A DNA stretch of 56,763 nt from assembly GCF_000787835.1 (NCBI RefSeq), contig NZ_BBPP01000026.1, positions 62,769-119,531 on the forward strand, in the 5' to 3' direction. The notes below the pieces were generated by a model. It saw nothing but the letters and a program-made list of their open reading frames with translations, did not search any database and was not told the origin of the DNA. This DNA comes from Streptacidiphilus melanogenes (GTDB lineage Bacteria > Actinomycetota > Actinomycetes > Streptomycetales > Streptomycetaceae). The position numbers and the translations under genes are program-made. Below are positions 1 to 56,763 of the stretch, in pieces (the first letter of the stretch is position 1; every line of letters begins with the position of its first letter).

Positions 1-71
1 GCGTAGAGGGCGTCGTTGGCCTCCCGGACGGCGTCGGCCTCCGCCTTGCTGCCGCGCGGGACGCCGGTCAC
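1..71 (-). CDS. NTF2/SnoaL-like protein, N-terminal fragment
   Basis: Only the first ~24 codons are in the window; the gene runs off the left edge. The GTG start (complement of 69-71) overlaps the folP stop as GTGA, which implies translational coupling. The readable start contains E-A-D-A-V-R-E-A-N-D-A-L-Y, typical of the first helix of small NTF2/SnoaL-like proteins that follow folP in Streptomyces folate operons. No catalytic residue is visible, so function is not assigned. Confidence 0.55.
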   Translation of the reverse strand, partial: MTGVPRGSKAEADAVREANDALY

Positions 72-934
72 CGCTCCGCCCGGGCGGAGCGCAGCGCCGC
101 CTCGACGCGGACGGCGTCGGCGCTGGCGGCGACCTCGTGCACGCGCACCGCCCAGGCCCCGGCCGCGGCCGCGAGCGCGGAGACGGCGGCGGTCGCCGCG
201 TCCCGCTCCCTGGCCGGGCGGGGTTCCCCCGTGGCGGCGTCGGCCAGCAGCGTGCCGAGGAAGCGCTTGCGCGAGGCGGCGACGAGCAGCGGGTGCCCGA
301 GCCGGCTCCAGGCGTCCAGGCGGGCCAGCAGCGCCCAGTCGTCCTCGCGGGTCTTGGCGAAGCCCAGCCCCGGGTCGACGATCAGCTGCTCCGGCCGGAC
401 TCCGGCGGCCACCACGGCCTCGGTCTGCGCCTCGACCTCGGCCACGACCTCGCGGACCACGTCCTCGTAGCGGGCCAGCGCGTCCATCTCCGTCGACTGG
501 CCGCGCCAGTGCATCACCACGAAGGGGACCCCGGTCTCTGCCGCGACCTTGACCATGTTCGCGTCGGCACGCCCGCCGCTCACGTCGTTGATCACCTTCG
601 CCCCGGCGGCGACGGCCGCCTCGGCGACGGCGGCGCGCATGGTGTCCACGCTGACGGTCACCCCGGCGGCGGCGAGCCCCGTCACGACGGGGATCACCCG
701 GCGCAGCTCCTCCTCCTCGGTGACCCGCTTGGCCCCGGGCCGGGTGGACTCCCCGCCGACGTCGACCAGGTCGGCGCCATGCCGCGTCAGTTCGACGCCG
801 TGCGCGACCGCCTTGTCCGGGTCGAGCCAGAGCCCGCCGTCCGAGAAGGAGTCGGGTGTGACGTTGACGACGCCCATGACCCCGCAGCGGCCCCAATCGG
901 CCAGCCCGGGAAGGTGTCGGTGCGGAGTCTCCAT
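68..934 (-). CDS. folP: Dihydropteroate synthase
   Basis: This enzyme condenses p-aminobenzoate with 6-hydroxymethyl-7,8-dihydropterin pyrophosphate to give dihydropteroate in cytoplasmic folate synthesis. The 288-residue product is a normal family length. It shows the first signature G-V-V-N-V-T-P-D-S-F-S-D-G-G near residue 20 and the second D-V-G-G-E-S-T-R-P-G about 40 residues later. Further on are the conserved N-D-V-S-G, D-P-G-L-G-F-A-K and S-R-K segments that form the pterin and phosphate sites. It lies upstream of an NTF2-like gene with a 4-base overlap. folE lies about 4.5 kb away on the same strand, so the folate genes are loosely clustered. The ATG at 934 is the first plausible start. 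Confidence 0.95.
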   Translation of the reverse strand: METPHRHLPGLADWGRCGVMGVVNVTPDSFSDGGLWLDPDKAVAHGVELTRHGADLVDVGGESTRPGAKRVTEEEELRRVIPVVTGLAAAGVTVSVDTMRAAVAEAAVAAGAKVINDVSGGRADANMVKVAAETGVPFVVMHWRGQSTEMDALARYEDVVREVVAEVEAQTEAVVAAGVRPEQLIVDPGLGFAKTREDDWALLARLDAWSRLGHPLLVAASRKRFLGTLLADAATGEPRPARERDAATAAVSALAAAAGAWAVRVHEVAASADAVRVEAALRSARAER

Positions 935-992
935 GGCTTGATTATCCCGCCCGACCGCGCCCGGCCCGCGCCCCTCCCGGCGGAGGCGGGTG

Positions 993-2801
993 TCAGCGGG
1001 GCGCGGGGACCGTGATGGCGGCGTTCGGCTCCCGGCGCTCCTTCTGGAAACGGCGAAGCGACTTCGGCAGCTCCATCACGAGGAACGCCTCCGCCTGGAG
1101 CGAGGCGAGGCCGATGCGCGGCAGGTCGCCGGGGCCCGGGTAGACCAGGAAGCGCGGCTCCCAGATCGGGCGGAACTTCGCGTTGAACTTGTACAGCGAC
1201 TCGATCTGGAACCACCGCGAGAGGAAGACCAGCAGCCCGCGCCAGGCACGCAGCACCGGGCCCGCACCGATGCGCTCGCCGCGCGCCAGCGCGCTGCGGA
1301 ACATCGCGAAGTTCAGCGAGACGCGCGTGACGCCCAGTTCGGGGCAGGCCTGCAGCGCCTTGACGATCAGCAGCTCGTTGAGGCCGGGGTCGGCGTCGCG
1401 GTCGCGGCGCATCAGGTCGAGCGAGATGCCGTCCTTGCCCCACGGCACGAAGTGCAGCACCGCCCGGATGTCCGAACTCCCCTCGGGCGCACCCTCGATG
1501 GCCTTGTGCGCGGTGACCACGACGCAGCCCTCGTCGCGGATGTCGCCGAAGCGGCCGAGCGCCATGGAGAAGCCGCGCTCGGTCTCGGTGCCGCGCCAGG
1601 CGTCCGCGGCGTGGCGGATCGCGTCGCGCTCCTGCGCGTCCAGGGCCTCGACCCGGCGGACCCGGCACTCGTAGCCGGCGCGCTCGATGCGCTTGACCAT
1701 CTGGCGGACGTTGCGCATCGCGCGGCCCTCCAGGGTGAACTCCTCGACCTCGACGATCGCCTCGTCGCCGATCTCCAGCGCGTCCAGGCCCGCCTCGCGG
1801 GTCCAGACCTCACCGCCCTGCTCGCTGCAGCCCATGACCGCGGGAACCCAGGCGTGCTTGTGGGCCTCCTCCATGAAGACCTTGATCGCGCCGGGCCAGG
1901 CCTCGACGTCGCCGATCGGGTCGCCGGAGGCGAGCATGACACCGGAGACGACGCGGTAGGCGATGGCCGCCTTGCCGGTCGGCGAGAAGAGCACGCTCTT
2001 GTCGCGGCGCAGCGCGAAGTAGCCCAGCGAGTCGCGGGCGCCGTGCTTGCCCAGCAGCTCGCGGACGTGCTGCTCCTCGGAGGCGTCCAGCTCGGCGAAG
2101 GGCTTGGACGGGCGCAGCGCCAGCCAGATGGTGCTGACGGCGGTGAAGAAACCGAGGCCGGCGAGCGAGTAGTAGACCAGGTCGCCGGTGCGGCTGCCGG
2201 TGTAGTGGATCGGGCCGCCGACGCCGACCAGGCCCCAGAAGACCTCCCAGAACCGCTCGCGCAGCGAGGGGTCGCCGACGGTGGTCCTGGCGTGGGCACT
2301 CACGATGATCATGCCGAGGCCGAAGCTCAGCACCAGCATCACCACGAAGTTGACCGCCGCGCGCCAGCGCGTGCGCGGGTCCGAAAGCGCGTAGAACTCA
2401 CGGTGGTTGAGCAGCAGGACAACCCAGACCACGAGCGTGATCACCGCGGTGCCGGTGTGGTGCCAGCGCAGCAGCTCCATCACGAAACCGACCGGCAGCA
2501 GCACCGCGACGGCCCGGAAGGCGCGCAGCTTACGGCGACGCAGCGCGTGCGCCAGCATGATCAGCACGATGCCGATGACGAGCGAGAGCGCGGTCGCGAC
2601 CGTGGTCACCGTGCCCGGCAGCAGCGTCGCCAGCTTGTGCATCCGGCTCTCGCGGATGTGCGGGGCGACGCCGGCCACGATGTCGAAGAGACCGATCAGG
2701 GCTGTGGCGTAGCCCACAGCCCTGGGCACCCATGGGCGGGAGACCTTGGGGATCGGCAGGCCCTTGCGGGTCGGTCGCTCGGTGGCCACGGGTTCACTCA
2801 T
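993..2801 (-). CDS. Phosphatidylglycerol lysyltransferase-like membrane protein (DUF2156)
   Basis: A 602-residue two-part protein. The N-terminal ~250 residues contain several hydrophobic helices, and the C-terminal ~330 residues are a soluble DUF2156/MprF-type aminoacyltransferase domain with the segments W-R-G-T-E-T-E-R-G-F and P-W-G-K-D-G-I-S-L-D-L-M-R-R. MprF-family enzymes transfer an aminoacyl group, typically Lys or Ala, from tRNA to phosphatidylglycerol, lowering surface charge and raising resistance to cationic peptides; the amino acid used here is not evident. The ATG at 2801 gives a start M-S-E-P-V-A-T. No good Shine-Dalgarno precedes it, and a TACGCT box lies 8 bases upstream, so the transcript may be leaderless. 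An in-frame start at 2867 is possible but adds non-homologous-looking sequence. Confidence 0.8.
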   Translation of the reverse strand: MSEPVATERPTRKGLPIPKVSRPWVPRAVGYATALIGLFDIVAGVAPHIRESRMHKLATLLPGTVTTVATALSLVIGIVLIMLAHALRRRKLRAFRAVAVLLPVGFVMELLRWHHTGTAVITLVVWVVLLLNHREFYALSDPRTRWRAAVNFVVMLVLSFGLGMIIVSAHARTTVGDPSLRERFWEVFWGLVGVGGPIHYTGSRTGDLVYYSLAGLGFFTAVSTIWLALRPSKPFAELDASEEQHVRELLGKHGARDSLGYFALRRDKSVLFSPTGKAAIAYRVVSGVMLASGDPIGDVEAWPGAIKVFMEEAHKHAWVPAVMGCSEQGGEVWTREAGLDALEIGDEAIVEVEEFTLEGRAMRNVRQMVKRIERAGYECRVRRVEALDAQERDAIRHAADAWRGTETERGFSMALGRFGDIRDEGCVVVTAHKAIEGAPEGSSDIRAVLHFVPWGKDGISLDLMRRDRDADPGLNELLIVKALQACPELGVTRVSLNFAMFRSALARGERIGAGPVLRAWRGLLVFLSRWFQIESLYKFNAKFRPIWEPRFLVYPGPGDLPRIGLASLQAEAFLVMELPKSLRRFQKERREPNAAITVPAPR

Positions 2802-3015
2802 GGGAGGACAGCGTAGACGCACAGGTAAGGACTTCGTCCCACGTGAGCATGTCCCAGGTGATGACATGTAATGAATGGGTCACACATACGACTTTCCATG
2901 CGGCTTCCCAGGGAACGCTCAGGCATGCTGGTACGTCGGGCCGGGCCACCACCCTCGCGCCCGTCCGCCCCGGCATCCCGGCGCGGGTCGCAGCACGAAG
3001 GCGTAGGCACGGGGA

Positions 3016-4173
3016 ATGGGACTCACCAGCAAGAAACTGGAGCTGCTCGTCGCACTGCTGGCTCTTGTCAGCTTCGTGGGAACGGTCTACCTCTGGCCCC
3101 GGCTGGGCGGCCGGAACTGGAAGGCCGTCCTGGGGCGGGTCGGCACGCTGCTGCTGAGTCAGCTGCTGAGTCTGATGGCGCTGGCCCTGGTCGCCAACAA
3201 CTGGGGCGGCTTCTACAGCTCCTTCGGCGACCTCTTCGGCACCGACCAGGGTTCCAGCCCGACCATCGTCGACCACAGCAGGCCCGCCTCCGACGGCAAG
3301 GGCCTGGGCAGCGTCTCCGTGCAGGGCAGCAAGCCGGTGGCGCTGCAGCTGGGCGGCACGGCGGCCGGCGCCAAGGGCGGCACGGTGGAGCAGGTCGTCG
3401 TCCACGGCGGCTCGACGGGCCTTTCCGAGGACGGCTACGTCTACCTCCCGGCCGCCTACAAGGACCCGGCCTACAAGAACAAGAAGTTCCCGGTCGTGGT
3501 CGTCTTCACCGGATACCCGGGCACCCCGGAGAACCTGATCTCCCGGATGAAGTACCCGACGATAGCCGCGCAGGCGATCTACCAGAAGAAGATGCCGCCC
3601 ACCGTCATGGTGCTGCTGCGCCCCTCGGTCGCGATGCCGCGCGACAACGAGTGCCAGGACATACCCGGCGGCCCGCAGGCGCAGACCTTCTTCGCCAAGG
3701 ACCTGCCGCACGCCCTCGCCACCAGCTACAACGTCTCCACCGACGGCAAGGCGTGGGGCGTGATCGGTGACTCCACCGGCGGCTACTGCGCCCTCTCGCT
3801 GGCCATGCGCGAGCCCGGCTCCTTCGCTGCGGCGGCCTCGCTCTCCGGCTACTACAAGGCCGCGGAGGACTCCACCACCGGCGACCTGTTCGGCGGCAGC
3901 CAGGCCCTGCGGAACCAGGCCGACCTGATGTGGCGGGTGCAGCACCTGCCGGCCGTGCCGGTCTCCCTGCTGGTCACCAGCAGCAAGACCGAGACCGACT
4001 ACAAGGCCACCGAGGCCTTCATCAAGGCGGTCACGGCCAAGCCGCCGTACCGGATCTCCTCGCTCTACCTCACCAGCGGCGGCCACAACTTCAACACCTG
4101 GAACCAGGAGACGCCGCTGGCGCTCCCGTGGGTGGCCAACAAGCTCGCCGTCCCCACCTCCGTAGGCGCCTGA
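3016..4173 (+). CDS. Membrane-anchored alpha/beta-hydrolase esterase (antigen-85-like fold)
   Basis: A 385-residue protein. Two hydrophobic helices (about 8-27 and 41-60) lead into a loop and an extracytoplasmic alpha/beta-hydrolase domain of the putative-esterase (D/Ag85) type. The nucleophile elbow is G-D-S-T-G with Ser253, and a C-terminal G-G-H-N-F-N-T-W supplies the probable catalytic His. It is divergent from the MprF-like gene and is followed after 70 bases by a paralogue with the same layout. Substrate is unknown; mycolyl transfer is unlikely because Streptomycetaceae lack mycolates. A GGGG tract lies 4-8 bases before the ATG. Confidence 0.75.
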   Translation: MGLTSKKLELLVALLALVSFVGTVYLWPRLGGRNWKAVLGRVGTLLLSQLLSLMALALVANNWGGFYSSFGDLFGTDQGSSPTIVDHSRPASDGKGLGSVSVQGSKPVALQLGGTAAGAKGGTVEQVVVHGGSTGLSEDGYVYLPAAYKDPAYKNKKFPVVVVFTGYPGTPENLISRMKYPTIAAQAIYQKKMPPTVMVLLRPSVAMPRDNECQDIPGGPQAQTFFAKDLPHALATSYNVSTDGKAWGVIGDSTGGYCALSLAMREPGSFAAAASLSGYYKAAEDSTTGDLFGGSQALRNQADLMWRVQHLPAVPVSLLVTSSKTETDYKATEAFIKAVTAKPPYRISSLYLTSGGHNFNTWNQETPLALPWVANKLAVPTSVGA

Positions 4174-4243
4174 CCCGATCCTCTTCGCTCCCCTTCGTCG
4201 TTGAGCACCGGGAAGGTCGACCGGCGGAACGGGGAACAGGCGG

Positions 4244-5383
4244 ATGGAGCTGACCAGTGGCGCGCTGCTCTGGACGGTTCTCGGGATCACCGTGCTGGTC
4301 ACGGTGGCAACGGTGTGGCGGTGGCCGCGTCTGGCCCGCTCCGGCCGGCTCTTCGTGCTGGCCCGGCTGGGCGCGCTGCTCACCGCGCAGCTCGGCCTCG
4401 TCCTGGTCGCGGCCCTGCTGATCAACGGCTACGGCGACTTCTACCCGACCTGGGGCGACCTGCTCGGCGTGGACCAGCAGGTCACCTTCGGGGCCTCCAC
4501 CGGGCCCGACGGCGACGCGCTGCCCACGGGCCACGGCTCCCGCCTGGTCCGCCCGGACGGCGCGGCCCCCGCGTTCCTCTCGGGACGGCCGACCGCCGTC
4601 GGCCAGGTCTCCACCGTCCGGCTGCTCGGGCCGCGCACGGGCCTGGCGCAGCAGGCGTACGTGTACCTGCCGCCGCAGTACTTCCAGCCGGCCTACGCGC
4701 ACACCCGGTTCCCTGTGGTGCTGATGATGACCGGCTTCCCCGGCACGATCCAGACCACGCTGGACCGCCTGAACCCGCCCCGGCAGGCCTCCGGCCTGAT
4801 CGCGTCCGGCCGGATGCAGCCGACGGTGCTGGTGCTGATCTCCCAGAACGTGGCGCTGCCCCGCGACACCAACTGCGTCGACTCCGTCGGCGGCCCGCGG
4901 GTGGAGACGTACTTCACCGAGGAGGTCCCGGCGGCGCTGCGCTCCGCCTACCGGCTGTTGCCCGGCCCCGACGCCTGGGCGGTGGAGGGCTACTCGGAGG
5001 GCGGCACCTGCGCGCTGGCGTTCGGCCTGCGCCACCCCTCCGTCTTCGGCGTCGTCGCGGACCTGGGCGGCGACTACGGTCTCTACGAGAACCGGCAGAC
5101 CGGCGCCCTCTTCGGCCCTCCCGGCCCGGACCGCGACCGCCTGCTCCAGGAGGCGGACTTCGGCTGGCGGCTCACCCACCTGCCGCCCCCGCCGATCCGC
5201 GTACTGCTCGGCACCTCGGTCAGGGACCGCGACTACCCGGCGACGAAGCGGTTCCTCGCACAGGTCCGCGCCCCGATGCGGGCGACGCCGATGCTGCTCG
5301 CCTCGGGCGGCCACAACTTCGGCACCTGGGCGGTGGAGCAGGGGCCGATGCTGGAGTGGGTCAGCGAGCAGCTGGCGCACTGA
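4244..5383 (+). CDS. Membrane-anchored alpha/beta-hydrolase esterase, tandem paralogue
   Basis: A 379-residue paralogue of the preceding gene with the same plan: two N-terminal hydrophobic helices, a conserved G-D-F-Y-P-T-W-G-D-L-L-G segment after the membrane part, then an esterase domain. The nucleophile elbow is G-Y-S-E-G-G and the catalytic His lies in G-G-H-N-F-G-T-W. The pair probably arose by tandem duplication and may be co-transcribed. The gene converges on folE, with a short hairpin between them. Substrate is not evident. Confidence 0.75.
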   Translation: MELTSGALLWTVLGITVLVTVATVWRWPRLARSGRLFVLARLGALLTAQLGLVLVAALLINGYGDFYPTWGDLLGVDQQVTFGASTGPDGDALPTGHGSRLVRPDGAAPAFLSGRPTAVGQVSTVRLLGPRTGLAQQAYVYLPPQYFQPAYAHTRFPVVLMMTGFPGTIQTTLDRLNPPRQASGLIASGRMQPTVLVLISQNVALPRDTNCVDSVGGPRVETYFTEEVPAALRSAYRLLPGPDAWAVEGYSEGGTCALAFGLRHPSVFGVVADLGGDYGLYENRQTGALFGPPGPDRDRLLQEADFGWRLTHLPPPPIRVLLGTSVRDRDYPATKRFLAQVRAPMRATPMLLASGGHNFGTWAVEQGPMLEWVSEQLAH

Positions 5384-5394
5384 CCGGCCGGGGC

Positions 5395-5408
5395 GACCGC
5401 CCGCGGTC
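5395..5408. terminator. Short hairpin between convergent esterase and folE
   Basis: GACCGC-CC-GCGGTC, a 6-bp stem with a 2-base spacer, lies between the convergent stops at 5383 and 5415. There is no T tract, so it is at best a weak bidirectional terminator. Confidence 0.35.
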
Positions 5409-5414
5409 AGCAGA

Positions 5415-6023
5415 TCAGCGCCCGATGATGAGGCTCATCGCCTCGGCGCGGGTCTTGCCGTCGCGGAGCTGGCCGCGGACGGCGGAGGTCATGGTCTTGG
5501 CCCCGGGCTTGCGGATGCCGCGGACGCTCATGCACATGTGCTCGGCCTCGACGACCACGATCACGCCGCGCGCCTCGAGGATCCGCATCAGCGAGTCCGC
5601 GATCTGCGTCGTCAGGCGCTCCTGCACCTGCGGGCGGCGGGCGTAGACGTCGACCAGGCGGGCCAGCTTGGACAGGCCGGTGATCTTGCCGTTTTCGGCG
5701 GGGATGTACCCGACGTGCGCGACGCCGTGGAACGGCAGCAGGTGGTGCTCGCAGCAGGAGACCAGCTCGATGTCCTTCACCAGGACCAACTCGTCGTGGC
5801 CCAGGTCGAAGACGGTCGTCAGCACGTCCTCGGGCTTCTGGAAGAGCCCGGCGAATATCTCCTTGTAGGCGCGCGCCACCCGGGCCGGCGTCTCCTGCAG
5901 GCCCTCGCGCTCCGGGTCCTCCCCCACGGCGATGAGCAGCTCGCGGATCGCGTCCTCGGCCCGCTTCTGGTCGAACTCCCGGACGGCTCCGGTCGAACCC
6001 TCGATGGTCACCGGATCGATCAT
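5415..6023 (-). CDS. folE: GTP cyclohydrolase I
   Basis: This enzyme converts GTP to 7,8-dihydroneopterin triphosphate, the first step of folate synthesis. The 202-residue product has the zinc-site segment C-E-H-H-L-L-P (Cys91, His93/94) and the downstream H-M-C-M-S-V-R-G with Cys164, plus the expected G-L-S-K-L-A-R motif. I choose the ATG at 6023 because GAGGAGC lies 8-10 bases upstream and the protein then starts M-I-D-P-V-T. An upstream in-frame ATG at 6056 lies next to the ftsH terminator hairpin and lacks support. It follows ftsH on the same strand, but the terminator between them implies its own promoter or read-through. Confidence 0.95.
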
Positions 6024-6049
6024 GAGTAGTGCTCCTCGGCTGGAAGTTC

Positions 6050-6094
6050 GAAACAAAAGAACGCTGCCCCAAGGCTAAAGCCTCGGGGCAGCGT
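6050..6094 (-). terminator. Rho-independent terminator of ftsH
   Basis: A compact hairpin at 6061-6094 has outer arms ACGCTGCCCC/GGGGCAGCGT (10 bp, perfect) and inner arms AGGCT/AGCCT around AA. Read on the minus strand it is followed by the T-rich run TTCTTTTGTTTC, as expected of an intrinsic terminator. It sits 29 bases past the ftsH stop and before folE. Confidence 0.85.
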
Positions 6095-6122
6095 GAACAT
6101 TTCCGGTCTCAGACCACGACCG

Positions 6123-8123
6123 TCACAGCTCCGGCTGCTCCAGGTTGGTGGTCGTGTCCAGCGGACCGACGGTGTCGGAGACGCCGTTGGTCAGCGCCAG
6201 CTCGCGCGGCGACTGCACCGGCGGGCGGGTGGACGGAGCCCGACGCGGCGAGCCGGTCCAGGCCGGACGCGGCGGCCGCTTCACGATCGGGGCGAAGATC
6301 TCGGCGAGCTGCTCCTTGTTCAGGGTCTCCTTGTCCAGGAGCTCCAGCACCAGGTTGTCCAGCACGTCGCGGTTCTCGACCAGGATCTCCCACGCCTCGT
6401 TGTGGGCGTTCTCGATCAGCTTCTTGACCTCCTCGTCCACCAGCGCGGCGACCTCTTCCGAGTAGTCACGCTGGTGGCCCATCTCACGGCCCAGGAAGGG
6501 CTCGGAGGAGTCGGTCCCGAACTTGATCGCGCCCAGGCGCTCGGTCATGCCGTACTGCGTGACCATGGCCCGCGCGGTGCCGGTCGCCTTCTCGATGTCG
6601 TTGGACGCGCCGGTGGTCGGGTCGTGGAAGACCAGCTCCTCCGCCGCGCGACCGCCCATCATGTAGGCGAGCTGGTCGAGCATCTCGTTGCGCGTGGTCG
6701 AGTACTTGTCCTCGTCGGGCAGCACCATCGTGTAGCCGAGGGCGCGGCCGCGGGAGAGGATCGTGACCTTGTGCACCGGGTCGCTGTTCGGCGAGGCCGC
6801 CGCGACCAGGGCGTGACCGCCCTCGTGGTACGCGGTGATCTTCTTCTCCTTGTCGGACATGATCCGCGTGCGCTTCTGCGGACCCGCCACGACGCGGTCG
6901 ATCGCCTCGTCCAGGACGGTGTTGTCGATCAGCTTCTTGTCGCTGCGCGCGGTGAGCAGCGCGGCCTCGTTGAGGACGTTGCTCAGGTCGGCGCCGGTGA
7001 AGCCGGGGGTGCGGCGGGCGACGGCCGTCAGGTCGACGTCCGGGGCGACCGGCTTGCCCTTCTGGTGGACCTTGAGGATCTCCAGACGGCCGGTGAGGTC
7101 CGGGCGGTCGACCGCGATCTGGCGGTCGAAGCGGCCCGGGCGCAGCAGCGCCGGGTCGAGGATGTCGGGACGGTTGGTCGCCGCGATCAGGATCACGCCG
7201 CCCTTGACGTCGAAGCCGTCCATCTCGACCAGCAGCTGGTTGAGGGTCTGCTCGCGCTCGTCGTGACCGCCGCCGAGGCCGGCGCCGCGGTGGCGGCCGA
7301 CCGCGTCGATCTCGTCGACGAAGACGATCGCCGGGGCGTTCGCCTTGGCCTGCTCGAACAGGTCGCGGACACGGCTGGCGCCGACACCCACGAACATCTC
7401 GACGAAGTCGGAGCCGGAGATCGAGTAGAACGGCACACCCGCCTCGCCGGCCACGGCACGGGCGAGCAGGGTCTTACCGGTTCCGGGCGGGCCGTAGAGC
7501 AGCACACCCTTCGGGATCTTGGCGCCCACGGCCTGGAACTTGGCCGGCTCCTGCAGGAACTCCTTGATCTCCTGGAGCTCCTCGACGGCCTCGTCGGCGC
7601 CCGCGACGTCCGCGAAGGTCGTCTTCGGGGTGTCCTTGGTGATGAGCTTCGCCTTGGACTTGCCGAACTGCATGACGCGCGAGCCGCCGCCCTGCATCTG
7701 GTTCATCAGCAGCAGGAACACGCCGACGATCAGCACGAACGGCAGCAGCGAGATCAGAATGCCGAGGAAGGCGTTCTGCTTGTCCACCTTGACGGTGTAG
7801 CTCGGCAGCTTGCCGCTGCTCACGTCCTGCTGCAGTTCGGTCTGCAGCGTCGCCGCGAACTGGTCGGAGGCGTAGGGGGCCTGGATCATGTTCGTGCCGT
7901 CGACGGACTGGCCGTCCTTCAGCTGAACCTTGATCATCTGGCTGTCACCGGTCGTGACCTGGACCGACTGGGCCTGACCCGCGTTGATCGCGCTGATGAC
8001 CTTGCTGGTGTCCTCGGTCTTGTAGCCCTGGGCCGAAGACACCACCTGCATCAGCACGACGATGGCGAGGACAGCCAGCACGATCCACATCACCGGCGCA
8101 CGGAAGTATCGCTTCACGTCCAT
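6123..8123 (-). CDS. ftsH: ATP-dependent zinc metalloprotease FtsH
   Basis: Membrane-bound AAA+ protease of 666 residues that degrades misfolded and regulatory membrane and cytosolic proteins. Two helices (about 11-30 and 119-141) flank a ~90-residue extracytoplasmic domain. Walker A is G-P-P-G-T-G-K-T (211-218), Walker B V-F-V-D-E-I-D (267-273), and a second-region-of-homology A-T-N-R-P-D follows. The zinc site H-E-G-G-H is at 433-437. The C-terminal ~50 residues are Pro/Arg-rich, as in actinobacterial FtsH. A 251-base gap separates it from hpt; it contains TTGACA on the minus strand near 8300 as a weak -35 candidate, but no convincing -10. Confidence 0.97.
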
Positions 8124-8374
8124 CCATGCGGGGCGACCCTGGCCGCCCCGTCCCTCCTGCCACTAAGTGCGGCACCTTCGGCCCTGCGGCCGGCGGTGCG
8201 TCCTATGTCTGTGTTTGTCCTCGACCGTCCCCGATAGGAACAGCGAATTATTGGACGGTACCGCAGCCATTCTCCATGTGAACGGTTGCGTTCCCGTGTC
8301 AAACGGCTCTTCCCAGGGTCCAACGGAGGGAAACCGGGCACTGTTCCCACCGCCCCGGAGCAATCCGCCCGGGC

Positions 8375-8929
8375 TCAGCCGCCGTAGACGTGCGGGGCGA
8401 GCGTGCCGACGAAGGGCAGGTTGCGGAACTTCTCCGCGTAGTCCAGCCCGTAGCCGACGACGAACTCGTTCGGGATGTCGAAGCCGACGTACCTGACGTC
8501 GATCGACACCTTGGCCGCGTCCGGCTTGCGCAGCAGCGTGCAAACCTCCAGCGACGCGGGGTTGCGCGACTGCAGGTTGCTGAGCAGCCAGGACAGCGTC
8601 AGACCGGAGTCGATGATGTCCTCGACGATCAGCACGTCGCGGCCGGAGATGTCGGTGTCCAGGTCCTTGAGGATGCGGACCACGCCGGAGGACTTGGTGC
8701 CCATCCCGTAGGAGGAGACCGCCATCCAGTCCATGGTGACATCGGAGTGCAGCGTCCGGGCCAGGTCGGCCATCACCATGACCGCGCCCTTGAGCACGCC
8801 CACGATGAGCAGATCCTTGCCCGCGTAGTCACGGTCGATCTGCGCGCCGAGCTCGAGCAGCTTGGCGTCGATCTCGTCCTTGCTGATGAGCACCTTGGCA
8901 AGGTCGGTGCCCATGTCCTTCTCGTCCAC
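8375..8929 (-). CDS. hpt: Hypoxanthine phosphoribosyltransferase
   Basis: Purine salvage enzyme transferring phosphoribosyl from PRPP to hypoxanthine or guanine. It has 184 residues, normal for the family. The PRPP loop is [18 protein letters not shown] lies in the pyrophosphate-binding loop, and the C-terminal [15 protein letters not shown] is typical. A start five codons downstream (M-G-T-D-L) is also possible. The tilS-hpt-ftsH-folE order is conserved across Streptomyces and other actinobacteria. Confidence 0.95.
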
Positions 8930-9010
8930 CCGCGCTACTTCCTCGAAGCTGGATTCCGCAGAGTCGTCCCTGCGCCTGCGTTCCTCAACCTTACGGGAGC
9001 GCCGGAAGTC

Positions 9011-10129
9011 TCAGGCTCGCCGGAAGGCCAGCAGCCCGGCCCGACGCCCCATCCGGACGTTGCCGGGCAGATGCACGGGCCCCTGGCCGTGCCAGGCGGT
9101 GACCAGCTGGTCCATGGCCTCGACATGGCGCGCGAACAGCTCCCCGCCCGGGGAGCCGGCGGCCAGCGCGGCCCGGCGCAGCACCCGGCGGCGGACGGCG
9201 GCGGGCAGGTCGGCCAGGCGCGCGCAGTCGAGACCGTCGGCCCGGGTGACCTCCGTCTCCACCTGGCCCGCCCACGCGTCGAGGGCGTCGGCGTCGTCGC
9301 GGAACAGCCGCGCGGTGCGGGCCAGGGCCTCGACCACGCCGCCGCCGAGGTGCTTCTCCAGCACCGGCAGCACCTCGTGGCGGACCCGGGCGCGGGTGTA
9401 GGCCGGGTCGGTGTTGTGCGGATCGTCCCAGACCGGCAGGTCGAGCACGTGGCAGGCGGCGCGGGTGGTGGCCCGGTCGAGCTCCAGGAACGGGCGGCGG
9501 TAGCGGCCGGCGACGACGGGCATGCCGCTGAGCGAGCGGGTGCCGCTGCCCCGGGCGAGGCCGAGCAGCACCGTCTCGGCCTGGTCGTCGCGGGTGTGGC
9601 CGAGGAGCACGGCGCGAGCGCCGTGGCGCTCGGCGGCGGCCTCCAGCGCGGCGTAGCGGGCGTCCCGCGCGGCCGCCTCGGGGCCGCCGTGGCCGCGGGC
9701 GGCAGGAACGTTCACGCCGAGCGCGTCGACCGGGTCGAGGCCGAGGTCGCGCAGGCGCGCGGCGACCTCCACGGCGCGGGTGGTGGAGCCGGTCTGGAGC
9801 CCGTGGTCGACGGTCACCGCGCCGGCGCGGATGCCCAGCTTGGCGGCCTCGAAGACGGTGGCGGCGGCCAGGGCCATCGAGTCGGCCCCGCCGGAGCAGG
9901 CCACCAGCACGAGCGGCGCGGAGGACGCCGGCTTCGGGCGCGGCCTGCGGTACTTCGCGTGCCGCGGGTCGACGTCGCCCACGGAGCGGATGAACTGCGG
10001 GGGTACGGCGGCTTCGTTCCCGGGGGCTCGGCTCCCGGGGGCGAAAGTGGCGGGAACCTCGTCGGAGAACTCGGCGAGTACCCGGCGCACCGCCAGGCGT
10101 ATCGCCGCTACCGCGGGATGGGGGCCCAT
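9011..10129 (-). CDS. tilS: tRNA(Ile)-lysidine synthase
   Basis: Modifies C34 of the CAU-anticodon tRNA-Ile to lysidine so that it reads AUA. The PP-loop signature S-G-G-A-D-S is at 79-84, followed by V-D-H-G-L-Q and [10 protein letters not shown]. The 372-residue protein has a ~45-residue Pro/Ala-rich insertion (about 24-70) before the PP-loop, which is variable in actinobacteria. It precedes hpt with an 81-base gap on the same strand. Confidence 0.93.
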
Positions 10130-10340
10130 GACCGATCACTCCTCAGGGCGGGTGGACTGCCGCATCGTCTCACACCCAGAGTGACGGGGATGTTGCTCAT
10201 CGTCGCAGAAGTCATCGACGACACGCGGAGGCGTCGTCGTCCCGCAGTACCGGTTCGATCGGACGAGTGAATGCCGAACCGTTTCGGCGGGACGGCGGCG
10301 TTTCGCCGGTCCGCCGCCCCGCGGGCGGGCTGACGGTGCC

Positions 10341-11459
10341 TCAACGATGCATCCGGGCCACCCAGGCGGCCGGGTTGTGGATCTCCTCCCGCGTGGGGAG
10401 GGTGTTCGGGGACGTCCAGACCTTGTTGAAGCCCTCCATCCCGACGGCGTCCAGCACCGCGTTCACGAAGACGGCTCCGTCCTGGTACTGACGCAGCTTC
10501 GCGTCCATGCCGAGCAGACGCCGCAGCAACTGGTCCATCCGGCTCGCGCCCTTGGCGCGCCGCTGCTGGAACTTCTCGCGGATCTCGCCGACGGACGGCA
10601 CGACCTGCGGCCCCACCCCGTCCATCACCACGTCGGCGTGGCCCTCCAGCAGCGACATCACGGCCGTCAGCCGGCCGAGGATCTCCCGCTGGGTCGGCGT
10701 CTGGACGACCTCGACCAGGTTCTCCGGCTTCTGCCCGCCCTCGGTGAGGGCCTCGCGCAGCCGCTCGAAGAGCGTGCCCGGGTCGATCTCGGTCTCGGCG
10801 AGGAACGCCTGGATCTCCCCCTCGATGTGGTCCCGCAGCCACGGCACCGCCGTGAACTGGGTCCGGTGGGTCTCCTCGTGCAGGCAGACCCACAGCCGGA
10901 AGTCGTGCGGGTCCACGTCCAGCTCCCGCTCGACGGCGACGATGTTCGGCGCGACCAGCAGCAGCCGTCCCGGCGGGGTGGCCGGCCTGCCGTCCTCGAA
11001 GGCGGAGAGGTCGGCCGGCACGTCCGCCGGCGCGAAGGTCTCGTACTGCCCGAGCACCTTGGTGGACAGGAACGACAGCACCAGCCCGAGCTCGACGCCG
11101 GTCATCTTGCTGCCGACCGCGCTCATCGCCGCCCCGCCCGGCAGGTTCGCCCGCCGGGCGGCGAGCTTGCCCGTGAGCGGGCTGATGACGGTCCGGAACC
11201 CGGCCACGTTCGCCTTGATCCACCCCGGCCGGTCCACGACGAGCACGGGGGTGTTGCTCTCCGGCGCGCCCATGCGCGTGTACGCGCGCACGTGCTCCTC
11301 CGCCTCGCGGGCGTGGGTCCGGAGCTCGGCGACGACGGCACGTGCCTCCTCCCGCGTCACCTCCGGTCCCGGCCGCACGAGGCGGGTCGCCGTGGCGACC
11401 GCGAGGTCCCAGTCGATCATGTCCGTGCCGTTGCTGCTGCTGCCGCTGGCGCTCGTCAT
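10341..11459 (-). CDS. Zinc-dependent metalloprotease of the F420-biosynthesis-associated DUF2342 family
   Basis: A 372-residue protein with a clear zinc-metalloprotease motif H-E-E-T-H at 194-198 (context C-L-H-E-E-T-H-R-T-Q-F). It matches a conserved actinobacterial family annotated as zinc-dependent metalloprotease or coenzyme F420 biosynthesis-associated; substrate and role are unknown. I choose the ATG at 11459, giving M-T-S-A-S-G; upstream in-frame codons extend into the dacB intergenic region. It lies between dacB and tilS on the same strand. Confidence 0.8.
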   Translation of the reverse strand: MTSASGSSSNGTDMIDWDLAVATATRLVRPGPEVTREEARAVVAELRTHAREAEEHVRAYTRMGAPESNTPVLVVDRPGWIKANVAGFRTVISPLTGKLAARRANLPGGAAMSAVGSKMTGVELGLVLSFLSTKVLGQYETFAPADVPADLSAFEDGRPATPPGRLLLVAPNIVAVERELDVDPHDFRLWVCLHEETHRTQFTAVPWLRDHIEGEIQAFLAETEIDPGTLFERLREALTEGGQKPENLVEVVQTPTQREILGRLTAVMSLLEGHADVVMDGVGPQVVPSVGEIREKFQQRRAKGASRMDQLLRRLLGMDAKLRQYQDGAVFVNAVLDAVGMEGFNKVWTSPNTLPTREEIHNPAAWVARMHR

Positions 11460-11568
11460 GCGTTCAACCGTACGTTCTCCCGGCCGGTTCGGGCAGCAGC
11501 GTCGCACGATCGAGGAGTCGCACCGCCCGGGTCCCGCCCGACCCGTGGCCCGGGGCGTCGCCGGGGTG

Positions 11569-13230
11569 TCAGCCGCAGCCGCAGGTCGCCAGGCGGGAGG
11601 CCAGGACGTCGAGCGCCGCGCGGACCGCGTCCTGACCGCCGTCCCCCTTCGACATGAAGGCGAACGCCAGCAGCCGGCCGCTGCGGTCCACCACCAGACC
11701 CGCGAGCGTGTTGACCGACGTCAGGCTGCCCGTCTTCGCCCGGACGATGCCGAGGCCGGCCTCGCTCCCGTCGCCGCCGTAGCGGTTGTCGAGGGTGCCC
11801 GTGAAGCCCGCGATCGGGAGGCCGCTGACGACGCTGCGCAGCTCGGGGTGGGCCGGGGAGGCGTCCAGGACCAGAAGCTGCGTCAGCACCGCCGCCGGAA
11901 TGCCGTCCGCGGGGCTCAGGCCGCTGGAGTCGGCCAGGTGGGTCGAGCCGAGCTGGATGCCGAGCCCGGCGAGCCTCGCCGTCACCGCTGCCCCGGCGTT
12001 GGTGAAGGTCGCCGACTTGCCGGAGGCGAGGGCCACGGCGTGGCCGAGGGTCTCGGCGATGTCGTTGTCACTGTTGGTCAGCATCCGCTCGACGATGTCG
12101 CTCAGCGGCCCGCTCTGGACCTGCGCGAGCTGCGTCGCGTTCGCGGGGGCGGTCGCCTGGGACGGGGAGGTGTCGACGTCGACGCCGTCCGCCGCCAGCG
12201 CTGCGGCGAACACGTCTGCGGCGTGTGCGGCGGGATCGGAGTAGCGGGGGGCGTCCTCCGTGCTGGTCGGATCGAGGCGGCCCTCGTCAGCGGTGAGGGC
12301 CTGGACCAGCGCGATGTTCCCGTTGACCCCGATGGGGTGGAGGGCGGGCTCGGAGAAGAGCGAGATGTCGTAGTGCAGCTGGATCCGCTGGTGCCCACCG
12401 CCGGAAGGCGAGGCGGTCGTCGAGGCCTTCGCCGAGGTGCCTGTGGCGGCGGACGGGCTCGCCTGGGCGGCCCGCAGGGCGGCCGCCGTCGCCGCCGCGA
12501 GGGCGGTGAGGCTGTCGTGGCCGCTCGACGCGGTCAGCGTCGGGTCGCCGCCGCCGACCAGGGTCAGGCCCGTGGCCGCGTCGCCGACGACCTCGGTGGT
12601 GAAGCGGTGGTCCGGCCCCAGGAGGCTCAGCGCGGCGGTCGCCGTGGCGATCTTGTTCGTGGAGGCGGGCTCCTGGGCCTGGTCCGCACCGGAGCTGTAG
12701 AGGGTGCGGCCGTCGCTGACGTCCACCACGGAGGCGGTGACATGGCCGAGCACGGGGACGCCCATCGGCCCGGCGAGCGCGCCGCCGAGGCCGGAGGCGG
12801 TCGGCAGGGTGCCGGACCCGCCGGCGGGGGCGAGCACGTCCGCGGCGTCGTGCCAGGCGGGGCCGGCGGGCTTCGGCGCGCTCGGCCGACCGCCCGGGTG
12901 GGCCGCGGCGACGGGACGCCCGGTGGCGAGCGCCCGCTCGCTCACCCGCTGGCCGCCCTGCCAGGGCCCGGCCGCGGCGATGCTGACGACGGCCAGCACA
13001 AGCCCACTGCCTGCGGCGACGCCGACGACCCAGCGGGTCGGCGCATACGCGTACCGCCGCCCGTACCGTGCGCCGTACGGCCGCCCGTACTCCCGCCACG
13101 CCCGCTCGGCCGAACGCAGCGCGGACGCGCGTATCGGCTCCGTCCGCTCCACCGCCTGCCGTGCGGCCTGCATCGCGACACGTCTCGCCGTCGCGACCGC
13201 CCGGCCTCCACGGTCCGCCCAGTTGCCCAT
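11569..13230 (-). CDS. dacB: D-alanyl-D-alanine carboxypeptidase/endopeptidase (PBP4, peptidase S13)
   Basis: Class C penicillin-binding protein that trims or cleaves peptidoglycan cross-links outside the membrane. About 65 cytoplasmic residues rich in Arg/Tyr precede one membrane helix at 66-88. The catalytic domain carries S-T-N-K (Ser190, Lys193), S-D-N (387-389) and K-T-G (499-501), all intact. The start at 13230 (M-G-N-W-A-D) has GGAAGG upstream; an in-frame ATG at 13245 is an alternative. It is divergent from ppa across a 78-base shared promoter region, a synteny common in Streptomyces. Confidence 0.92.
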   Translation of the reverse strand: MGNWADRGGRAVATARRVAMQAARQAVERTEPIRASALRSAERAWREYGRPYGARYGRRYAYAPTRWVVGVAAGSGLVLAVVSIAAAGPWQGGQRVSERALATGRPVAAAHPGGRPSAPKPAGPAWHDAADVLAPAGGSGTLPTASGLGGALAGPMGVPVLGHVTASVVDVSDGRTLYSSGADQAQEPASTNKIATATAALSLLGPDHRFTTEVVGDAATGLTLVGGGDPTLTASSGHDSLTALAAATAAALRAAQASPSAATGTSAKASTTASPSGGGHQRIQLHYDISLFSEPALHPIGVNGNIALVQALTADEGRLDPTSTEDAPRYSDPAAHAADVFAAALAADGVDVDTSPSQATAPANATQLAQVQSGPLSDIVERMLTNSDNDIAETLGHAVALASGKSATFTNAGAAVTARLAGLGIQLGSTHLADSSGLSPADGIPAAVLTQLLVLDASPAHPELRSVVSGLPIAGFTGTLDNRYGGDGSEAGLGIVRAKTGSLTSVNTLAGLVVDRSGRLLAFAFMSKGDGGQDAVRAALDVLASRLATCGCG

Positions 13231-13308
13231 CCGGCCCTTCCCCATTCCTGAGCACTCCACGCCGTAGGAGACACTATTGGCTGCAACCACTGATATTGGA
13301 GGAGAGCT

Positions 13309-13803
13309 GTGGAGTTCGACGTCACGATCGAGATCCCGAAGGGTTCGCGGAACAAGTACGAGGTCGACCACGAGACTGGTCGCATCTACCTCGACCGCAT
13401 GCTCTTCACCTCGACCCGCTACCCGGCCGACTACGGCTTCGTCGACGGGACCCTCGGCGAGGACGGCGACCCGCTGGACGCGCTCGTCATCCTGGAGGAG
13501 CCCACCTTCCCCGGCTGCGTCATCAAGTGCCGCGCCATCGGGATGTTCCACATGACCGACGAGGCGGGCGGCGACGACAAGCTGCTCTGCGTCCCGGCCT
13601 CGGACCCGCGCTGGGAGCACCTGCGCGACATCCACCACGTCTCGGAGTTCGACCGCCTCGAGATCCAGCACTTCTTCGAGGTCTACAAGGATCTGGAGCC
13701 GGGCAAGTCCGTCGAGGGCGCCCACTGGGTCGGCCGCCAGGAGGCGGAGGAGGAGATCACCAACTCCATCAAGCGCCTCGCCGAGTCCGGCAAGAGCCAC
13801 TGA
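13309..13803 (+). CDS. ppa: Inorganic pyrophosphatase
   Basis: Soluble family I pyrophosphatase of 164 residues hydrolysing PPi to phosphate. The metal-binding core D-G-D-P-L-D-A-L is intact, with the flanking K-Y-E-V-D, Y-P-A-D-Y-G-F and Y-K-D-L-E-P-G-K motifs. The start is GTG at 13309 with GGAGGAG 6 bases upstream. It is followed by two stable hairpins before a convergent gene. Confidence 0.97.
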
Positions 13804-13827
13804 CCAGCGGCAGAAGGCACGACCGAC

Positions 13828-13891
13828 GCCGCCGTCCCTCCGCACCGGACGGCGGCCGCACCTGAGCCCGGCGGACCCGCGTCCGCCGGGC
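13828..13891. terminator. Two tandem hairpins between convergent genes
   Basis: GCCGCCGTCC (13828-13837) pairs with GGACGGCGGC (13847-13856). GCCCGGCGGAC (13866-13876) pairs with GTCCGCCGGGC (13881-13891) around a CCGC loop. They lie between the ppa stop and the convergent zinc-ribbon gene and are probably bidirectional terminators without T tracts. Confidence 0.65.
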
Positions 13892-13906
13892 TCCGTGCGT
13901 GACGGC

Positions 13907-14125
13907 TCACGCCTTGTACAGGTCGAGGCCGTCGTTCATGAACAGCTGCACGTAGCCGCAGTTCCAGCAGATCAGGCCGGTGGCCGACTCGTTCGCCCAG
14001 CCGAGGTTCAGCAACTCCATGCCGGAGCTGTTCAGCTTCACCTCGCGGTCGCGGAAGACGTCCCCCTGACAGAAGCCGCACCTGATCCACTTGTCGCCGA
14101 TCGCCGCGCGCACGGGCTTGGCCAC
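13907..14125 (-). CDS. Small zinc-ribbon protein, conserved hypothetical
   Basis: A 72-residue protein with two CxxC knuckles, Cys16/Cys19 and Cys53/Cys56, likely binding one zinc. It starts at GTG 14125 with GGGAG upstream (V-A-K-P-V-R-A-A-I-G). No catalytic motif is present. The type occurs widely in Streptomyces without an assigned function. Confidence 0.7.
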   Translation of the reverse strand: MAKPVRAAIGDKWIRCGFCQGDVFRDREVKLNSSGMELLNLGWANESATGLICWNCGYVQLFMNDGLDLYKA

Positions 14126-14306
14126 GTTCTCCCACCTCTCCTACGGTCCACCCGACCTGTGCGGCGGCCAGGGCGGGCCGCCGTGTCACACCCCGGGTAT
14201 GACAAATGTCCTGCCCGAGTCAGGACGCCTGTTTCTGCCGCGGCGGCTCCCTTCCGCGGGAAGCTCGTGGTCGTCAGGGAGAGACGACGTCCAGGGGGAG
14301 ACCACC

Positions 14307-14777
14307 ATGGCGATCAGCCAGCTCAGCACCACGTTCACCTTCAGGCGGACTGCGCCGGCGCCGCTGGAGCCGGGTGAGATCAAGCCGCTGTCGCCGTGGT
14401 TCTTCGCCTTCGAGGGCCTGATGGGCGCAGCCTTCGACATCCTCAAGCTGCACCCGGACGCATGGATGGCACTCGTCGCGCTGGGTCTGGTCAACATGAC
14501 GGTCGGCTTCACGGTGTTCGGACGTCGCCGCAAGCTGCTGCGGGCCATGCTGAAGAACGGTCGCAGCCGGAAGATCCTCGTCGGTCTGATCGCCCTGCGG
14601 GTGGGCGTCCACGCCGCGCTGGGCGCGCTCGGCACTCAGGTGGAGGGGACGGCCGGGCATCTGGCCATGGCCGTGGCGATGACCGGCGCGACGGTCGCAC
14701 TGCTCTGGTACGACCAGCGAGTGACGTTCCGTGCGCTCGGGCTCGCCCCGACGGCGGCTGAGCCCCAGCACGCCTGA
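14307..14777 (+). CDS. Small integral membrane protein, unknown function
   Basis: A 156-residue protein with about four hydrophobic segments (near 30-45, 52-70, 90-112 and 120-140) separated by a basic loop R-R-R-K-L-L-R. The ATG at 14307 is preceded by GGGGAG at 14295-14300, a good ribosome site. I do not recognise a family. Confidence 0.65.
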   Translation: MAISQLSTTFTFRRTAPAPLEPGEIKPLSPWFFAFEGLMGAAFDILKLHPDAWMALVALGLVNMTVGFTVFGRRRKLLRAMLKNGRSRKILVGLIALRVGVHAALGALGTQVEGTAGHLAMAVAMTGATVALLWYDQRVTFRALGLAPTAAEPQHA

Positions 14778-15300
14778 CCCGGACGCGGGCTACGCGGGCC
14801 GCCCGGCGGCCCTGCCCGGCCGACCACGGGAGAGGCGGGGCCCCCGGGCGCGCCTCGACTCCCGCTGCGGCGAACGCCTGCTTCGCTGGACCAGGTCCAC
14901 CCAGGAGCTGAGGCTCTACCACCCGACCGGCCAGCTGCTGTTCCCGACCGTCGGCACCCCGGCCCCCGTCGGCTACGTCCACGAGGCCCTGCGTCGGCAC
15001 CCCGTCGCGGAGCTGGTTCTCTACCGGGAGATCCGGCCGCGCGAGCCGGCCCGGGAGAGCATGCGCCTGGCCTTCCTGGACGCCGAGGGGCTCCGGCTCT
15101 TCGAACTGTCCGCCTGGACGGCCGACTGGAGCTCCGTCGCCTGGATCGCCGCAGCGGCGGGACTCGCCTTCGCTCGGTACGAGCTCCCTACCGTGACCAA
15201 GCGGGAGCTGCCGGGCCGGTCCGGCCTGGTCAGTGACGCACTCTTCCCCTGGCGCGCCGCCGCCTGGCGGGCGACCCGCTCCTGGCGGCCCGGCGAGTGA
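14731..15300 (+). CDS. Hypothetical protein overlapping the preceding gene
   Basis: The reading frame ends at 15300. From about residue 45 its composition is protein-like (L-R-W-T-R-S-T-Q-E-L-R-L-Y-H-P-T-G, later R-Y-E-L-P-T-V-T-K-R-E-L). The first ~45 codons are Pro/Arg-rich and overlap the upstream gene, so the true start may lie later at a non-ATG codon; no good ribosome site decides it. No family recognised. Confidence 0.5.
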   Translation: MRSGSPRRRLSPSTPDPDAGYAGRPAALPGRPRERRGPRARLDSRCGERLLRWTRSTQELRLYHPTGQLLFPTVGTPAPVGYVHEALRRHPVAELVLYREIRPREPARESMRLAFLDAEGLRLFELSAWTADWSSVAWIAAAAGLAFARYELPTVTKRELPGRSGLVSDALFPWRAAAWRATRSWRPGE

Positions 15301-15318
15301 GTCCGGGTCCGGTGGTGC

Positions 15319-16494
15319 TCAGGGACGGGCGTAGAAGGCCGGGGTGCCCATGATCCAGAGGGAGGCGGTCTTGACGACGTCGCCCGTGTGCGGGGCCTCG
15401 ATGATGGTGTCGTCGCCGGTGAAGAGGGCGACGTGGAAGATGCCCTGCGGACTGCCGTCGTGGGACCAGAAGACCAGGTCACCGGGTTGCAGCTGACGGT
15501 AGGTCTCCGGGTGGGACTGCGCGTACTGGTCGGCGGCGTAGTGCGGCAGCTCGACGCCCGCGCGCTGCCAGGCGCGCATGGTCAGGCCCGAGCAGTCGTA
15601 GTTCTGCGGGCCCGCGCCGCCCCAGACGTACGGAAGGCCGAGGGCCGCTCGCGCGAAGGCCAGCACGCTGTGGACGTCGCCGGGCGCGGGCGGAGGCGGC
15701 GGGGACGCCTGCTGCTTGGCCAGGGCGGCCAGCGCGGCCAGCTTGGCTTCCTGCGCGGCGAGCGCCTCGGCGTGGGCCTCCGTCAGCTGGAGCGCGATCC
15801 GCTGGGCCTCGGCGAGGCCCTGGAGCAGTGCGGTGTGCTGCGTGTCCAGCGCGGCGACCTGCGCCTGCTGGGCGGCCAGCTGCTGCTGGGCGGCCGTCCG
15901 GGCGGCCGCGACCTTGGCCGTCGCGGCGGCAGCCGCGCGGTTGGCCTGCTGGGCCACGGCGTCCGCGCGCGCGGCCTGCGCAGCGGCGGCGACGGCCTGC
16001 CGCAACGCGCCCTGCGCCTGCTGGGCCACGCCCTGTGCGGCCTCCGCCGCGAGCTCCGCGGCGTGCGGGCTCCGGGCGGCAAGGAGCCCCGCGAAGCCGG
16101 CCAGCTGCGGCGTCCCGCCGTCCCGGTACTGCTGCGCGGCCAGCGCGCCGACCACGTCCCGTGCGCCGCGCTCCGCGAGGTCCGCGGCGCGGGCCGCGAC
16201 GGAGGTCGCGGTGGCCTGGGTGGCGGCCTTCTGCTGCGCGACGACGGCGCCGTTGTACGCCTCCACCGCGGACTCCACCCGCACGTCCGTCGCCGCCTCC
16301 GCGCTCCGCGCGGCGACGAGCTGCGTCTCGACGGCCTCCACCTGCGCCTGCGCGGCCTGCGCGGCACTCTGCGCAGACGCGAGCCGCCCCGCGGACGGCC
16401 CACCCGGCCCGTTGTCGGCGACGGCCCGCGGCGCGGCGAGGACGGCTGCGAGCAGCAGCGTGGCGGATGCGAGTGCGACGGTACGGCGGTTCAC
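15319..16494 (-). CDS. Secreted NlpC/P60 peptidoglycan endopeptidase with coiled-coil stalk
   Basis: A 391-residue secreted cell-wall hydrolase of the RipA/P60 type, cutting within the stem peptide. A signal peptide (about 1-26) is followed by a long Ala/Gln-rich coiled coil (about 35-255), a Pro stretch and a C-terminal NlpC/P60 domain. The catalytic Cys301 is in Y-D-C-S-G-L, His354 in F-H-V-A-L-F, and the third polar residue His369 in A-P-H-T-G. The coiled coil probably autoinhibits or positions the domain. The stop is 19 bases from the convergent hypothetical gene. Confidence 0.9.
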   Translation of the reverse strand: MNRRTVALASATLLLAAVLAAPRAVADNGPGGPSAGRLASAQSAAQAAQAQVEAVETQLVAARSAEAATDVRVESAVEAYNGAVVAQQKAATQATATSVAARAADLAERGARDVVGALAAQQYRDGGTPQLAGFAGLLAARSPHAAELAAEAAQGVAQQAQGALRQAVAAAAQAARADAVAQQANRAAAAATAKVAAARTAAQQQLAAQQAQVAALDTQHTALLQGLAEAQRIALQLTEAHAEALAAQEAKLAALAALAKQQASPPPPPAPGDVHSVLAFARAALGLPYVWGGAGPQNYDCSGLTMRAWQRAGVELPHYAADQYAQSHPETYRQLQPGDLVFWSHDGSPQGIFHVALFTGDDTIIEAPHTGDVVKTASLWIMGTPAFYARP

Positions 16495-16814
16495 ACTCTC
16501 AAGTCTGGCTGCCCGTCAGAAATCCGTACCGCCGAGAGGTCCGGTCGGGTGACGCGTCGTCAGCTGCATGGCCGCCTGACCGGCGGCACCCGCCTGGCTG
16601 CATACGGGCACCGGTCACGCCGGCTCCCGGCCGGAGGCCGGGGCCGGGCGGCTCCCCATCGACGGCGAGAGCTCACGCGCCACCAGACCGGGCCCCGGCC
16701 CTGGACAACCCGCCGAGCACTCAAGCCCGGAACGGCTCCCCGCCGGAGGCCGAGGTCAGGTGGCTTCCCGCCGAAGGCTCGGGAGGGCAGGCGCCGGAGG
16801 TGGCCGCCGGCGGC
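16495..16814. other. Gene-free 320-bp spacer with imperfect GC-rich repeats
   Basis: No convincing reading frame. Three imperfect copies of a unit resembling GGCTCCCCGCCGGAGGCCG occur near 16621-16641, 16733-16755 and 16761-16783. Each could form a small hairpin. The spacer presumably holds the promoter of the NlpC/P60 gene (minus strand, near 16500) and the transcript end of the membrane-protein gene starting at 17801. Confidence 0.4.
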
Positions 16815-17801
16815 CTACAGGCTGCTGCGGCGGCGGCCGGCGGCCACCGCGCGGCGGCGGCGGGCGGCGGCGCGGCGGCGGGCGGATTCGGCGGTACCGG
16901 TGGCCGGCTTCGGGCCGTGCTTGACCGCGAGGCGGTTCAGGCGGGCGAGCTTCTGGACGCGGGTCTGGTCGAGGGGGGCGTAGGCGGCGTGTTCGAGCCG
17001 GGCGGCCACCCGGTGGCCCCAGCGCTCCGCGAAGAGGTGGGCGCGGGACGGCTCCTGGCCCGGCGGCGTGGGCTTGCCCGCGATGAGGTCGAAGAACCAG
17101 GTGCGGGCGGCGTCCGCCCTGCGGTGCCAGCGGGCCTCCCGGCGCCTCGCGCGAGCGAACTTGCGCGGGCGGTAGGTGTAGCGCCAGCGCGCCCAGGGGC
17201 TTCGCGGGCGGGCCAGGCGCATCGCGGCGATCCAGGAGAGGCCCGGCACCATGATGCCGAGCATGCCGCTCCAGAACTTGCCCTTGAGCAGCGCGACCAC
17301 CGTGAAGAACGCGTTGACGGAGATGACCGCGATCGCGCCCCAGCGCACCGGCGTGCCCGGGCTGACACCGAGCGGGAGATAGCCGATCAGCAGCAGCGCG
17401 GCGAAGAGGATGCCGATGATCACCGCGTCGACGGACTTGCGGCCCTGCTCGCTCCAGTAGACGTCCTCCAGGTGCAGCAGCAGGGCGAACTCGTCCAGGA
17501 CCAGCCCGCAGCCGATGCCGAAGATCAGCCCGGCCACGTCGATCCATGGGTGCGTGCCGTCCGTCGCGAAGACCGTGAAGCCGGCGGCGAGCAGGAAGAA
17601 GACCCCGAAGACCACGTGGTGGATGTGCAGGCCGCCGGGGGTGACGTTGCCCGGCCACCACCTCACGCCGCGTCTGATCATCCGGACGCTGAACCGGATG
17701 AACAGGAACGAGCCGATGAACCCGACCAGCAGCAGGAAGAGCGGCTGCTTGCCGGGGTCCTGGATGTGGTGGGTGTAGTAGCCCCAGAAATGGCCGTGCA
17801 T
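16815..17801 (-). CDS. Integral membrane protein with His-rich motifs and Arg-rich tail
   Basis: A 328-residue protein. The first ~215 residues hold about five to six membrane helices with conserved-looking polar motifs Y-T-H-H-I-Q-D, G-L-H-I-H-H and D-E-F-A-L-L-L-H-L-E-D inside hydrophobic stretches, suggesting a metal- or ligand-binding site in the membrane. The last ~110 residues are very basic (Arg/Ala), likely cytoplasmic. The ATG overlaps the stop of the ThrE-like gene by one base (TGATG), so the two are translationally coupled. Function unknown; a partner role in export is only suggested by coupling. Confidence 0.7.
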   Translation of the reverse strand: MHGHFWGYYTHHIQDPGKQPLFLLLVGFIGSFLFIRFSVRMIRRGVRWWPGNVTPGGLHIHHVVFGVFFLLAAGFTVFATDGTHPWIDVAGLIFGIGCGLVLDEFALLLHLEDVYWSEQGRKSVDAVIIGILFAALLLIGYLPLGVSPGTPVRWGAIAVISVNAFFTVVALLKGKFWSGMLGIMVPGLSWIAAMRLARPRSPWARWRYTYRPRKFARARRREARWHRRADAARTWFFDLIAGKPTPPGQEPSRAHLFAERWGHRVAARLEHAAYAPLDQTRVQKLARLNRLAVKHGPKPATGTAESARRRAAARRRRAVAAGRRRSSL

Positions 17802-19477
17802 CAGAAGCCTCGGGTGCGCTTGGCCGCGCCGCGCTGCTTCGGGCCGCCGATCACGCCCTGGGGGATCTTCAGGAAGAGGCGGGCCAGCTCGCCGCCGAGG
17901 TTGACGCCGACGGCCAGCGCCAGGGCCAGCGCGGCCGCGCGGATCACCGAGAGCAGGCCCTGGATAGGCTCGTTCTGGGTGAAGGAGAGCAGCCCGAGGT
18001 AGATCACCGAGCCCGGCAGCAGCGGGCCGAGGGCCGCCGTCACGTACGGGAGCGAGGACGCGTAGCGGTAGCGGGAGGCCAACTGGCCGAAGAGGCCGAC
18101 GACGGTGGCGGCGACGGCCGTGCAGACGATGGCGGAGATGCCGGCGTGCCGCAGCACCCCGAAGGTGGTCCAGCCGACTCCGCCGAGCACGGTGACGATC
18201 GGCAGCACCTGACGGGAGGTCTGCAGCAGGACGGCGAAGCAGAGCGTCAGCGCCATCGCCGCCGGCAGTTGGATCAGCGGGGCGGACTGCTGCGCGAAGG
18301 TCTGCTCCGGGTGCAGGCTCGCACCGAAGTTGACGCCGATGTACAGCACCAGCGTCACGCCCAGCACGATGCCGACGACGAGGTAGAGGACCTCGAGCAG
18401 CCGGGCGGCCGCGGTGATGTAGAAGCCGGTCAGGCCGTCGGCCACGGCCGCGACGAGGGCGCGGCCCGGCAGCAGCGCGTACAGGCCGCCGGTGATGACG
18501 ACGGAGCCGCGCAGGTCGGAGCCGATCAGGGTGAGCCCCACGCCGAGACCCGCGGCCGGGGTGGCCGCGATGACGAACTGGTAGAACTCCGGCAGGCCGC
18601 GGGTGGAGATCAGCCAAGCCAGCCGGTCGCCGATCACGGAGGCGACGAACGCGCAGAGCAGCACCAGCCATGCCTGCCCGTCGGCCTTGCCGCCGACCAG
18701 CATCGTCGCCGCGCCCGCGAGCGCGCCGGTGGCCAGCGAGAGCACCCAGGTCGGATAAGGGTGCCGGTTGCGGCGGATCTCGGCGAGCCGGCCGTAGGCC
18801 TCCTCGACGCCGACCCGCTCGGAGGTGATGTCGGCGACGAGCCGGTAGACCGAGGCGAGCCGGGTGTAGTCGGAACCGCGTCGCCGCACCACACGGGTGG
18901 AGGTGACCGGCGGCTCGACCAGCGAGGGCTGGTAGGTGATCGCGATCAGCGTGAAGGTGACCTGCGGCTCGCAGCGGTCGAGACCCAGCGCGTGGGAGAC
19001 GCCCAGCATGGCCGCCTCGACGTCCTCGGCGGCCTCACCGCTGGCCAGCAGCAGCTCGCCGATGCGCAGCGTCAGGTCGAGCACGCGGGCGATCTTGGGC
19101 GCGGTCACCTCCGCGGCGCGTTCCTCCGACTCGCTGCGTTCGAAGGCGGGGCGCTCGGACATCGGCGTGCGCAGCAGCGTGCGCATCCGGTCCGGCCAGG
19201 GGGCCTCGCCGGGCGCGCCGCGGCGCAGGTCCCGGCGCAGGGCCTCGACCGGGATGCCCATGGTCGGGGTGTAGCCGAAGCGCGCCCAGTCCTCGTCCGG
19301 GGCCTCCTCCTCGGAGGCCTCCAGGGAGGCCGGCGTGGTGCCGACGGGTCCGGTGGGACCGAGCAGCCCGGGGGTGACCGTCAACTCGTCCTCGGTCTGC
19401 TCCCCGGCCTGCTCCTCTGTTTCCTGCTCCGGCTGCTCCGGCTGCTCGGGCTCTCCTGGCCGCACGCCCTCGGGCAC
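17801..19477 (-). CDS. Threonine/serine exporter family protein (ThrE-like)
   Basis: A 558-residue protein. An acidic N-terminal tail of ~110 residues is followed by a soluble ThrE-type domain (L-R-I-G-E-L-L-L-A-S-G-E-A-A-E-D-V) and then about ten membrane helices, matching the fused two-domain ThrE architecture of actinobacteria that exports Thr/Ser. The start is GTG at 19477 with GGGGAG upstream. It is coupled to the next membrane-protein gene through TGATG. Substrate assignment rests on family only. Confidence 0.85.
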   Translation of the reverse strand: MPEGVRPGEPEQPEQPEQETEEQAGEQTEDELTVTPGLLGPTGPVGTTPASLEASEEEAPDEDWARFGYTPTMGIPVEALRRDLRRGAPGEAPWPDRMRTLLRTPMSERPAFERSESEERAAEVTAPKIARVLDLTLRIGELLLASGEAAEDVEAAMLGVSHALGLDRCEPQVTFTLIAITYQPSLVEPPVTSTRVVRRRGSDYTRLASVYRLVADITSERVGVEEAYGRLAEIRRNRHPYPTWVLSLATGALAGAATMLVGGKADGQAWLVLLCAFVASVIGDRLAWLISTRGLPEFYQFVIAATPAAGLGVGLTLIGSDLRGSVVITGGLYALLPGRALVAAVADGLTGFYITAAARLLEVLYLVVGIVLGVTLVLYIGVNFGASLHPEQTFAQQSAPLIQLPAAMALTLCFAVLLQTSRQVLPIVTVLGGVGWTTFGVLRHAGISAIVCTAVAATVVGLFGQLASRYRYASSLPYVTAALGPLLPGSVIYLGLLSFTQNEPIQGLLSVIRAAALALALAVGVNLGGELARLFLKIPQGVIGGPKQRGAAKRTRGF

Positions 19478-19557
19478 CTACCGCTCCCCTCGTACTCTGG
19501 CTCTTACCTTGCCTGATCACGAGGGGAGACGCACACTCCGGTCCGGAGCGGGGCGGC

Positions 19558-20871
19558 TCAGGCGGAGAGCAGTCCGCGGCCGAGCCAGTCGGAGCCGTCC
19601 TTGACGCCCGGCAGCACGAAGAAGTAGCCGCCACCGGTCGGGGAGATGTAGTCGACCAGCGGCTCGTCGATGAGCCGGGTCTGGGTGGCCTCGAACTGGC
19701 GCAGGACGTCCTGCTGGTAGCAGCAGAAGGCGAGGCCCATGTCGAGGTTGCCGACGCCGTCGATCCCGCGGTCGTAGTTGAAGCCGCGGCGCAGGATGCG
19801 GGAGTCGTCCGTCTTCGCGGTGCGCGGGTTGGCCAGCCGGATGTGCGCGTCCAGCGGGATCGCGTTGCCCTGCGGGTCCTTGGCGTAGTCGGGGATGTCG
19901 GTCTCGTTCGCGCCGTCCAGCGGGGCGCCGGTGTCCTTGCGGCGGCCGAACATCTGCTCCTGCTCGCTGAGGGAGACCCGGTCCCAGAACTCCACCAGCA
20001 TCCGGATGATCCGGATCACTTGGTAGCTGCCGCCGGCCGCCCACGCGGGCTCGCCGGAGCCCGCCCCGACCCAGACCAGCTTGTCCATCTCCCGGCCGGA
20101 CGTGACGTCCGGGTTGGCGATGCCGTCCTTGAAGCCCAGCAGGTTGCGCTGCGCGCCGGTGGGGCGCGGGGTGTTCTGGAAGCCGTCGATGCGCCACTTG
20201 ACCTGCATCAGGCCGCGGGTGTGCTTGGCGATGTCGCGCATCGCGTGCAGCACGGCGTCCTGGCGGGAGGCGCAGATCTGCAGGCTGAGGTCGCCGTGGC
20301 ACTCGGCCGGGTTGAGGTTGTCGTTGGGGAAGGTGCGCATCGGCGTCAGCTTGGCCGGGCGCTGCTTGGCCAGACCGTAGCGGTCGTCGAAGAGGGAGGC
20401 GCCCACGCCGACGGTGACGGTGAGGTCGTCGGCCGGGACCACCGGGCCGAGGATGCCGTTGTCGGACGGCGGCGCGCCCACGCCGAGGTCCGGCGGGGTG
20501 CCGCCGGAGGTCAGGAAGCGGATCCGGTCGGTGAGGGTGCGCAGCAGCTTCTCCAGCCCGTCCCGGTCCTGGGCGATGACGGTCAGCGACAGGAACGCGG
20601 CGAAGGCCGGGGCCGGGGTGGTGATACCCGCCTGGTGCTCGCCGTGGAAGGCGACGGTGCCGGTGCTGAAGTCACTGGAGGGGTCGGCGACGGCCGGGGT
20701 GGCCATGGCGCCGGTCAGCGACAGCGCTCCGCCGGCGATCGCGGCGCCGGCCGCGCCCGCGCCGAGGGCCGTCCTGACGAAGCTGCGCCGGGAGGAGCCC
20801 GGGCGCTCGCCCGATCCGTAGCCGAACGGGCAGGAGCCGGTGGCGTGCTGGTGGTCGGTCACGTCGGTCAT
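19558..20871 (-). CDS. efeB: Deferrochelatase/peroxidase EfeB (DyP-type, Tat-exported)
   Basis: A 437-residue DyP-type heme peroxidase, the periplasmic/extracellular partner of the EfeUO ferrous-iron permease. A twin-arginine signal S-R-R-S-F-V-R-T with Arg28-Arg29 precedes a hydrophobic stretch. The family motif [11 protein letters not shown] carries the GXXDG distal Asp. The start overlaps the EfeUO stop as TGATG. Family proteins oxidise Fe(II) or release iron from heme; the exact reaction is inferred. Confidence 0.92.
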
Positions 20872-22961
20872 CAGGCGGACTTCCGGATCTCGAGCAGGTC
20901 GGGAATGGGCGAGAGGTCTTCCAGCAGCTGGCCGAGCGAGCCGTTCAGCTCCGCGCGCAGCGTCGGGTCGAGCTGCTGCACGGGCGTCCAGGAGCCGTTC
21001 GACTGCTGCGCCTGCTTGAGCAGTCCCGAGAAGCGGGTCAGTTCGGTGTCGACGGTGCCGAGCAGCTCGGGGCTGCGCTTGGCGATCAGCGGGCGCAGCA
21101 CCGTCAGCAGCTCCTGGGTACCGGCGATGTTGGCCTGCGCGGTGGCCAGGTTGGTTCCGCTGCCCTCGTCGGTGTCGGCGGTGAGCTCGAACTGGAGGGT
21201 GTTCTCCAGGATCTCGTGGGTGCGCAGCGGCAGGTCCGAGGGGTCGAAGTCCTGGCTCGGGAAGGCCTTGCGCAGACCCGTGACGTCGGAGGCCAGCTGG
21301 TCGGCGACCGGCGCGAGGACCGCGGCGGACTGCCCGTGCCACAGGCCGTACTCGATCCGGTGGAAGCCCTGGAAACCCGGGTCGTTCACGCCCTGCGGCA
21401 GTCCGTCGGCCCGGCCGTTGATCTTCTTGTCGAAGTCCTCGAAGGTGCCGTAGGCGGCGCCGAGGGAGGAGTACTGCAGGTGCGCGGTCAGCCAGTCCGC
21501 CTTGGCGGTGTTCAGGTCGCCCCCGTGCAGGTCGGCGGCGAGCTTGACGGTCTGCGTCTGCAGCGTGGCGAGGCCCGCGTCGACGAACTGCTTGTACTGG
21601 GCGAGCGGACCGGCCAGGTCCTGCTCGGAGACGGGCAGCACGGCCGCCACTGAGCCACCGCCGGAGACGGTGACGGCCGCGGAGGTGACGGCCTTTCCGC
21701 CGGTCGGCACGCAGCGCCAGGCGTACTGGCCGGAGCCGATGGTGGCGACCAGCGCCCGGGTGGTGCCGGGGGCCAGGCCCTCGATCTCGCCGTAGACGGC
21801 GTTGGTGGCCGGGTTCACCAGGTAGACCTCGGAGGTCTGCGGGCCGGTGTTGTGCATCTGGAAGGTCTGCTGGCCCGGCTGCGGGGCGGTGAAGCCCTTG
21901 CCGCACTCGGTCGGCGAGACGGAGACGGTCGCGGCCGCGGCCTGCTTGCCGTCGGAGGAGGCGATGACCACCCCGGCGACGACCGCAGGGACGGCGACGA
22001 CGGCCACCGGCACGACCCAGCGGCGGCCCCGCGCGGGCGCTTCGGCGTCGGCGTCAACGTCGGCGGCGGTCTCGGCGGTCTCGGCGGTCTCGGCCTCGGC
22101 CGACTTCGGAGCCGGCTTCGCGGCGACCGGCTTCGGAGCGATCGGCTTGGGGGCGCGCAGCCCGCGGACGAAGAGCGTCATCACGGTGCCCAGGTAGAGC
22201 ACGTAGGCGACGACCTGGAGCCAGGTCATCTGTGTGGTGAGGTTGAGGACGCCCTGAACCAGGGTCGCGTACCAGGAGTTCTGGTCGATGCTGCCGCTGA
22301 GGTCCACCGCGAAGGCGGTCCCGCCCGGCAGGACGCCGCCCTCCTGGAGGTCGCGCAGGCCGTAGGCGAGCACGCCCGCGGCGATGACGATCAGGCCGAC
22401 GCCGGTCCAGGTGAAGAACCTCGTCAGGTTGATCTTCAGCACCCGCCGGTACAGGCCCCAGCACAGGGCCCCGGCCAGGACCAGGCCGACGGCCGCGCCG
22501 ACCAGCGGACCCGTGGACTCGCCGGCCGTCTGCGCGGTGGTCCAGATGAACAGCGCGGTCTCCAGGCCCTCGCGGCCGACGGCCAGGAAGCTGGTGAGGA
22601 TCAGCATCCCCGACCCCATGGCCAGGGCCGCCGTCACCTTCTCCTTGATCTCGCCGGAGAGGTTCCGGGCGTTGCGGCGCATCCAGAACACCATCGCCGT
22701 GACGAAGGCGACCGCGATGACGCTGAGGCAGCCGCCGAACGCCTCCTGGGCGGTGGCGGAGAGGTTCGCCGAGGTGAAGGTCAGGATCGCGCCGAAGCTG
22801 AGGGAGAGCCCGACGGCGGCCAGAACGCCCGTCCAGACCTGCGGGAGCCGGCCTCTCTCCTCACCGCGGACAAGGGTCGCGACGAGGATGGAGACGATCA
22901 GTCCCGCCTCCAGCCCCTCCCGCAAACCGATCAGGAAGCTGGGGAACGCGTCGTTCCACAT
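20871..22961 (-). CDS. efeUO: Fused iron permease EfeU and iron-binding EfeO
   Basis: A single 696-residue polypeptide. Residues 1-270 are an EfeU/Ftr1 permease with both R-E-G-L-E motifs (14-18 and 130-134). A Pro/Ala/Glu linker (271-312) leads to an extra membrane helix (315-335). Residues 345-440 resemble the EfeO cupredoxin-like part, and the rest is an imelysin-type M75 domain with H-R-I-E at 534-537. In E. coli-type systems EfeU and EfeO are separate proteins; here they are one chain that tethers EfeO to the outer face. I choose the ATG at 22961 because the canonical EfeU start [16 protein letters not shown] begins there. An iron box lies upstream. Confidence 0.9.
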
Positions 22962-23034
22962 CCTTGGCCCCTCCCCCGGGGCCGTTCGCCCGGACGCACA
23001 CGTATGGCAGCAGACGCCGACCACCCCTCGGCGG

Positions 23035-23053
23035 TTAGCTTAGGCATACCTTA
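23035..23053. promoter_or_regulatory. DtxR/DmdR-type iron box upstream of efeUO
   Basis: TTAGCTTAGGCATACCTTA matches the actinobacterial DtxR/IdeR/DmdR consensus TTAGGTTAGGCTAACCTAA at 15 of 19 positions. It lies about 75-90 bases upstream of the efeUO start. It predicts iron-dependent repression of efeUO-efeB. Confidence 0.85.
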
Positions 23054-23109
23054 CTAGCGCCCTCGAGATTGTCGAACAGAGCCTCCCTCTCGATCTCGAA
23101 CGGCTTCGT

Positions 23110-23502
23110 TCACCGCACGCGCACGGTGACGACCTGCGAGGTGCGGTCCACGACCAGCCGGCCGTGGCTGTTACGGCCGACCAACTGGGAGCGGAAGGCC
23201 AGCACCCCCGGGCGGGCCGCGCGCACGGTCGCACGCAACACCCCCTCCCGCCCGCAGACGACGACGCGCCAGGCCCCGCGGCCGACGCGCTCGTCCAGGC
23301 ACAGACGGACGGGATTACCGCCGAAGTCGTCCGAGGAGCCGCGGGCGCTCAGGCCGATGCGCTCCCCCGGCGCGACACTGCGCGCACTGACCTGGATCGC
23401 GATGGACGACTTGGCGAAGGCGGGCCCGGCGGTCGCGACGGCGAGGCCGGTGGCCGCCAGGAGCGAGGCGGCGACGAAGGAAGAGGCGCGGCGTGTGGAC
23501 AT
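23110..23502 (-). CDS. Secreted small hypothetical protein
   Basis: A 130-residue protein with a clear signal peptide (about 1-29, M-S-T-R-R-A-S-S-F then a hydrophobic core, cleavage after A-F-A). The mature part looks like a small beta-rich domain with two cysteines (R-L-C-L-D-E and V-V-C-G-R-E) likely forming a disulfide. No family recognised. It is followed by the iron box region and efeUO on the same strand. Confidence 0.65.
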   Translation of the reverse strand: MSTRRASSFVAASLLAATGLAVATAGPAFAKSSIAIQVSARSVAPGERIGLSARGSSDDFGGNPVRLCLDERVGRGAWRVVVCGREGVLRATVRAARPGVLAFRSQLVGRNSHGRLVVDRTSQVVTVRVR

Positions 23503-23668
23503 GACGATCCCTCGATCCGTCACAGGCTGATTCACAGGCCGACGGTGTACGGGCTGCTGCGGAACACGTTCGGCCTGCCGAGACTGACAGATCGAGGGGG
23601 ACGGTTCAATCAGCCGAAAGGCGGGGAACGCGGGTTCGATCGGGGGATGGCGACGGAAGGCGCCCAGC

Positions 23669-24100
23669 TCAGGCCGCCACCGGGCGGAACACCGGCCGCA
23701 GCGACCCGTCACCCGTCTCGGCGACCTCCAGACGCACGGGCGCGCCGCGCCAGATCCGGTGGGCGGGGGTGGGGGCGAGCCGGGCGCGGACCCGGAAGCC
23801 CTCGTCCAGCTCCACGACCGCGGTGCGTTCCTGCCAGTCGTCAGGGCCGACCGCCTGCGGCAGGGCGTGGATCCGCCCGTGTCCGCTGCTGCGCTCCCAG
23901 ACGAAGTCCGCCCCGCCGCAGGTGGCGCACAGCAGGCTGACGCTGCAGAACCGCGTCGAGCACCACTGGCACCGCTGGTAGCGCAGCTCGCCGTGCGCCA
24001 GCCCGTCGCGGTAGACCTCGGCCGGATCTCTCGTCGTCACAGCCTTCGCCGTCGCAGCCTCGGCCGTCACAGCCTTCGTCGTCCCCGCCGCGCTCGCCAT
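23669..24100 (-). CDS. DUF35 OB-fold / rubredoxin-like zinc-ribbon protein
   Basis: A 143-residue protein with a zinc ribbon (Cys44, Cys47, Cys58, Cys61) followed by an OB-fold, the DUF35 architecture often encoded beside thiolases or acyl-CoA enzymes as a binding partner. No thiolase is adjacent here. It is divergent from a TetR gene, and both face two AACGATCG-type palindromes, so it is probably controlled by that repressor. The N-terminal ~22 residues are Ala/Thr-rich and of unclear role. Confidence 0.75.
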   Translation of the reverse strand: MASAAGTTKAVTAEAATAKAVTTRDPAEVYRDGLAHGELRYQRCQWCSTRFCSVSLLCATCGGADFVWERSSGHGRIHALPQAVGPDDWQERTAVVELDEGFRVRARLAPTPAHRIWRGAPVRLEVAETGDGSLRPVFRPVAA

Positions 24101-24122
24101 CAGTTGCCTCCTCCAACCCTCA

Positions 24123-24214
24123 CGAACGATCGTTAAGCTAGGGCCGAACGGAGCCGATGTCCAGTAGGTCGCCGGAAACGGAACGGAACCTGGGTACAAT
24201 CCCGAACGATCGCT
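24123..24214. promoter_or_regulatory. Two TetR-type operators and promoter between divergent genes
   Basis: AACGATCGTT at 24125-24134 is a perfect palindrome, and GAACGATCGCT at 24204-24214 is a near copy. The TACAAT box at 24195-24200 is a good -10 for the rightward TetR gene, with the second operator just downstream at the start site. The arrangement fits repression of both divergent genes. Confidence 0.7.
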
Positions 24215-24255
24215 CAGTCCCGTCATGCCCCGTCACGTCATAAGGACAGGCTCGA

Positions 24256-24870
24256 ATGCGCCCTGCCGGTCAGACCGCATTGCTCGAAGCCGCACGGCAG
24301 GAGTTCGCCGAGCGGGGCTTCGGCAGTGCCTCGATCCGGAACATCGCCGCCCGGGCCGGGATGAGCCTCTCCGCGATGTACCACTACTACTCGGGCAAGC
24401 AGGAGCTTCTGCACGCGCTGCTCGACGAGGGCATGGACCGGTACTTCGCCTCGGTCGCGGCCGAGCTCGACTCCGTCGGCGGCGTACATGGCGCGCCGGC
24501 CGACCGCCTCGGCGCGGTCGTGGCCGCGACCACCCGGTTCCGCGCGGAACACGCGGCACGCAGCAACATCCTGCTGCTGGAGGAACGGAGCCTGGAGCCG
24601 GAGCGCCTCGAGCTCTACAGCCGACGGCAGGCGGAGGCCACCAACCTGTTCCGCGACCCGATCGAGGCCGGGATCGCCTCGGGGGAGTTCCACACCCCCT
24701 ACCCCGACGAGGCCAGGCGCGGGGTCATCGCCATGTGCAACGCCGTCGCGCAGTGGTACCGCACCGACGGCCCGCTGACCCTCGGCGCGCTCGTCGACCG
24801 GCACGTCGAGCTGGCGCTCACGCTGGTGGAGTACCGGCCGCAGCGCAGCTTCGCCGCGCGCGGCCGGTAA
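24256..24870 (+). CDS. TetR/AcrR-family transcriptional regulator
   Basis: A 204-residue repressor. The N-terminal helix-turn-helix is typical (F-A-E-R-G-F-G-S-A-S-I-R-N-I-A-A-R-A-G-M-S) followed by M-Y-H-Y-Y-S-G-K-Q-E-L. The C-terminal ligand domain resembles acyl-CoA-responsive TetR regulators, though the ligand is inferred only from the AACGATCGTT-like operators. AAGGACAG lies about 7 bases before the ATG. It is divergent from the DUF35 gene. Confidence 0.85.
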   Translation: MRPAGQTALLEAARQEFAERGFGSASIRNIAARAGMSLSAMYHYYSGKQELLHALLDEGMDRYFASVAAELDSVGGVHGAPADRLGAVVAATTRFRAEHAARSNILLLEERSLEPERLELYSRRQAEATNLFRDPIEAGIASGEFHTPYPDEARRGVIAMCNAVAQWYRTDGPLTLGALVDRHVELALTLVEYRPQRSFAARGR

Positions 24871-24888
24871 CACCCCGGAACGCGTCGA

Positions 24889-25266
24889 TCAGGCCTCGGA
24901 CTGCTTGGCCTGCTGCTCGGCCACCTTGGCGCGGACCTCGTCCATGTCCACGGCACGGGACTGCGTGATCACCTCGGCGAGGGCCGGGGCGGGCAGCGCA
25001 CCCGGCTGCGCGAAGATGACCGTCCGGTCGCGGATGACCATCAGGGTCGGGATGGACCGGATGTCGAACGCCGCGGCCAGCTCCTGCTGCGCCTCGGTGT
25101 CGACCTTGGCGAAGACCAGGTCCTGGTTCTCCTCGGAGGCCTTGTCGTAGACGGGCGCGAACTGCCGGCACGGACCGCACCAGGACGCCCAGAAGTCGAT
25201 CAGGACGAAGTCGTTCTGATCGACGATTTCGTTGAAGTTGTCCTTGGTCAGCTCGATGGTGGCCAT
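24889..25266 (-). CDS. trxA: Thioredoxin
   Basis: A 125-residue cytoplasmic thioredoxin with the intact active site W-C-G-P-C (Cys30, Cys33), the cis-Pro segment S-I-P-T-L and an acidic Gln/Ala-rich C-terminal tail. It reduces disulfides with electrons from thioredoxin reductase (not in this window). A SigR-type promoter lies upstream inside the end of the neighbouring regulator gene, so it is probably induced by thiol-oxidative stress. The symbol is assigned by family only. Confidence 0.93.
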   Translation of the reverse strand: MATIELTKDNFNEIVDQNDFVLIDFWASWCGPCRQFAPVYDKASEENQDLVFAKVDTEAQQELAAAFDIRSIPTLMVIRDRTVIFAQPGALPAPALAEVITQSRAVDMDEVRAKVAEQQAKQSEA

Positions 25267-25309
25267 GTCGTGGTTCCGCCTTTCCGGCCGGTTCTCGGCC
25301 TTTGCTCAC

Positions 25310-25335
25310 AACGGCGACACGATCCAACCTATTCC
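25310..25335 (-). promoter_or_regulatory. SigR-type promoter for thioredoxin
   Basis: Read on the minus strand the site is GGAAT (complement of 25331-25335), exactly 18 bases, then GTT (complement of 25310-25312). This matches the Streptomyces SigR consensus GGAAT-N18-GTT. It lies about 45 bases upstream of the trx start. Confidence 0.75.
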
Positions 25336-28250
25336 GAATCAACCCCGGGATCGTCCTTCAACGTCTCCGCGAGACCCTTCGCGTCCGTGCCCAGCGTGCG
25401 GTAGACCGCGGCCAGGAGCTCGTCGACCCTGGCGGGGCTGACGGAGAGCGACTCCGCCACCTCGTTGCGGTCCTTGCCCCCGACCGTCAGCTGGGCGGCC
25501 CGCAGCTGCAGCGCGGTGAGGTCGCGCGACGGCATCGGCCGCAGGCGGTGCGGGCTGACGCCGGAGGCCTTCAGCTCGCGACGGGCCCGGTCCGCCAGGT
25601 TGGTCGCGCCGCAGTCGCGGGCGATGTCCAGGCCCTGCTCCAGCGCGGCCACCGCCTCCCGCAACCGGCCGTCCCTGCGCAGCGCCGCGCCGTAGTCGAC
25701 CAGAGCGGAGGCGTGCTCGAAGGCGATCGGCGACTGCCCGAGCGCGGAGACGGCCCGTCGCAACAGCTCCAGCTCCTGCGAGGGCTCGGCGACCTTGGCC
25801 CAGGCGTGCAGCGCCATGCCCTCGGCGGAGTTCGTGCCGGCCCGCAGGGCGCGGCCGTACGCGTCGGCGGCCAGCGAGCGCGCCCGCTCGGGGTCGGTGT
25901 CCGCCAGCGCCAGCGCGAGCGTGCTCATCCACGGGGACCAGACGGTGTTCTCCCAGCCGCGCTCGTCCAGCTCACGGCCGTGCCGCTCCAGCTCGGCCAC
26001 CGCCTCGTCCCGGCGGCCCTGGGCCAGCAGCAGGCGGCCGACGAGGGCGGGCGCGTCCGGCAGCACGGCAGCGGGCGGGTACTGGCCGGGACGGATGCCG
26101 TGCTCCTCCGCCAGCTTGGCGGCCTCGTCGGCCTGCCCCTGGGCGAGCATGATGTCGCAGAGGACCGCGACCACGTCCCACAGCAGCGGGTTGCCGGGGC
26201 CGAGACCCTTCGCCTTGCGCAGCAGGGTGGGTCGCAGCGCCTTCGCCGCGTCCTCCAGCTTGCCCTGACGGAACATCACGAGGGCCTGGAAGAAGTTGGC
26301 GAAGCCCAGGTGACCGCCGCTCCAGCCCATCATCTCGAACTCGTAGGCGGCGTCCACGAAGAGGCTGCGGGCACGGTCGAGGCGGTCGTTGTAGAGGTAG
26401 GCGACTCCCAGCATGACCGGGATCTCGAACCCCAGGACCTGGTTGGTCCAGCCGAGACCCTCCGCCGGGCGGCCGCCCTCCGTGCCGAGGTCGGCGAAGG
26501 CCAGCGCCTCGGACGCGCTCTCGCCGCGCAGGGTGAGGTCCCAGGCGCGCAGCACCTGCACCGAGCGCGCCTCCGGATCCGTGCGACCGCGCTGCTGCTC
26601 GACCAGCTCCTTCAGCCGGCTCGAGGTCTGCCGGCCGTCCGGGTCGTTGCGGCGCAGCAGCCGCCACATGAAGGACGCGGCCTGCAGCCGGGTCTTCGCG
26701 GGGCCGTCCGCCATCCGGGCCACCTCGTCCCGGGTCAGCTCGACGGCCTCGGTGACGCGGTTGCTGTGCGTGAGCGCCTGGCCGAGACGGAGCACGGCGT
26801 TCAGCCGGTGCTCCGGCTCCAGGCCGGGCACCTCGTCGAGCGACATCTGGAGCTGGCGGACGGTCAGATCCGGGTCGCGCAGCATGACGGCGCAGCCCAG
26901 CTCGTAGCGGACCTCCGCCATCTCCTCCTCCGCCGGGGGCTCGCGCAGCGCGCGCTCCAGGCAGCGCTTGGCAGCGTCCGGGGCACCCATGGCGAGGTGC
27001 TCGTGGGCGGCCTGCCGCAGCTGGTGCACGACGGTGGGGTTGTCGTCCGGATAGAGCTCGATCAGGTGGCGGGAGGCCGCGGCCATGCCGCCCTTGCCCG
27101 AGGCGATCACCTCGTCGGCCGCCTTGCTGTGGATGCTGGTGCGCATCGCCGGGAAGGTGATCGACTGGTAGACCGCGCTGGCCACGGTGGGGTGCGAGAA
27201 CTGGTACTCGTGCCCGGAGCGGGTGAGCATCTGGTCCCCGACCAGCTTCTCCACGGCCGTCTGCGCCTGGTTGAACGGCAGGCCCGCGACCCGGGAGATC
27301 AGCTCCAGGTCGAACGCGATGTCCAGCACGGCCGCGGCGAAGGCGGTGCGCTGCACGTCCGTGCCGAGCCGTTCGAGGCGGCGGCTGATGTCGCGGGCGC
27401 CGCTGAGCGCGGCCAGTGCGCGCAGTTGGTCCTGGCTCTCCTCGACCGGCGGGACGCCCTGTTCGCTCAGGCGGTCGATGAGGCTGGTGACGAAGAAGGG
27501 GTTGCCGTTGGTGATGGACCAGCAGGTGCGGCAGAACACGTCGTCCGCGTCCTCGCCCAGGCGGGTGCGGACCATCGCCTCGACCGCGTTCGGCGAGAGC
27601 TTCTGCAGCTCGACGCTGTGGCCGCGGGTGCCGAGCTCGCGCACCTCGCGCAGCAGCAGATCGTCCAGCGACGGGGCGAGCTCGTCGCTCCGATACGCCA
27701 GGGAGACCAGCATCGGCAAGTGCTGAATCTGGCCGATGTAGCTCGCGAGCCACTGGCTGGATTCCGGGTCCGCCCAATGCAGATCGTCGATCACTACCAG
27801 CAACGGCCCTTGGCGCACCGCCAGTTGCGTGGTGACCCAGCTGAGCGCCTCCTGCACACCCGTCGGGTCGGCCGGGCTGCCGGCGTCCGCCGGGGTGAGG
27901 CCGAGGGCGGGCGCGGCGATGTCGTACCACCCGCCGAACATCTCCCGGCGGTCCGCCTCGTGCATCTTCGCGAGGGCGGGCTGCAGCAGGCTGCGGGCCA
28001 CGTGGAACGGCGCGCCCTGCTGCTGCTCGGTGGCCCGGGCGAAGAGCAGGATCTGCGAGTCGCGGTCGGCGTTGGCGGCCGCACGCAGGCGGCCCAGCAG
28101 ACTCGTCTTGCCGAAGCCGGCCGCACCGCGGTAGAGCAGCAGGCCGCCGGGGCTGGTGTCGCCCGCTGCGACGTCCGCCCTCAGCCGGGCGAGGGCGCGT
28201 GCGCCCAGGCCGATCGGTTCCTCGCGCTCGTAGAGCTGACGCTCGTCCAC
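25329..28250 (-). CDS. Large AAA-ATPase transcriptional regulator (LAL/LuxR-like)
   Basis: A 973-residue regulator in the LAL/MalT-like style. Walker A G-A-A-G-F-G-K-T lies at 42-49 and Walker B L-L-V-V-I-D-D-L-H-W-A-D follows in the NTPase domain. A long helical TPR-like region comes next, and a C-terminal helix-turn-helix-like segment (L-T-A-L-Q-L-R-A-A-Q-L and N-E-V-A-E-S-L-S-V-S-P). That HTH departs from the LuxR consensus. I choose GTG 28250 (V-D-E-R-Q-L-Y-E-R-E) with GGAGCG upstream; a longer frame reaches 28418 through low-quality sequence. It is divergent from the terpene synthase and a candidate regulator of it. Confidence 0.8.
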   Translation of the reverse strand: MDERQLYEREEPIGLGARALARLRADVAAGDTSPGGLLLYRGAAGFGKTSLLGRLRAAANADRDSQILLFARATEQQQGAPFHVARSLLQPALAKMHEADRREMFGGWYDIAAPALGLTPADAGSPADPTGVQEALSWVTTQLAVRQGPLLVVIDDLHWADPESSQWLASYIGQIQHLPMLVSLAYRSDELAPSLDDLLLREVRELGTRGHSVELQKLSPNAVEAMVRTRLGEDADDVFCRTCWSITNGNPFFVTSLIDRLSEQGVPPVEESQDQLRALAALSGARDISRRLERLGTDVQRTAFAAAVLDIAFDLELISRVAGLPFNQAQTAVEKLVGDQMLTRSGHEYQFSHPTVASAVYQSITFPAMRTSIHSKAADEVIASGKGGMAAASRHLIELYPDDNPTVVHQLRQAAHEHLAMGAPDAAKRCLERALREPPAEEEMAEVRYELGCAVMLRDPDLTVRQLQMSLDEVPGLEPEHRLNAVLRLGQALTHSNRVTEAVELTRDEVARMADGPAKTRLQAASFMWRLLRRNDPDGRQTSSRLKELVEQQRGRTDPEARSVQVLRAWDLTLRGESASEALAFADLGTEGGRPAEGLGWTNQVLGFEIPVMLGVAYLYNDRLDRARSLFVDAAYEFEMMGWSGGHLGFANFFQALVMFRQGKLEDAAKALRPTLLRKAKGLGPGNPLLWDVVAVLCDIMLAQGQADEAAKLAEEHGIRPGQYPPAAVLPDAPALVGRLLLAQGRRDEAVAELERHGRELDERGWENTVWSPWMSTLALALADTDPERARSLAADAYGRALRAGTNSAEGMALHAWAKVAEPSQELELLRRAVSALGQSPIAFEHASALVDYGAALRRDGRLREAVAALEQGLDIARDCGATNLADRARRELKASGVSPHRLRPMPSRDLTALQLRAAQLTVGGKDRNEVAESLSVSPARVDELLAAVYRTLGTDAKGLAETLKDDPGVDSE

Positions 28251-28370
28251 GGCTCGCTCCGCTCCTGCCCGTTCTCTTGACCCGCCGGCCGGCCTCGCAG
28301 GGGCCCACCCCGACTTCGAGGTTAACCAGCGCAGAGGCCTCGCGCTGGCGCATCGGAGGATCCCTTCGTA

Positions 28371-28475
28371 ATGCTCAAGACAGACCAGTTCCGCCAACTC
28401 TGGTTGATTATTGAGCATATGACCGATCGATTACTCAACAGGAGTGATCGGTTCAGCTACCGTCGTAATCGGTTC
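28371..28475. promoter_or_regulatory. Repeat-rich regulatory region before the terpene synthase
   Basis: Inverted repeat ATGCTCAA (28371-28378) / TTGAGCAT (28411-28418) encloses a smaller ACCA/TGGT pair. ATCGGTTC occurs as direct copies at 28447-28454 and 28468-28475, exactly 21 bases (two helical turns) apart, and a related inverted half-site GACCGATC lies at 28421-28428. The stretch is locally AT-rich and likely holds the divergent promoters. Confidence 0.55.
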
Positions 28476-28526
28476 GTTCAGGGGGACCACCGAGCCGTCA
28501 CATCAGGGGCAGAGGAGGACGAGCTG

Positions 28527-29570
28527 ATGCACGAGCTGATGCACAGGCTGATGAACCGTCAGGAGCAGATGCACGACGCCGGGGACGTCATAAGCATCCC
28601 CGGTCCGGTCCGGCGCAACCCGCTGCTGGACGCCGCGGCACGACACAACCTCCAGTGGCTCAGAGCCCACGGCATGCTGCGCGAGGAGCGCGCGCAGCGG
28701 CTCTACGAGCACTGGTCCATCCCGGAGCTGGCAGCGACCAGCTTCCCCGACGCCGACCTGGCCGATCTCTGCCTCGCGGTCGACCAGTGCGCCTTCTACT
28801 TCCTCTTCGACGACCAGTTCGACGGTGAGCGCGGCGCGCGTCCCGCCGAGGTGGCGCGGGTCTGCGCGCCACTCATCACCACCCTGCACACCGGTCGCGC
28901 GCCGGAGCGCCCCTCCCCCGTCGAGTCGGCCTTCGCCGACCTGTGGCGACGCGGCAGCCAGGGCATGTCCGCGCGGTGGCGCGCCCGCGCCGCGTTCCAC
29001 TGGGAGGGCTACTTCATGGCCCACCCGAGCGAGGCCCTCGGCCGCGCCCTGCCCGACTCCCGCCCCAGCCGCGCGGCCTACCTGGTGCTGCGCCGCGGGG
29101 CGTCCGGCGTCGACACCGTCCTCGACCTCGTCGAACGCATCCTCGGCGAGGTGCCCGCGACCGCGTACCACAACCCGCAGCTGACGCTGATGCGCCAACT
29201 CGCCGGGGACGCCCCCGCGGTCAACAACGACGTCTACTCCTACGCCAAGGAGGCCCCCCGGGGCGACGTCTACAACCTCGCCGTGATCACCCAGCGGGAC
29301 CGCGGCATCAGCCGCGAGGGCGCGTTCGCGCTGGTCCGCGACGAGGCACAGCGGATGGTGGACGAGTTCTTCGCCCTCTCCGAGCAGATCCCCGGCACGG
29401 TGCTGGGTCTCGGCTGCAGCAGCGAGGAGGGCGCGGCGGTGCTGCGCTACGTCGACGGGATGGGCGACTGGATGCGCGGCTACTTCTCCTGGGAGGCGAG
29501 CACCCTCCGCTACCGCCCGGAGGGCGCACTGCCCGTCGACCAGCCGAACTATGTGGAGGAACTGCTCTGA
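28527..29570 (+). CDS. Class I terpene synthase (sesquiterpene-cyclase type)
   Basis: A 347-residue bacterial terpene cyclase. The Asp-rich motif D-D-Q-F-D is at 95-99. The NSE triad is N-D-V-Y-S-Y-A-K-E at 234-242 (Asn234, Ser238, Glu242). A C-terminal R-Y pair (T-L-R-Y-R) is present. All metal-binding elements for prenyl diphosphate ionisation are intact, so it is likely active; the product cannot be predicted. The ATG at 28527 has AGGAGG 8 bases upstream. The first ~16 residues are unusual (M-H-E-L-M-H-R-L-M-N-R-Q). No P450 or prenyltransferase is adjacent. Confidence 0.92.
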   Translation: MHELMHRLMNRQEQMHDAGDVISIPGPVRRNPLLDAAARHNLQWLRAHGMLREERAQRLYEHWSIPELAATSFPDADLADLCLAVDQCAFYFLFDDQFDGERGARPAEVARVCAPLITTLHTGRAPERPSPVESAFADLWRRGSQGMSARWRARAAFHWEGYFMAHPSEALGRALPDSRPSRAAYLVLRRGASGVDTVLDLVERILGEVPATAYHNPQLTLMRQLAGDAPAVNNDVYSYAKEAPRGDVYNLAVITQRDRGISREGAFALVRDEAQRMVDEFFALSEQIPGTVLGLGCSSEEGAAVLRYVDGMGDWMRGYFSWEASTLRYRPEGALPVDQPNYVEELL

Positions 29571-29657
29571 GGACGCACTCCCGCAGGTAGTCGCACTCAC
29601 CTCCGGGGCACGGGGCCTGCTGACTTGCGGCTCCGCCGCGTGGGTGGGTGCAACTAC

Positions 29658-29693
29658 CTCTAACGGATTAGAGAGCGGTGGTACCGGGGTACC
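29658..29693. promoter_or_regulatory. Palindromes upstream of the ABC-2 exporter genes
   Basis: CTCTAA-CGGA-TTAGAG (29658-29673) is a perfect 6-bp dyad, and GGTACC-GG-GGTACC (29680-29693) doubles a palindromic hexamer. They lie 67-100 bases before the GTG start of the ABC ATPase gene and are candidate operators. No adjacent regulator other than the two-component pair is evident. Confidence 0.4.
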
Positions 29694-29759
29694 GTCACGG
29701 CGCGCGGAACGGTCCCTGTGTGCCGGGGCCGGAGGCCGGCGCGCTCGTAGCGTGGTGGT

Positions 29760-30713
29760 GTGATCGAACTCCAGCATCTGGTCAAGCGCTACGGCGACAA
29801 GACCGCCGTCGACGACCTGCACTTCACCGTCAAGCCCGGTGTGGTCACCGGCTTCCTCGGCCCGAACGGGGCCGGGAAGTCCACCACCATGCGGATGATC
29901 CTCGGACTGGACGCGCCCACCAGCGGCAGCGTCACCGTGAACGGCAAGCGCTACTCCCAGCATGCCGCCCCCCTGCAGGAGGTCGGCGCGCTGCTGGAGG
30001 CCCGTTCCATCCACCCGGGGCGCTCCGCCTACAACCACCTGCTCGCGCTCGCGCTGACCCACGGCATCCCGCGCCGTCGGGTGGACGAGGTGATCGAGCT
30101 GACCGGTCTGGCCAAGGTGGCCAAGAAGCGCGCCGGCGCCTTCTCCCTCGGTATGGGCCAGCGCCTCGGCATCGCCGCCGCGCTGCTCGGCGACCCGCAG
30201 ACGATCATGCTGGACGAGCCGGTCAACGGCCTCGACCCGGAGGGCGTGCTGTGGATCCGCACGCTCCTGACGGACCTCGCCGAGCAGGGCCGCACCGTCT
30301 TCGTCTCCTCGCACCTGATGAGCGAGATGGCGCTGACCGCGACCAACCTGGTGATCATCGGCCGGGGCCGGCTGATGGCCGACACCACCGTCGCCGGCTT
30401 CATCGACCAGGCGGGCGGCGACAGCGTCAAGGTCGTCTCCGCCGACTCCGCGCGCCTGCGCGAGCTCCTGCTCGGCCCGGACGTCACCGTGACCGGCGAG
30501 GCGGGCTCCGAGACGCTGGCCGTCTCCGGCCTGAGCGCACGTCAGATCGGCCAGACGGCCGCCGACGCCGGTATCGCCGTCTTCGAGCTGACCCCGCAGG
30601 CCGTCTCCCTGGAGGAGGCGTTCATGACGCTGACCGGGGACACCGTCGAGTACCGCAGCAACGCCGGCAGCGCATCCCACGCCGGTGCGCCGGAAGGGAG
30701 CGTGGCCGCATGA
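29760..30713 (+). CDS. ABC transporter ATP-binding protein (DrrA-like)
   Basis: A 317-residue ATPase of an ABC-2 exporter. Walker A G-P-N-G-A-G-K-S-T, signature S-L-G-M-G-Q-R-L and Walker B I-M-L-D-E-P-V-N-G-L-D are intact. The C-terminal ~90 residues form the extra domain common in drug/lipid exporters. It starts at GTG 29760 (V-I-E-L-Q-H-L-V-K-R-Y-G) and overlaps its permease by 4 bases (ATGA). Substrate unknown. Confidence 0.9.
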   Translation: MIELQHLVKRYGDKTAVDDLHFTVKPGVVTGFLGPNGAGKSTTMRMILGLDAPTSGSVTVNGKRYSQHAAPLQEVGALLEARSIHPGRSAYNHLLALALTHGIPRRRVDEVIELTGLAKVAKKRAGAFSLGMGQRLGIAAALLGDPQTIMLDEPVNGLDPEGVLWIRTLLTDLAEQGRTVFVSSHLMSEMALTATNLVIIGRGRLMADTTVAGFIDQAGGDSVKVVSADSARLRELLLGPDVTVTGEAGSETLAVSGLSARQIGQTAADAGIAVFELTPQAVSLEEAFMTLTGDTVEYRSNAGSASHAGAPEGSVAA

Positions 30714-31546
30714 GCACGACGCTGACCGCGACCGAGGCCGCCGCCCCGGCGAAGCGGGCCGAGTACAAGGTGACCTTCGCGCGCGTGGTGCGCAGCGAGT
30801 GGTCGAAGTTCCTGTCGCTGCGCTCGACCTGGATCACGCTGGCCGTCGCCGCGCTGCTGCTGGTCGGCATCGGCATCATGGGCGCCTACCGGTACGACCC
30901 CACCGCGCTGCGCGGGCCGAGCGCCGATGCGCACGACGCCGTCACGATCGCCCTGCGCAGCACCGAGCTGGCCCAGCTGGCGCTGGGCGTGCTCGGCGTG
31001 CTGGCCACCGCCGGCGAGTACACGACCGGCCTGATCCGCTCGACGCTGGCCGCCGTGCCGAAGCGCCTGCCGGTGCTGGGCGCCAAGGTGCTCGTGTACT
31101 TCGGCGTCGTCCTCGTCGTCGCCACGGCAGGGGCCTTCCTGTCGTTCCTCGGCGGTGAGCCCTTCCTGCACGGCAAGGCGATCGCGCTGACGCTCTCCTC
31201 CTCGGGGGTGCTGCGCTGCCTCTTCGGGGCCGGTCTGTACCTGGCCCTGATCGCGGTGCTGGGCGCGGCGCTCGGCATGCTCGTCCGCTCGGTGGCCGGC
31301 GGCATCTCGCTGCTGGTGGTCCTGCTGATGCTGCTGCCGGTGTTCCTGGACATCCTGCCCAGCAGCTGGAAGCCGGACGTCTCCCCCTACCTGCCGGGTC
31401 TCGAGGGCGGCGCGGGCGGGTCGATCATCGCCCTGCACCAGGAGTCGGGCACGCTGAGCCCCGGCGCAGGCCTCGCGGTCCTGTGCGCGTGGGTCGTGGC
31501 CGCCCTGATCGGCGCGGCGTACCGTTTGCTGCGTTCCGACAGCTAG
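30710..31546 (+). CDS. ABC-2 type transporter permease
   Basis: A 278-residue membrane protein with about six helices, an N-terminal cytoplasmic segment (R-S-E-W-S-K-F-L-S-L-R-S-T-W) typical of ABC-2 permeases, and a conserved T-A-G-E-Y-T-T-G-L-I-R-S-T-L segment. It is translationally coupled to the upstream ATPase and followed by a histidine kinase and response regulator in the same direction, which suggests that the pair responds to a cell-envelope signal or substrate. Confidence 0.88.
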   Translation: MSTTLTATEAAAPAKRAEYKVTFARVVRSEWSKFLSLRSTWITLAVAALLLVGIGIMGAYRYDPTALRGPSADAHDAVTIALRSTELAQLALGVLGVLATAGEYTTGLIRSTLAAVPKRLPVLGAKVLVYFGVVLVVATAGAFLSFLGGEPFLHGKAIALTLSSSGVLRCLFGAGLYLALIAVLGAALGMLVRSVAGGISLLVVLLMLLPVFLDILPSSWKPDVSPYLPGLEGGAGGSIIALHQESGTLSPGAGLAVLCAWVVAALIGAAYRLLRSDS

Positions 31547-31571
31547 CAGCAAACGCTTGGTACCCCTCCCG

Positions 31572-33005
31572 ATGAGCAGCACGACGCACGGCAGCGATCC
31601 CCTCTGGGAGCACCTGGCCGAACACCCCGTCGCCCGCGGCTGGCTCCGCGTGCGCGCGGCCGACCGGGCGCACCCCCAGGTGCTGGATTCCTTCGTCGCG
31701 CTGTTCGTGCTGCTCACCGGGCTCGCCGATCTCTTCCGGGACGGCGAGCACCACACGCTGTTCGGGGTGAACTCCGTCCCGCTGTGGGTGAGCGCGCTGA
31801 CCGCCGTCGCCCAGGCGGCGCCGCTCGGATGGCGGCGGCGGGCGCCGCTTGTGGTCTTCTGGATCGTGCTGGGCGTCTGCGCGCTGCAGTGGGCGCTCGG
31901 CGTCGCGCTGCACAGCGACATCAGCCTGATGATCGCCCTCTACGGCGTGGCCCGGTACTCGCCCCCGCGGCGGCTGCCCTGGGTCGCGGCGGCGGTGCTG
32001 CCCTGCATCGCGGTCCTGGCCTGGCGGGTCGAGCCGCTCGCCCGGCGGCCCTGGACCGGCCTCTTCTTCGTCGCCTGCGCCGCGACCGCCGCCGCGGCCC
32101 TGGGCCTCGCGGGCCGGATCCGGCAGGGGCAGCTGGCGGCGCTCGCCGACCGGGCCGCGACGCTGGAGGTCGAGCGCGAGCAGCGCGAGCGCCTCGCGGC
32201 GGCCGACGAACGGGCCCGGGTCTCCCGCGAGCTGCACGACATCGTCGGCCACAGCCTGGCCGTCATCATCGGCCTCGCCGACGGCGGCGCGGCGCAGGCC
32301 GCGCTGCGGCCCGAGCGCGGCCCCGAGGTGCTGCGGATCATCGCCGAGACCGGCCGCGAGTCGCTGGGCGAGCTGCGCCGCACGCTCGGCGCGCTGCGCG
32401 CCGAGGTGCCCGAGACCGGTGCCGCGCCCGGGGCCGCCGCCACGCCGGACGCCACCGTCACCGTCACCGGCCCCGTCGCCGGGGAGGCGGGCGGCACCGC
32501 GCGTACGGCCGCGGCCGAGCTGCACCCCCAGCCCGGGACGGCCGAGCTGGGCGCGTTGTGCGAGCGGCTGCGCGCGGCCGGGCCGACCGTCACCTACACC
32601 GCCTCCGGCCACACCTCCGCGCTGCCGCCGGGTCTGCAGCTGGCCGTCTACCGGATCGTCCAGGAAGCGCTGACCAACAGCCTCAAGCACGCCGGTCCGG
32701 CCACCGACGTGCGCGTGTCGGTGGCGGCGGACGCCCGCACCGGGGAGGTCAGGGTCCGCGTCGACGACTCCGGCGGCGAGGACGGCCGCACCCCATCCCC
32801 CGGCTCGGGGAGCGGTCCGGGCACCGGTCACGGCCTGATCGGCCTGCGCGAGCGCGCGGCGCTGGCCGGCGGCACGGTCGCCGCCGGGCCGCGCCCCGGC
32901 GGCGGCTGGTCGGTCACCGCCTGCCTGCCGCTGCCGGAGGCTCAGTCGGCCGGCCCTAAGCTCGACGGCGGAGGCGGGCTTCCGAAGGAAGGCGGCAAGG
33001 CGTGA
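31572..33005 (+). CDS. Sensor histidine kinase (NarL-type two-component system)
   Basis: A 477-residue kinase. The N-terminal ~170 residues hold about five membrane helices and no large extracytoplasmic domain, so it probably senses a membrane signal. The HisKA_3 box S-R-E-L-H-D-I-V-G-H carries the phospho-accepting His, and the C-terminal HATPase has G-T-G-H-G-L-I-G-L-R-E-R. An unusual ~45-residue Pro/Ala/Thr-rich insertion (around 285-320) separates them. The ATG at 31572 is favoured over a TTG at 31557. It overlaps its regulator (GTGA). Confidence 0.88.
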   Translation: MSSTTHGSDPLWEHLAEHPVARGWLRVRAADRAHPQVLDSFVALFVLLTGLADLFRDGEHHTLFGVNSVPLWVSALTAVAQAAPLGWRRRAPLVVFWIVLGVCALQWALGVALHSDISLMIALYGVARYSPPRRLPWVAAAVLPCIAVLAWRVEPLARRPWTGLFFVACAATAAAALGLAGRIRQGQLAALADRAATLEVEREQRERLAAADERARVSRELHDIVGHSLAVIIGLADGGAAQAALRPERGPEVLRIIAETGRESLGELRRTLGALRAEVPETGAAPGAAATPDATVTVTGPVAGEAGGTARTAAAELHPQPGTAELGALCERLRAAGPTVTYTASGHTSALPPGLQLAVYRIVQEALTNSLKHAGPATDVRVSVAADARTGEVRVRVDDSGGEDGRTPSPGSGSGPGTGHGLIGLRERAALAGGTVAAGPRPGGGWSVTACLPLPEAQSAGPKLDGGGGLPKEGGKA

Positions 33006-33658
33006 CCACCGTGCTGATCGTGGACGACCAGCCGCTGCAACGCATGGGCTTCCGCATGCTGCTGGAGAGCAGCCCGGAGACCTCCGTGGTCGGCGAGGCG
33101 GCCCACGGCGCGGAAGCCGTCCGGCTCACGGCCGAGCTGCGACCGGACGTGGTGCTGATGGACATCCGGATGCCCGGCATGGACGGCATCGAGGCGACGC
33201 GCCGCATCGTCGCCGCGGGCGACCGTTCGCGGGTCCTGGTGCTCACCACCTTCGACCTCGACGAGTACGCCTACGGCGCGCTGCGCGCGGGCGCGAGCGG
33301 CTTCCTGCTCAAGGACGCCCGCCCCGACGAACTCCTCTCCGGCATCCGCGCCGTGGCCGCGGGCGACGCGGTCGTCGCCCCGGCGATGACCCGCCGCCTC
33401 CTCGACGCCTTCACCTCCGGCGTCCCCTCGCGCGAGCCGGACACCGATCCCCGCATCGCGCACCTCTCCCACCGCGAGCGCGAGGTTCTGGAGTCGGTCG
33501 CCCAGGGCCTGACGAACAGTGAGATCGCCACCCGCCTGGTGCTCTCGGAGTCCACGGTGAAGACCCACGTCAGCCGCGTCCTCTCCAAACTCGGCGCCCG
33601 CGACCGTGTCCACGCCGTCATCATCGCCTACGACGCCGGCCTGGCCCGGCCCGCCTGA
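33002..33658 (+). CDS. NarL/FixJ-family response regulator
   Basis: A 218-residue response regulator. The receiver has the acidic pair in I-V-D-D-Q, the phospho-Asp in V-L-M-D-I-R-M-P-G-M-D-G and the conserved Lys in F-L-L-K-D-A. The C-terminal LuxR-type HTH is L-S-H-R-E-R-E-V-L-E-S-V-A-Q-G-L with S-E-S-T-V-K-T-H-V-S-R. The GTG start overlaps the kinase stop. It probably controls the upstream ABC exporter. Confidence 0.93.
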   Translation: MTTVLIVDDQPLQRMGFRMLLESSPETSVVGEAAHGAEAVRLTAELRPDVVLMDIRMPGMDGIEATRRIVAAGDRSRVLVLTTFDLDEYAYGALRAGASGFLLKDARPDELLSGIRAVAAGDAVVAPAMTRRLLDAFTSGVPSREPDTDPRIAHLSHREREVLESVAQGLTNSEIATRLVLSESTVKTHVSRVLSKLGARDRVHAVIIAYDAGLARPA

Positions 33659-33706
33659 ATTCCGCCCTCTTGCCCCTGATGCCGTCCCGCGGTGGTACCT
33701 TTTTGT

Positions 33707-33720
33707 ACTGACCGGTCAGT
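33707..33720. promoter_or_regulatory. TetR-type operator ACTGACCGGTCAGT
   Basis: A perfect 14-bp palindrome, 33 bases before the ATG at 33753, inside an AT-richer promoter stretch (TTTTTGT on the left, TTCAAAAG on the right). GGTCAGT half-sites of this kind are typical for TetR repressors of multidrug-type exporters. The TetR gene at the end of this operon (36656) is the likely ligand. Confidence 0.7.
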
Positions 33721-33752
33721 TCAAAAGACTGCGGACAGTGGGAGGGGCGAGG

Positions 33753-34523
33753 ATGGGCGACTACGAAGGCGCCCCCGTCGCGGTGGCGGATCTGGCACTG
33801 CGGGGGCCGCGCGGGGATGTCTACCGAGGCGTCAGTTTTGATGGTGAGCCAGGGCAGTTGGTGGCCGTCGTCGGGGAGAGCGGGTCCGGGCGGACGTCGC
33901 TGCTGCTGAGCGTCGCCGGGCGAATGCGGCCCACCGCCGGGGTGGCGAGCGTCGCCGGGCTGGCGCTGCCGCGGCGGGCCGCGGCGGTGCGGAAGCTGGT
34001 CGCGCTCGGGGCGGTCGCCGGGGTGAACGACCTCGACGGCGGACTGACCGTCGAGGAGCACCTGACCGAGCGGCTCCTGCTCCGCTCCCACGGACGCCAC
34101 GCCCACCGGCGCGTCACCGCCGCGATCGACGCGGCCGGGCTGACCCGGGCCGAACTGTCGCTGCGCGCGGACTCGCTCTCCGCGCCGCAGGCGTTCCGCA
34201 CCTCCCTCGCGGCCGCGCTGATCGGCCGTCCGCGCGTGCTCGCCGTCGACGACGTCGGCGACCGCCTCTCCGACGCCGAGCGCGACGCCGCGTGGGCGAC
34301 ACTGCGCCAGCTCGCCGACGCCGGACTCACCGTGCTGGCCACGACCCGTCAGGTTCCGGCGGGAGCCCAGGCCGACGTCGTCGTCACCCTCGGCGCACCG
34401 AAGCCCGTCGAGCCCGTCGAGCCCGCGGAACCCGCGGAACCCGCGGAGAACACAGAAGACGCGGAAGACGCAGAAGGCACGGAAGATGCGGAAGGCACGG
34501 AAGGCGGCGACGACGATGAGTGA
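33753..34523 (+). CDS. Degenerate ABC ATPase-like protein
   Basis: A 256-residue ABC-fold protein whose catalytic motifs are all altered. Walker A is G-E-S-G-S-G-R-T (Arg47 for Lys). The signature region is L-S-A-P-Q (142-146) rather than LSGGQ. Walker B ends V-D-D (Asp167 where Glu is usual), and the H-loop position reads A-T-T-R-Q without His. The C-terminal ~35 residues are an acidic Pro/Glu/Thr/Asp low-complexity tail. Whether it hydrolyses ATP is doubtful. SD GGAGGGG precedes the ATG. It overlaps the YhgE/Pip gene by 8 bases. Confidence 0.75.
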   Translation: MGDYEGAPVAVADLALRGPRGDVYRGVSFDGEPGQLVAVVGESGSGRTSLLLSVAGRMRPTAGVASVAGLALPRRAAAVRKLVALGAVAGVNDLDGGLTVEEHLTERLLLRSHGRHAHRRVTAAIDAAGLTRAELSLRADSLSAPQAFRTSLAAALIGRPRVLAVDDVGDRLSDAERDAAWATLRQLADAGLTVLATTRQVPAGAQADVVVTLGAPKPVEPVEPAEPAEPAENTEDAEDAEGTEDAEGTEGGDDDE

Positions 34524-36627
34524 CCGGCTGGCCCGTCGGCGCCCGCTGCGCGCCCTCTCCCTCGGCTCGCTCGAACTGCGCCGGTTCCGGCGCGGCTCGC
34601 TGCCGCGTGCCGCCGTCGTCGCCGTGGCGCTGCTGCCGCTGCTCTACGGCGCGCTCTACATCTGGTCGTTCTGGGACCCCTACGGCCACTTCGACCGCCT
34701 GCCGGTCGCGATCGTGGACCAGGACCGGGGCGCCGACGTGGGCGGCAAGCAGCTCAACGCCGGACGCGACCTCACCACCGAGCTGCTGGACCGGCACACC
34801 TTCGACTGGCACGAGGTCAGCGCCGCCCGCGCCGACCAGGGGCTGCGCAAGGGCGACTACTACATGACGCTCACCATCCCCGCCGACTTCACCGCGAGGA
34901 TCGCGACGGGCGGGAGCGACCACCCCGTCTCGGGCCTGCTCCAGGCGCGCAGCAACGACTCCAACAGCTACCTGAGCGGCATCATCGCGAAGTCCGCCTT
35001 CTCCGAGATCCGCGCCGCCAGCTCCGCCAGTGCGGTCCGCGGCTACCTCGACCAGATCTACGTCTCCTTCGGCGACATGCACGACCAGACCCTCCAGGCG
35101 GCGGGCGGCGCGGGCCGGTTGGCGCAGGGCGCGCACACCGCGCAGGGCGGGGCACAGCAGCTGAGCGACGGGCTGGGCACGGCCCACTCCAGCAGCGGCC
35201 TGCTCGCCGACGGGCTCGACCGGTTGCACGGCGGAGCGGCCCAGGCCGCGGCCGGGACCGCGCAGTTGGACCAGATGGTGCACGGCGTGACCGACAGGCT
35301 GACGCCGACGCTGCGCAGCCGCGCCGGGGACATCCAGCGGGCCGCGCAGGCCGTCGCGACGGCCGCCGGCACCGTGCAGCAGATCGCCACCTCGCTGCCC
35401 GCCGACTCGGCTCAGGCCGTGGCGGACGCCAAGGCGGCCGAGGCGCAGCTGAAGCAGGTCTACGCCCAGCAGTGCCGGACGCCGCAGCAGGCCGGGGCAA
35501 CAGTGCCGGACGGGACCGCGACCGGCGGCTCCCCCGCCGAGTGCGCCGCGCTGCAGACCGCCGTGCAGGCGTCCCAGCGGACCGTCGAGATCGCGACCTC
35601 GGTCGACCAGGCCGTCTCCGCGAACAAGGCGCAGCTGGCCCGACTCGCCTCCGACGCGGGCACCGTGCGCGGCTACGCGAACCAGCTGGCCGCCGACGCG
35701 CCGCACCTGGCCGACCAGGTCGACGCGCAGGTCGCCAGGATCGACCGGCTGAACGCGGGCGTCGCCGGGATCGCCACCGGCAGCGCGCAGCTCGCCACCG
35801 GCGCGCACCACCTGGACGACGGGCTCGGCACCCTCGCCTCCGGCGCCGACCAGCTCGACTCCGGCCTCTACAAGCTCGCGGGCGGCTCGGACCAGCTGGC
35901 GGGTTCGCTCCACGACGGCGCCGCGAAGATCCCGGACCTGAGCGCCCAGGAACGCGCGGACCGCACCGGCGTGATGAGCGACCCGGTGCAGCTCGCCCTC
36001 GGCACGCTCAACAAGGCCGCCAACTACGGCACCGGGCTGTCCTCGTACTTCATCCCGCTGGCCCTGTGGGTCGGCATGATGGTCGCCTACATGCTGCTGC
36101 GCCCTCTGAGCAGCAGGCTGCTCGCGGCCGGCATCCCCTCCTGGCGGGCCGCGCTGGCCGGCTGGCTTCCGGCGGTCGCCATCGGCGTCGCGCAGGTCGG
36201 GGCCCTGCTGGCGGTGCTGCACTTCGCGCTCGGGCTGGACCTGGCCCGACCGGCGGCGGCGATCGGCTTCCTGCTGCTGACCTCCGCGAGCTTCGCCGCG
36301 GTGCTGCAGTGCGTCAACGCCGTCTTCGGGACCCGGGGCCGGGTCATCGGCCTGGCGATCCTGATGCTCCAGCTGACCTCGGCGGGCGGCACCTACCCCG
36401 TCCAGACCAGCCCGGGCTTCTTCGGTGCGATCCACCCCTACCTGCCGATGACCTGGGTGGTCGACGGGCTGCGCCGGCTGATCAGCGGGGGCGACCTGAC
36501 CGTGGTGTGGCAGGGCACGGGCGTCCTCGCCGCCTTCCTGGTCGCCTCACTGGCCGGCACCGTGCTCGCGGCGCGCCGCCGCCAGATGTGGACGGTCGCG
36601 TCGCTCCACCCCGAGCTGGTGCTGTGA
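34516..36627 (+). CDS. YhgE/Pip-domain ABC-2-like membrane protein
   Basis: A 703-residue protein with one N-terminal helix (about 31-50), a ~450-residue extracytoplasmic Ala/Gly/Gln-rich helical region with repeated L-A-x-G-A-x-x-L-x-x-G patterns, and about five C-terminal helices. This is the YhgE/Pip (phage-infection-protein-like) architecture related to ABC-2 permeases and RND-like exporters. Two cysteines occur in the extracellular part. It is coupled to the degenerate ATPase upstream and a TetR downstream. Substrate unknown. Confidence 0.85.
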   Translation: MSDRLARRRPLRALSLGSLELRRFRRGSLPRAAVVAVALLPLLYGALYIWSFWDPYGHFDRLPVAIVDQDRGADVGGKQLNAGRDLTTELLDRHTFDWHEVSAARADQGLRKGDYYMTLTIPADFTARIATGGSDHPVSGLLQARSNDSNSYLSGIIAKSAFSEIRAASSASAVRGYLDQIYVSFGDMHDQTLQAAGGAGRLAQGAHTAQGGAQQLSDGLGTAHSSSGLLADGLDRLHGGAAQAAAGTAQLDQMVHGVTDRLTPTLRSRAGDIQRAAQAVATAAGTVQQIATSLPADSAQAVADAKAAEAQLKQVYAQQCRTPQQAGATVPDGTATGGSPAECAALQTAVQASQRTVEIATSVDQAVSANKAQLARLASDAGTVRGYANQLAADAPHLADQVDAQVARIDRLNAGVAGIATGSAQLATGAHHLDDGLGTLASGADQLDSGLYKLAGGSDQLAGSLHDGAAKIPDLSAQERADRTGVMSDPVQLALGTLNKAANYGTGLSSYFIPLALWVGMMVAYMLLRPLSSRLLAAGIPSWRAALAGWLPAVAIGVAQVGALLAVLHFALGLDLARPAAAIGFLLLTSASFAAVLQCVNAVFGTRGRVIGLAILMLQLTSAGGTYPVQTSPGFFGAIHPYLPMTWVVDGLRRLISGGDLTVVWQGTGVLAAFLVASLAGTVLAARRRQMWTVASLHPELVL

Positions 36628-36655
36628 GCGACACCGGATACGGAAGGATGACGCC

Positions 36656-37279
36656 ATGACCCCTCCCCCAGGACCGGCCAGAGCGGGCGGCGGCGGACGC
36701 CGCGAGCAGACCCGGCAGAAGCTCTTCGTCGCGGCCCAGCAGCTGATCGCGGAGCAGGGCTTCTCCGCGACCTCGGTGGACGCGATCGCGGAGCGGGCCG
36801 GGGTCGCCAAGGGCACGGTCTACTACAACTTCAAGAACAAGAACCAGCTGTTCGAGGAGTTGCTGCAGCACGGCGTCGGCCTGCTGACCGCCGCGCTGCG
36901 GGGCGCCTCCGCCGCCCACCCCGGTGCGCCGATCGACCAGCTCGACGCGATGATCCGCGAGGGTCTCGCCTTCATCGAGCAGTACCGCGCGTTCGCGCGG
37001 CTGCTGCTGTCGGAGCTGTGGCGCACCAACCGCGCGTGGCAGTCCACGCTCACCCTGCTGCGGGAGGAGGCGGTCGCGGTGGTGCGCGGCTCCCTGGACG
37101 ACGCGGTGGCGTCGGGGGAGCTGCGGGCGGATCTCGACACCGGCCTGGTGGCGGCGGCGGTCTTCGGCATGGTGCTGGTCGTCGCGGTGGACTGGCTGAC
37201 GTTCCAGCCCGAGCGCAGCCTGGACGACGTGCACGCGGTGCTGTCGACGATGGTGCGCGGCAGGCTTGCCGCGGAGTGA
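36656..37279 (+). CDS. TetR-family regulator of the YhgE operon
   Basis: A 207-residue TetR protein with HTH Q-L-I-A-E-Q-G-F-S-A-T-S-V-D-A-I-A-E-R-A-G-V-A-K and G-T-V-Y-Y-N-F-K-N-K. It is the last gene of the 33753-37279 operon, 28 bases after the membrane gene, with GGAAGGA upstream. It probably autoregulates through the ACTGACCGGTCAGT operator at 33707 and responds to a hydrophobic substrate of the pump. Confidence 0.85.
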   Translation: MTPPPGPARAGGGGRREQTRQKLFVAAQQLIAEQGFSATSVDAIAERAGVAKGTVYYNFKNKNQLFEELLQHGVGLLTAALRGASAAHPGAPIDQLDAMIREGLAFIEQYRAFARLLLSELWRTNRAWQSTLTLLREEAVAVVRGSLDDAVASGELRADLDTGLVAAAVFGMVLVVAVDWLTFQPERSLDDVHAVLSTMVRGRLAAE

Positions 37280-37290
37280 CCCCTCGGCCC

Positions 37291-38223
37291 TCAGCGGGGC
37301 TGGGTGGTCACGGTCGAGGTGAAGACGCGGTGGCCGTCCTGGGTGATCTCCACCGTGGTCCGGGCCCGGCCGAGGCCGTCGGGAGCCTCGGGCACCGCCG
37401 TGACCAGGCAGGGACGGTCGAACTCGACGTAGCGGACGAAGGTCGTGTCGAAGGCGACGGCGGTCACCGGGCAGCCCATGGCGGCCTGCGCGGCCTGGTC
37501 CGCCGCCTCCAGCAGCACCATGCCCGGTATGTGGTCGTGCGGGTGGTCGAAGAGGACCCCGTGGCCGGTGTCCACCCGCAGCTGCCAGCCGTGGGGGGAG
37601 CCGGTCGGCGAGAGCACCACGTCGCGGGCACGGGTGCGGCCGACCAGGCCCGGCGGGACGGGCGGCGTGGGGGGCGCGGCGAGGGCGAAGGCCTCACGGG
37701 CGTCCGCGTAGCGGCCGCGCAGCCGGTCGTAGAGCGCCGGCGGATGGGTGGTGTAGTGCACCGTCGCGGTGCCGAGCCGGAGCCCCGAGTGCCGCGCCTC
37801 GACGCGCGAGGCGAAGTGGACGGAGCCGAGTCTGCGACGTCTGACGGACAGGTGCGTCACCAGCAGCGTGGCCGAGACCGGCTCCGAAGTGACCAGCAGG
37901 GCCCCGGGGTTGACCGAGAAGTTCACCGACTCCCAGCCGAGCCGGTGGCCGAGCGGCACCTCGTGGACACTGTGGCTGAGCAGCGCCAGCCCCTGCCGCA
38001 GGCTCTCGGTGAAGAGCAGCGGACGATAGCGCCCGTCCTCCGTGTAGAACTCCTGCTCCCGGGGCCAGGCCACGGTGACGTGCTGGGTGGTGTCCGAGAT
38101 CCGACTCCAGCCGGACACCAGCACCGCTCCAGGGTCGCTCTTGCGGACCTGAGTTAAGATTCCGGTGGGCGTTTGCGGCGGAGCGCTGATGAGCTGCAGG
38201 TTCGCGGTCGTGCACGATGTCAT
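37291..38223 (-). CDS. AfsA/ScbA-like gamma-butyrolactone synthase (variant)
   Basis: A 310-residue protein with two AfsA hot-dog repeats, the family that joins a beta-ketoacyl chain with dihydroxyacetone phosphate to start gamma-butyrolactone synthesis. The first repeat has F-T-E-S-L-R-Q (Glu73, Arg76). The second has M-V-L-L-E-A-A-D-Q, where Glu239 is kept but the usual Arg of E-A-A-R-Q is Asp242. Loss of the corresponding Arg or Glu residues is reported to abolish ScbA activity, so this copy may be inactive or altered. The start at 38223 has GAGGAG upstream. It is divergent from an ArpA-type receptor, the classic scbA/scbR layout. Confidence 0.85.
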   Translation of the reverse strand: MTSCTTANLQLISAPPQTPTGILTQVRKSDPGAVLVSGWSRISDTTQHVTVAWPREQEFYTEDGRYRPLLFTESLRQGLALLSHSVHEVPLGHRLGWESVNFSVNPGALLVTSEPVSATLLVTHLSVRRRRLGSVHFASRVEARHSGLRLGTATVHYTTHPPALYDRLRGRYADAREAFALAAPPTPPVPPGLVGRTRARDVVLSPTGSPHGWQLRVDTGHGVLFDHPHDHIPGMVLLEAADQAAQAAMGCPVTAVAFDTTFVRYVEFDRPCLVTAVPEAPDGLGRARTTVEITQDGHRVFTSTVTTQPR

Positions 38224-38298
38224 GACGAGTCGTCTCCTCGAGAGTACGTGCTGAACTGCGGCGCACCGGCTGTTGCTTGGCCGCTGCATCGGTCAATA

Positions 38299-38321
38299 AC
38301 ATAATGAACACTTTGGTTTTT
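38299..38321. promoter_or_regulatory. Candidate autoregulatory element (ARE) between afsA-like and receptor genes
   Basis: The AT-rich stretch reads ACATAATGAAC then ACTTTGGTTTTT. The left ACATA and right GGTTTTT resemble the two halves of gamma-butyrolactone-receptor operators. It lies 26 bases before the receptor start and about 76 bases before the divergent synthase start. Confidence 0.55.
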
Positions 38322-38346
38322 GGGAAGCACGATCCTCGAGGTGCAC

Positions 38347-38991
38347 ATGGCGGCTGGACGGACAGTGAAGCAGGCACGGGCCGAACGGACCCGTGACACC
38401 CTGATCCAGGCAGCGGCGGAGGTGTTCGGAGAGCTGGGCTTCGCCGGGGCCAGCATGATGAAGATCGCCGACCGCGCCGGTCTCACGATGGGGGCGGTGT
38501 ACTTCCACTTCCGGAGCAAGGACGAGCTGGCCCAACTGCTGGTCCAGGAACAGCCGAAGCACGTGGTGCCGCCGCACGCCTCCGAGGGCCTGCAGCAGGC
38601 CGTCGACATCACCCTGACCTGGGCGTACCGGATGCCGAAGGACCCGATCCTGCAGGCGGGCGCGCGGCTGGTGTGGGAGCAGGAGAACTTCGCCTCCCCA
38701 CAGCACAACTCCCACGACCAGTGGACCGAGATCATCTCCGAGGCGCTGCAGGTCGCCCTGACCCGACGGGAACTGCGCGCCGGCACCGACGTCGAGACGC
38801 TCTCGCGACTCGTCGTCGACGCGTGCACAGGTGCGCAGATGCGCTCCTACGTCGAGACCTCGGACCGCACCCGGCCCAACCTGCCGGAGCGCGTCGAGGA
38901 CATGTGGCACTGCCTGCTGCCCGCCTTCGCCGTTCCGAGCGCGGTGAAGCGCATCGAGATGGGCGAGGAACGCACCCGCGTGGCGGCCTGA
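38347..38991 (+). CDS. Gamma-butyrolactone receptor (ArpA/ScbR-like TetR repressor)
   Basis: A 214-residue TetR protein of the ArpA/ScbR group. The N-terminus K-Q-A-R-A-E-R-T-R-D-T-L-I-Q-A-A-A-E-V-F is characteristic, with the HTH ending M-G-A-V-Y-F-H-F-R-S-K. Trp126 in H-D-Q-W-T-E-I-I sits where the ligand-stacking Trp of ArpA/CprB lies. It is divergent from the AfsA homologue and near a candidate ARE. It probably represses itself and cluster regulators until a butyrolactone binds. The ATG at 38347 is preferred; GTG 38341 is also in frame. Confidence 0.88.
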   Translation: MAAGRTVKQARAERTRDTLIQAAAEVFGELGFAGASMMKIADRAGLTMGAVYFHFRSKDELAQLLVQEQPKHVVPPHASEGLQQAVDITLTWAYRMPKDPILQAGARLVWEQENFASPQHNSHDQWTEIISEALQVALTRRELRAGTDVETLSRLVVDACTGAQMRSYVETSDRTRPNLPERVEDMWHCLLPAFAVPSAVKRIEMGEERTRVAA

Positions 38992-39071
38992 CCATCGCAT
39001 CGCCTCGTCAACCTGGTGTTCAGCCAAGAGAGTTGGCGGACATGCCAGCGACCGGGTTACCGTGACGCCGA

Positions 39072-39095
39072 CGCCCCCGCCGATCGGCGGGGGCG
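39072..39095. terminator. Perfect 24-bp palindrome after the receptor gene
   Basis: The sequence is a perfect 24-bp palindrome made of CGCCCCCGCCGA and its complement, centred between 39083 and 39084. It lies 81 bases after the receptor stop and 28 bases before the SDR start. It could act as a terminator or an operator; there is no T tract. Confidence 0.45.
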
Positions 39096-39122
39096 ACGAG
39101 CGATCTGGGGGGATCGGCGCCG

Positions 39123-39893
39123 ATGGGCGACAAGGGGCTTCTGCACGACAAGATCATCATGATCACGGGTTCGTCCAGCGGGATCGGCGCCGCCGCCGCC
39201 CGCGTGTTCGCCGCCGAGGGGGCGGCGGTGCTGCTGATGGCCCGACGCGAACGGCCGCTGCGCGAACTGGCCGACGCGATCCGGGCCGAGGGCGGAGCGG
39301 CCGAGGTCGCCGTCGGCGACGTGACCGAGACGGCGGACGTCGAACGGGCCGTCGGCCACGCGGTGCGCAGCTTCGGGCGGCTGGACGCGGCGTTCAACAA
39401 CGCGGGCTGGGGCACGCTCGGCACCGCCCTGCACGAGACCGAGGACGACGTCTTCGACCGCATCATGGACGTCAACGTGCGCGGCGTGTGGAACTGCATG
39501 AAACAGCAGATCCCGGCCATGCTCGGGCGCGGCACGGGCGGCGCGATCGTCAACACCTCCAGCACGGCCGGGCTCTTCGCCACCGGTGTGGTCTCGCCGT
39601 ACGTGGCCGCCAAACACGCCGTGCTGGGCCTGACCCGCGCCGCGGCGGCCGAGTACGGAGGCCACGGCATCAGGATCAACGCGCTCGTGGTCGGCAGCAC
39701 CCGCACCGAGCTGATGGAGCAGGCCATCGCGGCCGTGCCGCAGCTGGAGCAGGCGGCCACGGAGCGGGCCATCCAGCGGCGCCTCGCCGAGCCCGTCGAG
39801 ATCGCCCGCGCGGCGGCCTGGCTGCTCAGCGACGAGGCCTCGTTCGTCACCGGCGGCGCGGTCCCGGTCGACGGCGGCTGCTCCGCGGTCTGA
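39123..39893 (+). CDS. Short-chain dehydrogenase/reductase in the butyrolactone island
   Basis: A 256-residue classical SDR: cofactor motif T-G-S-S-S-G-I-G, N-N-A-G, Ser in N-T-S-S-T-A-G and catalytic Y-V-A-A-K. The C-terminal P-V-D-G-G is typical. Its place between the butyrolactone receptor and pseudo-receptor suggests a role in signal-molecule synthesis such as 6-keto reduction (BarS1-like), but it could act on the cluster product. Substrate not determined. Confidence 0.85.
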   Translation: MGDKGLLHDKIIMITGSSSGIGAAAARVFAAEGAAVLLMARRERPLRELADAIRAEGGAAEVAVGDVTETADVERAVGHAVRSFGRLDAAFNNAGWGTLGTALHETEDDVFDRIMDVNVRGVWNCMKQQIPAMLGRGTGGAIVNTSSTAGLFATGVVSPYVAAKHAVLGLTRAAAAEYGGHGIRINALVVGSTRTELMEQAIAAVPQLEQAATERAIQRRLAEPVEIARAAAWLLSDEASFVTGGAVPVDGGCSAV

Positions 39894-39912
39894 CCCGCGC
39901 CCGCGACGGCGC

Positions 39913-40539
39913 CTAACGGGGCCGACGGGGCGTCGGGGCGGCTCCGCCCGGGTCGGACTGGGCGACGCCCAGCCCCTGGCGGATGAGGTCCCAGATACGG
40001 GCGAGGCGGGCGGTGGGGCGGCCGTCCGGGTTCTGGTCGCGGGAGACCAGCTGGCGGATCTCCGCCTCGACTCCGGTGAGGAGATGGGTCGCCAGGGCCG
40101 CGAGGGCGGCCCTGGCGGAGCCGGGGAGCCCCTCGTCCTGGCGGAGTTGGCCGAGCCGCTCCCTGATCGCCGGGACCCAGGCCGACGTCCAGTCGGGGCC
40201 GCCGTCCGGCTGCTCCCGGGTCAGCCGGGCCGCGGCGCGCACGGCCACGTCCTCCTCCAGCAGCGAGGCCAGGGAGAGCGTCAGCGAGATCACCCAGAGC
40301 ACCGCCTCGGACTCGCGCGGGACGGTGGCCACCGTGGCCACGGTCGCGGCGTGGCCGTGCACCCGGACCTCGGCCGCCAGGTCCTCCTTGCTGGCGAAGT
40401 GGAAGGTCAGGGCTCCGACGGAGATCCCCGCGGAGCGGGTGATCCGCGCCAGGGACGAGGCGGCGTAGCCGTTGCGGTCGAACTCGCGCGCGGCGGCGCA
40501 CACCAGCGCCTGACGGGTCCGGGCGGCCCTCTCCTGCAT
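39913..40539 (-). CDS. Pseudo gamma-butyrolactone receptor (JadR2/ScbR2-like TetR)
   Basis: A 208-residue TetR-family protein that starts M-Q-E-R-A-A-R-T-R-Q-A-L and has V-G-A-L-T-F-H-F-A-S-K, both typical of the butyrolactone-receptor group. Its divergent placement from an atypical OmpR regulator mirrors jadR2-jadR1, where the pseudo-receptor represses the activator and responds to antibiotics rather than to butyrolactone. The C-terminal ~25 residues are Pro/Arg-rich. The start at 40539 is chosen because it gives the canonical N-terminus. The role is inferred from context. Confidence 0.8.
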   Translation of the reverse strand: MQERAARTRQALVCAAAREFDRNGYAASSLARITRSAGISVGALTFHFASKEDLAAEVRVHGHAATVATVATVPRESEAVLWVISLTLSLASLLEEDVAVRAAARLTREQPDGGPDWTSAWVPAIRERLGQLRQDEGLPGSARAALAALATHLLTGVEAEIRQLVSRDQNPDGRPTARLARIWDLIRQGLGVAQSDPGGAAPTPRRPR

Positions 40540-40614
40540 CACCACGTTCCTTCCCCGCAAGCGGACTTGCCCGCAGACCTCGTCGGCTGTTCAGCCCGAT
40601 GTTATCCGGCTCAC

Positions 40615-40644
40615 GTGACAAAAAAATAACTGTCGCTATTATTT
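40615..40644 (+). promoter_or_regulatory. Promoter with overlapping palindrome before the atypical regulator
   Basis: GTGACA (40615-40620), 16 bases, then TATTAT (40637-40642) is one of the best sigma70-type promoters in the window. The dyad AAATAA (40624-40629) / TTATTT (40639-40644) covers the spacer and -10, so a bound repressor, presumably the divergent pseudo-receptor, would block it. The ATG of the regulator is at 40716. Confidence 0.7.
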
Positions 40645-40715
40645 AAGCGGGTACCGTCATCTGGGGGCAGCCGTCGGGGCGCCGGCGCCCCGCCGGGCTT
40701 ACGAGTGGGGGATCC

Positions 40716-41435
40716 ATGACCATGATCACTGCGGAGGCACTGAGAACGGAGCCGCGGACGACCCGCGCACCGGGCCTGACCGGGTCCGTGCTGGTGGTCG
40801 CGGCCGACCAGATCGCGGCCGAGTCCCGGGTGCGGGATCTGCGGCGACAGGGCTACGCCGTCAGCAGCGTCGCCACCGGGGCGGAGGCGCTGGCCACGCA
40901 CCAGCGGTCGGACCTGGTCCTGCTGGACCTCGACCTCCCCGACATCGACGGCCTGGAAGTGTGCCGGTTGCTGCGCACGACCGGGGACCAGCCGATCATC
41001 TCCATCGCCCCCCGCGACACCGAGCTCGACCGGGTCCTGGCGCTCCAGGCGGGGGCCGACGACTGCGTCGTCTCCTCGTGCGGCATCCGCGAGATGCTGG
41101 CCCGCATCGAGGCCGTGCTGCGCCGCGCCCGACCGCAGCCGACCTCGCACACCATCTCGCTGACCCCGCTCCAGATCGACGGCAGCACCCGGGAGGTCCG
41201 TCTGCACGGCAGGCCGGTGGAGCTGACGTCCAAGGAGTTCGACCTGTTGCACACGCTCGCCGCGGACCCCCGGAGCGTGCTGTCCCGCAAGGAGCTGATG
41301 GCCCGGGTGTGGGACACCAGCTGGGCGGCGTCCAGCCGCACCATCGACACGCACGTGAGCAACCTGCGGGCCAAGCTCGGCGAGAAGTGGATCATCACGG
41401 TCCACGGCGTCGGCTACCGCCTGGGCCGCGGCTGA
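40716..41435 (+). CDS. Atypical OmpR-family response regulator (JadR1-like cluster activator)
   Basis: A 239-residue protein. The receiver domain (about 24-135) keeps the phospho-Asp71 (L-L-D-L-D-L-P-D) but lacks other switch residues: the acidic pair is A-A-D, the Thr/Ser position is Ala in I-S-I-A-P, and the conserved Lys is missing in D-D-C-V-V-S-S. The C-terminal winged-helix domain is intact (L-T-S-K-E-F-D-L-L, T-V-H-G-V-G-Y-R-L). There is no partner kinase nearby. Atypical receivers such as JadR1 act independently of phosphorylation and can bind the end product. It is the likely activator of the operon downstream. Confidence 0.85.
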   Translation: MTMITAEALRTEPRTTRAPGLTGSVLVVAADQIAAESRVRDLRRQGYAVSSVATGAEALATHQRSDLVLLDLDLPDIDGLEVCRLLRTTGDQPIISIAPRDTELDRVLALQAGADDCVVSSCGIREMLARIEAVLRRARPQPTSHTISLTPLQIDGSTREVRLHGRPVELTSKEFDLLHTLAADPRSVLSRKELMARVWDTSWAASSRTIDTHVSNLRAKLGEKWIITVHGVGYRLGRG

Positions 41436-41440
41436 GCGAC

Positions 41441-41485
41441 CGCCGGAGGCGGGCCGGGGACTCCCCGGCCCGCCTCCGGCGTTTT
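41441..41485 (+). terminator. Strong intrinsic terminator after the atypical regulator
   Basis: A perfect 19-bp stem (41441-41459 with 41463-41481) with a 3-base loop ACT is followed directly by TTTT. It separates the regulatory gene from the biosynthetic operon, so that operon needs its own promoter. Confidence 0.92.
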
Positions 41486-41794
41486 CCGGGCACAATTCGG
41501 CACACCTGAATATCTCCCGGAATCCGCACCTCCGAATTGCTTTCGCGGGCGACTCCACACGGCCTGGCGAAATATCCTGCGCCACCCACCCGCCGATGAC
41601 GTTCGCCGACATTCCTTGACAAAGTCCGGACACGAGAATTCTTGCCCGGCCCGGCGGCCCCGTACAGGATGGTCTGCAGTGCGCACCGCACCGCCGAGCT
41701 CCGGCGACAAGCCAACCGCCCACGAACAAGGGGCCGTTGAATTCACCTGGAGCCAGCTCCGGGAAACCTCCCGGACACAGGAGGAGGGAACGCA
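41482..41794 (+). promoter_or_regulatory. Promoter/leader region of the biosynthetic operon
   Basis: No gene. TTGACA at 41616-41621 is an exact -35; a matching -10 is poor (TTCTTG after 17 bases), as in activator-dependent promoters. An inverted repeat CAATTCGG/CCGAATTG flanks 41492-41540 upstream. The perfect hairpin TCCGGGA-AACC-TCCCGGA (41758-41775) lies just before the GAGGAGGG ribosome site at 41781-41788 and could modulate translation. Confidence 0.55.
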
Positions 41795-42943
41795 ATGGAA
41801 AAGAAAGAGCACGGGACACTCCCGGTGCCGCCGCAGATATCCGACGCCACGCTGCGCGACTCCGCGCACATGGCAGGGGTGGAATTCGGTCCCAGGGACG
41901 CCGCGGCGATCGCCGACCTACTGGTGAAGACCGGCGTGGCGCTGGTCGAGGTGGGCATGGTCGCCGGCCCGGACTCGAAGGACGGCGACCTGGTCCTGGC
42001 CACCCACGAGGCCGTCGGCCCCGAGCGCAGCATGACGCTGGTGGTCGTGCGCGACCGCCAGCAGGTGGCGACGGCCCTCGACGAGGCCGAGCGGCTCGGC
42101 GTGCGGCACATCATGTACTCCATTCCCACGTCCGAGCAGCACGCCAAGCTGAAGCTCGGCTCGCCCAGCGCGAAGTTCCTCCAGGCGCTGGCCCGTTCGG
42201 CGATCGCGCAGGCCAAGGACCGCGGCTTCCACGTCACCTTCAGCGGCGAGGACGCGGCGCGCACCCCCGCGGAGCGCCTGGTCCCGTACGTCACCGCGGG
42301 CTTCGACGCCGGCGCCGACCGGTTCCGGCTGGCGGAGACCGTCGCCTACCTGTCGCCGTGGCAGATGCAGGACGTGATCGCGGACCTGACCGCGATCGAC
42401 GGCTCCGAGATCGAGATCCACTCGCACAACATGCTGGGCATGGCCGTCGCCAACTCCCTTGCCGCCGTGCGCGCCGGGGCGAAGTGGATCTCGGCGACCG
42501 TCGGCGGGATCGGCGAGCGCGGCGGTAACGCCCCGCTCGCCGAGCTGCTCACCTCGCTGCGCGTGATCCACGGCGACACCCGCTTCGACCTGAGCCACCT
42601 CACCGAGCTGTCGCGGCTCGCCCTCAAGGGCGCCGGCCTCGGCGAGGCGTTCCAGTCCGGCCCGACCACGCCGCACTCCTTCGCCTACGAGCTGCCGGGC
42701 CAGCTGAGCCACCCCGAGGCCTACGAGACGCTGCCCGCCGAGCTCGTCGGGAACTCCCGCGAGCTGCTGGTGCGCACCCGCCTGACGACCGCCCTGGTCA
42801 CGTGGGCGCTGGGCGACTCCGGCGTCTTCGTCGACGTCGAAGCCTTCACACCATGGCTGATCGAGCGTCAGGAGTCTTCGGGCGCTCCGCTGCTGGACCG
42901 CGACGCGATCCGCAAGGCCGCGATCGAGTTCCAGGCCGCCTGA
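41795..42943 (+). CDS. Homocitrate synthase / HMG-CoA-lyase-like aldolase (HMGL-like TIM barrel)
   Basis: A 382-residue enzyme of the HMGL-like family (2-isopropylmalate/homocitrate synthases, HMG-CoA lyase, 4-hydroxy-2-oxovalerate aldolase). D-A-T-L-R-D (17-22) holds the metal Asp and catalytic Arg, H-S-H-N (209-212) the two metal His, and G-G-I-G-E-R-G-G-N (237-245) the C-terminal signature. It could condense an acyl-CoA with a 2-oxo acid, or cleave such an adduct; the sequence does not decide. It opens the operon, 89 bases before the carrier protein. No aconitase- or isocitrate-dehydrogenase-like gene follows, unlike primary lysine synthesis through aminoadipate. Confidence 0.85.
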   Translation: MEKKEHGTLPVPPQISDATLRDSAHMAGVEFGPRDAAAIADLLVKTGVALVEVGMVAGPDSKDGDLVLATHEAVGPERSMTLVVVRDRQQVATALDEAERLGVRHIMYSIPTSEQHAKLKLGSPSAKFLQALARSAIAQAKDRGFHVTFSGEDAARTPAERLVPYVTAGFDAGADRFRLAETVAYLSPWQMQDVIADLTAIDGSEIEIHSHNMLGMAVANSLAAVRAGAKWISATVGGIGERGGNAPLAELLTSLRVIHGDTRFDLSHLTELSRLALKGAGLGEAFQSGPTTPHSFAYELPGQLSHPEAYETLPAELVGNSRELLVRTRLTTALVTWALGDSGVFVDVEAFTPWLIERQESSGAPLLDRDAIRKAAIEFQAA

Positions 42944-43032
42944 GGCCCCCACCACGGGCGCGCCCCCACCAGCACACCCCCACGCGAACACATCCACCGT
43001 CACCACCTTCACCACCAACAGGAGTGAGATCC

Positions 43033-43218
43033 ATGTCCACCGCCACCCTGACCGGCGCCTGCCCCGAGTGCGAGACCGACCTGACCGTGCCGCCGATCGC
43101 CCAGGGCGAGACCTTCTCCTGCCCCGAGTGCATGCTCACGCTGCGTGTCGAGGAAATCCAGGACGGGCGGCTGACCCTCGAGATGGTCCAGGTCACGCTG
43201 CGCGACTGGGGCCAGTGA
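43033..43218 (+). CDS. Amino-group carrier protein, LysW-type, C-terminal Gln variant
   Basis: A 61-residue acidic carrier with a zinc ribbon: Cys10-x2-Cys13 and Cys30-x2-Cys33 in the C-P-E-C contexts typical of LysW. In LysW proteins the last residue is Glu (consensus D/E-W-G-E), whose side-chain carboxylate is joined to the alpha-amino group of the substrate to protect it and to present it to LysX/Z/Y enzymes. Here the end is R-D-W-G-Q: codon CAG at 43213-43215, then TGA. The loading site is therefore an amide as encoded. GGAG at 43021-43024 lies 8 bases before the ATG. The ligase gene starts one base after the stop. Confidence 0.92.
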   Translation: MSTATLTGACPECETDLTVPPIAQGETFSCPECMLTLRVEEIQDGRLTLEMVQVTLRDWGQ

Positions 43219-43219
43219 G

Positions 43220-44071
43220 ATGACCAAGAACGTCGCCATCGTCGCGGACCGGATCAGCTGGGAGGAGCGCCGGCTGATCGAGGCCGCCCCCGAGCTCGGA
43301 CTGCATGTCGAGTGGGTCAACGACGAGTCCCTGTGCCTCGGCGCGCCCGGCGCGCCGTCGGTGCAGGACTTCGACGCGCTGCTGGTGCGCAGCCGCAGCT
43401 ACACGCGCGGCGGCCTGGTCGCCACGCTCGCCGAGGCCGCCGGGATCCCCGTCCTCAACAGCGCGCGGGCCATCAACGCCTGTGAGAACAAGGCCGTCCT
43501 GCGGTCGGTGCTGAGCGCCGCGGAGATCCCCGTGCCGGACTTCCGGCTGGTGCTGTCCCGCCGCGACTTCGAGAAGGCGCTGGACGAGCTCGGCGTGCCG
43601 GTGGTGCTCAAGCCGATCTTCGGCGGCATGGGCAAGCGGGTCACCCTGATCCGCCACACCGACACCGCCCACTCCGTCTACGACTACGTCGAGGACCTCG
43701 GGCACGCCTTCGAGCAGGCCTGCCTGGTCGAGCCGTACCTCTCCGGCGGCTCGTCGGTGCGCTGCCTCGTGGTGGGCCGCGACATCGTGGCCGCCGCGGA
43801 GTTCGCCAGCGCCGGCGCCGACTGGCGCAGCAACGCGGCGCTCGGCAACCGCAGCACCACCCTCGCCTACGATCCCGACGTCGTGAAGATCGTCGACGCC
43901 GTGGTCTCCGAACTCGGCGCCGGGATCTACGGCGTCGACCTCTTCCGCACCGACGACGGCTACGTCGTCAACGAGGTCAACCACGCCCCTGCCTTCCGCG
44001 GGGTGGCCTCGGTGACCGGCGCGGACATCCCCAACGCCGTCGGCTCGTTCGTCCAGGAGCTGCTCTCATGA
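43220..44071 (+). CDS. LysX-like ATP-grasp ligase (amino-group carrier loading)
   Basis: A 283-residue RimK/LysX-family ATP-grasp ligase. In LysX systems it attaches the substrate amino group to the carrier's C-terminal Glu. ATP-grasp features include V-L-K-P-I-F-G-G-M-G-K-R-V, V-E-P-Y-L and the metal-binding E-V-N-H-A-P-A-F-R-G near the C-terminus, similar to the E-V-N-H segment of LysX. It is one base from the carrier gene and overlaps the next gene by 4 bases. Because RimK homologues can also extend alpha-carboxyl ends, it could join the substrate to the Gln alpha-carboxylate instead. Confidence 0.9.
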   Translation: MTKNVAIVADRISWEERRLIEAAPELGLHVEWVNDESLCLGAPGAPSVQDFDALLVRSRSYTRGGLVATLAEAAGIPVLNSARAINACENKAVLRSVLSAAEIPVPDFRLVLSRRDFEKALDELGVPVVLKPIFGGMGKRVTLIRHTDTAHSVYDYVEDLGHAFEQACLVEPYLSGGSSVRCLVVGRDIVAAAEFASAGADWRSNAALGNRSTTLAYDPDVVKIVDAVVSELGAGIYGVDLFRTDDGYVVNEVNHAPAFRGVASVTGADIPNAVGSFVQELLS

Positions 44072-45138
44072 TCCGCGCGGGTGTCGTCGGAGCCTCCGGG
44101 CTCGCCGGCGGCGAACTGATCAGGCTGATCACTCAGCACCCCGAGATGGAACTGACCTTCCTCGGCGGTTCCTCCAACATCGGCCGGCGTCCGGCCGAGC
44201 TGCACGCCAACCTGCGGTTCGACCTCGGGCTGACCGTGCAACCCGTCACCGAGGAGGTCGCCGGCCTGGTCGACGTCCTCTTCCTGGCCACGCCGGCGCC
44301 GGTCTCGGCGCAGCTCGCCGGGCAGCTGGCGGACAAGGTCCCGGCGATCGTCGACCTCAGCGGTGCGTTCCGCATCCGCACCCCGGAGCTGCACGACCGC
44401 TGGTACCCCAAGGTCCAGCGCCGCGCCGAACTGGCGGACCGCTTCGTCTACGGCGTCCCGGAGCTGATCCGGGACCAGCTGGTGGGCGCGCCGCTGATCT
44501 CGCTGCCGGGCTGCTACGCCACCGCGCTGACGCTGGGCCTGGCCCCCCTCACCCTCGGCCTCGGGCTGGACCTGAAGACGGTGGTGGTGGACGGCAAGAG
44601 CGGCTCCAGCGGCGGCGGCCTGCAGCTGCGCACCGCGGACCTGCACCCGTTCCGCAACGGCGCCATCGCCCCCTACGCCCCGACGGGGCACCGGCACGCG
44701 GCCGAGGTCGGCGACTTCCTGGCCCGCGCGAAGTCGGACAGCGGCACATCGGGCAGCATCGCCTCGCTCAGCATGTCCGCCTACGGCGTCTCGCACGTGC
44801 GCGGCCTGCTCACCAGCTCCTACATCTTCACCGACGCGGAGGTGGACCAGCGCGAGCTGCAGCGCGCGTACACGCGCTTCTACAAGGGCAGCCGCTTCGT
44901 GCGGGTGCGCCGCCACAACGAGACGCTGATCCCGGTGCCCGATCCGCAGGTCGTGCTCGGCTCCAACTTCTGCGACGTGACCGTCCTGCACGACCCCGAG
45001 GGCGGACGGATCGTCGTCCTGTCCGCGCTCGACAACCTCGTCAAGGGCGCCGCCGGACAGGCCGTGCAGGTCGCCAACATCCGGTTCGGCCTGCCGGAGG
45101 AGACGGGGCTGACCATGCAGCCGGTGATGCCCGCATGA
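44068..45138 (+). CDS. ArgC/LysY-like acyl-phosphate reductase
   Basis: A 356-residue NADPH-dependent semialdehyde dehydrogenase of the ArgC/LysY family, reducing a carrier-bound acyl phosphate to an aldehyde. The Rossmann motif G-V-V-G-A-S-G-L-A-G-G-E lies at the N-terminus, the nucleophile Cys149 in L-P-G-C-Y-A-T, and a conserved His in T-G-H-R-H (208/210). Start and stop overlap neighbours as ATGA, giving strict coupling with the ligase and kinase. Confidence 0.92.
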   Translation: MIRAGVVGASGLAGGELIRLITQHPEMELTFLGGSSNIGRRPAELHANLRFDLGLTVQPVTEEVAGLVDVLFLATPAPVSAQLAGQLADKVPAIVDLSGAFRIRTPELHDRWYPKVQRRAELADRFVYGVPELIRDQLVGAPLISLPGCYATALTLGLAPLTLGLGLDLKTVVVDGKSGSSGGGLQLRTADLHPFRNGAIAPYAPTGHRHAAEVGDFLARAKSDSGTSGSIASLSMSAYGVSHVRGLLTSSYIFTDAEVDQRELQRAYTRFYKGSRFVRVRRHNETLIPVPDPQVVLGSNFCDVTVLHDPEGGRIVVLSALDNLVKGAAGQAVQVANIRFGLPEETGLTMQPVMPA

Positions 45139-45941
45139 GCAGGACCCAGGACACCGACAGGACGCCGACCGTCGTCAAGCTCGGCGGCAGCTGCCTGGAC
45201 GACCTGGCCGGCACCTGGTGGGACGACCTGGCCCGCTACGGGCTGCTGCGGCCACTGGTCCTCGTGCACGGCTGGTCCAAGCCGCTCAAGCGGCTGAACC
45301 CGCGCTACAGCGAGCCGTCGGCGATCCTGCGTGACCGCTACGGCAACCAGAGCCGCTGGACCACCCCCGAGGTCATCGAGGACATCAAGACCGTCAGCGC
45401 CACGCTGGCCGAGGACGTCCTCGGCCGGCTGGGCCGCCGCGGCATCACGGCGGAGTGGCTGCTCGGCAGCGACGGGCTGGTCCAGGCCGGCGAGGGCGAA
45501 CGCTGGTGGTGGCGGGAGAAGCAGCTGGTCGAGCTGGAGAACCTGGTCGGCCCGATCACCGGCGTGGACCCCTCCGCGCTGAAGAACCTGCAGCCCGGCC
45601 ACGCCTACCTGGTCACCCCGCTGGCCCGCAACGCGGCCGGGCAGGAGGTCAACAACGACGCGGACCGCGCAGCGGCCGCGATCGCCGGTGCCGTCGGCGC
45701 CACCGACCTGGTCCTGGTCACCGACGTCCCGCACCTGCTGGTCGACGGAGAGCCGGTGGACCGGATCAGCGCCGAGGCAGCGGCCGCCTTCCGCGACAAG
45801 GGCGCCACCGGCGGCATGCGCAAGAAGCTGCGGGCCGCCGGAGAGGCGCTGGAGCGGGGCGTCGCGCGGGTCGTCATCGGCAGCGCCCCCGTCACGGACC
45901 TGCTGGCCGCCCGCACCGGCACCGTCATCACCCGAACCTGA
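45135..45941 (+). CDS. LysZ-like amino-acid kinase
   Basis: A 268-residue member of the acetylglutamate-kinase/LysZ family that phosphorylates the distal carboxylate of the carrier-bound amino acid. V-V-K-L-G-G-S (Lys15) forms the ATP site, N-N-D-A-D-R the substrate region, and G-A-T-G-G-M-R-K-K the C-terminal signature. It overlaps the reductase gene (ATGA). Together with the carrier, ligase and reductase this completes the W-X-Y-Z set. Confidence 0.9.
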   Translation: MSRTQDTDRTPTVVKLGGSCLDDLAGTWWDDLARYGLLRPLVLVHGWSKPLKRLNPRYSEPSAILRDRYGNQSRWTTPEVIEDIKTVSATLAEDVLGRLGRRGITAEWLLGSDGLVQAGEGERWWWREKQLVELENLVGPITGVDPSALKNLQPGHAYLVTPLARNAAGQEVNNDADRAAAAIAGAVGATDLVLVTDVPHLLVDGEPVDRISAEAAAAFRDKGATGGMRKKLRAAGEALERGVARVVIGSAPVTDLLAARTGTVITRT

Positions 45942-45952
45942 GGAGCGAGCAC

Positions 45953-46516
45953 GTGGCGAAATCCCGTGTGCTAGTCGTCAACAACGGAACTCTGTCCCTG
46001 CCGCAGCTCCGCAAGCGCTTCGAGGACATGGGCTCGGAGACCGACGCGGTCGACGCGGCCTCCGTGCCCACGAAGCTGGACGGCCGCTACCAGGCGATCG
46101 CGCTGAGCGGCACCAAGGTGCGGGCCTACGACCAGGACTTCTACAAGCCGCTCGTCGACCTGGTGATGAACTCCGACGTCCCGGTCTTCGCGATCTGCGG
46201 CGGCATGCAGCTGATCGCGGTCGCGGCCGGCGGCCGCCTGGCCGAGGGGCAGAGCCGCGTCGGCGGCTACGAGGTGCAGGTCGACAAGACCGAACCGATC
46301 TTCGAGTTCGTGAAGCCGACCGTGACCGTCTTCCACCGGCACACCCTCTACCTGCAGGAGGCCCCACAGGGCTTCCGCTCGATCGGCCGCTCCGAGCACG
46401 CGCCCGTGGAGTTCCTGCGCTCCGACGACGGCCGCATCTTCGGCGCCCAGGCCCACCTGGAGTTCCGCGAGGACGGCCGGGAGATCCTGCGCGGCTTCGC
46501 GCAGCTCTACCGGTGA
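45953..46516 (+). CDS. Class I glutamine amidotransferase-like protein
   Basis: A 187-residue stand-alone class I GATase fold. The nucleophile elbow is A-I-C-G-G-M-Q with Cys82, and the dyad is H-L-E (His168, Glu170), so the catalytic triad is complete. The family includes gamma-glutamyl hydrolases and stand-alone amidase subunits. In this operon it may hydrolyse the gamma-glutamyl/amide link at the carrier C-terminus, either deamidating the terminal Gln or releasing product, since no LysK peptidase is present; supplying ammonia to a partner is the alternative. It starts at GTG with AGGAG overlapping the previous stop. Confidence 0.85.
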   Translation: MAKSRVLVVNNGTLSLPQLRKRFEDMGSETDAVDAASVPTKLDGRYQAIALSGTKVRAYDQDFYKPLVDLVMNSDVPVFAICGGMQLIAVAAGGRLAEGQSRVGGYEVQVDKTEPIFEFVKPTVTVFHRHTLYLQEAPQGFRSIGRSEHAPVEFLRSDDGRIFGAQAHLEFREDGREILRGFAQLYR

Positions 46517-46561
46517 CCGCCCCGGACCCGTGAACCATTCAACGTAGGCAAGGACTTGACC

Positions 46562-47680
46562 ATGAGTGAGCAAGGCTCGAACGGGCCCGCCTTCACCGTC
46601 CACCTGGGCGGCAGCGGCGGCCACATCAAGGGCTGGGTGGTCGTCGACTCGCTCGTCGACGGCCTGGCGATGGGCGGCACCCGGATGACCGCCGGGGTCA
46701 CCGAGGAGGAGGTCGCCGGGCTCGCCCGCGACATGACCGAGAAGTTCACCCTCGCGGGCCTGCGCATCGGCGGCGCGAAGGCCGGCATCGTCGCGGACGG
46801 CGGCGACCGGGAGGAGACGTTCCGCACCTTCGGAAGGACCGTCAAGCCGCTGCTGCACGGCGGCATCCACCTCGGCATCGACATGGGCGTCACCCCGGCC
46901 GACCGGGCCGTCTTCTTCGACGAGGCGAAGTACGATCCGCGCTACCGTCTGGGCGCCCCCGACATGCCGATCGACTGGCGCACCTACTACGAACCGCTGA
47001 TCGACTGCACCGGCCACGGCGTCGGCGTCGCCGCGCTCACCGCCCTGGAGGCGAGCGGCCGCACCGAACCGGCCCGGATCGTGATCCAGGGCTTCGGCGC
47101 CGTCGGCCGCGCCGTCGCCCGCTTCCTGGAGGAGCGCGGGCACGTCGTCGTCGGCATCGCCGACGTGCAGGGCACCATCAGCGCGGACCGGCTCCCCGTC
47201 GCAGACCTGGTCGCGATCACCGACGAGTTCGGGCGGATCGACCACGCGCGGCTGCCCCAGCACGTCACCGTGAACCGCGAGCCGGACGCCTGGCTGGACC
47301 TGGACGCCGACCTGCTGGTGCTCGCCGCGCAGAAGTACGCGCTCAACGCCGAGAACGCCCACCGGCTGCGGGCCCGCATGGTGATCGAGGGCGCCAACAT
47401 CGCCTCCAGCGACGAGGCCCGACAGAAGGTGGCGGCCGCCGGGGTGACCCTGGTCCCCGGCGTCATCGCCAACATCGGCGGCGCCGGGTCCGCGGCCCTG
47501 GCCGTGACCCGGGTGGTCCCCTTCGACCTGTCGTCGGACGCGCGCAAGAGCTGGGTCTTCGACTGGGTCGCCGACCGGGTCCGCACCAACACCCGGGACC
47601 TGCTGGAGATCGCGGCGTCCCGCGCCGGAGACCCGCTGCCCGAACTGCTCGCCACGCGCCGCGCGGAGCTGCACCGATGA
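46562..47680 (+). CDS. Glu/Leu/Phe/Val dehydrogenase-like amino-acid dehydrogenase
   Basis: A 372-residue enzyme of the amino-acid dehydrogenase superfamily that interconverts a 2-oxo acid plus ammonia and an L-amino acid with NAD(P). The paired lysines are Lys61 (M-T-E-K) and Lys73 (G-G-A-K-A-G-I), the probable catalytic Asp is Asp107 in G-I-D-M-G, and the nucleotide-binding loop is G-F-G-A-V-G. Its length is shorter than hexameric GDH (~450) and close to valine/leucine dehydrogenases. AAGGA precedes the ATG by 8 bases; TTG 46556 is an alternative. It likely makes the amino acid that is loaded on the carrier. Confidence 0.85.
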   Translation: MSEQGSNGPAFTVHLGGSGGHIKGWVVVDSLVDGLAMGGTRMTAGVTEEEVAGLARDMTEKFTLAGLRIGGAKAGIVADGGDREETFRTFGRTVKPLLHGGIHLGIDMGVTPADRAVFFDEAKYDPRYRLGAPDMPIDWRTYYEPLIDCTGHGVGVAALTALEASGRTEPARIVIQGFGAVGRAVARFLEERGHVVVGIADVQGTISADRLPVADLVAITDEFGRIDHARLPQHVTVNREPDAWLDLDADLLVLAAQKYALNAENAHRLRARMVIEGANIASSDEARQKVAAAGVTLVPGVIANIGGAGSAALAVTRVVPFDLSSDARKSWVFDWVADRVRTNTRDLLEIAASRAGDPLPELLATRRAELHR

Positions 47681-49311
47681 CCGCCGACCCGTCGGCCGCC
47701 GACCGGCTGGCCGAGTACCGCAGGCGCGGCTGGTGGCGGGACGAGACCTTCCTGGACGACCTGCGCCGCCAGGCCGTGGAGCGTCCACGCAAGCTCGCCA
47801 TCGCCGGACGCCGGCTCGCCGAGGCCCGCACCGACACCCTCGACTACGCCGAACTGTCACGGCTGACCGACCGGTTCGCCGGGGCGCTGCTGGAACTGGG
47901 CGTGGAGCGCGGCGACGTCGTCGCCGTCCAGCTGCCCAACCGGTGGGAGATGGTCCCGCTGATGTTCGCCTGCATGGCGGCCGGCGCGGTCATCTGCCCC
48001 ATCGCGCCGGTCTGCCAGGAGGAGGAGCTGCGGCACCGGCTGGCGCTCACCGAGGCCCGGGTGTGCATCACCCTGCCGGAGTGGGAGGGCTACCCGCTGG
48101 CCGAGACGCTCAACGCGCTGCGCTCCGAGCTGCCGCTGGAACACGTGGTGGTGCTCGACGGCCACGCCCCCGCGGGCGCGGTGGACTTCCACGACCACTT
48201 CGTCGCCACGCACTGGGAGAACCGGCGCATGGGCGACCTGGACGGGCGTCAGCTGCGGCCCGACGAGCCGTTCGTGGTGCTGTTCACCTCCGGCACCACC
48301 GGGTTCTCCAAGGGCGTGGTGCACAGCCAGAACACCGTCCACTCCGGCGTGCGTGGCTACGTGGACACCTTCCTGCTGCACGGCGGGCTGGTCGCCGCGG
48401 TCACCACCCCGCTGGTGCACTACTCCGGCTTCGGCCAGGGCGTGCTCGCCGGGGTGATGCTCGGCGGCACGATCGCCTTCCAGGACGGCCCCGACCACGC
48501 GGGCCTGCTGGACCTGGTCGAGCGCTACGGCGCGACGCTGATCTACGGGCCGCCGCCCACCCTGTCCGGGGTGGCCGCCGCGCAGCAGGCCGACCCGCAC
48601 GACGTGTCGAGCCTGCGCCACACCGTCACCGGCGCGGCGCCGGTGCTCCAGGAGCTGGTGGACGAGCTGCGCGACACCTTCGGCGCACGCACGTACTCGG
48701 TGTGGGGCATGTCCGAGTTCGGTCCGGTCACCATCAGCCGGCTGGACTACAACCAGGACTGGGCGGCGCACAGCCACGGGCGGCCGATCGACTCCATGGA
48801 GATCCGCATCGACCAGTGCGCGGACCCGACCAAGCGCGCGCCGGTCGGCCGGCTGCGGGTGCGTGGGGCGTCGCAGGCGCTCGGCTACTACAAGCAGCAG
48901 GACGTCTTCGACGCGGAGTTGATGGGCGACGGGTGGTTCGACACCGGCGACGTCGCCCGTGAGGACGGGCGCGGCGGGATCCGTGTCCTGGGCCGCGCCA
49001 AGGACGCCATCATGCGGGACGGCATCGTGCTGCCGATGGCCGAACTGGAGTCGGTCATCGCCGCCCACCCCAAGGTGACCGAGGCCGCGATCGTCGGTCC
49101 AACCGGGCACATCGACGACCCGATCCTCGCCGTCGTCGTGCCCAGCGGCGGCACCCCGCCGAGCCTGACCGAGCTCCGCGCCCACCTCCGGGACGCGGGC
49201 CAGGACGCCCGGTTCCTCCCCGAGCGCCTGGAGATCACCTCGGCCCTGCCGAAAACCCTCACCGGCAAGGTCCGCAAGGTCGAACTGCGCAAGCGGTACG
49301 CCACGGACTGA
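47677..49311 (+). CDS. AMP-forming acyl-CoA synthetase/ligase
   Basis: A 544-residue ANL-superfamily enzyme activating a carboxylate as acyl-AMP. The P-loop is F-T-S-G-T-T-G-F-S-K-G, the A5 motif S-V-W-G-M-S-E-F-G, the A7/A8 region G-W-F-D-T-G-D-V-A, and the catalytic Lys is in L-T-G-K-V-R-K-V at the C-terminus. No carrier or condensation domain is attached, so it forms a CoA ester or donates to a separate amine. It overlaps the dehydrogenase by ATGA. It resembles cyclohexanecarboxylate/fatty-acid CoA ligases. Substrate unknown. Confidence 0.88.
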   Translation: MTADPSAADRLAEYRRRGWWRDETFLDDLRRQAVERPRKLAIAGRRLAEARTDTLDYAELSRLTDRFAGALLELGVERGDVVAVQLPNRWEMVPLMFACMAAGAVICPIAPVCQEEELRHRLALTEARVCITLPEWEGYPLAETLNALRSELPLEHVVVLDGHAPAGAVDFHDHFVATHWENRRMGDLDGRQLRPDEPFVVLFTSGTTGFSKGVVHSQNTVHSGVRGYVDTFLLHGGLVAAVTTPLVHYSGFGQGVLAGVMLGGTIAFQDGPDHAGLLDLVERYGATLIYGPPPTLSGVAAAQQADPHDVSSLRHTVTGAAPVLQELVDELRDTFGARTYSVWGMSEFGPVTISRLDYNQDWAAHSHGRPIDSMEIRIDQCADPTKRAPVGRLRVRGASQALGYYKQQDVFDAELMGDGWFDTGDVAREDGRGGIRVLGRAKDAIMRDGIVLPMAELESVIAAHPKVTEAAIVGPTGHIDDPILAVVVPSGGTPPSLTELRAHLRDAGQDARFLPERLEITSALPKTLTGKVRKVELRKRYATD

Positions 49312-49340
49312 CGCCTCGGGTCACCCCCGCCCCACCCGGT

Positions 49341-49530
49341 GGCGGCCCGGCCCCCCACGGGCCGCCGTCGGAGCCCCAACGGGCGCCCGCAGCTCCGCTG
49401 CCCGACGGTATGGGCGGCAGCGCCCCGCAGCCGCGCGGGCAACGGGCGTCGCCGAGGGCACCCACCCGGCGGCGTCGCCTCCGCTCTCTCGCCCCCAACC
49501 GGTCGGCGGCCCGGCCCCCCACGGGCCGCC
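49341..49530. repeat. Duplicated 26-bp hairpin element in a 394-bp gene-free gap
   Basis: The gap between the ligase (stop 49311) and aminotransferase (start 49706) holds no convincing gene. An identical 26-bp unit, arms GGCGGCCCG and CGGGCCGCC around GCCCCCCA, occurs at 49341-49366 and 49505-49530. Each can fold as a 9-bp stem. They may act as terminators of the first operon or be dispersed genomic repeats. Confidence 0.75.
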
Positions 49531-49705
49531 GCCAGGGCTCCGCATCCGCTTCCGTTCCGGCCCCGTCCCCCGACCGGGACGCGCGGCTCGCAGCCGCGCG
49601 GTCGCCGTCAGGTTCCTCCGGAGGCGCGTAGCCCCCCGACGCGTCCGACGCTGTTCCCTCCGCCGCCGGCTCCTGGCCGGTGAGGCCTGATCCTTGGAGT
49701 CCCCC

Positions 49706-51010
49706 ATGTCCGAAGCCGTGCCGGTGACCAAGTCGGCGACGTTGGCCGCCGATGAGGCGCTGGAGCGCCGGAGGCTCGCCGGGGAGCAGGTGCTGTCCCT
49801 GGCGAGCGGTGAGATCGGTCTGCCCGTGCTGCCCGCGTTGCGGTTGCGGCTCGCCGAGGCGGCGGGGCGCAACGCGTACGGTCCCGTGGCCGGCAGTGCG
49901 GAGCTGCGCTCCGCGGCTGCCGGGTACTGGGGGCGGCGCGACCTGCCCACCGACCCTGAGCTGGTGCTGTGCGGGCCGGGGAGCAAGCCGCTGCTCTTCG
50001 CCCTGATGCTGGCCGTCGGCGGCGACGTCGTCGTGCCGGTGCCGAGCTGGGTGAGCTACGCCGCCCAGGCGCGGCTGGCCGGGGCCCGGCCCATCCACGT
50101 GCCCACCGTGCCGGGCCAGGGCGGCGTGCCGGACCCGGACGCGCTGCGGGTGGCCGTGGCCGCCGCGCGGGCGGCAGGGCGGAACCCGCGGTGCGTCGTG
50201 GTGACCCTGCCCGACAACCCCACGGGAACCATCGCCGAGCCGGACACCCTGCGGCGCCTGGGCGAGGCGGTCAGGGAGCTGGACCTGGTCGTCGTCTCCG
50301 ACGAGATCTACTGCGACCTCGTCTTCGACGACGAAGGACCCGCCGTCTCCCCGGCCGTGTTCGCCCCCGAGCGCACCGTGGTGACGACGGGGCTGACCAA
50401 GAACCTGGGCCTGGGCGGCTGGCGGATGGGCGTGGCCCGGCTGCCCGAGGGGCGCCTCGGGCGCGACCTGCGGGACCGCCTGGAGGCCGTCGCCAGTCAG
50501 ACCTGGTCGACGACCGCCGCGCCGGTCCAGGAAGCCGCCGCCTACGCCTTCGGGGAGCCGTCCGAGGTGGTCGCCTACGTCGCCGGGGCCCGGCGGCTGC
50601 ACGAGACGGTGGTGCGCGCGGTGGCCCGGCACTTCGCCGCCGTCGGCGCCGAGCTGACGCCGGTGCGCGCCACCAGCTACCTGTACCCGGACTTCGAGCC
50701 GCTGCGGGAGCAGCTGCGCGAGATCCACGGAGTCTCCTCGGGCGGGGAGTTGGCCGCCCTGCTCGCGGAGCGCCACGGCGTGGGCGTGCTGCCCGGCAGC
50801 GCCTTCGGCGAAGCCGACCGTTCGCTGCGGATCCGCGTGGCCACCAGTCGGCTGTACGGCGAGACCGACGCGCAGCGCACGGCCTCCCTGGCCGCCGTCG
50901 CCCCGCTCGAACTCCCTTGGATCAAGGCCTCTCTGGACCGCATCGCCGACGTGCTCGGCGACCTGGTCCGGTCCCCCGCCGCCCGGTCGGCGACCGCCGG
51001 GCGTTCCTGA
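49706..51010 (+). CDS. PLP-dependent aminotransferase, fold type I (class I/II)
   Basis: A 434-residue aspartate-aminotransferase-like enzyme. N-P-T-G (171-174), S-D-E-I-Y (Asp199, Tyr202), the PLP Lys232 in G-L-T-K-N-L-G-L-G-G-W-R and a C-terminal R-I-R-V carboxylate-binding Arg are all present. LysJ-type enzymes of lysine synthesis are class III, so this is not a simple LysJ replacement, though it could transaminate the aldehyde or a 2-oxo acid. GGAG at 49696-49699 is 6 bases before the ATG. Confidence 0.88.
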   Translation: MSEAVPVTKSATLAADEALERRRLAGEQVLSLASGEIGLPVLPALRLRLAEAAGRNAYGPVAGSAELRSAAAGYWGRRDLPTDPELVLCGPGSKPLLFALMLAVGGDVVVPVPSWVSYAAQARLAGARPIHVPTVPGQGGVPDPDALRVAVAAARAAGRNPRCVVVTLPDNPTGTIAEPDTLRRLGEAVRELDLVVVSDEIYCDLVFDDEGPAVSPAVFAPERTVVTTGLTKNLGLGGWRMGVARLPEGRLGRDLRDRLEAVASQTWSTTAAPVQEAAAYAFGEPSEVVAYVAGARRLHETVVRAVARHFAAVGAELTPVRATSYLYPDFEPLREQLREIHGVSSGGELAALLAERHGVGVLPGSAFGEADRSLRIRVATSRLYGETDAQRTASLAAVAPLELPWIKASLDRIADVLGDLVRSPAARSATAGRS

Positions 51011-51084
51011 CCGTCCTGCCCGGCGCGCCGGGTTCCCCCTGCCCGGCGCGCCCCCTTCTTTCGACCCATCGGAGGTCCGCACCC

Positions 51085-51987
51085 ATGTCCGTCACGACCG
51101 AGACCGTCAGCGAGTACACGTACCGGGGTGAGCGCTACGTCAGCCGCGGCATCGCGGCGCACGGCGAGCCTCAGACCCTGCACCGGGTGGCCCAGAGCCG
51201 GCTGCGTGCCGCCCTCCGCGGGGAGGGCGGCCCGGAGGCGCTCGCCGCCCTGCTCGACGCGGCCGACACCATCACGGTGACCGCCGGCGATCCCGAACTC
51301 ACGGCTCTGCCGCCGCTGTTGCCGACGGACGGCGGCCACTCGCTGGTCAGCGGCTTCCTCGGCACCCACAAGTCCAAGGCGGACGCCATCGTCCAGCACG
51401 GCGACCAGCCGCCGCTGCCCAAGTGGTACTTCAAGGGCCTCGGCTCCTGGCTGCGCACACCGGGTCAGCCGCTGGTCGCCCCCGCCGAGCCGGTCATCGT
51501 GATCGAGGAGGCGGAGGTCGTCCTGGTCTTCGTCAACGACGAGAACGGCGAGCCCCACTACGCGGGCTACACCTTCGGCAACGACTTCTGCGACATCGGC
51601 CTGCACCGGATCGACCCCGGCTACACACCCTCGGGCAAGCTCTGCGACACGGCCGTCTCGCCCCACCTCTTCCTCGGCGAGCCGCCGCGCGCGGCCACCG
51701 GTCAGGTCACCATCGAGCGCGACGGGCGGCCTGCCTGGAAGGGCACGTTCGACTGCGGCGCCGACGCGCTGTGGTTCCGCACCTCGGACCTGGTCGACCG
51801 GCTCTTCTCCTTCCCGGCGCTGCGCCGCCCCGGGCTCGTCAACTACGTGCTGACCGGCGCGGACCTCAGCAGCTTCCACGACGGCTTCCAGATCGCCGAC
51901 GGCGACCACGTCGTCATCGACGTGGCCAGCCACGGCGTGGTCCTGTCGAACACGATCCGGTTCGGCGGGTCGACGGCGTCCTTCTGA
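51085..51987 (+). CDS. Fumarylacetoacetate-hydrolase-family enzyme (GguC/AraD-like)
   Basis: A 300-residue protein. The FAH fold core Y-F-K-G-L-G-S-W-L, I-E-E-A-E-V-V-L-V (metal Glu residues) and G-Y-T-F-G-N-D-F-C-D-I (metal Asp) are recognisable. The family includes hydrolases, decarboxylases and 2-oxo-acid dehydratases acting through a divalent metal enolate. It starts 74 bases after the aminotransferase with GGAGG at 51071-51075, and ends in a strong terminator. Its likely role is dehydration or decarboxylation of an intermediate; not proven. Confidence 0.75.
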   Translation: MSVTTETVSEYTYRGERYVSRGIAAHGEPQTLHRVAQSRLRAALRGEGGPEALAALLDAADTITVTAGDPELTALPPLLPTDGGHSLVSGFLGTHKSKADAIVQHGDQPPLPKWYFKGLGSWLRTPGQPLVAPAEPVIVIEEAEVVLVFVNDENGEPHYAGYTFGNDFCDIGLHRIDPGYTPSGKLCDTAVSPHLFLGEPPRAATGQVTIERDGRPAWKGTFDCGADALWFRTSDLVDRLFSFPALRRPGLVNYVLTGADLSSFHDGFQIADGDHVVIDVASHGVVLSNTIRFGGSTASF

Positions 51988-52008
51988 CGGGGCTTCGGAC
52001 CAGGCGGG

Positions 52009-52043
52009 GAGGGCCCCTTCGACCCGCGGTCGAAGGGGCCCTC
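52009..52043 (+). terminator. Strong hairpin after the FAH-family gene
   Basis: A perfect 16-bp stem, GAGGGCCCCTTCGACC with its complement around loop CGC, starts 22 bases after the stop at 51987. There is no long T tract, but the stem is strong enough to end transcription and separates the aminotransferase-FAH unit from the next genes. Confidence 0.8.
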
Positions 52044-52077
52044 GCGCATTCTCCACCGGGTGTTCGTGACCGCACTG

Positions 52078-52146
52078 TGACGAGTCGTCAAGATGTGTCA
52101 AGAAGCGCGAATTCGGGCGGACCGCCCCGCGCGCCGCAACTAACGT
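52078..52146 (+). promoter_or_regulatory. Promoter and candidate operators for a leaderless gene
   Basis: TGACGA-G-TCGTCA (52078-52090) is a palindrome. GTCAAGA occurs as a direct repeat at 52087-52093 and 52097-52103, 10 bases apart. TAACGT (52141-52146) is a good -10 only 6 bases before the ATG at 52153, and no ribosome site is present, so transcription probably starts at the A of ATG. Confidence 0.55.
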
Positions 52147-52152
52147 ATTGCC

Positions 52153-52896
52153 ATGGACATTTTCCGTCTACCCCGGCTCGGCCTCGTCGTTCCTCCGGAA
52201 AACCCCATAGCGGAACCCGAGTTCAACCGCCTTCTCGGCGCCGAGATCAATGTTTACAGCGCGCGTTTCCCGGTGACCCCGGAATTCAACAGGGAAACCA
52301 TGGAAATGTACAACCAGGTGCTCCCGGAAACGCTGGCCGATTTCGGCCGGATGAATCTGGACGCGGCCGTGATCGCGTGCAACGCCTCGCACTACCTGCT
52401 CGACCCGGACGGCGACCGGGCCTTCCTCGCGGAGCTGTCGCAGCGTTTCGGCTTTCCCGTGCAGTCCTCGACCCGGGCGATCCTCGACCTGTGCGAGGCG
52501 CTCGGGGTGACCCGCATGTCGCTCGTCTCCCCCTACGACGCGTGGCTGACCGACCTGTCCCGCGGCTACTGGGAGAAGGCAGGGATCGCGGTCGACCACG
52601 TCGTGCTCGCCCCGGGCGTGCCCGGCGTCACCGCGGCGGACGACCGCTTCAACCCCTACCTGGTGACCACCGAGACGCTGCTGACGCGCCTCGCCCAGGT
52701 CGAACTCGCCGACGACGCCGTTGTGTTGTTCACCGGCACGGGCATGGGCACGCTGCCCGCGCTGACCGAGCTGGCCCGGGACGGCGGCCGGCGCACCCTG
52801 CTCACCTCCAACCTCGCCTCGGCCTGGTGGACGCGCCGCACCGTCGGCGCCGACGGTGCCGCCCCGCACCCGCTGCTGCGCCGCCTCAAGCGCTGA
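52153..52896 (+). CDS. Asp/Glu racemase-superfamily enzyme (maleate isomerase / arylmalonate decarboxylase-like)
   Basis: A 247-residue protein of the Asp/Glu/hydantoin racemase superfamily. The first catalytic Cys is present at Cys76 (I-A-C-N-A-S-H). The second Cys, usually in a C-T-N/C-T-G context near residue 194, is replaced: the segment reads V-L-F-T-G-T-G-M-G. One-Cys members tend not to be racemases; decarboxylation or isomerisation of a dicarboxylate is more likely. No ribosome site is present, fitting a leaderless transcript. Confidence 0.75.
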   Translation: MDIFRLPRLGLVVPPENPIAEPEFNRLLGAEINVYSARFPVTPEFNRETMEMYNQVLPETLADFGRMNLDAAVIACNASHYLLDPDGDRAFLAELSQRFGFPVQSSTRAILDLCEALGVTRMSLVSPYDAWLTDLSRGYWEKAGIAVDHVVLAPGVPGVTAADDRFNPYLVTTETLLTRLAQVELADDAVVLFTGTGMGTLPALTELARDGGRRTLLTSNLASAWWTRRTVGADGAAPHPLLRRLKR

Positions 52897-52972
52897 GCGG
52901 TCCGCAGCCTCATCCGCACGACCACACCCACAGGTCCACCTGCAGGTCCAAATCCACAAGGAGGCGTCGGCC

Positions 52973-53734
52973 ATGGCCGTCACCAGCGAAGCAGAGACGT
53001 CCGCCCCCCTCGTCGCCGTGGTGAGCGGTGGCGCGTCCGGGATCGGCGCGGCCGCGGCCGCCGCGCTCGCCGACCGGGGTGTGCAGGTGGCCGCCCTCGA
53101 CCTGAACCCCGATCAGGTCGCCGCCTCCGTCGTCGGCATCGCCTGCGACGTCGCCGACGACGCCTCGGTGCGCCGGGCCGTCGCCGAGGTCGCGGAGCGC
53201 TTCGGCCGGATCGACATCCTCGTGAACAACGCCGGGATCGCCGCCCAGGGCGACGTCTCGGAGAACGACGACGAGGAGTGGCACCGCGTGTTCGACGTGA
53301 ACGTCGTCGGCATGGTGCGCCTCACCCGCGCCGCGCTGCCTTACCTGCGCAAGTCCCCCGCCGCGGCGATCGTCAACACCTGTTCCGTCTTCGCCATGAT
53401 CGGCCTGCCGCGGCGCGTCCTGTACTCCACCTCGAAGGGGGCCGTGCACTCCCTGACCCTGGCGATGGCGGCCGACCACGTCCGCGACGGCATACGCGTC
53501 AACGCCGTCGCCCCGGGCGCCGTCGACACCCCGTGGATCGCGCGCATGCTCGCCAGGTCCGCCGACCCCGAGGCGGAGCGGGCCGCGCTCGACGAGCGGC
53601 ACCCGATCGGCCGGTTGACGCGCCCCGAGGAGGTCGGCGAGGCGATCGCCTATCTGGCCACCCCCGCGTCCTCGGCCGTGACCGGGACCATCCTGCCCGT
53701 CGACGGCGGCCTGAACCGCCTGCGGCTGCGGTAA
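52973..53734 (+). CDS. Short-chain dehydrogenase/reductase
   Basis: A 253-residue classical SDR: S-G-G-A-S-G-I-G, N-N-A-G-I-A, Ser in N-T-C-S-V-F, catalytic Y-S-T-S-K and P-V-D-G-G near the end. AAGGAGG lies about 9 bases before the ATG. It follows the racemase-like gene by 76 bases in the same direction and probably reduces or oxidises a pathway intermediate. Confidence 0.85.
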   Translation: MAVTSEAETSAPLVAVVSGGASGIGAAAAAALADRGVQVAALDLNPDQVAASVVGIACDVADDASVRRAVAEVAERFGRIDILVNNAGIAAQGDVSENDDEEWHRVFDVNVVGMVRLTRAALPYLRKSPAAAIVNTCSVFAMIGLPRRVLYSTSKGAVHSLTLAMAADHVRDGIRVNAVAPGAVDTPWIARMLARSADPEAERAALDERHPIGRLTRPEEVGEAIAYLATPASSAVTGTILPVDGGLNRLRLR

Positions 53735-53782
53735 CCCGTCACGCCCGCACGGTCCTTGCCCACCCCCGCCGCTTGGGCGGGG

Positions 53783-53815
53783 TTGACCCTCACACTAGTG
53801 GAAAGGTTTGAGCAT
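53783..53815 (+). promoter_or_regulatory. MerR-type promoter/operator of the MFS gene
   Basis: TTGACC (-35) and GAGCAT (-10) are separated by 21 bases, an over-long spacer typical of MerR control. The spacer region carries the dyad ACCCTCACACT with AGTGGAAAGGT. The 33-bp block matches the one at 55944-55976 (minus strand) at 26 of 33 positions, including -35 TTGAC and the core TCACACTA. The ATG at 53822 lies 7 bases past the -10, so the mRNA is probably leaderless. Confidence 0.8.
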
Positions 53816-53821
53816 CCCGTC

Positions 53822-55060
53822 ATGAGGAGCACCGAGCCGTCCGTCGGCACCGCCACCGCACCCCCCGTCCCCGATACGACGCCCACCGCGAACACGAAGC
53901 TGCCGATGGCGAGCCTGCTCGCGCTGGCCGTCGCGGTGTTCATCACCAGCCTCACCGAGACCCTGCCCGCCGGGCTGCTGCCCGCGATGAGCGCCAGCCT
54001 GCACACGAGCCAGTCCGCCGCCGGGCAGACCGTGACCATCTACGCGCTGGGGACGGTGCTCACCACCATCCCGCTGTCCTCGGCGACCGCGGGCTGGCGC
54101 CGTCGGCGCCTGCTACTGACCGCGATGGCCGGCTTCGCCGTCGCCAACACCGTCACCGCGCTGTCGACGAACTACCCCGCCACCCTCGTCGCCCGGTTCG
54201 TCGCCGGCATCGCCGCCGGTTTGGCGTGGGCCCTGCTGGCCGGATACGCCCGCCGGATGGTCGCGCCCCAGCAGGAGGGCCGCGCCATCGCGATCGCCAT
54301 GGCCGGCATCCCTGTCGCGCTCTCTCTCGGCGTCCCGGCCGGCACCTTCCTGGGCCAGGTGGCGTCCTGGCAGTGGGCGTTCGGCGCCATGACGCTGCTC
54401 ACCGTCGTCCTGCTGGTCTGGATCGCGGCCGTCGTCCCCGACTACCCGGGGCAGCAGGCGGGCGGAAAGATCCCCGTGCGCCGGACCCTGCTGGTGCCGG
54501 GCGTGGCGCCAGTGCTGTTCGTGATGCTGGTCTTCGTGCTGGCCCACACCATCCTGTACGCCTACGTCGCCACCTTCCTGCAGCACATCGGCATGGGCGG
54601 CCAGACGGACGCGGCGCTGCTGGTCTTCGGCGTGGCCTGCCTCGTCAGCATCTGGGTGGTCGGCGCCTTCATCGCGGCGCACCTGCGCACGCTGACGGTC
54701 GCCTGCACACTGCTGGTGGGCGCCGCCGTCGCGCTCCTGGGCGCCTTCTCGGGCACTCACGCCCTGGTCTACGTCGCGGCCGCGCTGTGGGGCCTCGGCT
54801 GGGGCGGCGTGCCGACCCTGCTGCAGACCGCCGCCGGCCAGGCCGGCGGCGAGGCGGCCGACGCGGCGCAGGCGATCCTGGTGGTCCTGTGGAACGTGGC
54901 CATGGCCGGTGGCGGCATCGCGGGCGGCATCGTCCTCGGGGCCGTCGGGGTCTCCCCGTTCCCCTGGATCGTGCTGGTCCTGCTCGTCCCGGTGCTCATG
55001 GTCGTGCTGGCCGCCCGCGCTCACGGGTTCCCCGGCAGGCGTGCGGCCGAGGCGAGTTGA
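53822..55060 (+). CDS. MFS efflux transporter (DHA1/AraJ type)
   Basis: A 412-residue major-facilitator pump with a ~25-residue cytoplasmic lead and about twelve helices. It resembles chloramphenicol/sugar efflux proteins of the DHA1 group (motifs S-L-T-E-T-L-P-A-G-L-L-P and the loop G-W-R-R-R-R). No ribosome site is present; it starts right after a MerR-type promoter. It probably exports the cluster product or detoxifies an intermediate. Confidence 0.88.
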   Translation: MRSTEPSVGTATAPPVPDTTPTANTKLPMASLLALAVAVFITSLTETLPAGLLPAMSASLHTSQSAAGQTVTIYALGTVLTTIPLSSATAGWRRRRLLLTAMAGFAVANTVTALSTNYPATLVARFVAGIAAGLAWALLAGYARRMVAPQQEGRAIAIAMAGIPVALSLGVPAGTFLGQVASWQWAFGAMTLLTVVLLVWIAAVVPDYPGQQAGGKIPVRRTLLVPGVAPVLFVMLVFVLAHTILYAYVATFLQHIGMGGQTDAALLVFGVACLVSIWVVGAFIAAHLRTLTVACTLLVGAAVALLGAFSGTHALVYVAAALWGLGWGGVPTLLQTAAGQAGGEAADAAQAILVVLWNVAMAGGGIAGGIVLGAVGVSPFPWIVLVLLVPVLMVVLAARAHGFPGRRAAEAS

Positions 55061-55158
55061 CCGGCAGAGCCGGGCAGGTGGTCCCCGCGGGGCGCCGGGC
55101 CGCGATCAGCGCCGGCACCCCGCGCGGGTCCCGCTTCCGCCGGGGGGAGCGGAGCGGC

Positions 55159-55899
55159 TCAGGCGGTGTAGCCGCCGTCCACGGCGAGCGCCGTGCCGGT
55201 CACGTACCGGCCGCCGGGGCCCGCGAGGAAGGCCACCGCGGCGGCGATGTCGTCGGCCTCGCCGAAACGGCCGAGGGCCGTGAGGTCGCGCTGGAAGTCG
55301 CCGGCCTCGCCGTCGGCCGGGTTCATGTCGGTGTCGATCGGCCCCGGGTCCACGATGGTGGCGGTGATCCCGCGCGGGCCGAGCTCGCGGGCCAGCCCCT
55401 TGGTCAGGCCGACCAGGGCGGTCTTGGCCATCGCCTGCACGACGAAGTTCGCCCCGGGGACACGCCCGTTGAAGCACGACCCGATGCTGATGACCCGGCC
55501 GCCGTCGCCCATGTGCCGGGCCGCCGCCTGGGCGGCCAGGAACACCGAGCGCACGTCCACGGCGAGCGCCCGGTCCAGGTCGTCGGCCGTCACGTCCGCG
55601 AGCGCCCCGTACGCCAGGAAGCCCGCGTTGTTCACCAGGATGTCGATGCCGCCCAGCTCACGTACCGTCTGCTCCACCGCGTCCACGGCGGCGTTCGGCT
55701 CGGTGAGGTCCGCCTGGATCACCGCGGCCCTGCCGCCGGCGGCCTCGATCTCCTTGGCGACCCCGCGGGCCTGCTCCTCACCCTGCACGTAGGTCAGCGC
55801 CACCGCGGCACCCGCGTCGGCGAGCCGCTTCGCGATCGCGGCACCGATGCCGCGGCTGCCGCCGGTCACCAGCGCGACCTTGCCCGTCAGTTCACCCAT
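55159..55899 (-). CDS. Short-chain dehydrogenase/reductase (MerR-controlled)
   Basis: A 246-residue SDR: T-G-G-S-R-G-I-G, N-N-A-G-F, Ser in S-I-G-S-C-F, and C-terminal A-V-D-G-G. The usual Tyr of YxxxK is not seen at its normal place: after S-I-G-S-C-F-N-G-R-V-P the expected Y-x-x-x-K reads F-V-V-Q-A-M-A-K, so the Tyr appears to be missing. That makes classical activity doubtful. GGAGGAAG precedes the ATG at 55899. It is divergent from merR and shares its 33-bp operator. Confidence 0.75.
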   Translation of the reverse strand: MGELTGKVALVTGGSRGIGAAIAKRLADAGAAVALTYVQGEEQARGVAKEIEAAGGRAAVIQADLTEPNAAVDAVEQTVRELGGIDILVNNAGFLAYGALADVTADDLDRALAVDVRSVFLAAQAAARHMGDGGRVISIGSCFNGRVPGANFVVQAMAKTALVGLTKGLARELGPRGITATIVDPGPIDTDMNPADGEAGDFQRDLTALGRFGEADDIAAAVAFLAGPGGRYVTGTALAVDGGYTA

Positions 55900-55943
55900 G
55901 ATCTTCCTCCGTTGGACGGGGGCGTGGTATGTGCCCTGACGAA

Positions 55944-55976
55944 ATCTTGAAACCCTTCCATTAGTGTGAATGTCAA
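55944..55976 (-). promoter_or_regulatory. MerR-type promoter/operator, second copy
   Basis: Read on the minus strand: TTGACA, a 21-base spacer, then CAAGAT. It matches the MFS promoter block at 26 of 33 positions, including TCACACTA and GGTTT. It drives the SDR and lies between the SDR and MerR starts, so MerR probably autoregulates from the same site. The dyad is ACATTCACACT with AATGGAAGGGT. Confidence 0.8.
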
Positions 55977-56002
55977 GTCCGAGGCGAATGAGGCTTTTTG
56001 AC

Positions 56003-56383
56003 ATGCGAATCGGAGAGCTGTCGCGGCGCACGGAGACCTCTCGGCGCCTGCTGCGCTACTACGAGGAACACGGTCTGATCTTCTCCGACCGCGAGGCCAA
56101 CGGCTACCGGGACTACGACGAGGTCTTCGTCGACCGCGTCCTGCAGATCCGCGGCCTGCTGGCGGCCGGGCTGCCGATCCGGATCATCAAGCAGATCCTG
56201 CCGTGCCTGCGGGAGACCCGGGCCATCTTCTTCGACGAGGCCACCCCCGAGATGCTGGCCGCGCTCGAGGAGGAGCGCGACCGCATGACGGCGCGGATCC
56301 GCTGCCTGGAACGCAACCGCGACGCCGTCGCCGAGTACCTGGCGGCGGTGGGCGGCGACCAGCTCGCCCGCCCGGCGGCGTAG
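56003..56383 (+). CDS. MerR-family transcriptional regulator
   Basis: A 126-residue MerR protein. The canonical winged-helix start M-R-I-G-E-L-S-R-R-T-E-T-S-R-R-L-L-R-Y-Y-E-E is followed by a dimerisation coiled coil (about 75-118). There is no metal-binding Cys set or large ligand domain, so the signal is unknown. I choose ATG 56003 for the canonical start; ATG 55988 adds five codons. It probably controls the MFS pump and the divergent SDR through the shared 33-bp sites. Confidence 0.88.
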   Translation: MRIGELSRRTETSRRLLRYYEEHGLIFSDREANGYRDYDEVFVDRVLQIRGLLAAGLPIRIIKQILPCLRETRAIFFDEATPEMLAALEEERDRMTARIRCLERNRDAVAEYLAAVGGDQLARPAA

Positions 56384-56519
56384 GCGGTCGGCGGGCCCCC
56401 ACCAGGCGGGGTCGTCGGCACGGCACCTCGGCACGGCACCTCGGCGGACGTCGGCGGTGCGGCCCGCGTACACCCGGCGCGGAACCGGCCGCCCCCAGGC
56501 GATGCCGCGGGGCGAGGCC

Positions 56520-56763
56520 TCACCGCGGGTCGAACAGCAGGTGGATGTCGTGGGCGGCGGTGAAGGCGCAGAGGCCGCTGGCGGTCAGCAGCAGCCCCGT
56601 GGCCAGCACCGGGAGCCACGGCACGCCCCACGGCAGAGCCCAGGGCAGGCTGCGGTGGGAGCGGGGCGCCGGGGCGAGCAGCGCGGCCACGCGGCGCGGG
56701 ACCGGGCCCGCGCCGTGGAGTGCGCCGCGGCGCAGGCCGCGGATGCCGAGCGCGGTCGCGGGG
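56520..56763 (-). CDS. M56/BlaR1-like membrane metallopeptidase, C-terminal fragment
   Basis: Only the last ~80 codons are present; the gene enters from the right edge. The stop is at 56520-56522. The fragment contains R-R-V-A-A-L-L-A-P-A-P-R, one membrane helix (G-V-P-W-L-P-V-L-A-T-G-L-L-L-T-A) and the tail A-H-D-I-H-L-L-F, which matches the C-terminal pattern of Streptomyces M56-family peptidases. The HEXXH site would lie outside the window. Confidence 0.55.
   Translation of the reverse strand, partial: PATALGIRGLRRGALHGAGPVPRRVAALLAPAPRSHRSLPWALPWGVPWLPVLATGLLLTASGLCAFTAAHDIHLLFDPR

Follow-up and report, generated by a model that had tools for sequence, protein, structure and literature searches.

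In published accounts, amino-group carriers act by means of a C-terminal Glu, and the question raised by this locus is how a carrier that is encoded with a C-terminal Gln could be loaded. In classical loading the gamma-carboxylate of the C-terminal Glu is activated (PMC9303977), which agrees with the first-pass annotation that the terminal Glu side chain bears the substrate in known carriers; this carboxylate is absent from Gln. The gene was identified in the window, by which the whole stretch of 56,763 nucleotides analysed here is meant, with the following features.

43033..43218, + strand: LysW-like amino-group carrier of 61 aa with the end RDWGQ (open reading frame, profile match and alignment)
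43060..43131, + strand: zinc-ribbon Cys codons C10, C13, C30 and C33, with no exception among the 28 aligned carriers
43213..43215, + strand: terminal Gln codon CAG (codon reading), with the TGA stop at 43216-43218

The end R-D-W-G-Q, with CAG directly before TGA, had been reported at first pass and was borne out when the codons were rechecked. Translation gave a short protein whose zinc ribbon has two CPEC pairs and whose C-terminus is VTLRDWGQ, where a LysW-type carrier would have EDWGE, and it was the sole match found by a search of the source genome. The carrier lies under the curated cut-offs, reaching 41 of 75 bits for NCBIfam and 24.6 of 27 bits for Pfam; the NCBIfam LysW cut-off was passed by no match in 394 genomes of the class, EDWGE carriers included. 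With this model 19 matches were revealed in 18 of the 394 genomes, 16 of which end EDWGE or EDFGE, and three belong to the Gln-type clade described below.

Within the same GTDB family, 34 of 297 genomes had a carrier match at E <= 0.01. Thirty loci were examined, five weak matches being left out of the end reading; 28 close ones (67-100% identity, the window's included) end LRDWGQ, and the remaining two, both weak matches, end EDWGE. A wide scan covered 84,980 species with one genome per species, using a query profile from which DWGQ had been removed, hence blind to the C-terminus, and two peptide patterns which both fall inside the zinc ribbon. The best 80 of 100 relatives were kept and gave 78 loci, with Gln at the end of 71, spanning 17 named genera such as Streptomyces, Kribbella, Nocardia, Actinoplanes, Glycomyces and Brevibacterium. 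The other seven were a locus of Amycolatopsis anabasis (L132, PDWGE) and six acidobacterial zinc-ribbon matches with different tails (L134-L139), which are short proteins with CPECETDL and long acidic tails and no DWGE.

For the count of distinct loci, 121 loci with a LysX match were used, all selected by LysX in the stretch. Three without a carrier nearby (L037, L169 and L174) and 16 with an identical LysX were dropped, and the 102 left were split by LysX identity to that of the window into a clade (>36.5%, 87 loci) and classical loci (the rest, 15). The clade carriers end RDWGQ in 82 loci, RDWGE in four and PDWGE in one, and the classical carriers end in Glu in 15/15 and in Gln in 0/15. The search for Gln C-termini proposed by the first-pass annotation did recover the Gln end, while the impression of an isolated oddity was corrected, Gln being the rule in the clade. 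In five Streptomyces loci (L066, L068, L076, L081 and L086) a second carrier copy, also ending RDWGQ, was observed on the opposite strand some kb from the main operon.

The last codon was CAG in all 82 distinct Gln-ending loci, while the preceding Gly codon occurred in all four forms and the Arg codon in four forms. Since CAG is invariant and the neighbouring Gly and Arg codons vary, it is the protein end that has been held constant, even though CAG and GAG are only one base apart. The Gln end is genuine and not a sequencing error; the C/G error at 43213 feared at first is ruled out by the CAG common to these loci. That the gene is erroneously read, decayed or encodes a carrier no longer loaded is hardly credible: the absent Glu is the only thing that speaks for it, the operon is intact and the Gln end real and conserved, the annotation too had found the gene not obviously decayed, and a strain whose cluster is of this family lost the product when lysW and rimK were deleted together (PMC12022981). 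The annotation had known of no Gln-ending amino-group carrier, and no paper on one was found in the open-licence literature on amino-group carriers.

The genes around the carrier are as follows.

41795..42943, + strand: homocitrate/isopropylmalate-synthase-like enzyme (HMGL-like, 382 aa), shared by 86 of 87 clade loci
43220..44071, + strand: LysX/RimK-type ATP-grasp ligase (283 aa)
44068..45138, + strand: LysY/ArgC-type reductase (356 aa)
45135..45941, + strand: LysZ/ArgB-type kinase (268 aa)
45953..46516, + strand: class-I GATase, peptidase C26-like (187 aa, GTG start), proposed to hydrolyse the gamma-amide of the carrier
46196..46198, + strand: GATase nucleophile Cys82, in a triad with His168 (46454-46456) and Glu170 (46460-46462)
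46562..47680, + strand: Glu/Leu/Phe/Val-type dehydrogenase (372 aa), in 81 of 87 clade loci
47677..49311, + strand: AMP-binding (acyl-CoA ligase-like) enzyme (544 aa), in 81 of 87 clade loci
49706..51010, + strand: class I/II aminotransferase (434 aa), with a homologue in 73 of 87 stretches
51085..51987, + strand: protein of weak likeness to AraD1/GguC (300 aa), with a homologue in 74 of 87 stretches
52153..52896, + strand: arylmalonate decarboxylase-like protein that may belong to the cluster, with a homologue in 54 of 87 stretches
53822..55060, + strand: MFS transporter that may belong to the cluster, with an MFS homologue in 63 of 87 stretches, the family being common in genomes

The synthase-like gene, carrier, LysX, LysY, LysZ, GATase, dehydrogenase and AMP-binding genes follow each other in this order on one strand. 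The GATase is the last gene of the operon in two loci (L122 and L127), so the part from synthase to GATase looks like a self-contained carrier cycle. For the product of 51085..51987 no Pfam match was obtained, and its homologue in the same place of another locus (L160) is named fumarylacetoacetate hydrolase. The carrier shares its size, the four-Cys zinc ribbon, the acidic-aromatic DWG end and the adjoining LysX, LysY and LysZ genes with LysW, ArgW and the Streptomyces carrier Vzb22 (vazabitide A), but it differs from them in ending with Gln instead of Glu and in having a GATase instead of an M20 enzyme in the operon.

The operon context had been called otherwise normal, which does not hold for release: the operon lacks the M20 release gene seen in classical loci and has a class-I GATase in its place. 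In classical loci the M20 gene, of the type of LysK, which we take to be an M20 enzyme, was present in 17 of 18 (ten of the 18 supplied the query set and match by construction, and seven others, with two near-copy pairs, match independently), and class-I GATase in 0 of 18. In clade loci M20 was found in 0 of 87, as sought within the stretches around the loci, eight of which have <5 kb on one side, and GATase in 86 of 87, the sole exception being a 9.6-kb contig ending in LysY. A PF01546 search of 17 genomes placed M20 at <=10 kb from 11 of 12 classical carriers (17 kb in the other, G064) and none within 20 kb of six clade carriers, in both cases among the matches listed. M20 genes were found elsewhere in all 17 genomes, and such an M20 could act. 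The Cys-His-Glu triad of the GATase is intact in 86 of 86, and the predicted model (pLDDT 93.7) had GMP synthetase GATases as its best Foldseek matches; the profile search also matched gamma-glutamyl peptidase 1, and the homologues in three loci (L159-L161) were annotated as 'gamma-glutamyl-gamma-aminobutyrate hydrolase family protein'. Fold and triad are shared with class-I GATases such as GMP synthetase subunit A and with peptidase C26 and gamma-glutamyl peptidase 1. Unlike the class-I GATases, the window enzyme has the loop SGTKxRA for SGGPxSV, and an invariant Arg129 where GMP synthetase has Ser.

The operon matches a cluster family that genetics has tied to iso-maleimycin. BGC23a of Streptomyces sp. 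QL37 has genes for isopropylmalate synthase, LysW, RimK and an AMP ligase (PMC12022981), and the same gene set was found in the window operon, QL37 being compared by its published description. Neither iso-maleimycin nor lugdunomycin was made once lysW and rimK had been deleted together, while BGC23 brought into S. coelicolor M1152 bearing the angucycline cluster gave both (PMC12022981), so whatever is needed would sit in BGC23 or in the host. Similar clusters were named in SM11, S. filamentosus and S. shenzhenensis (PMC12022981), and these correspond to three of our loci (L098, L106 and L118), each with the full operon and the carrier end RDWGQ. Since lysW and rimK are needed for product and the loci of the named similar clusters have the full operon with RDWGQ, such a carrier very probably works, although the QL37 cluster itself was compared by description. 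The main text of PMC12022981 has no 'glutamin', 'Gln', 'C-terminal', 'deamid' or 'amidotransferase', and it discusses neither the last residue of the carrier nor a GATase, both of which were seen in the window operon. Set against the passages of literature consulted, the cluster family is already known, and the new elements are the Gln end, the members that end in Glu and the exchange of M20 for GATase.

Class-I GATases cut the gamma-amide of Gln. The explanation that we prefer, and to which we give about an even chance, is that the carrier serves an iso-maleimycin-type cluster, that its Gln is a masked Glu, and that the GATase has replaced LysK as a putative gamma-amide hydrolase. We infer the substrate of the GATase, the deamidation, the loading on Glu and the chain chemistry as follows. 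The Gln end made by the ribosome would be a masked Glu, and the GATase, acting on the new carrier, would remove NH3 and turn Gln into Glu. LysX would then join the amine of the substrate to the carrier gamma-carboxylate, LysZ and LysY would reduce the far carboxyl of the loaded substrate, and the homocitrate-synthase-like enzyme may lengthen the chain. Finally the GATase would act on the loaded carrier in the role of LysK, cutting the isopeptide bond and freeing the product. A possible route would lead from carrier-bound Glu to the semialdehyde (LysZ, LysY) and, with an acetyl unit added by the synthase-like enzyme, to a C7 amino diacid, which would be freed by the GATase and could undergo deamination, acid activation and ring closure; such a route would fit the C7 skeleton of maleimycin.

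Gamma-amide hydrolysis would explain why, among the loci counted, Gln occurs only in the GATase-bearing clade, and also why Glu-ending members keep the GATase and have no M20 in the operon. The idea that the GATase is a deamidase only was rejected: all five Glu-ending clade loci retain the enzyme, which suggests that it does more than deamidate. The preferred explanation leaves the preference for Gln over Glu without a reason; it may be guessed that Gln protects the carrier from early or wrong loading. Direct exchange of the carrier amide NH2 for the substrate amine by the GATase, a transamidation with no prior hydrolysis, is very improbable. A Cys acyl-enzyme would be open to attack by an amine, and Gln would then be the required leaving form, but a LysX with ATP-grasp motifs is present in every clade locus counted (the loci were chosen by LysX), and Glu-ending members could not be loaded in this way.

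The Glu-ending members were found in several places. In Rhodococcus fascians A21d2 and R. erythropolis MGMM8 a plasmid search revealed the same gene set with the carrier end LRDWGE, encoded by GAG and followed by TAG; further RDWGE loci came from genome searches, one being a Rhodococcus-like copy (L196) and the other from the same family as Amycolatopsis anabasis (L193). On both Rhodococcus plasmids (L159 and L161) two luciferase-type monooxygenase genes adjoin the Glu-ending operon. The virulence locus att of R. fascians was considered as the same cluster and rejected, the argH-argG-argJ gene set, which from its description we take to be att, lying elsewhere on the plasmid. The PDWGE carrier of A. 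anabasis lies in a related but distinct cluster (L132:6387-18110) with radical SAM aminomutase-like, synthase-like, aminotransferase and GATase (36% identical) genes, together with decarboxylase-like and epimerase-like genes named by eye.

Trees were built from LysX+LysY+LysZ (64 of the 102 rows, Gln-ending rows >86% identical to a retained row being thinned out) and from GATase and synthase (48 rows each). Three changes between Glu and Gln were needed on each of the three trees, of which two (LysX+LysY+LysZ), one (GATase) and three (synthase) were forced by starred branches. When rooted on the classical loci, the Glu-ending L132 fell outside all other clade rows, the Glu-ending L193 deep among Gln rows, and the Glu-ending Rhodococcus loci on a branch of their own; L132 and L133 are long branches of unsure placement, and the direction of each Glu/Gln change is one that we infer. 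The enzyme exchange seems to have come before the change from Glu to Gln, since L132, with Glu and GATase and without M20, branches first. Gln probably arose once, and the link between Gln and GATase would then be a single event and not many.

A compensating change in LysZ was sought at column 137, which is Leu in 80 and Arg in one of the Gln-ending loci and Arg in all four Glu-ending loci besides L132. It was set aside as one of 21 similar columns in LysX, LysY and LysZ, these being sites where Glu-ending loci other than L132 bear letters rare in Gln-ending loci, and as the Glu-ending L132 has Leu. In the LysZ of the window (45135-45941) residue 137 is the Leu that is Arg in Rhodococcus, L193 and the Gln-ending L133, possibly by chance. 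The Arg of the LysX motif NxxRG was likewise rejected as a mark of the Gln end, being present in 11 of 15 classical loci but missing from all 87 clade loci, with either end, and from the other 4 of 15 classical loci. In four classical EDWGE loci (L164-L167) the LysX has NTHLG in place of NxARG.

The independence of this LysX motif from the carrier end, the membership of LysX in the RimK family and the occurrence of the same operon with Glu and Gln ends would all suit a LysX that loads the alpha-carboxylate of the last residue in RimK fashion, with either side chain allowed. A near-invariant Gln is not expected from such indifference, and the GATase would be left only with release of a bond outside the range of its family; we consider this loading unlikely, with a rather small chance of being right. 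A slightly smaller chance is given to the amide being the cargo, in which LysX and GATase, as a pair like carbamoyl-phosphate synthetase, would amidate the terminal Glu, the Gln codon would give the first amide, and the nitrogen may reach the maleimide imide. The nearest GATase relatives donate ammonia to synthetases, members with either end retain the GATase, the NxxRG Arg is lost throughout the clade, and the product is an imide; if anything, the predicted fold, nearest to ammonia-donating GATases which act on free Gln, would fit this alternative as well as hydrolysis. But LysZ, LysY and the synthase-like gene point to a carrier loaded with a carbon substrate, we know of no precedent for attaching such a substrate to an amide, the SGGPxSV loop is altered, and the NxxRG Arg is missing from some classical LysX too.

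The carrier may be compared with the bacterial tag Pup, whose Gln form ends with GGQ where the carrier has WGQ. Pup, like the carrier, is a small protein ending in Gln or Glu by lineage, and Dop both deamidates Pup and cleaves its isopeptide bond (PMC8223512). Common to Pup/Dop/PafA and to our preferred explanation of masked Glu are an isopeptide bond on the gamma-carboxylate and one enzyme proposed for deamidation and release, but the proteins and enzymes are unrelated, a metabolite carrier stands against a degradation tag, and the dual activity of the GATase is putative. A host enzyme, e.g. Dop, or slow spontaneous deamidation might make Glu from Gln, with the operon GATase only releasing the product; this is improbable, though it deserves some weight. 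All 19 genomes examined had a Dop match above the family cut-off, so an attempt to rule it out by absence failed, and Pup likewise ends in Gln in many actinobacteria (PMC8223512). Dop being in every genome examined, its presence discriminates nothing, and the carrier and Pup are unrelated proteins differing at the end (WGQ vs GGQ). No Dop homologue is encoded in the operon, where the enzyme is a GATase, and the Dop matches of the source genome lie on another contig (C94) than the window (C82).

The Gln-encoding clade and the exchange of the release enzyme suggest that a metabolite carrier, like Pup, came to have its sole functional group masked and unmasked. An enzyme of the cluster comes from a family which cuts the type of bond whose cleavage would unmask the carrier, so that enzyme and substrate are defined for study in vitro, and the GATase gene, so far unassigned, has a proposed role in the iso-maleimycin/lugdunomycin pathway. 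If instead the amide were the cargo, this would be a protein carrying an amide nitrogen and not an amino acid.
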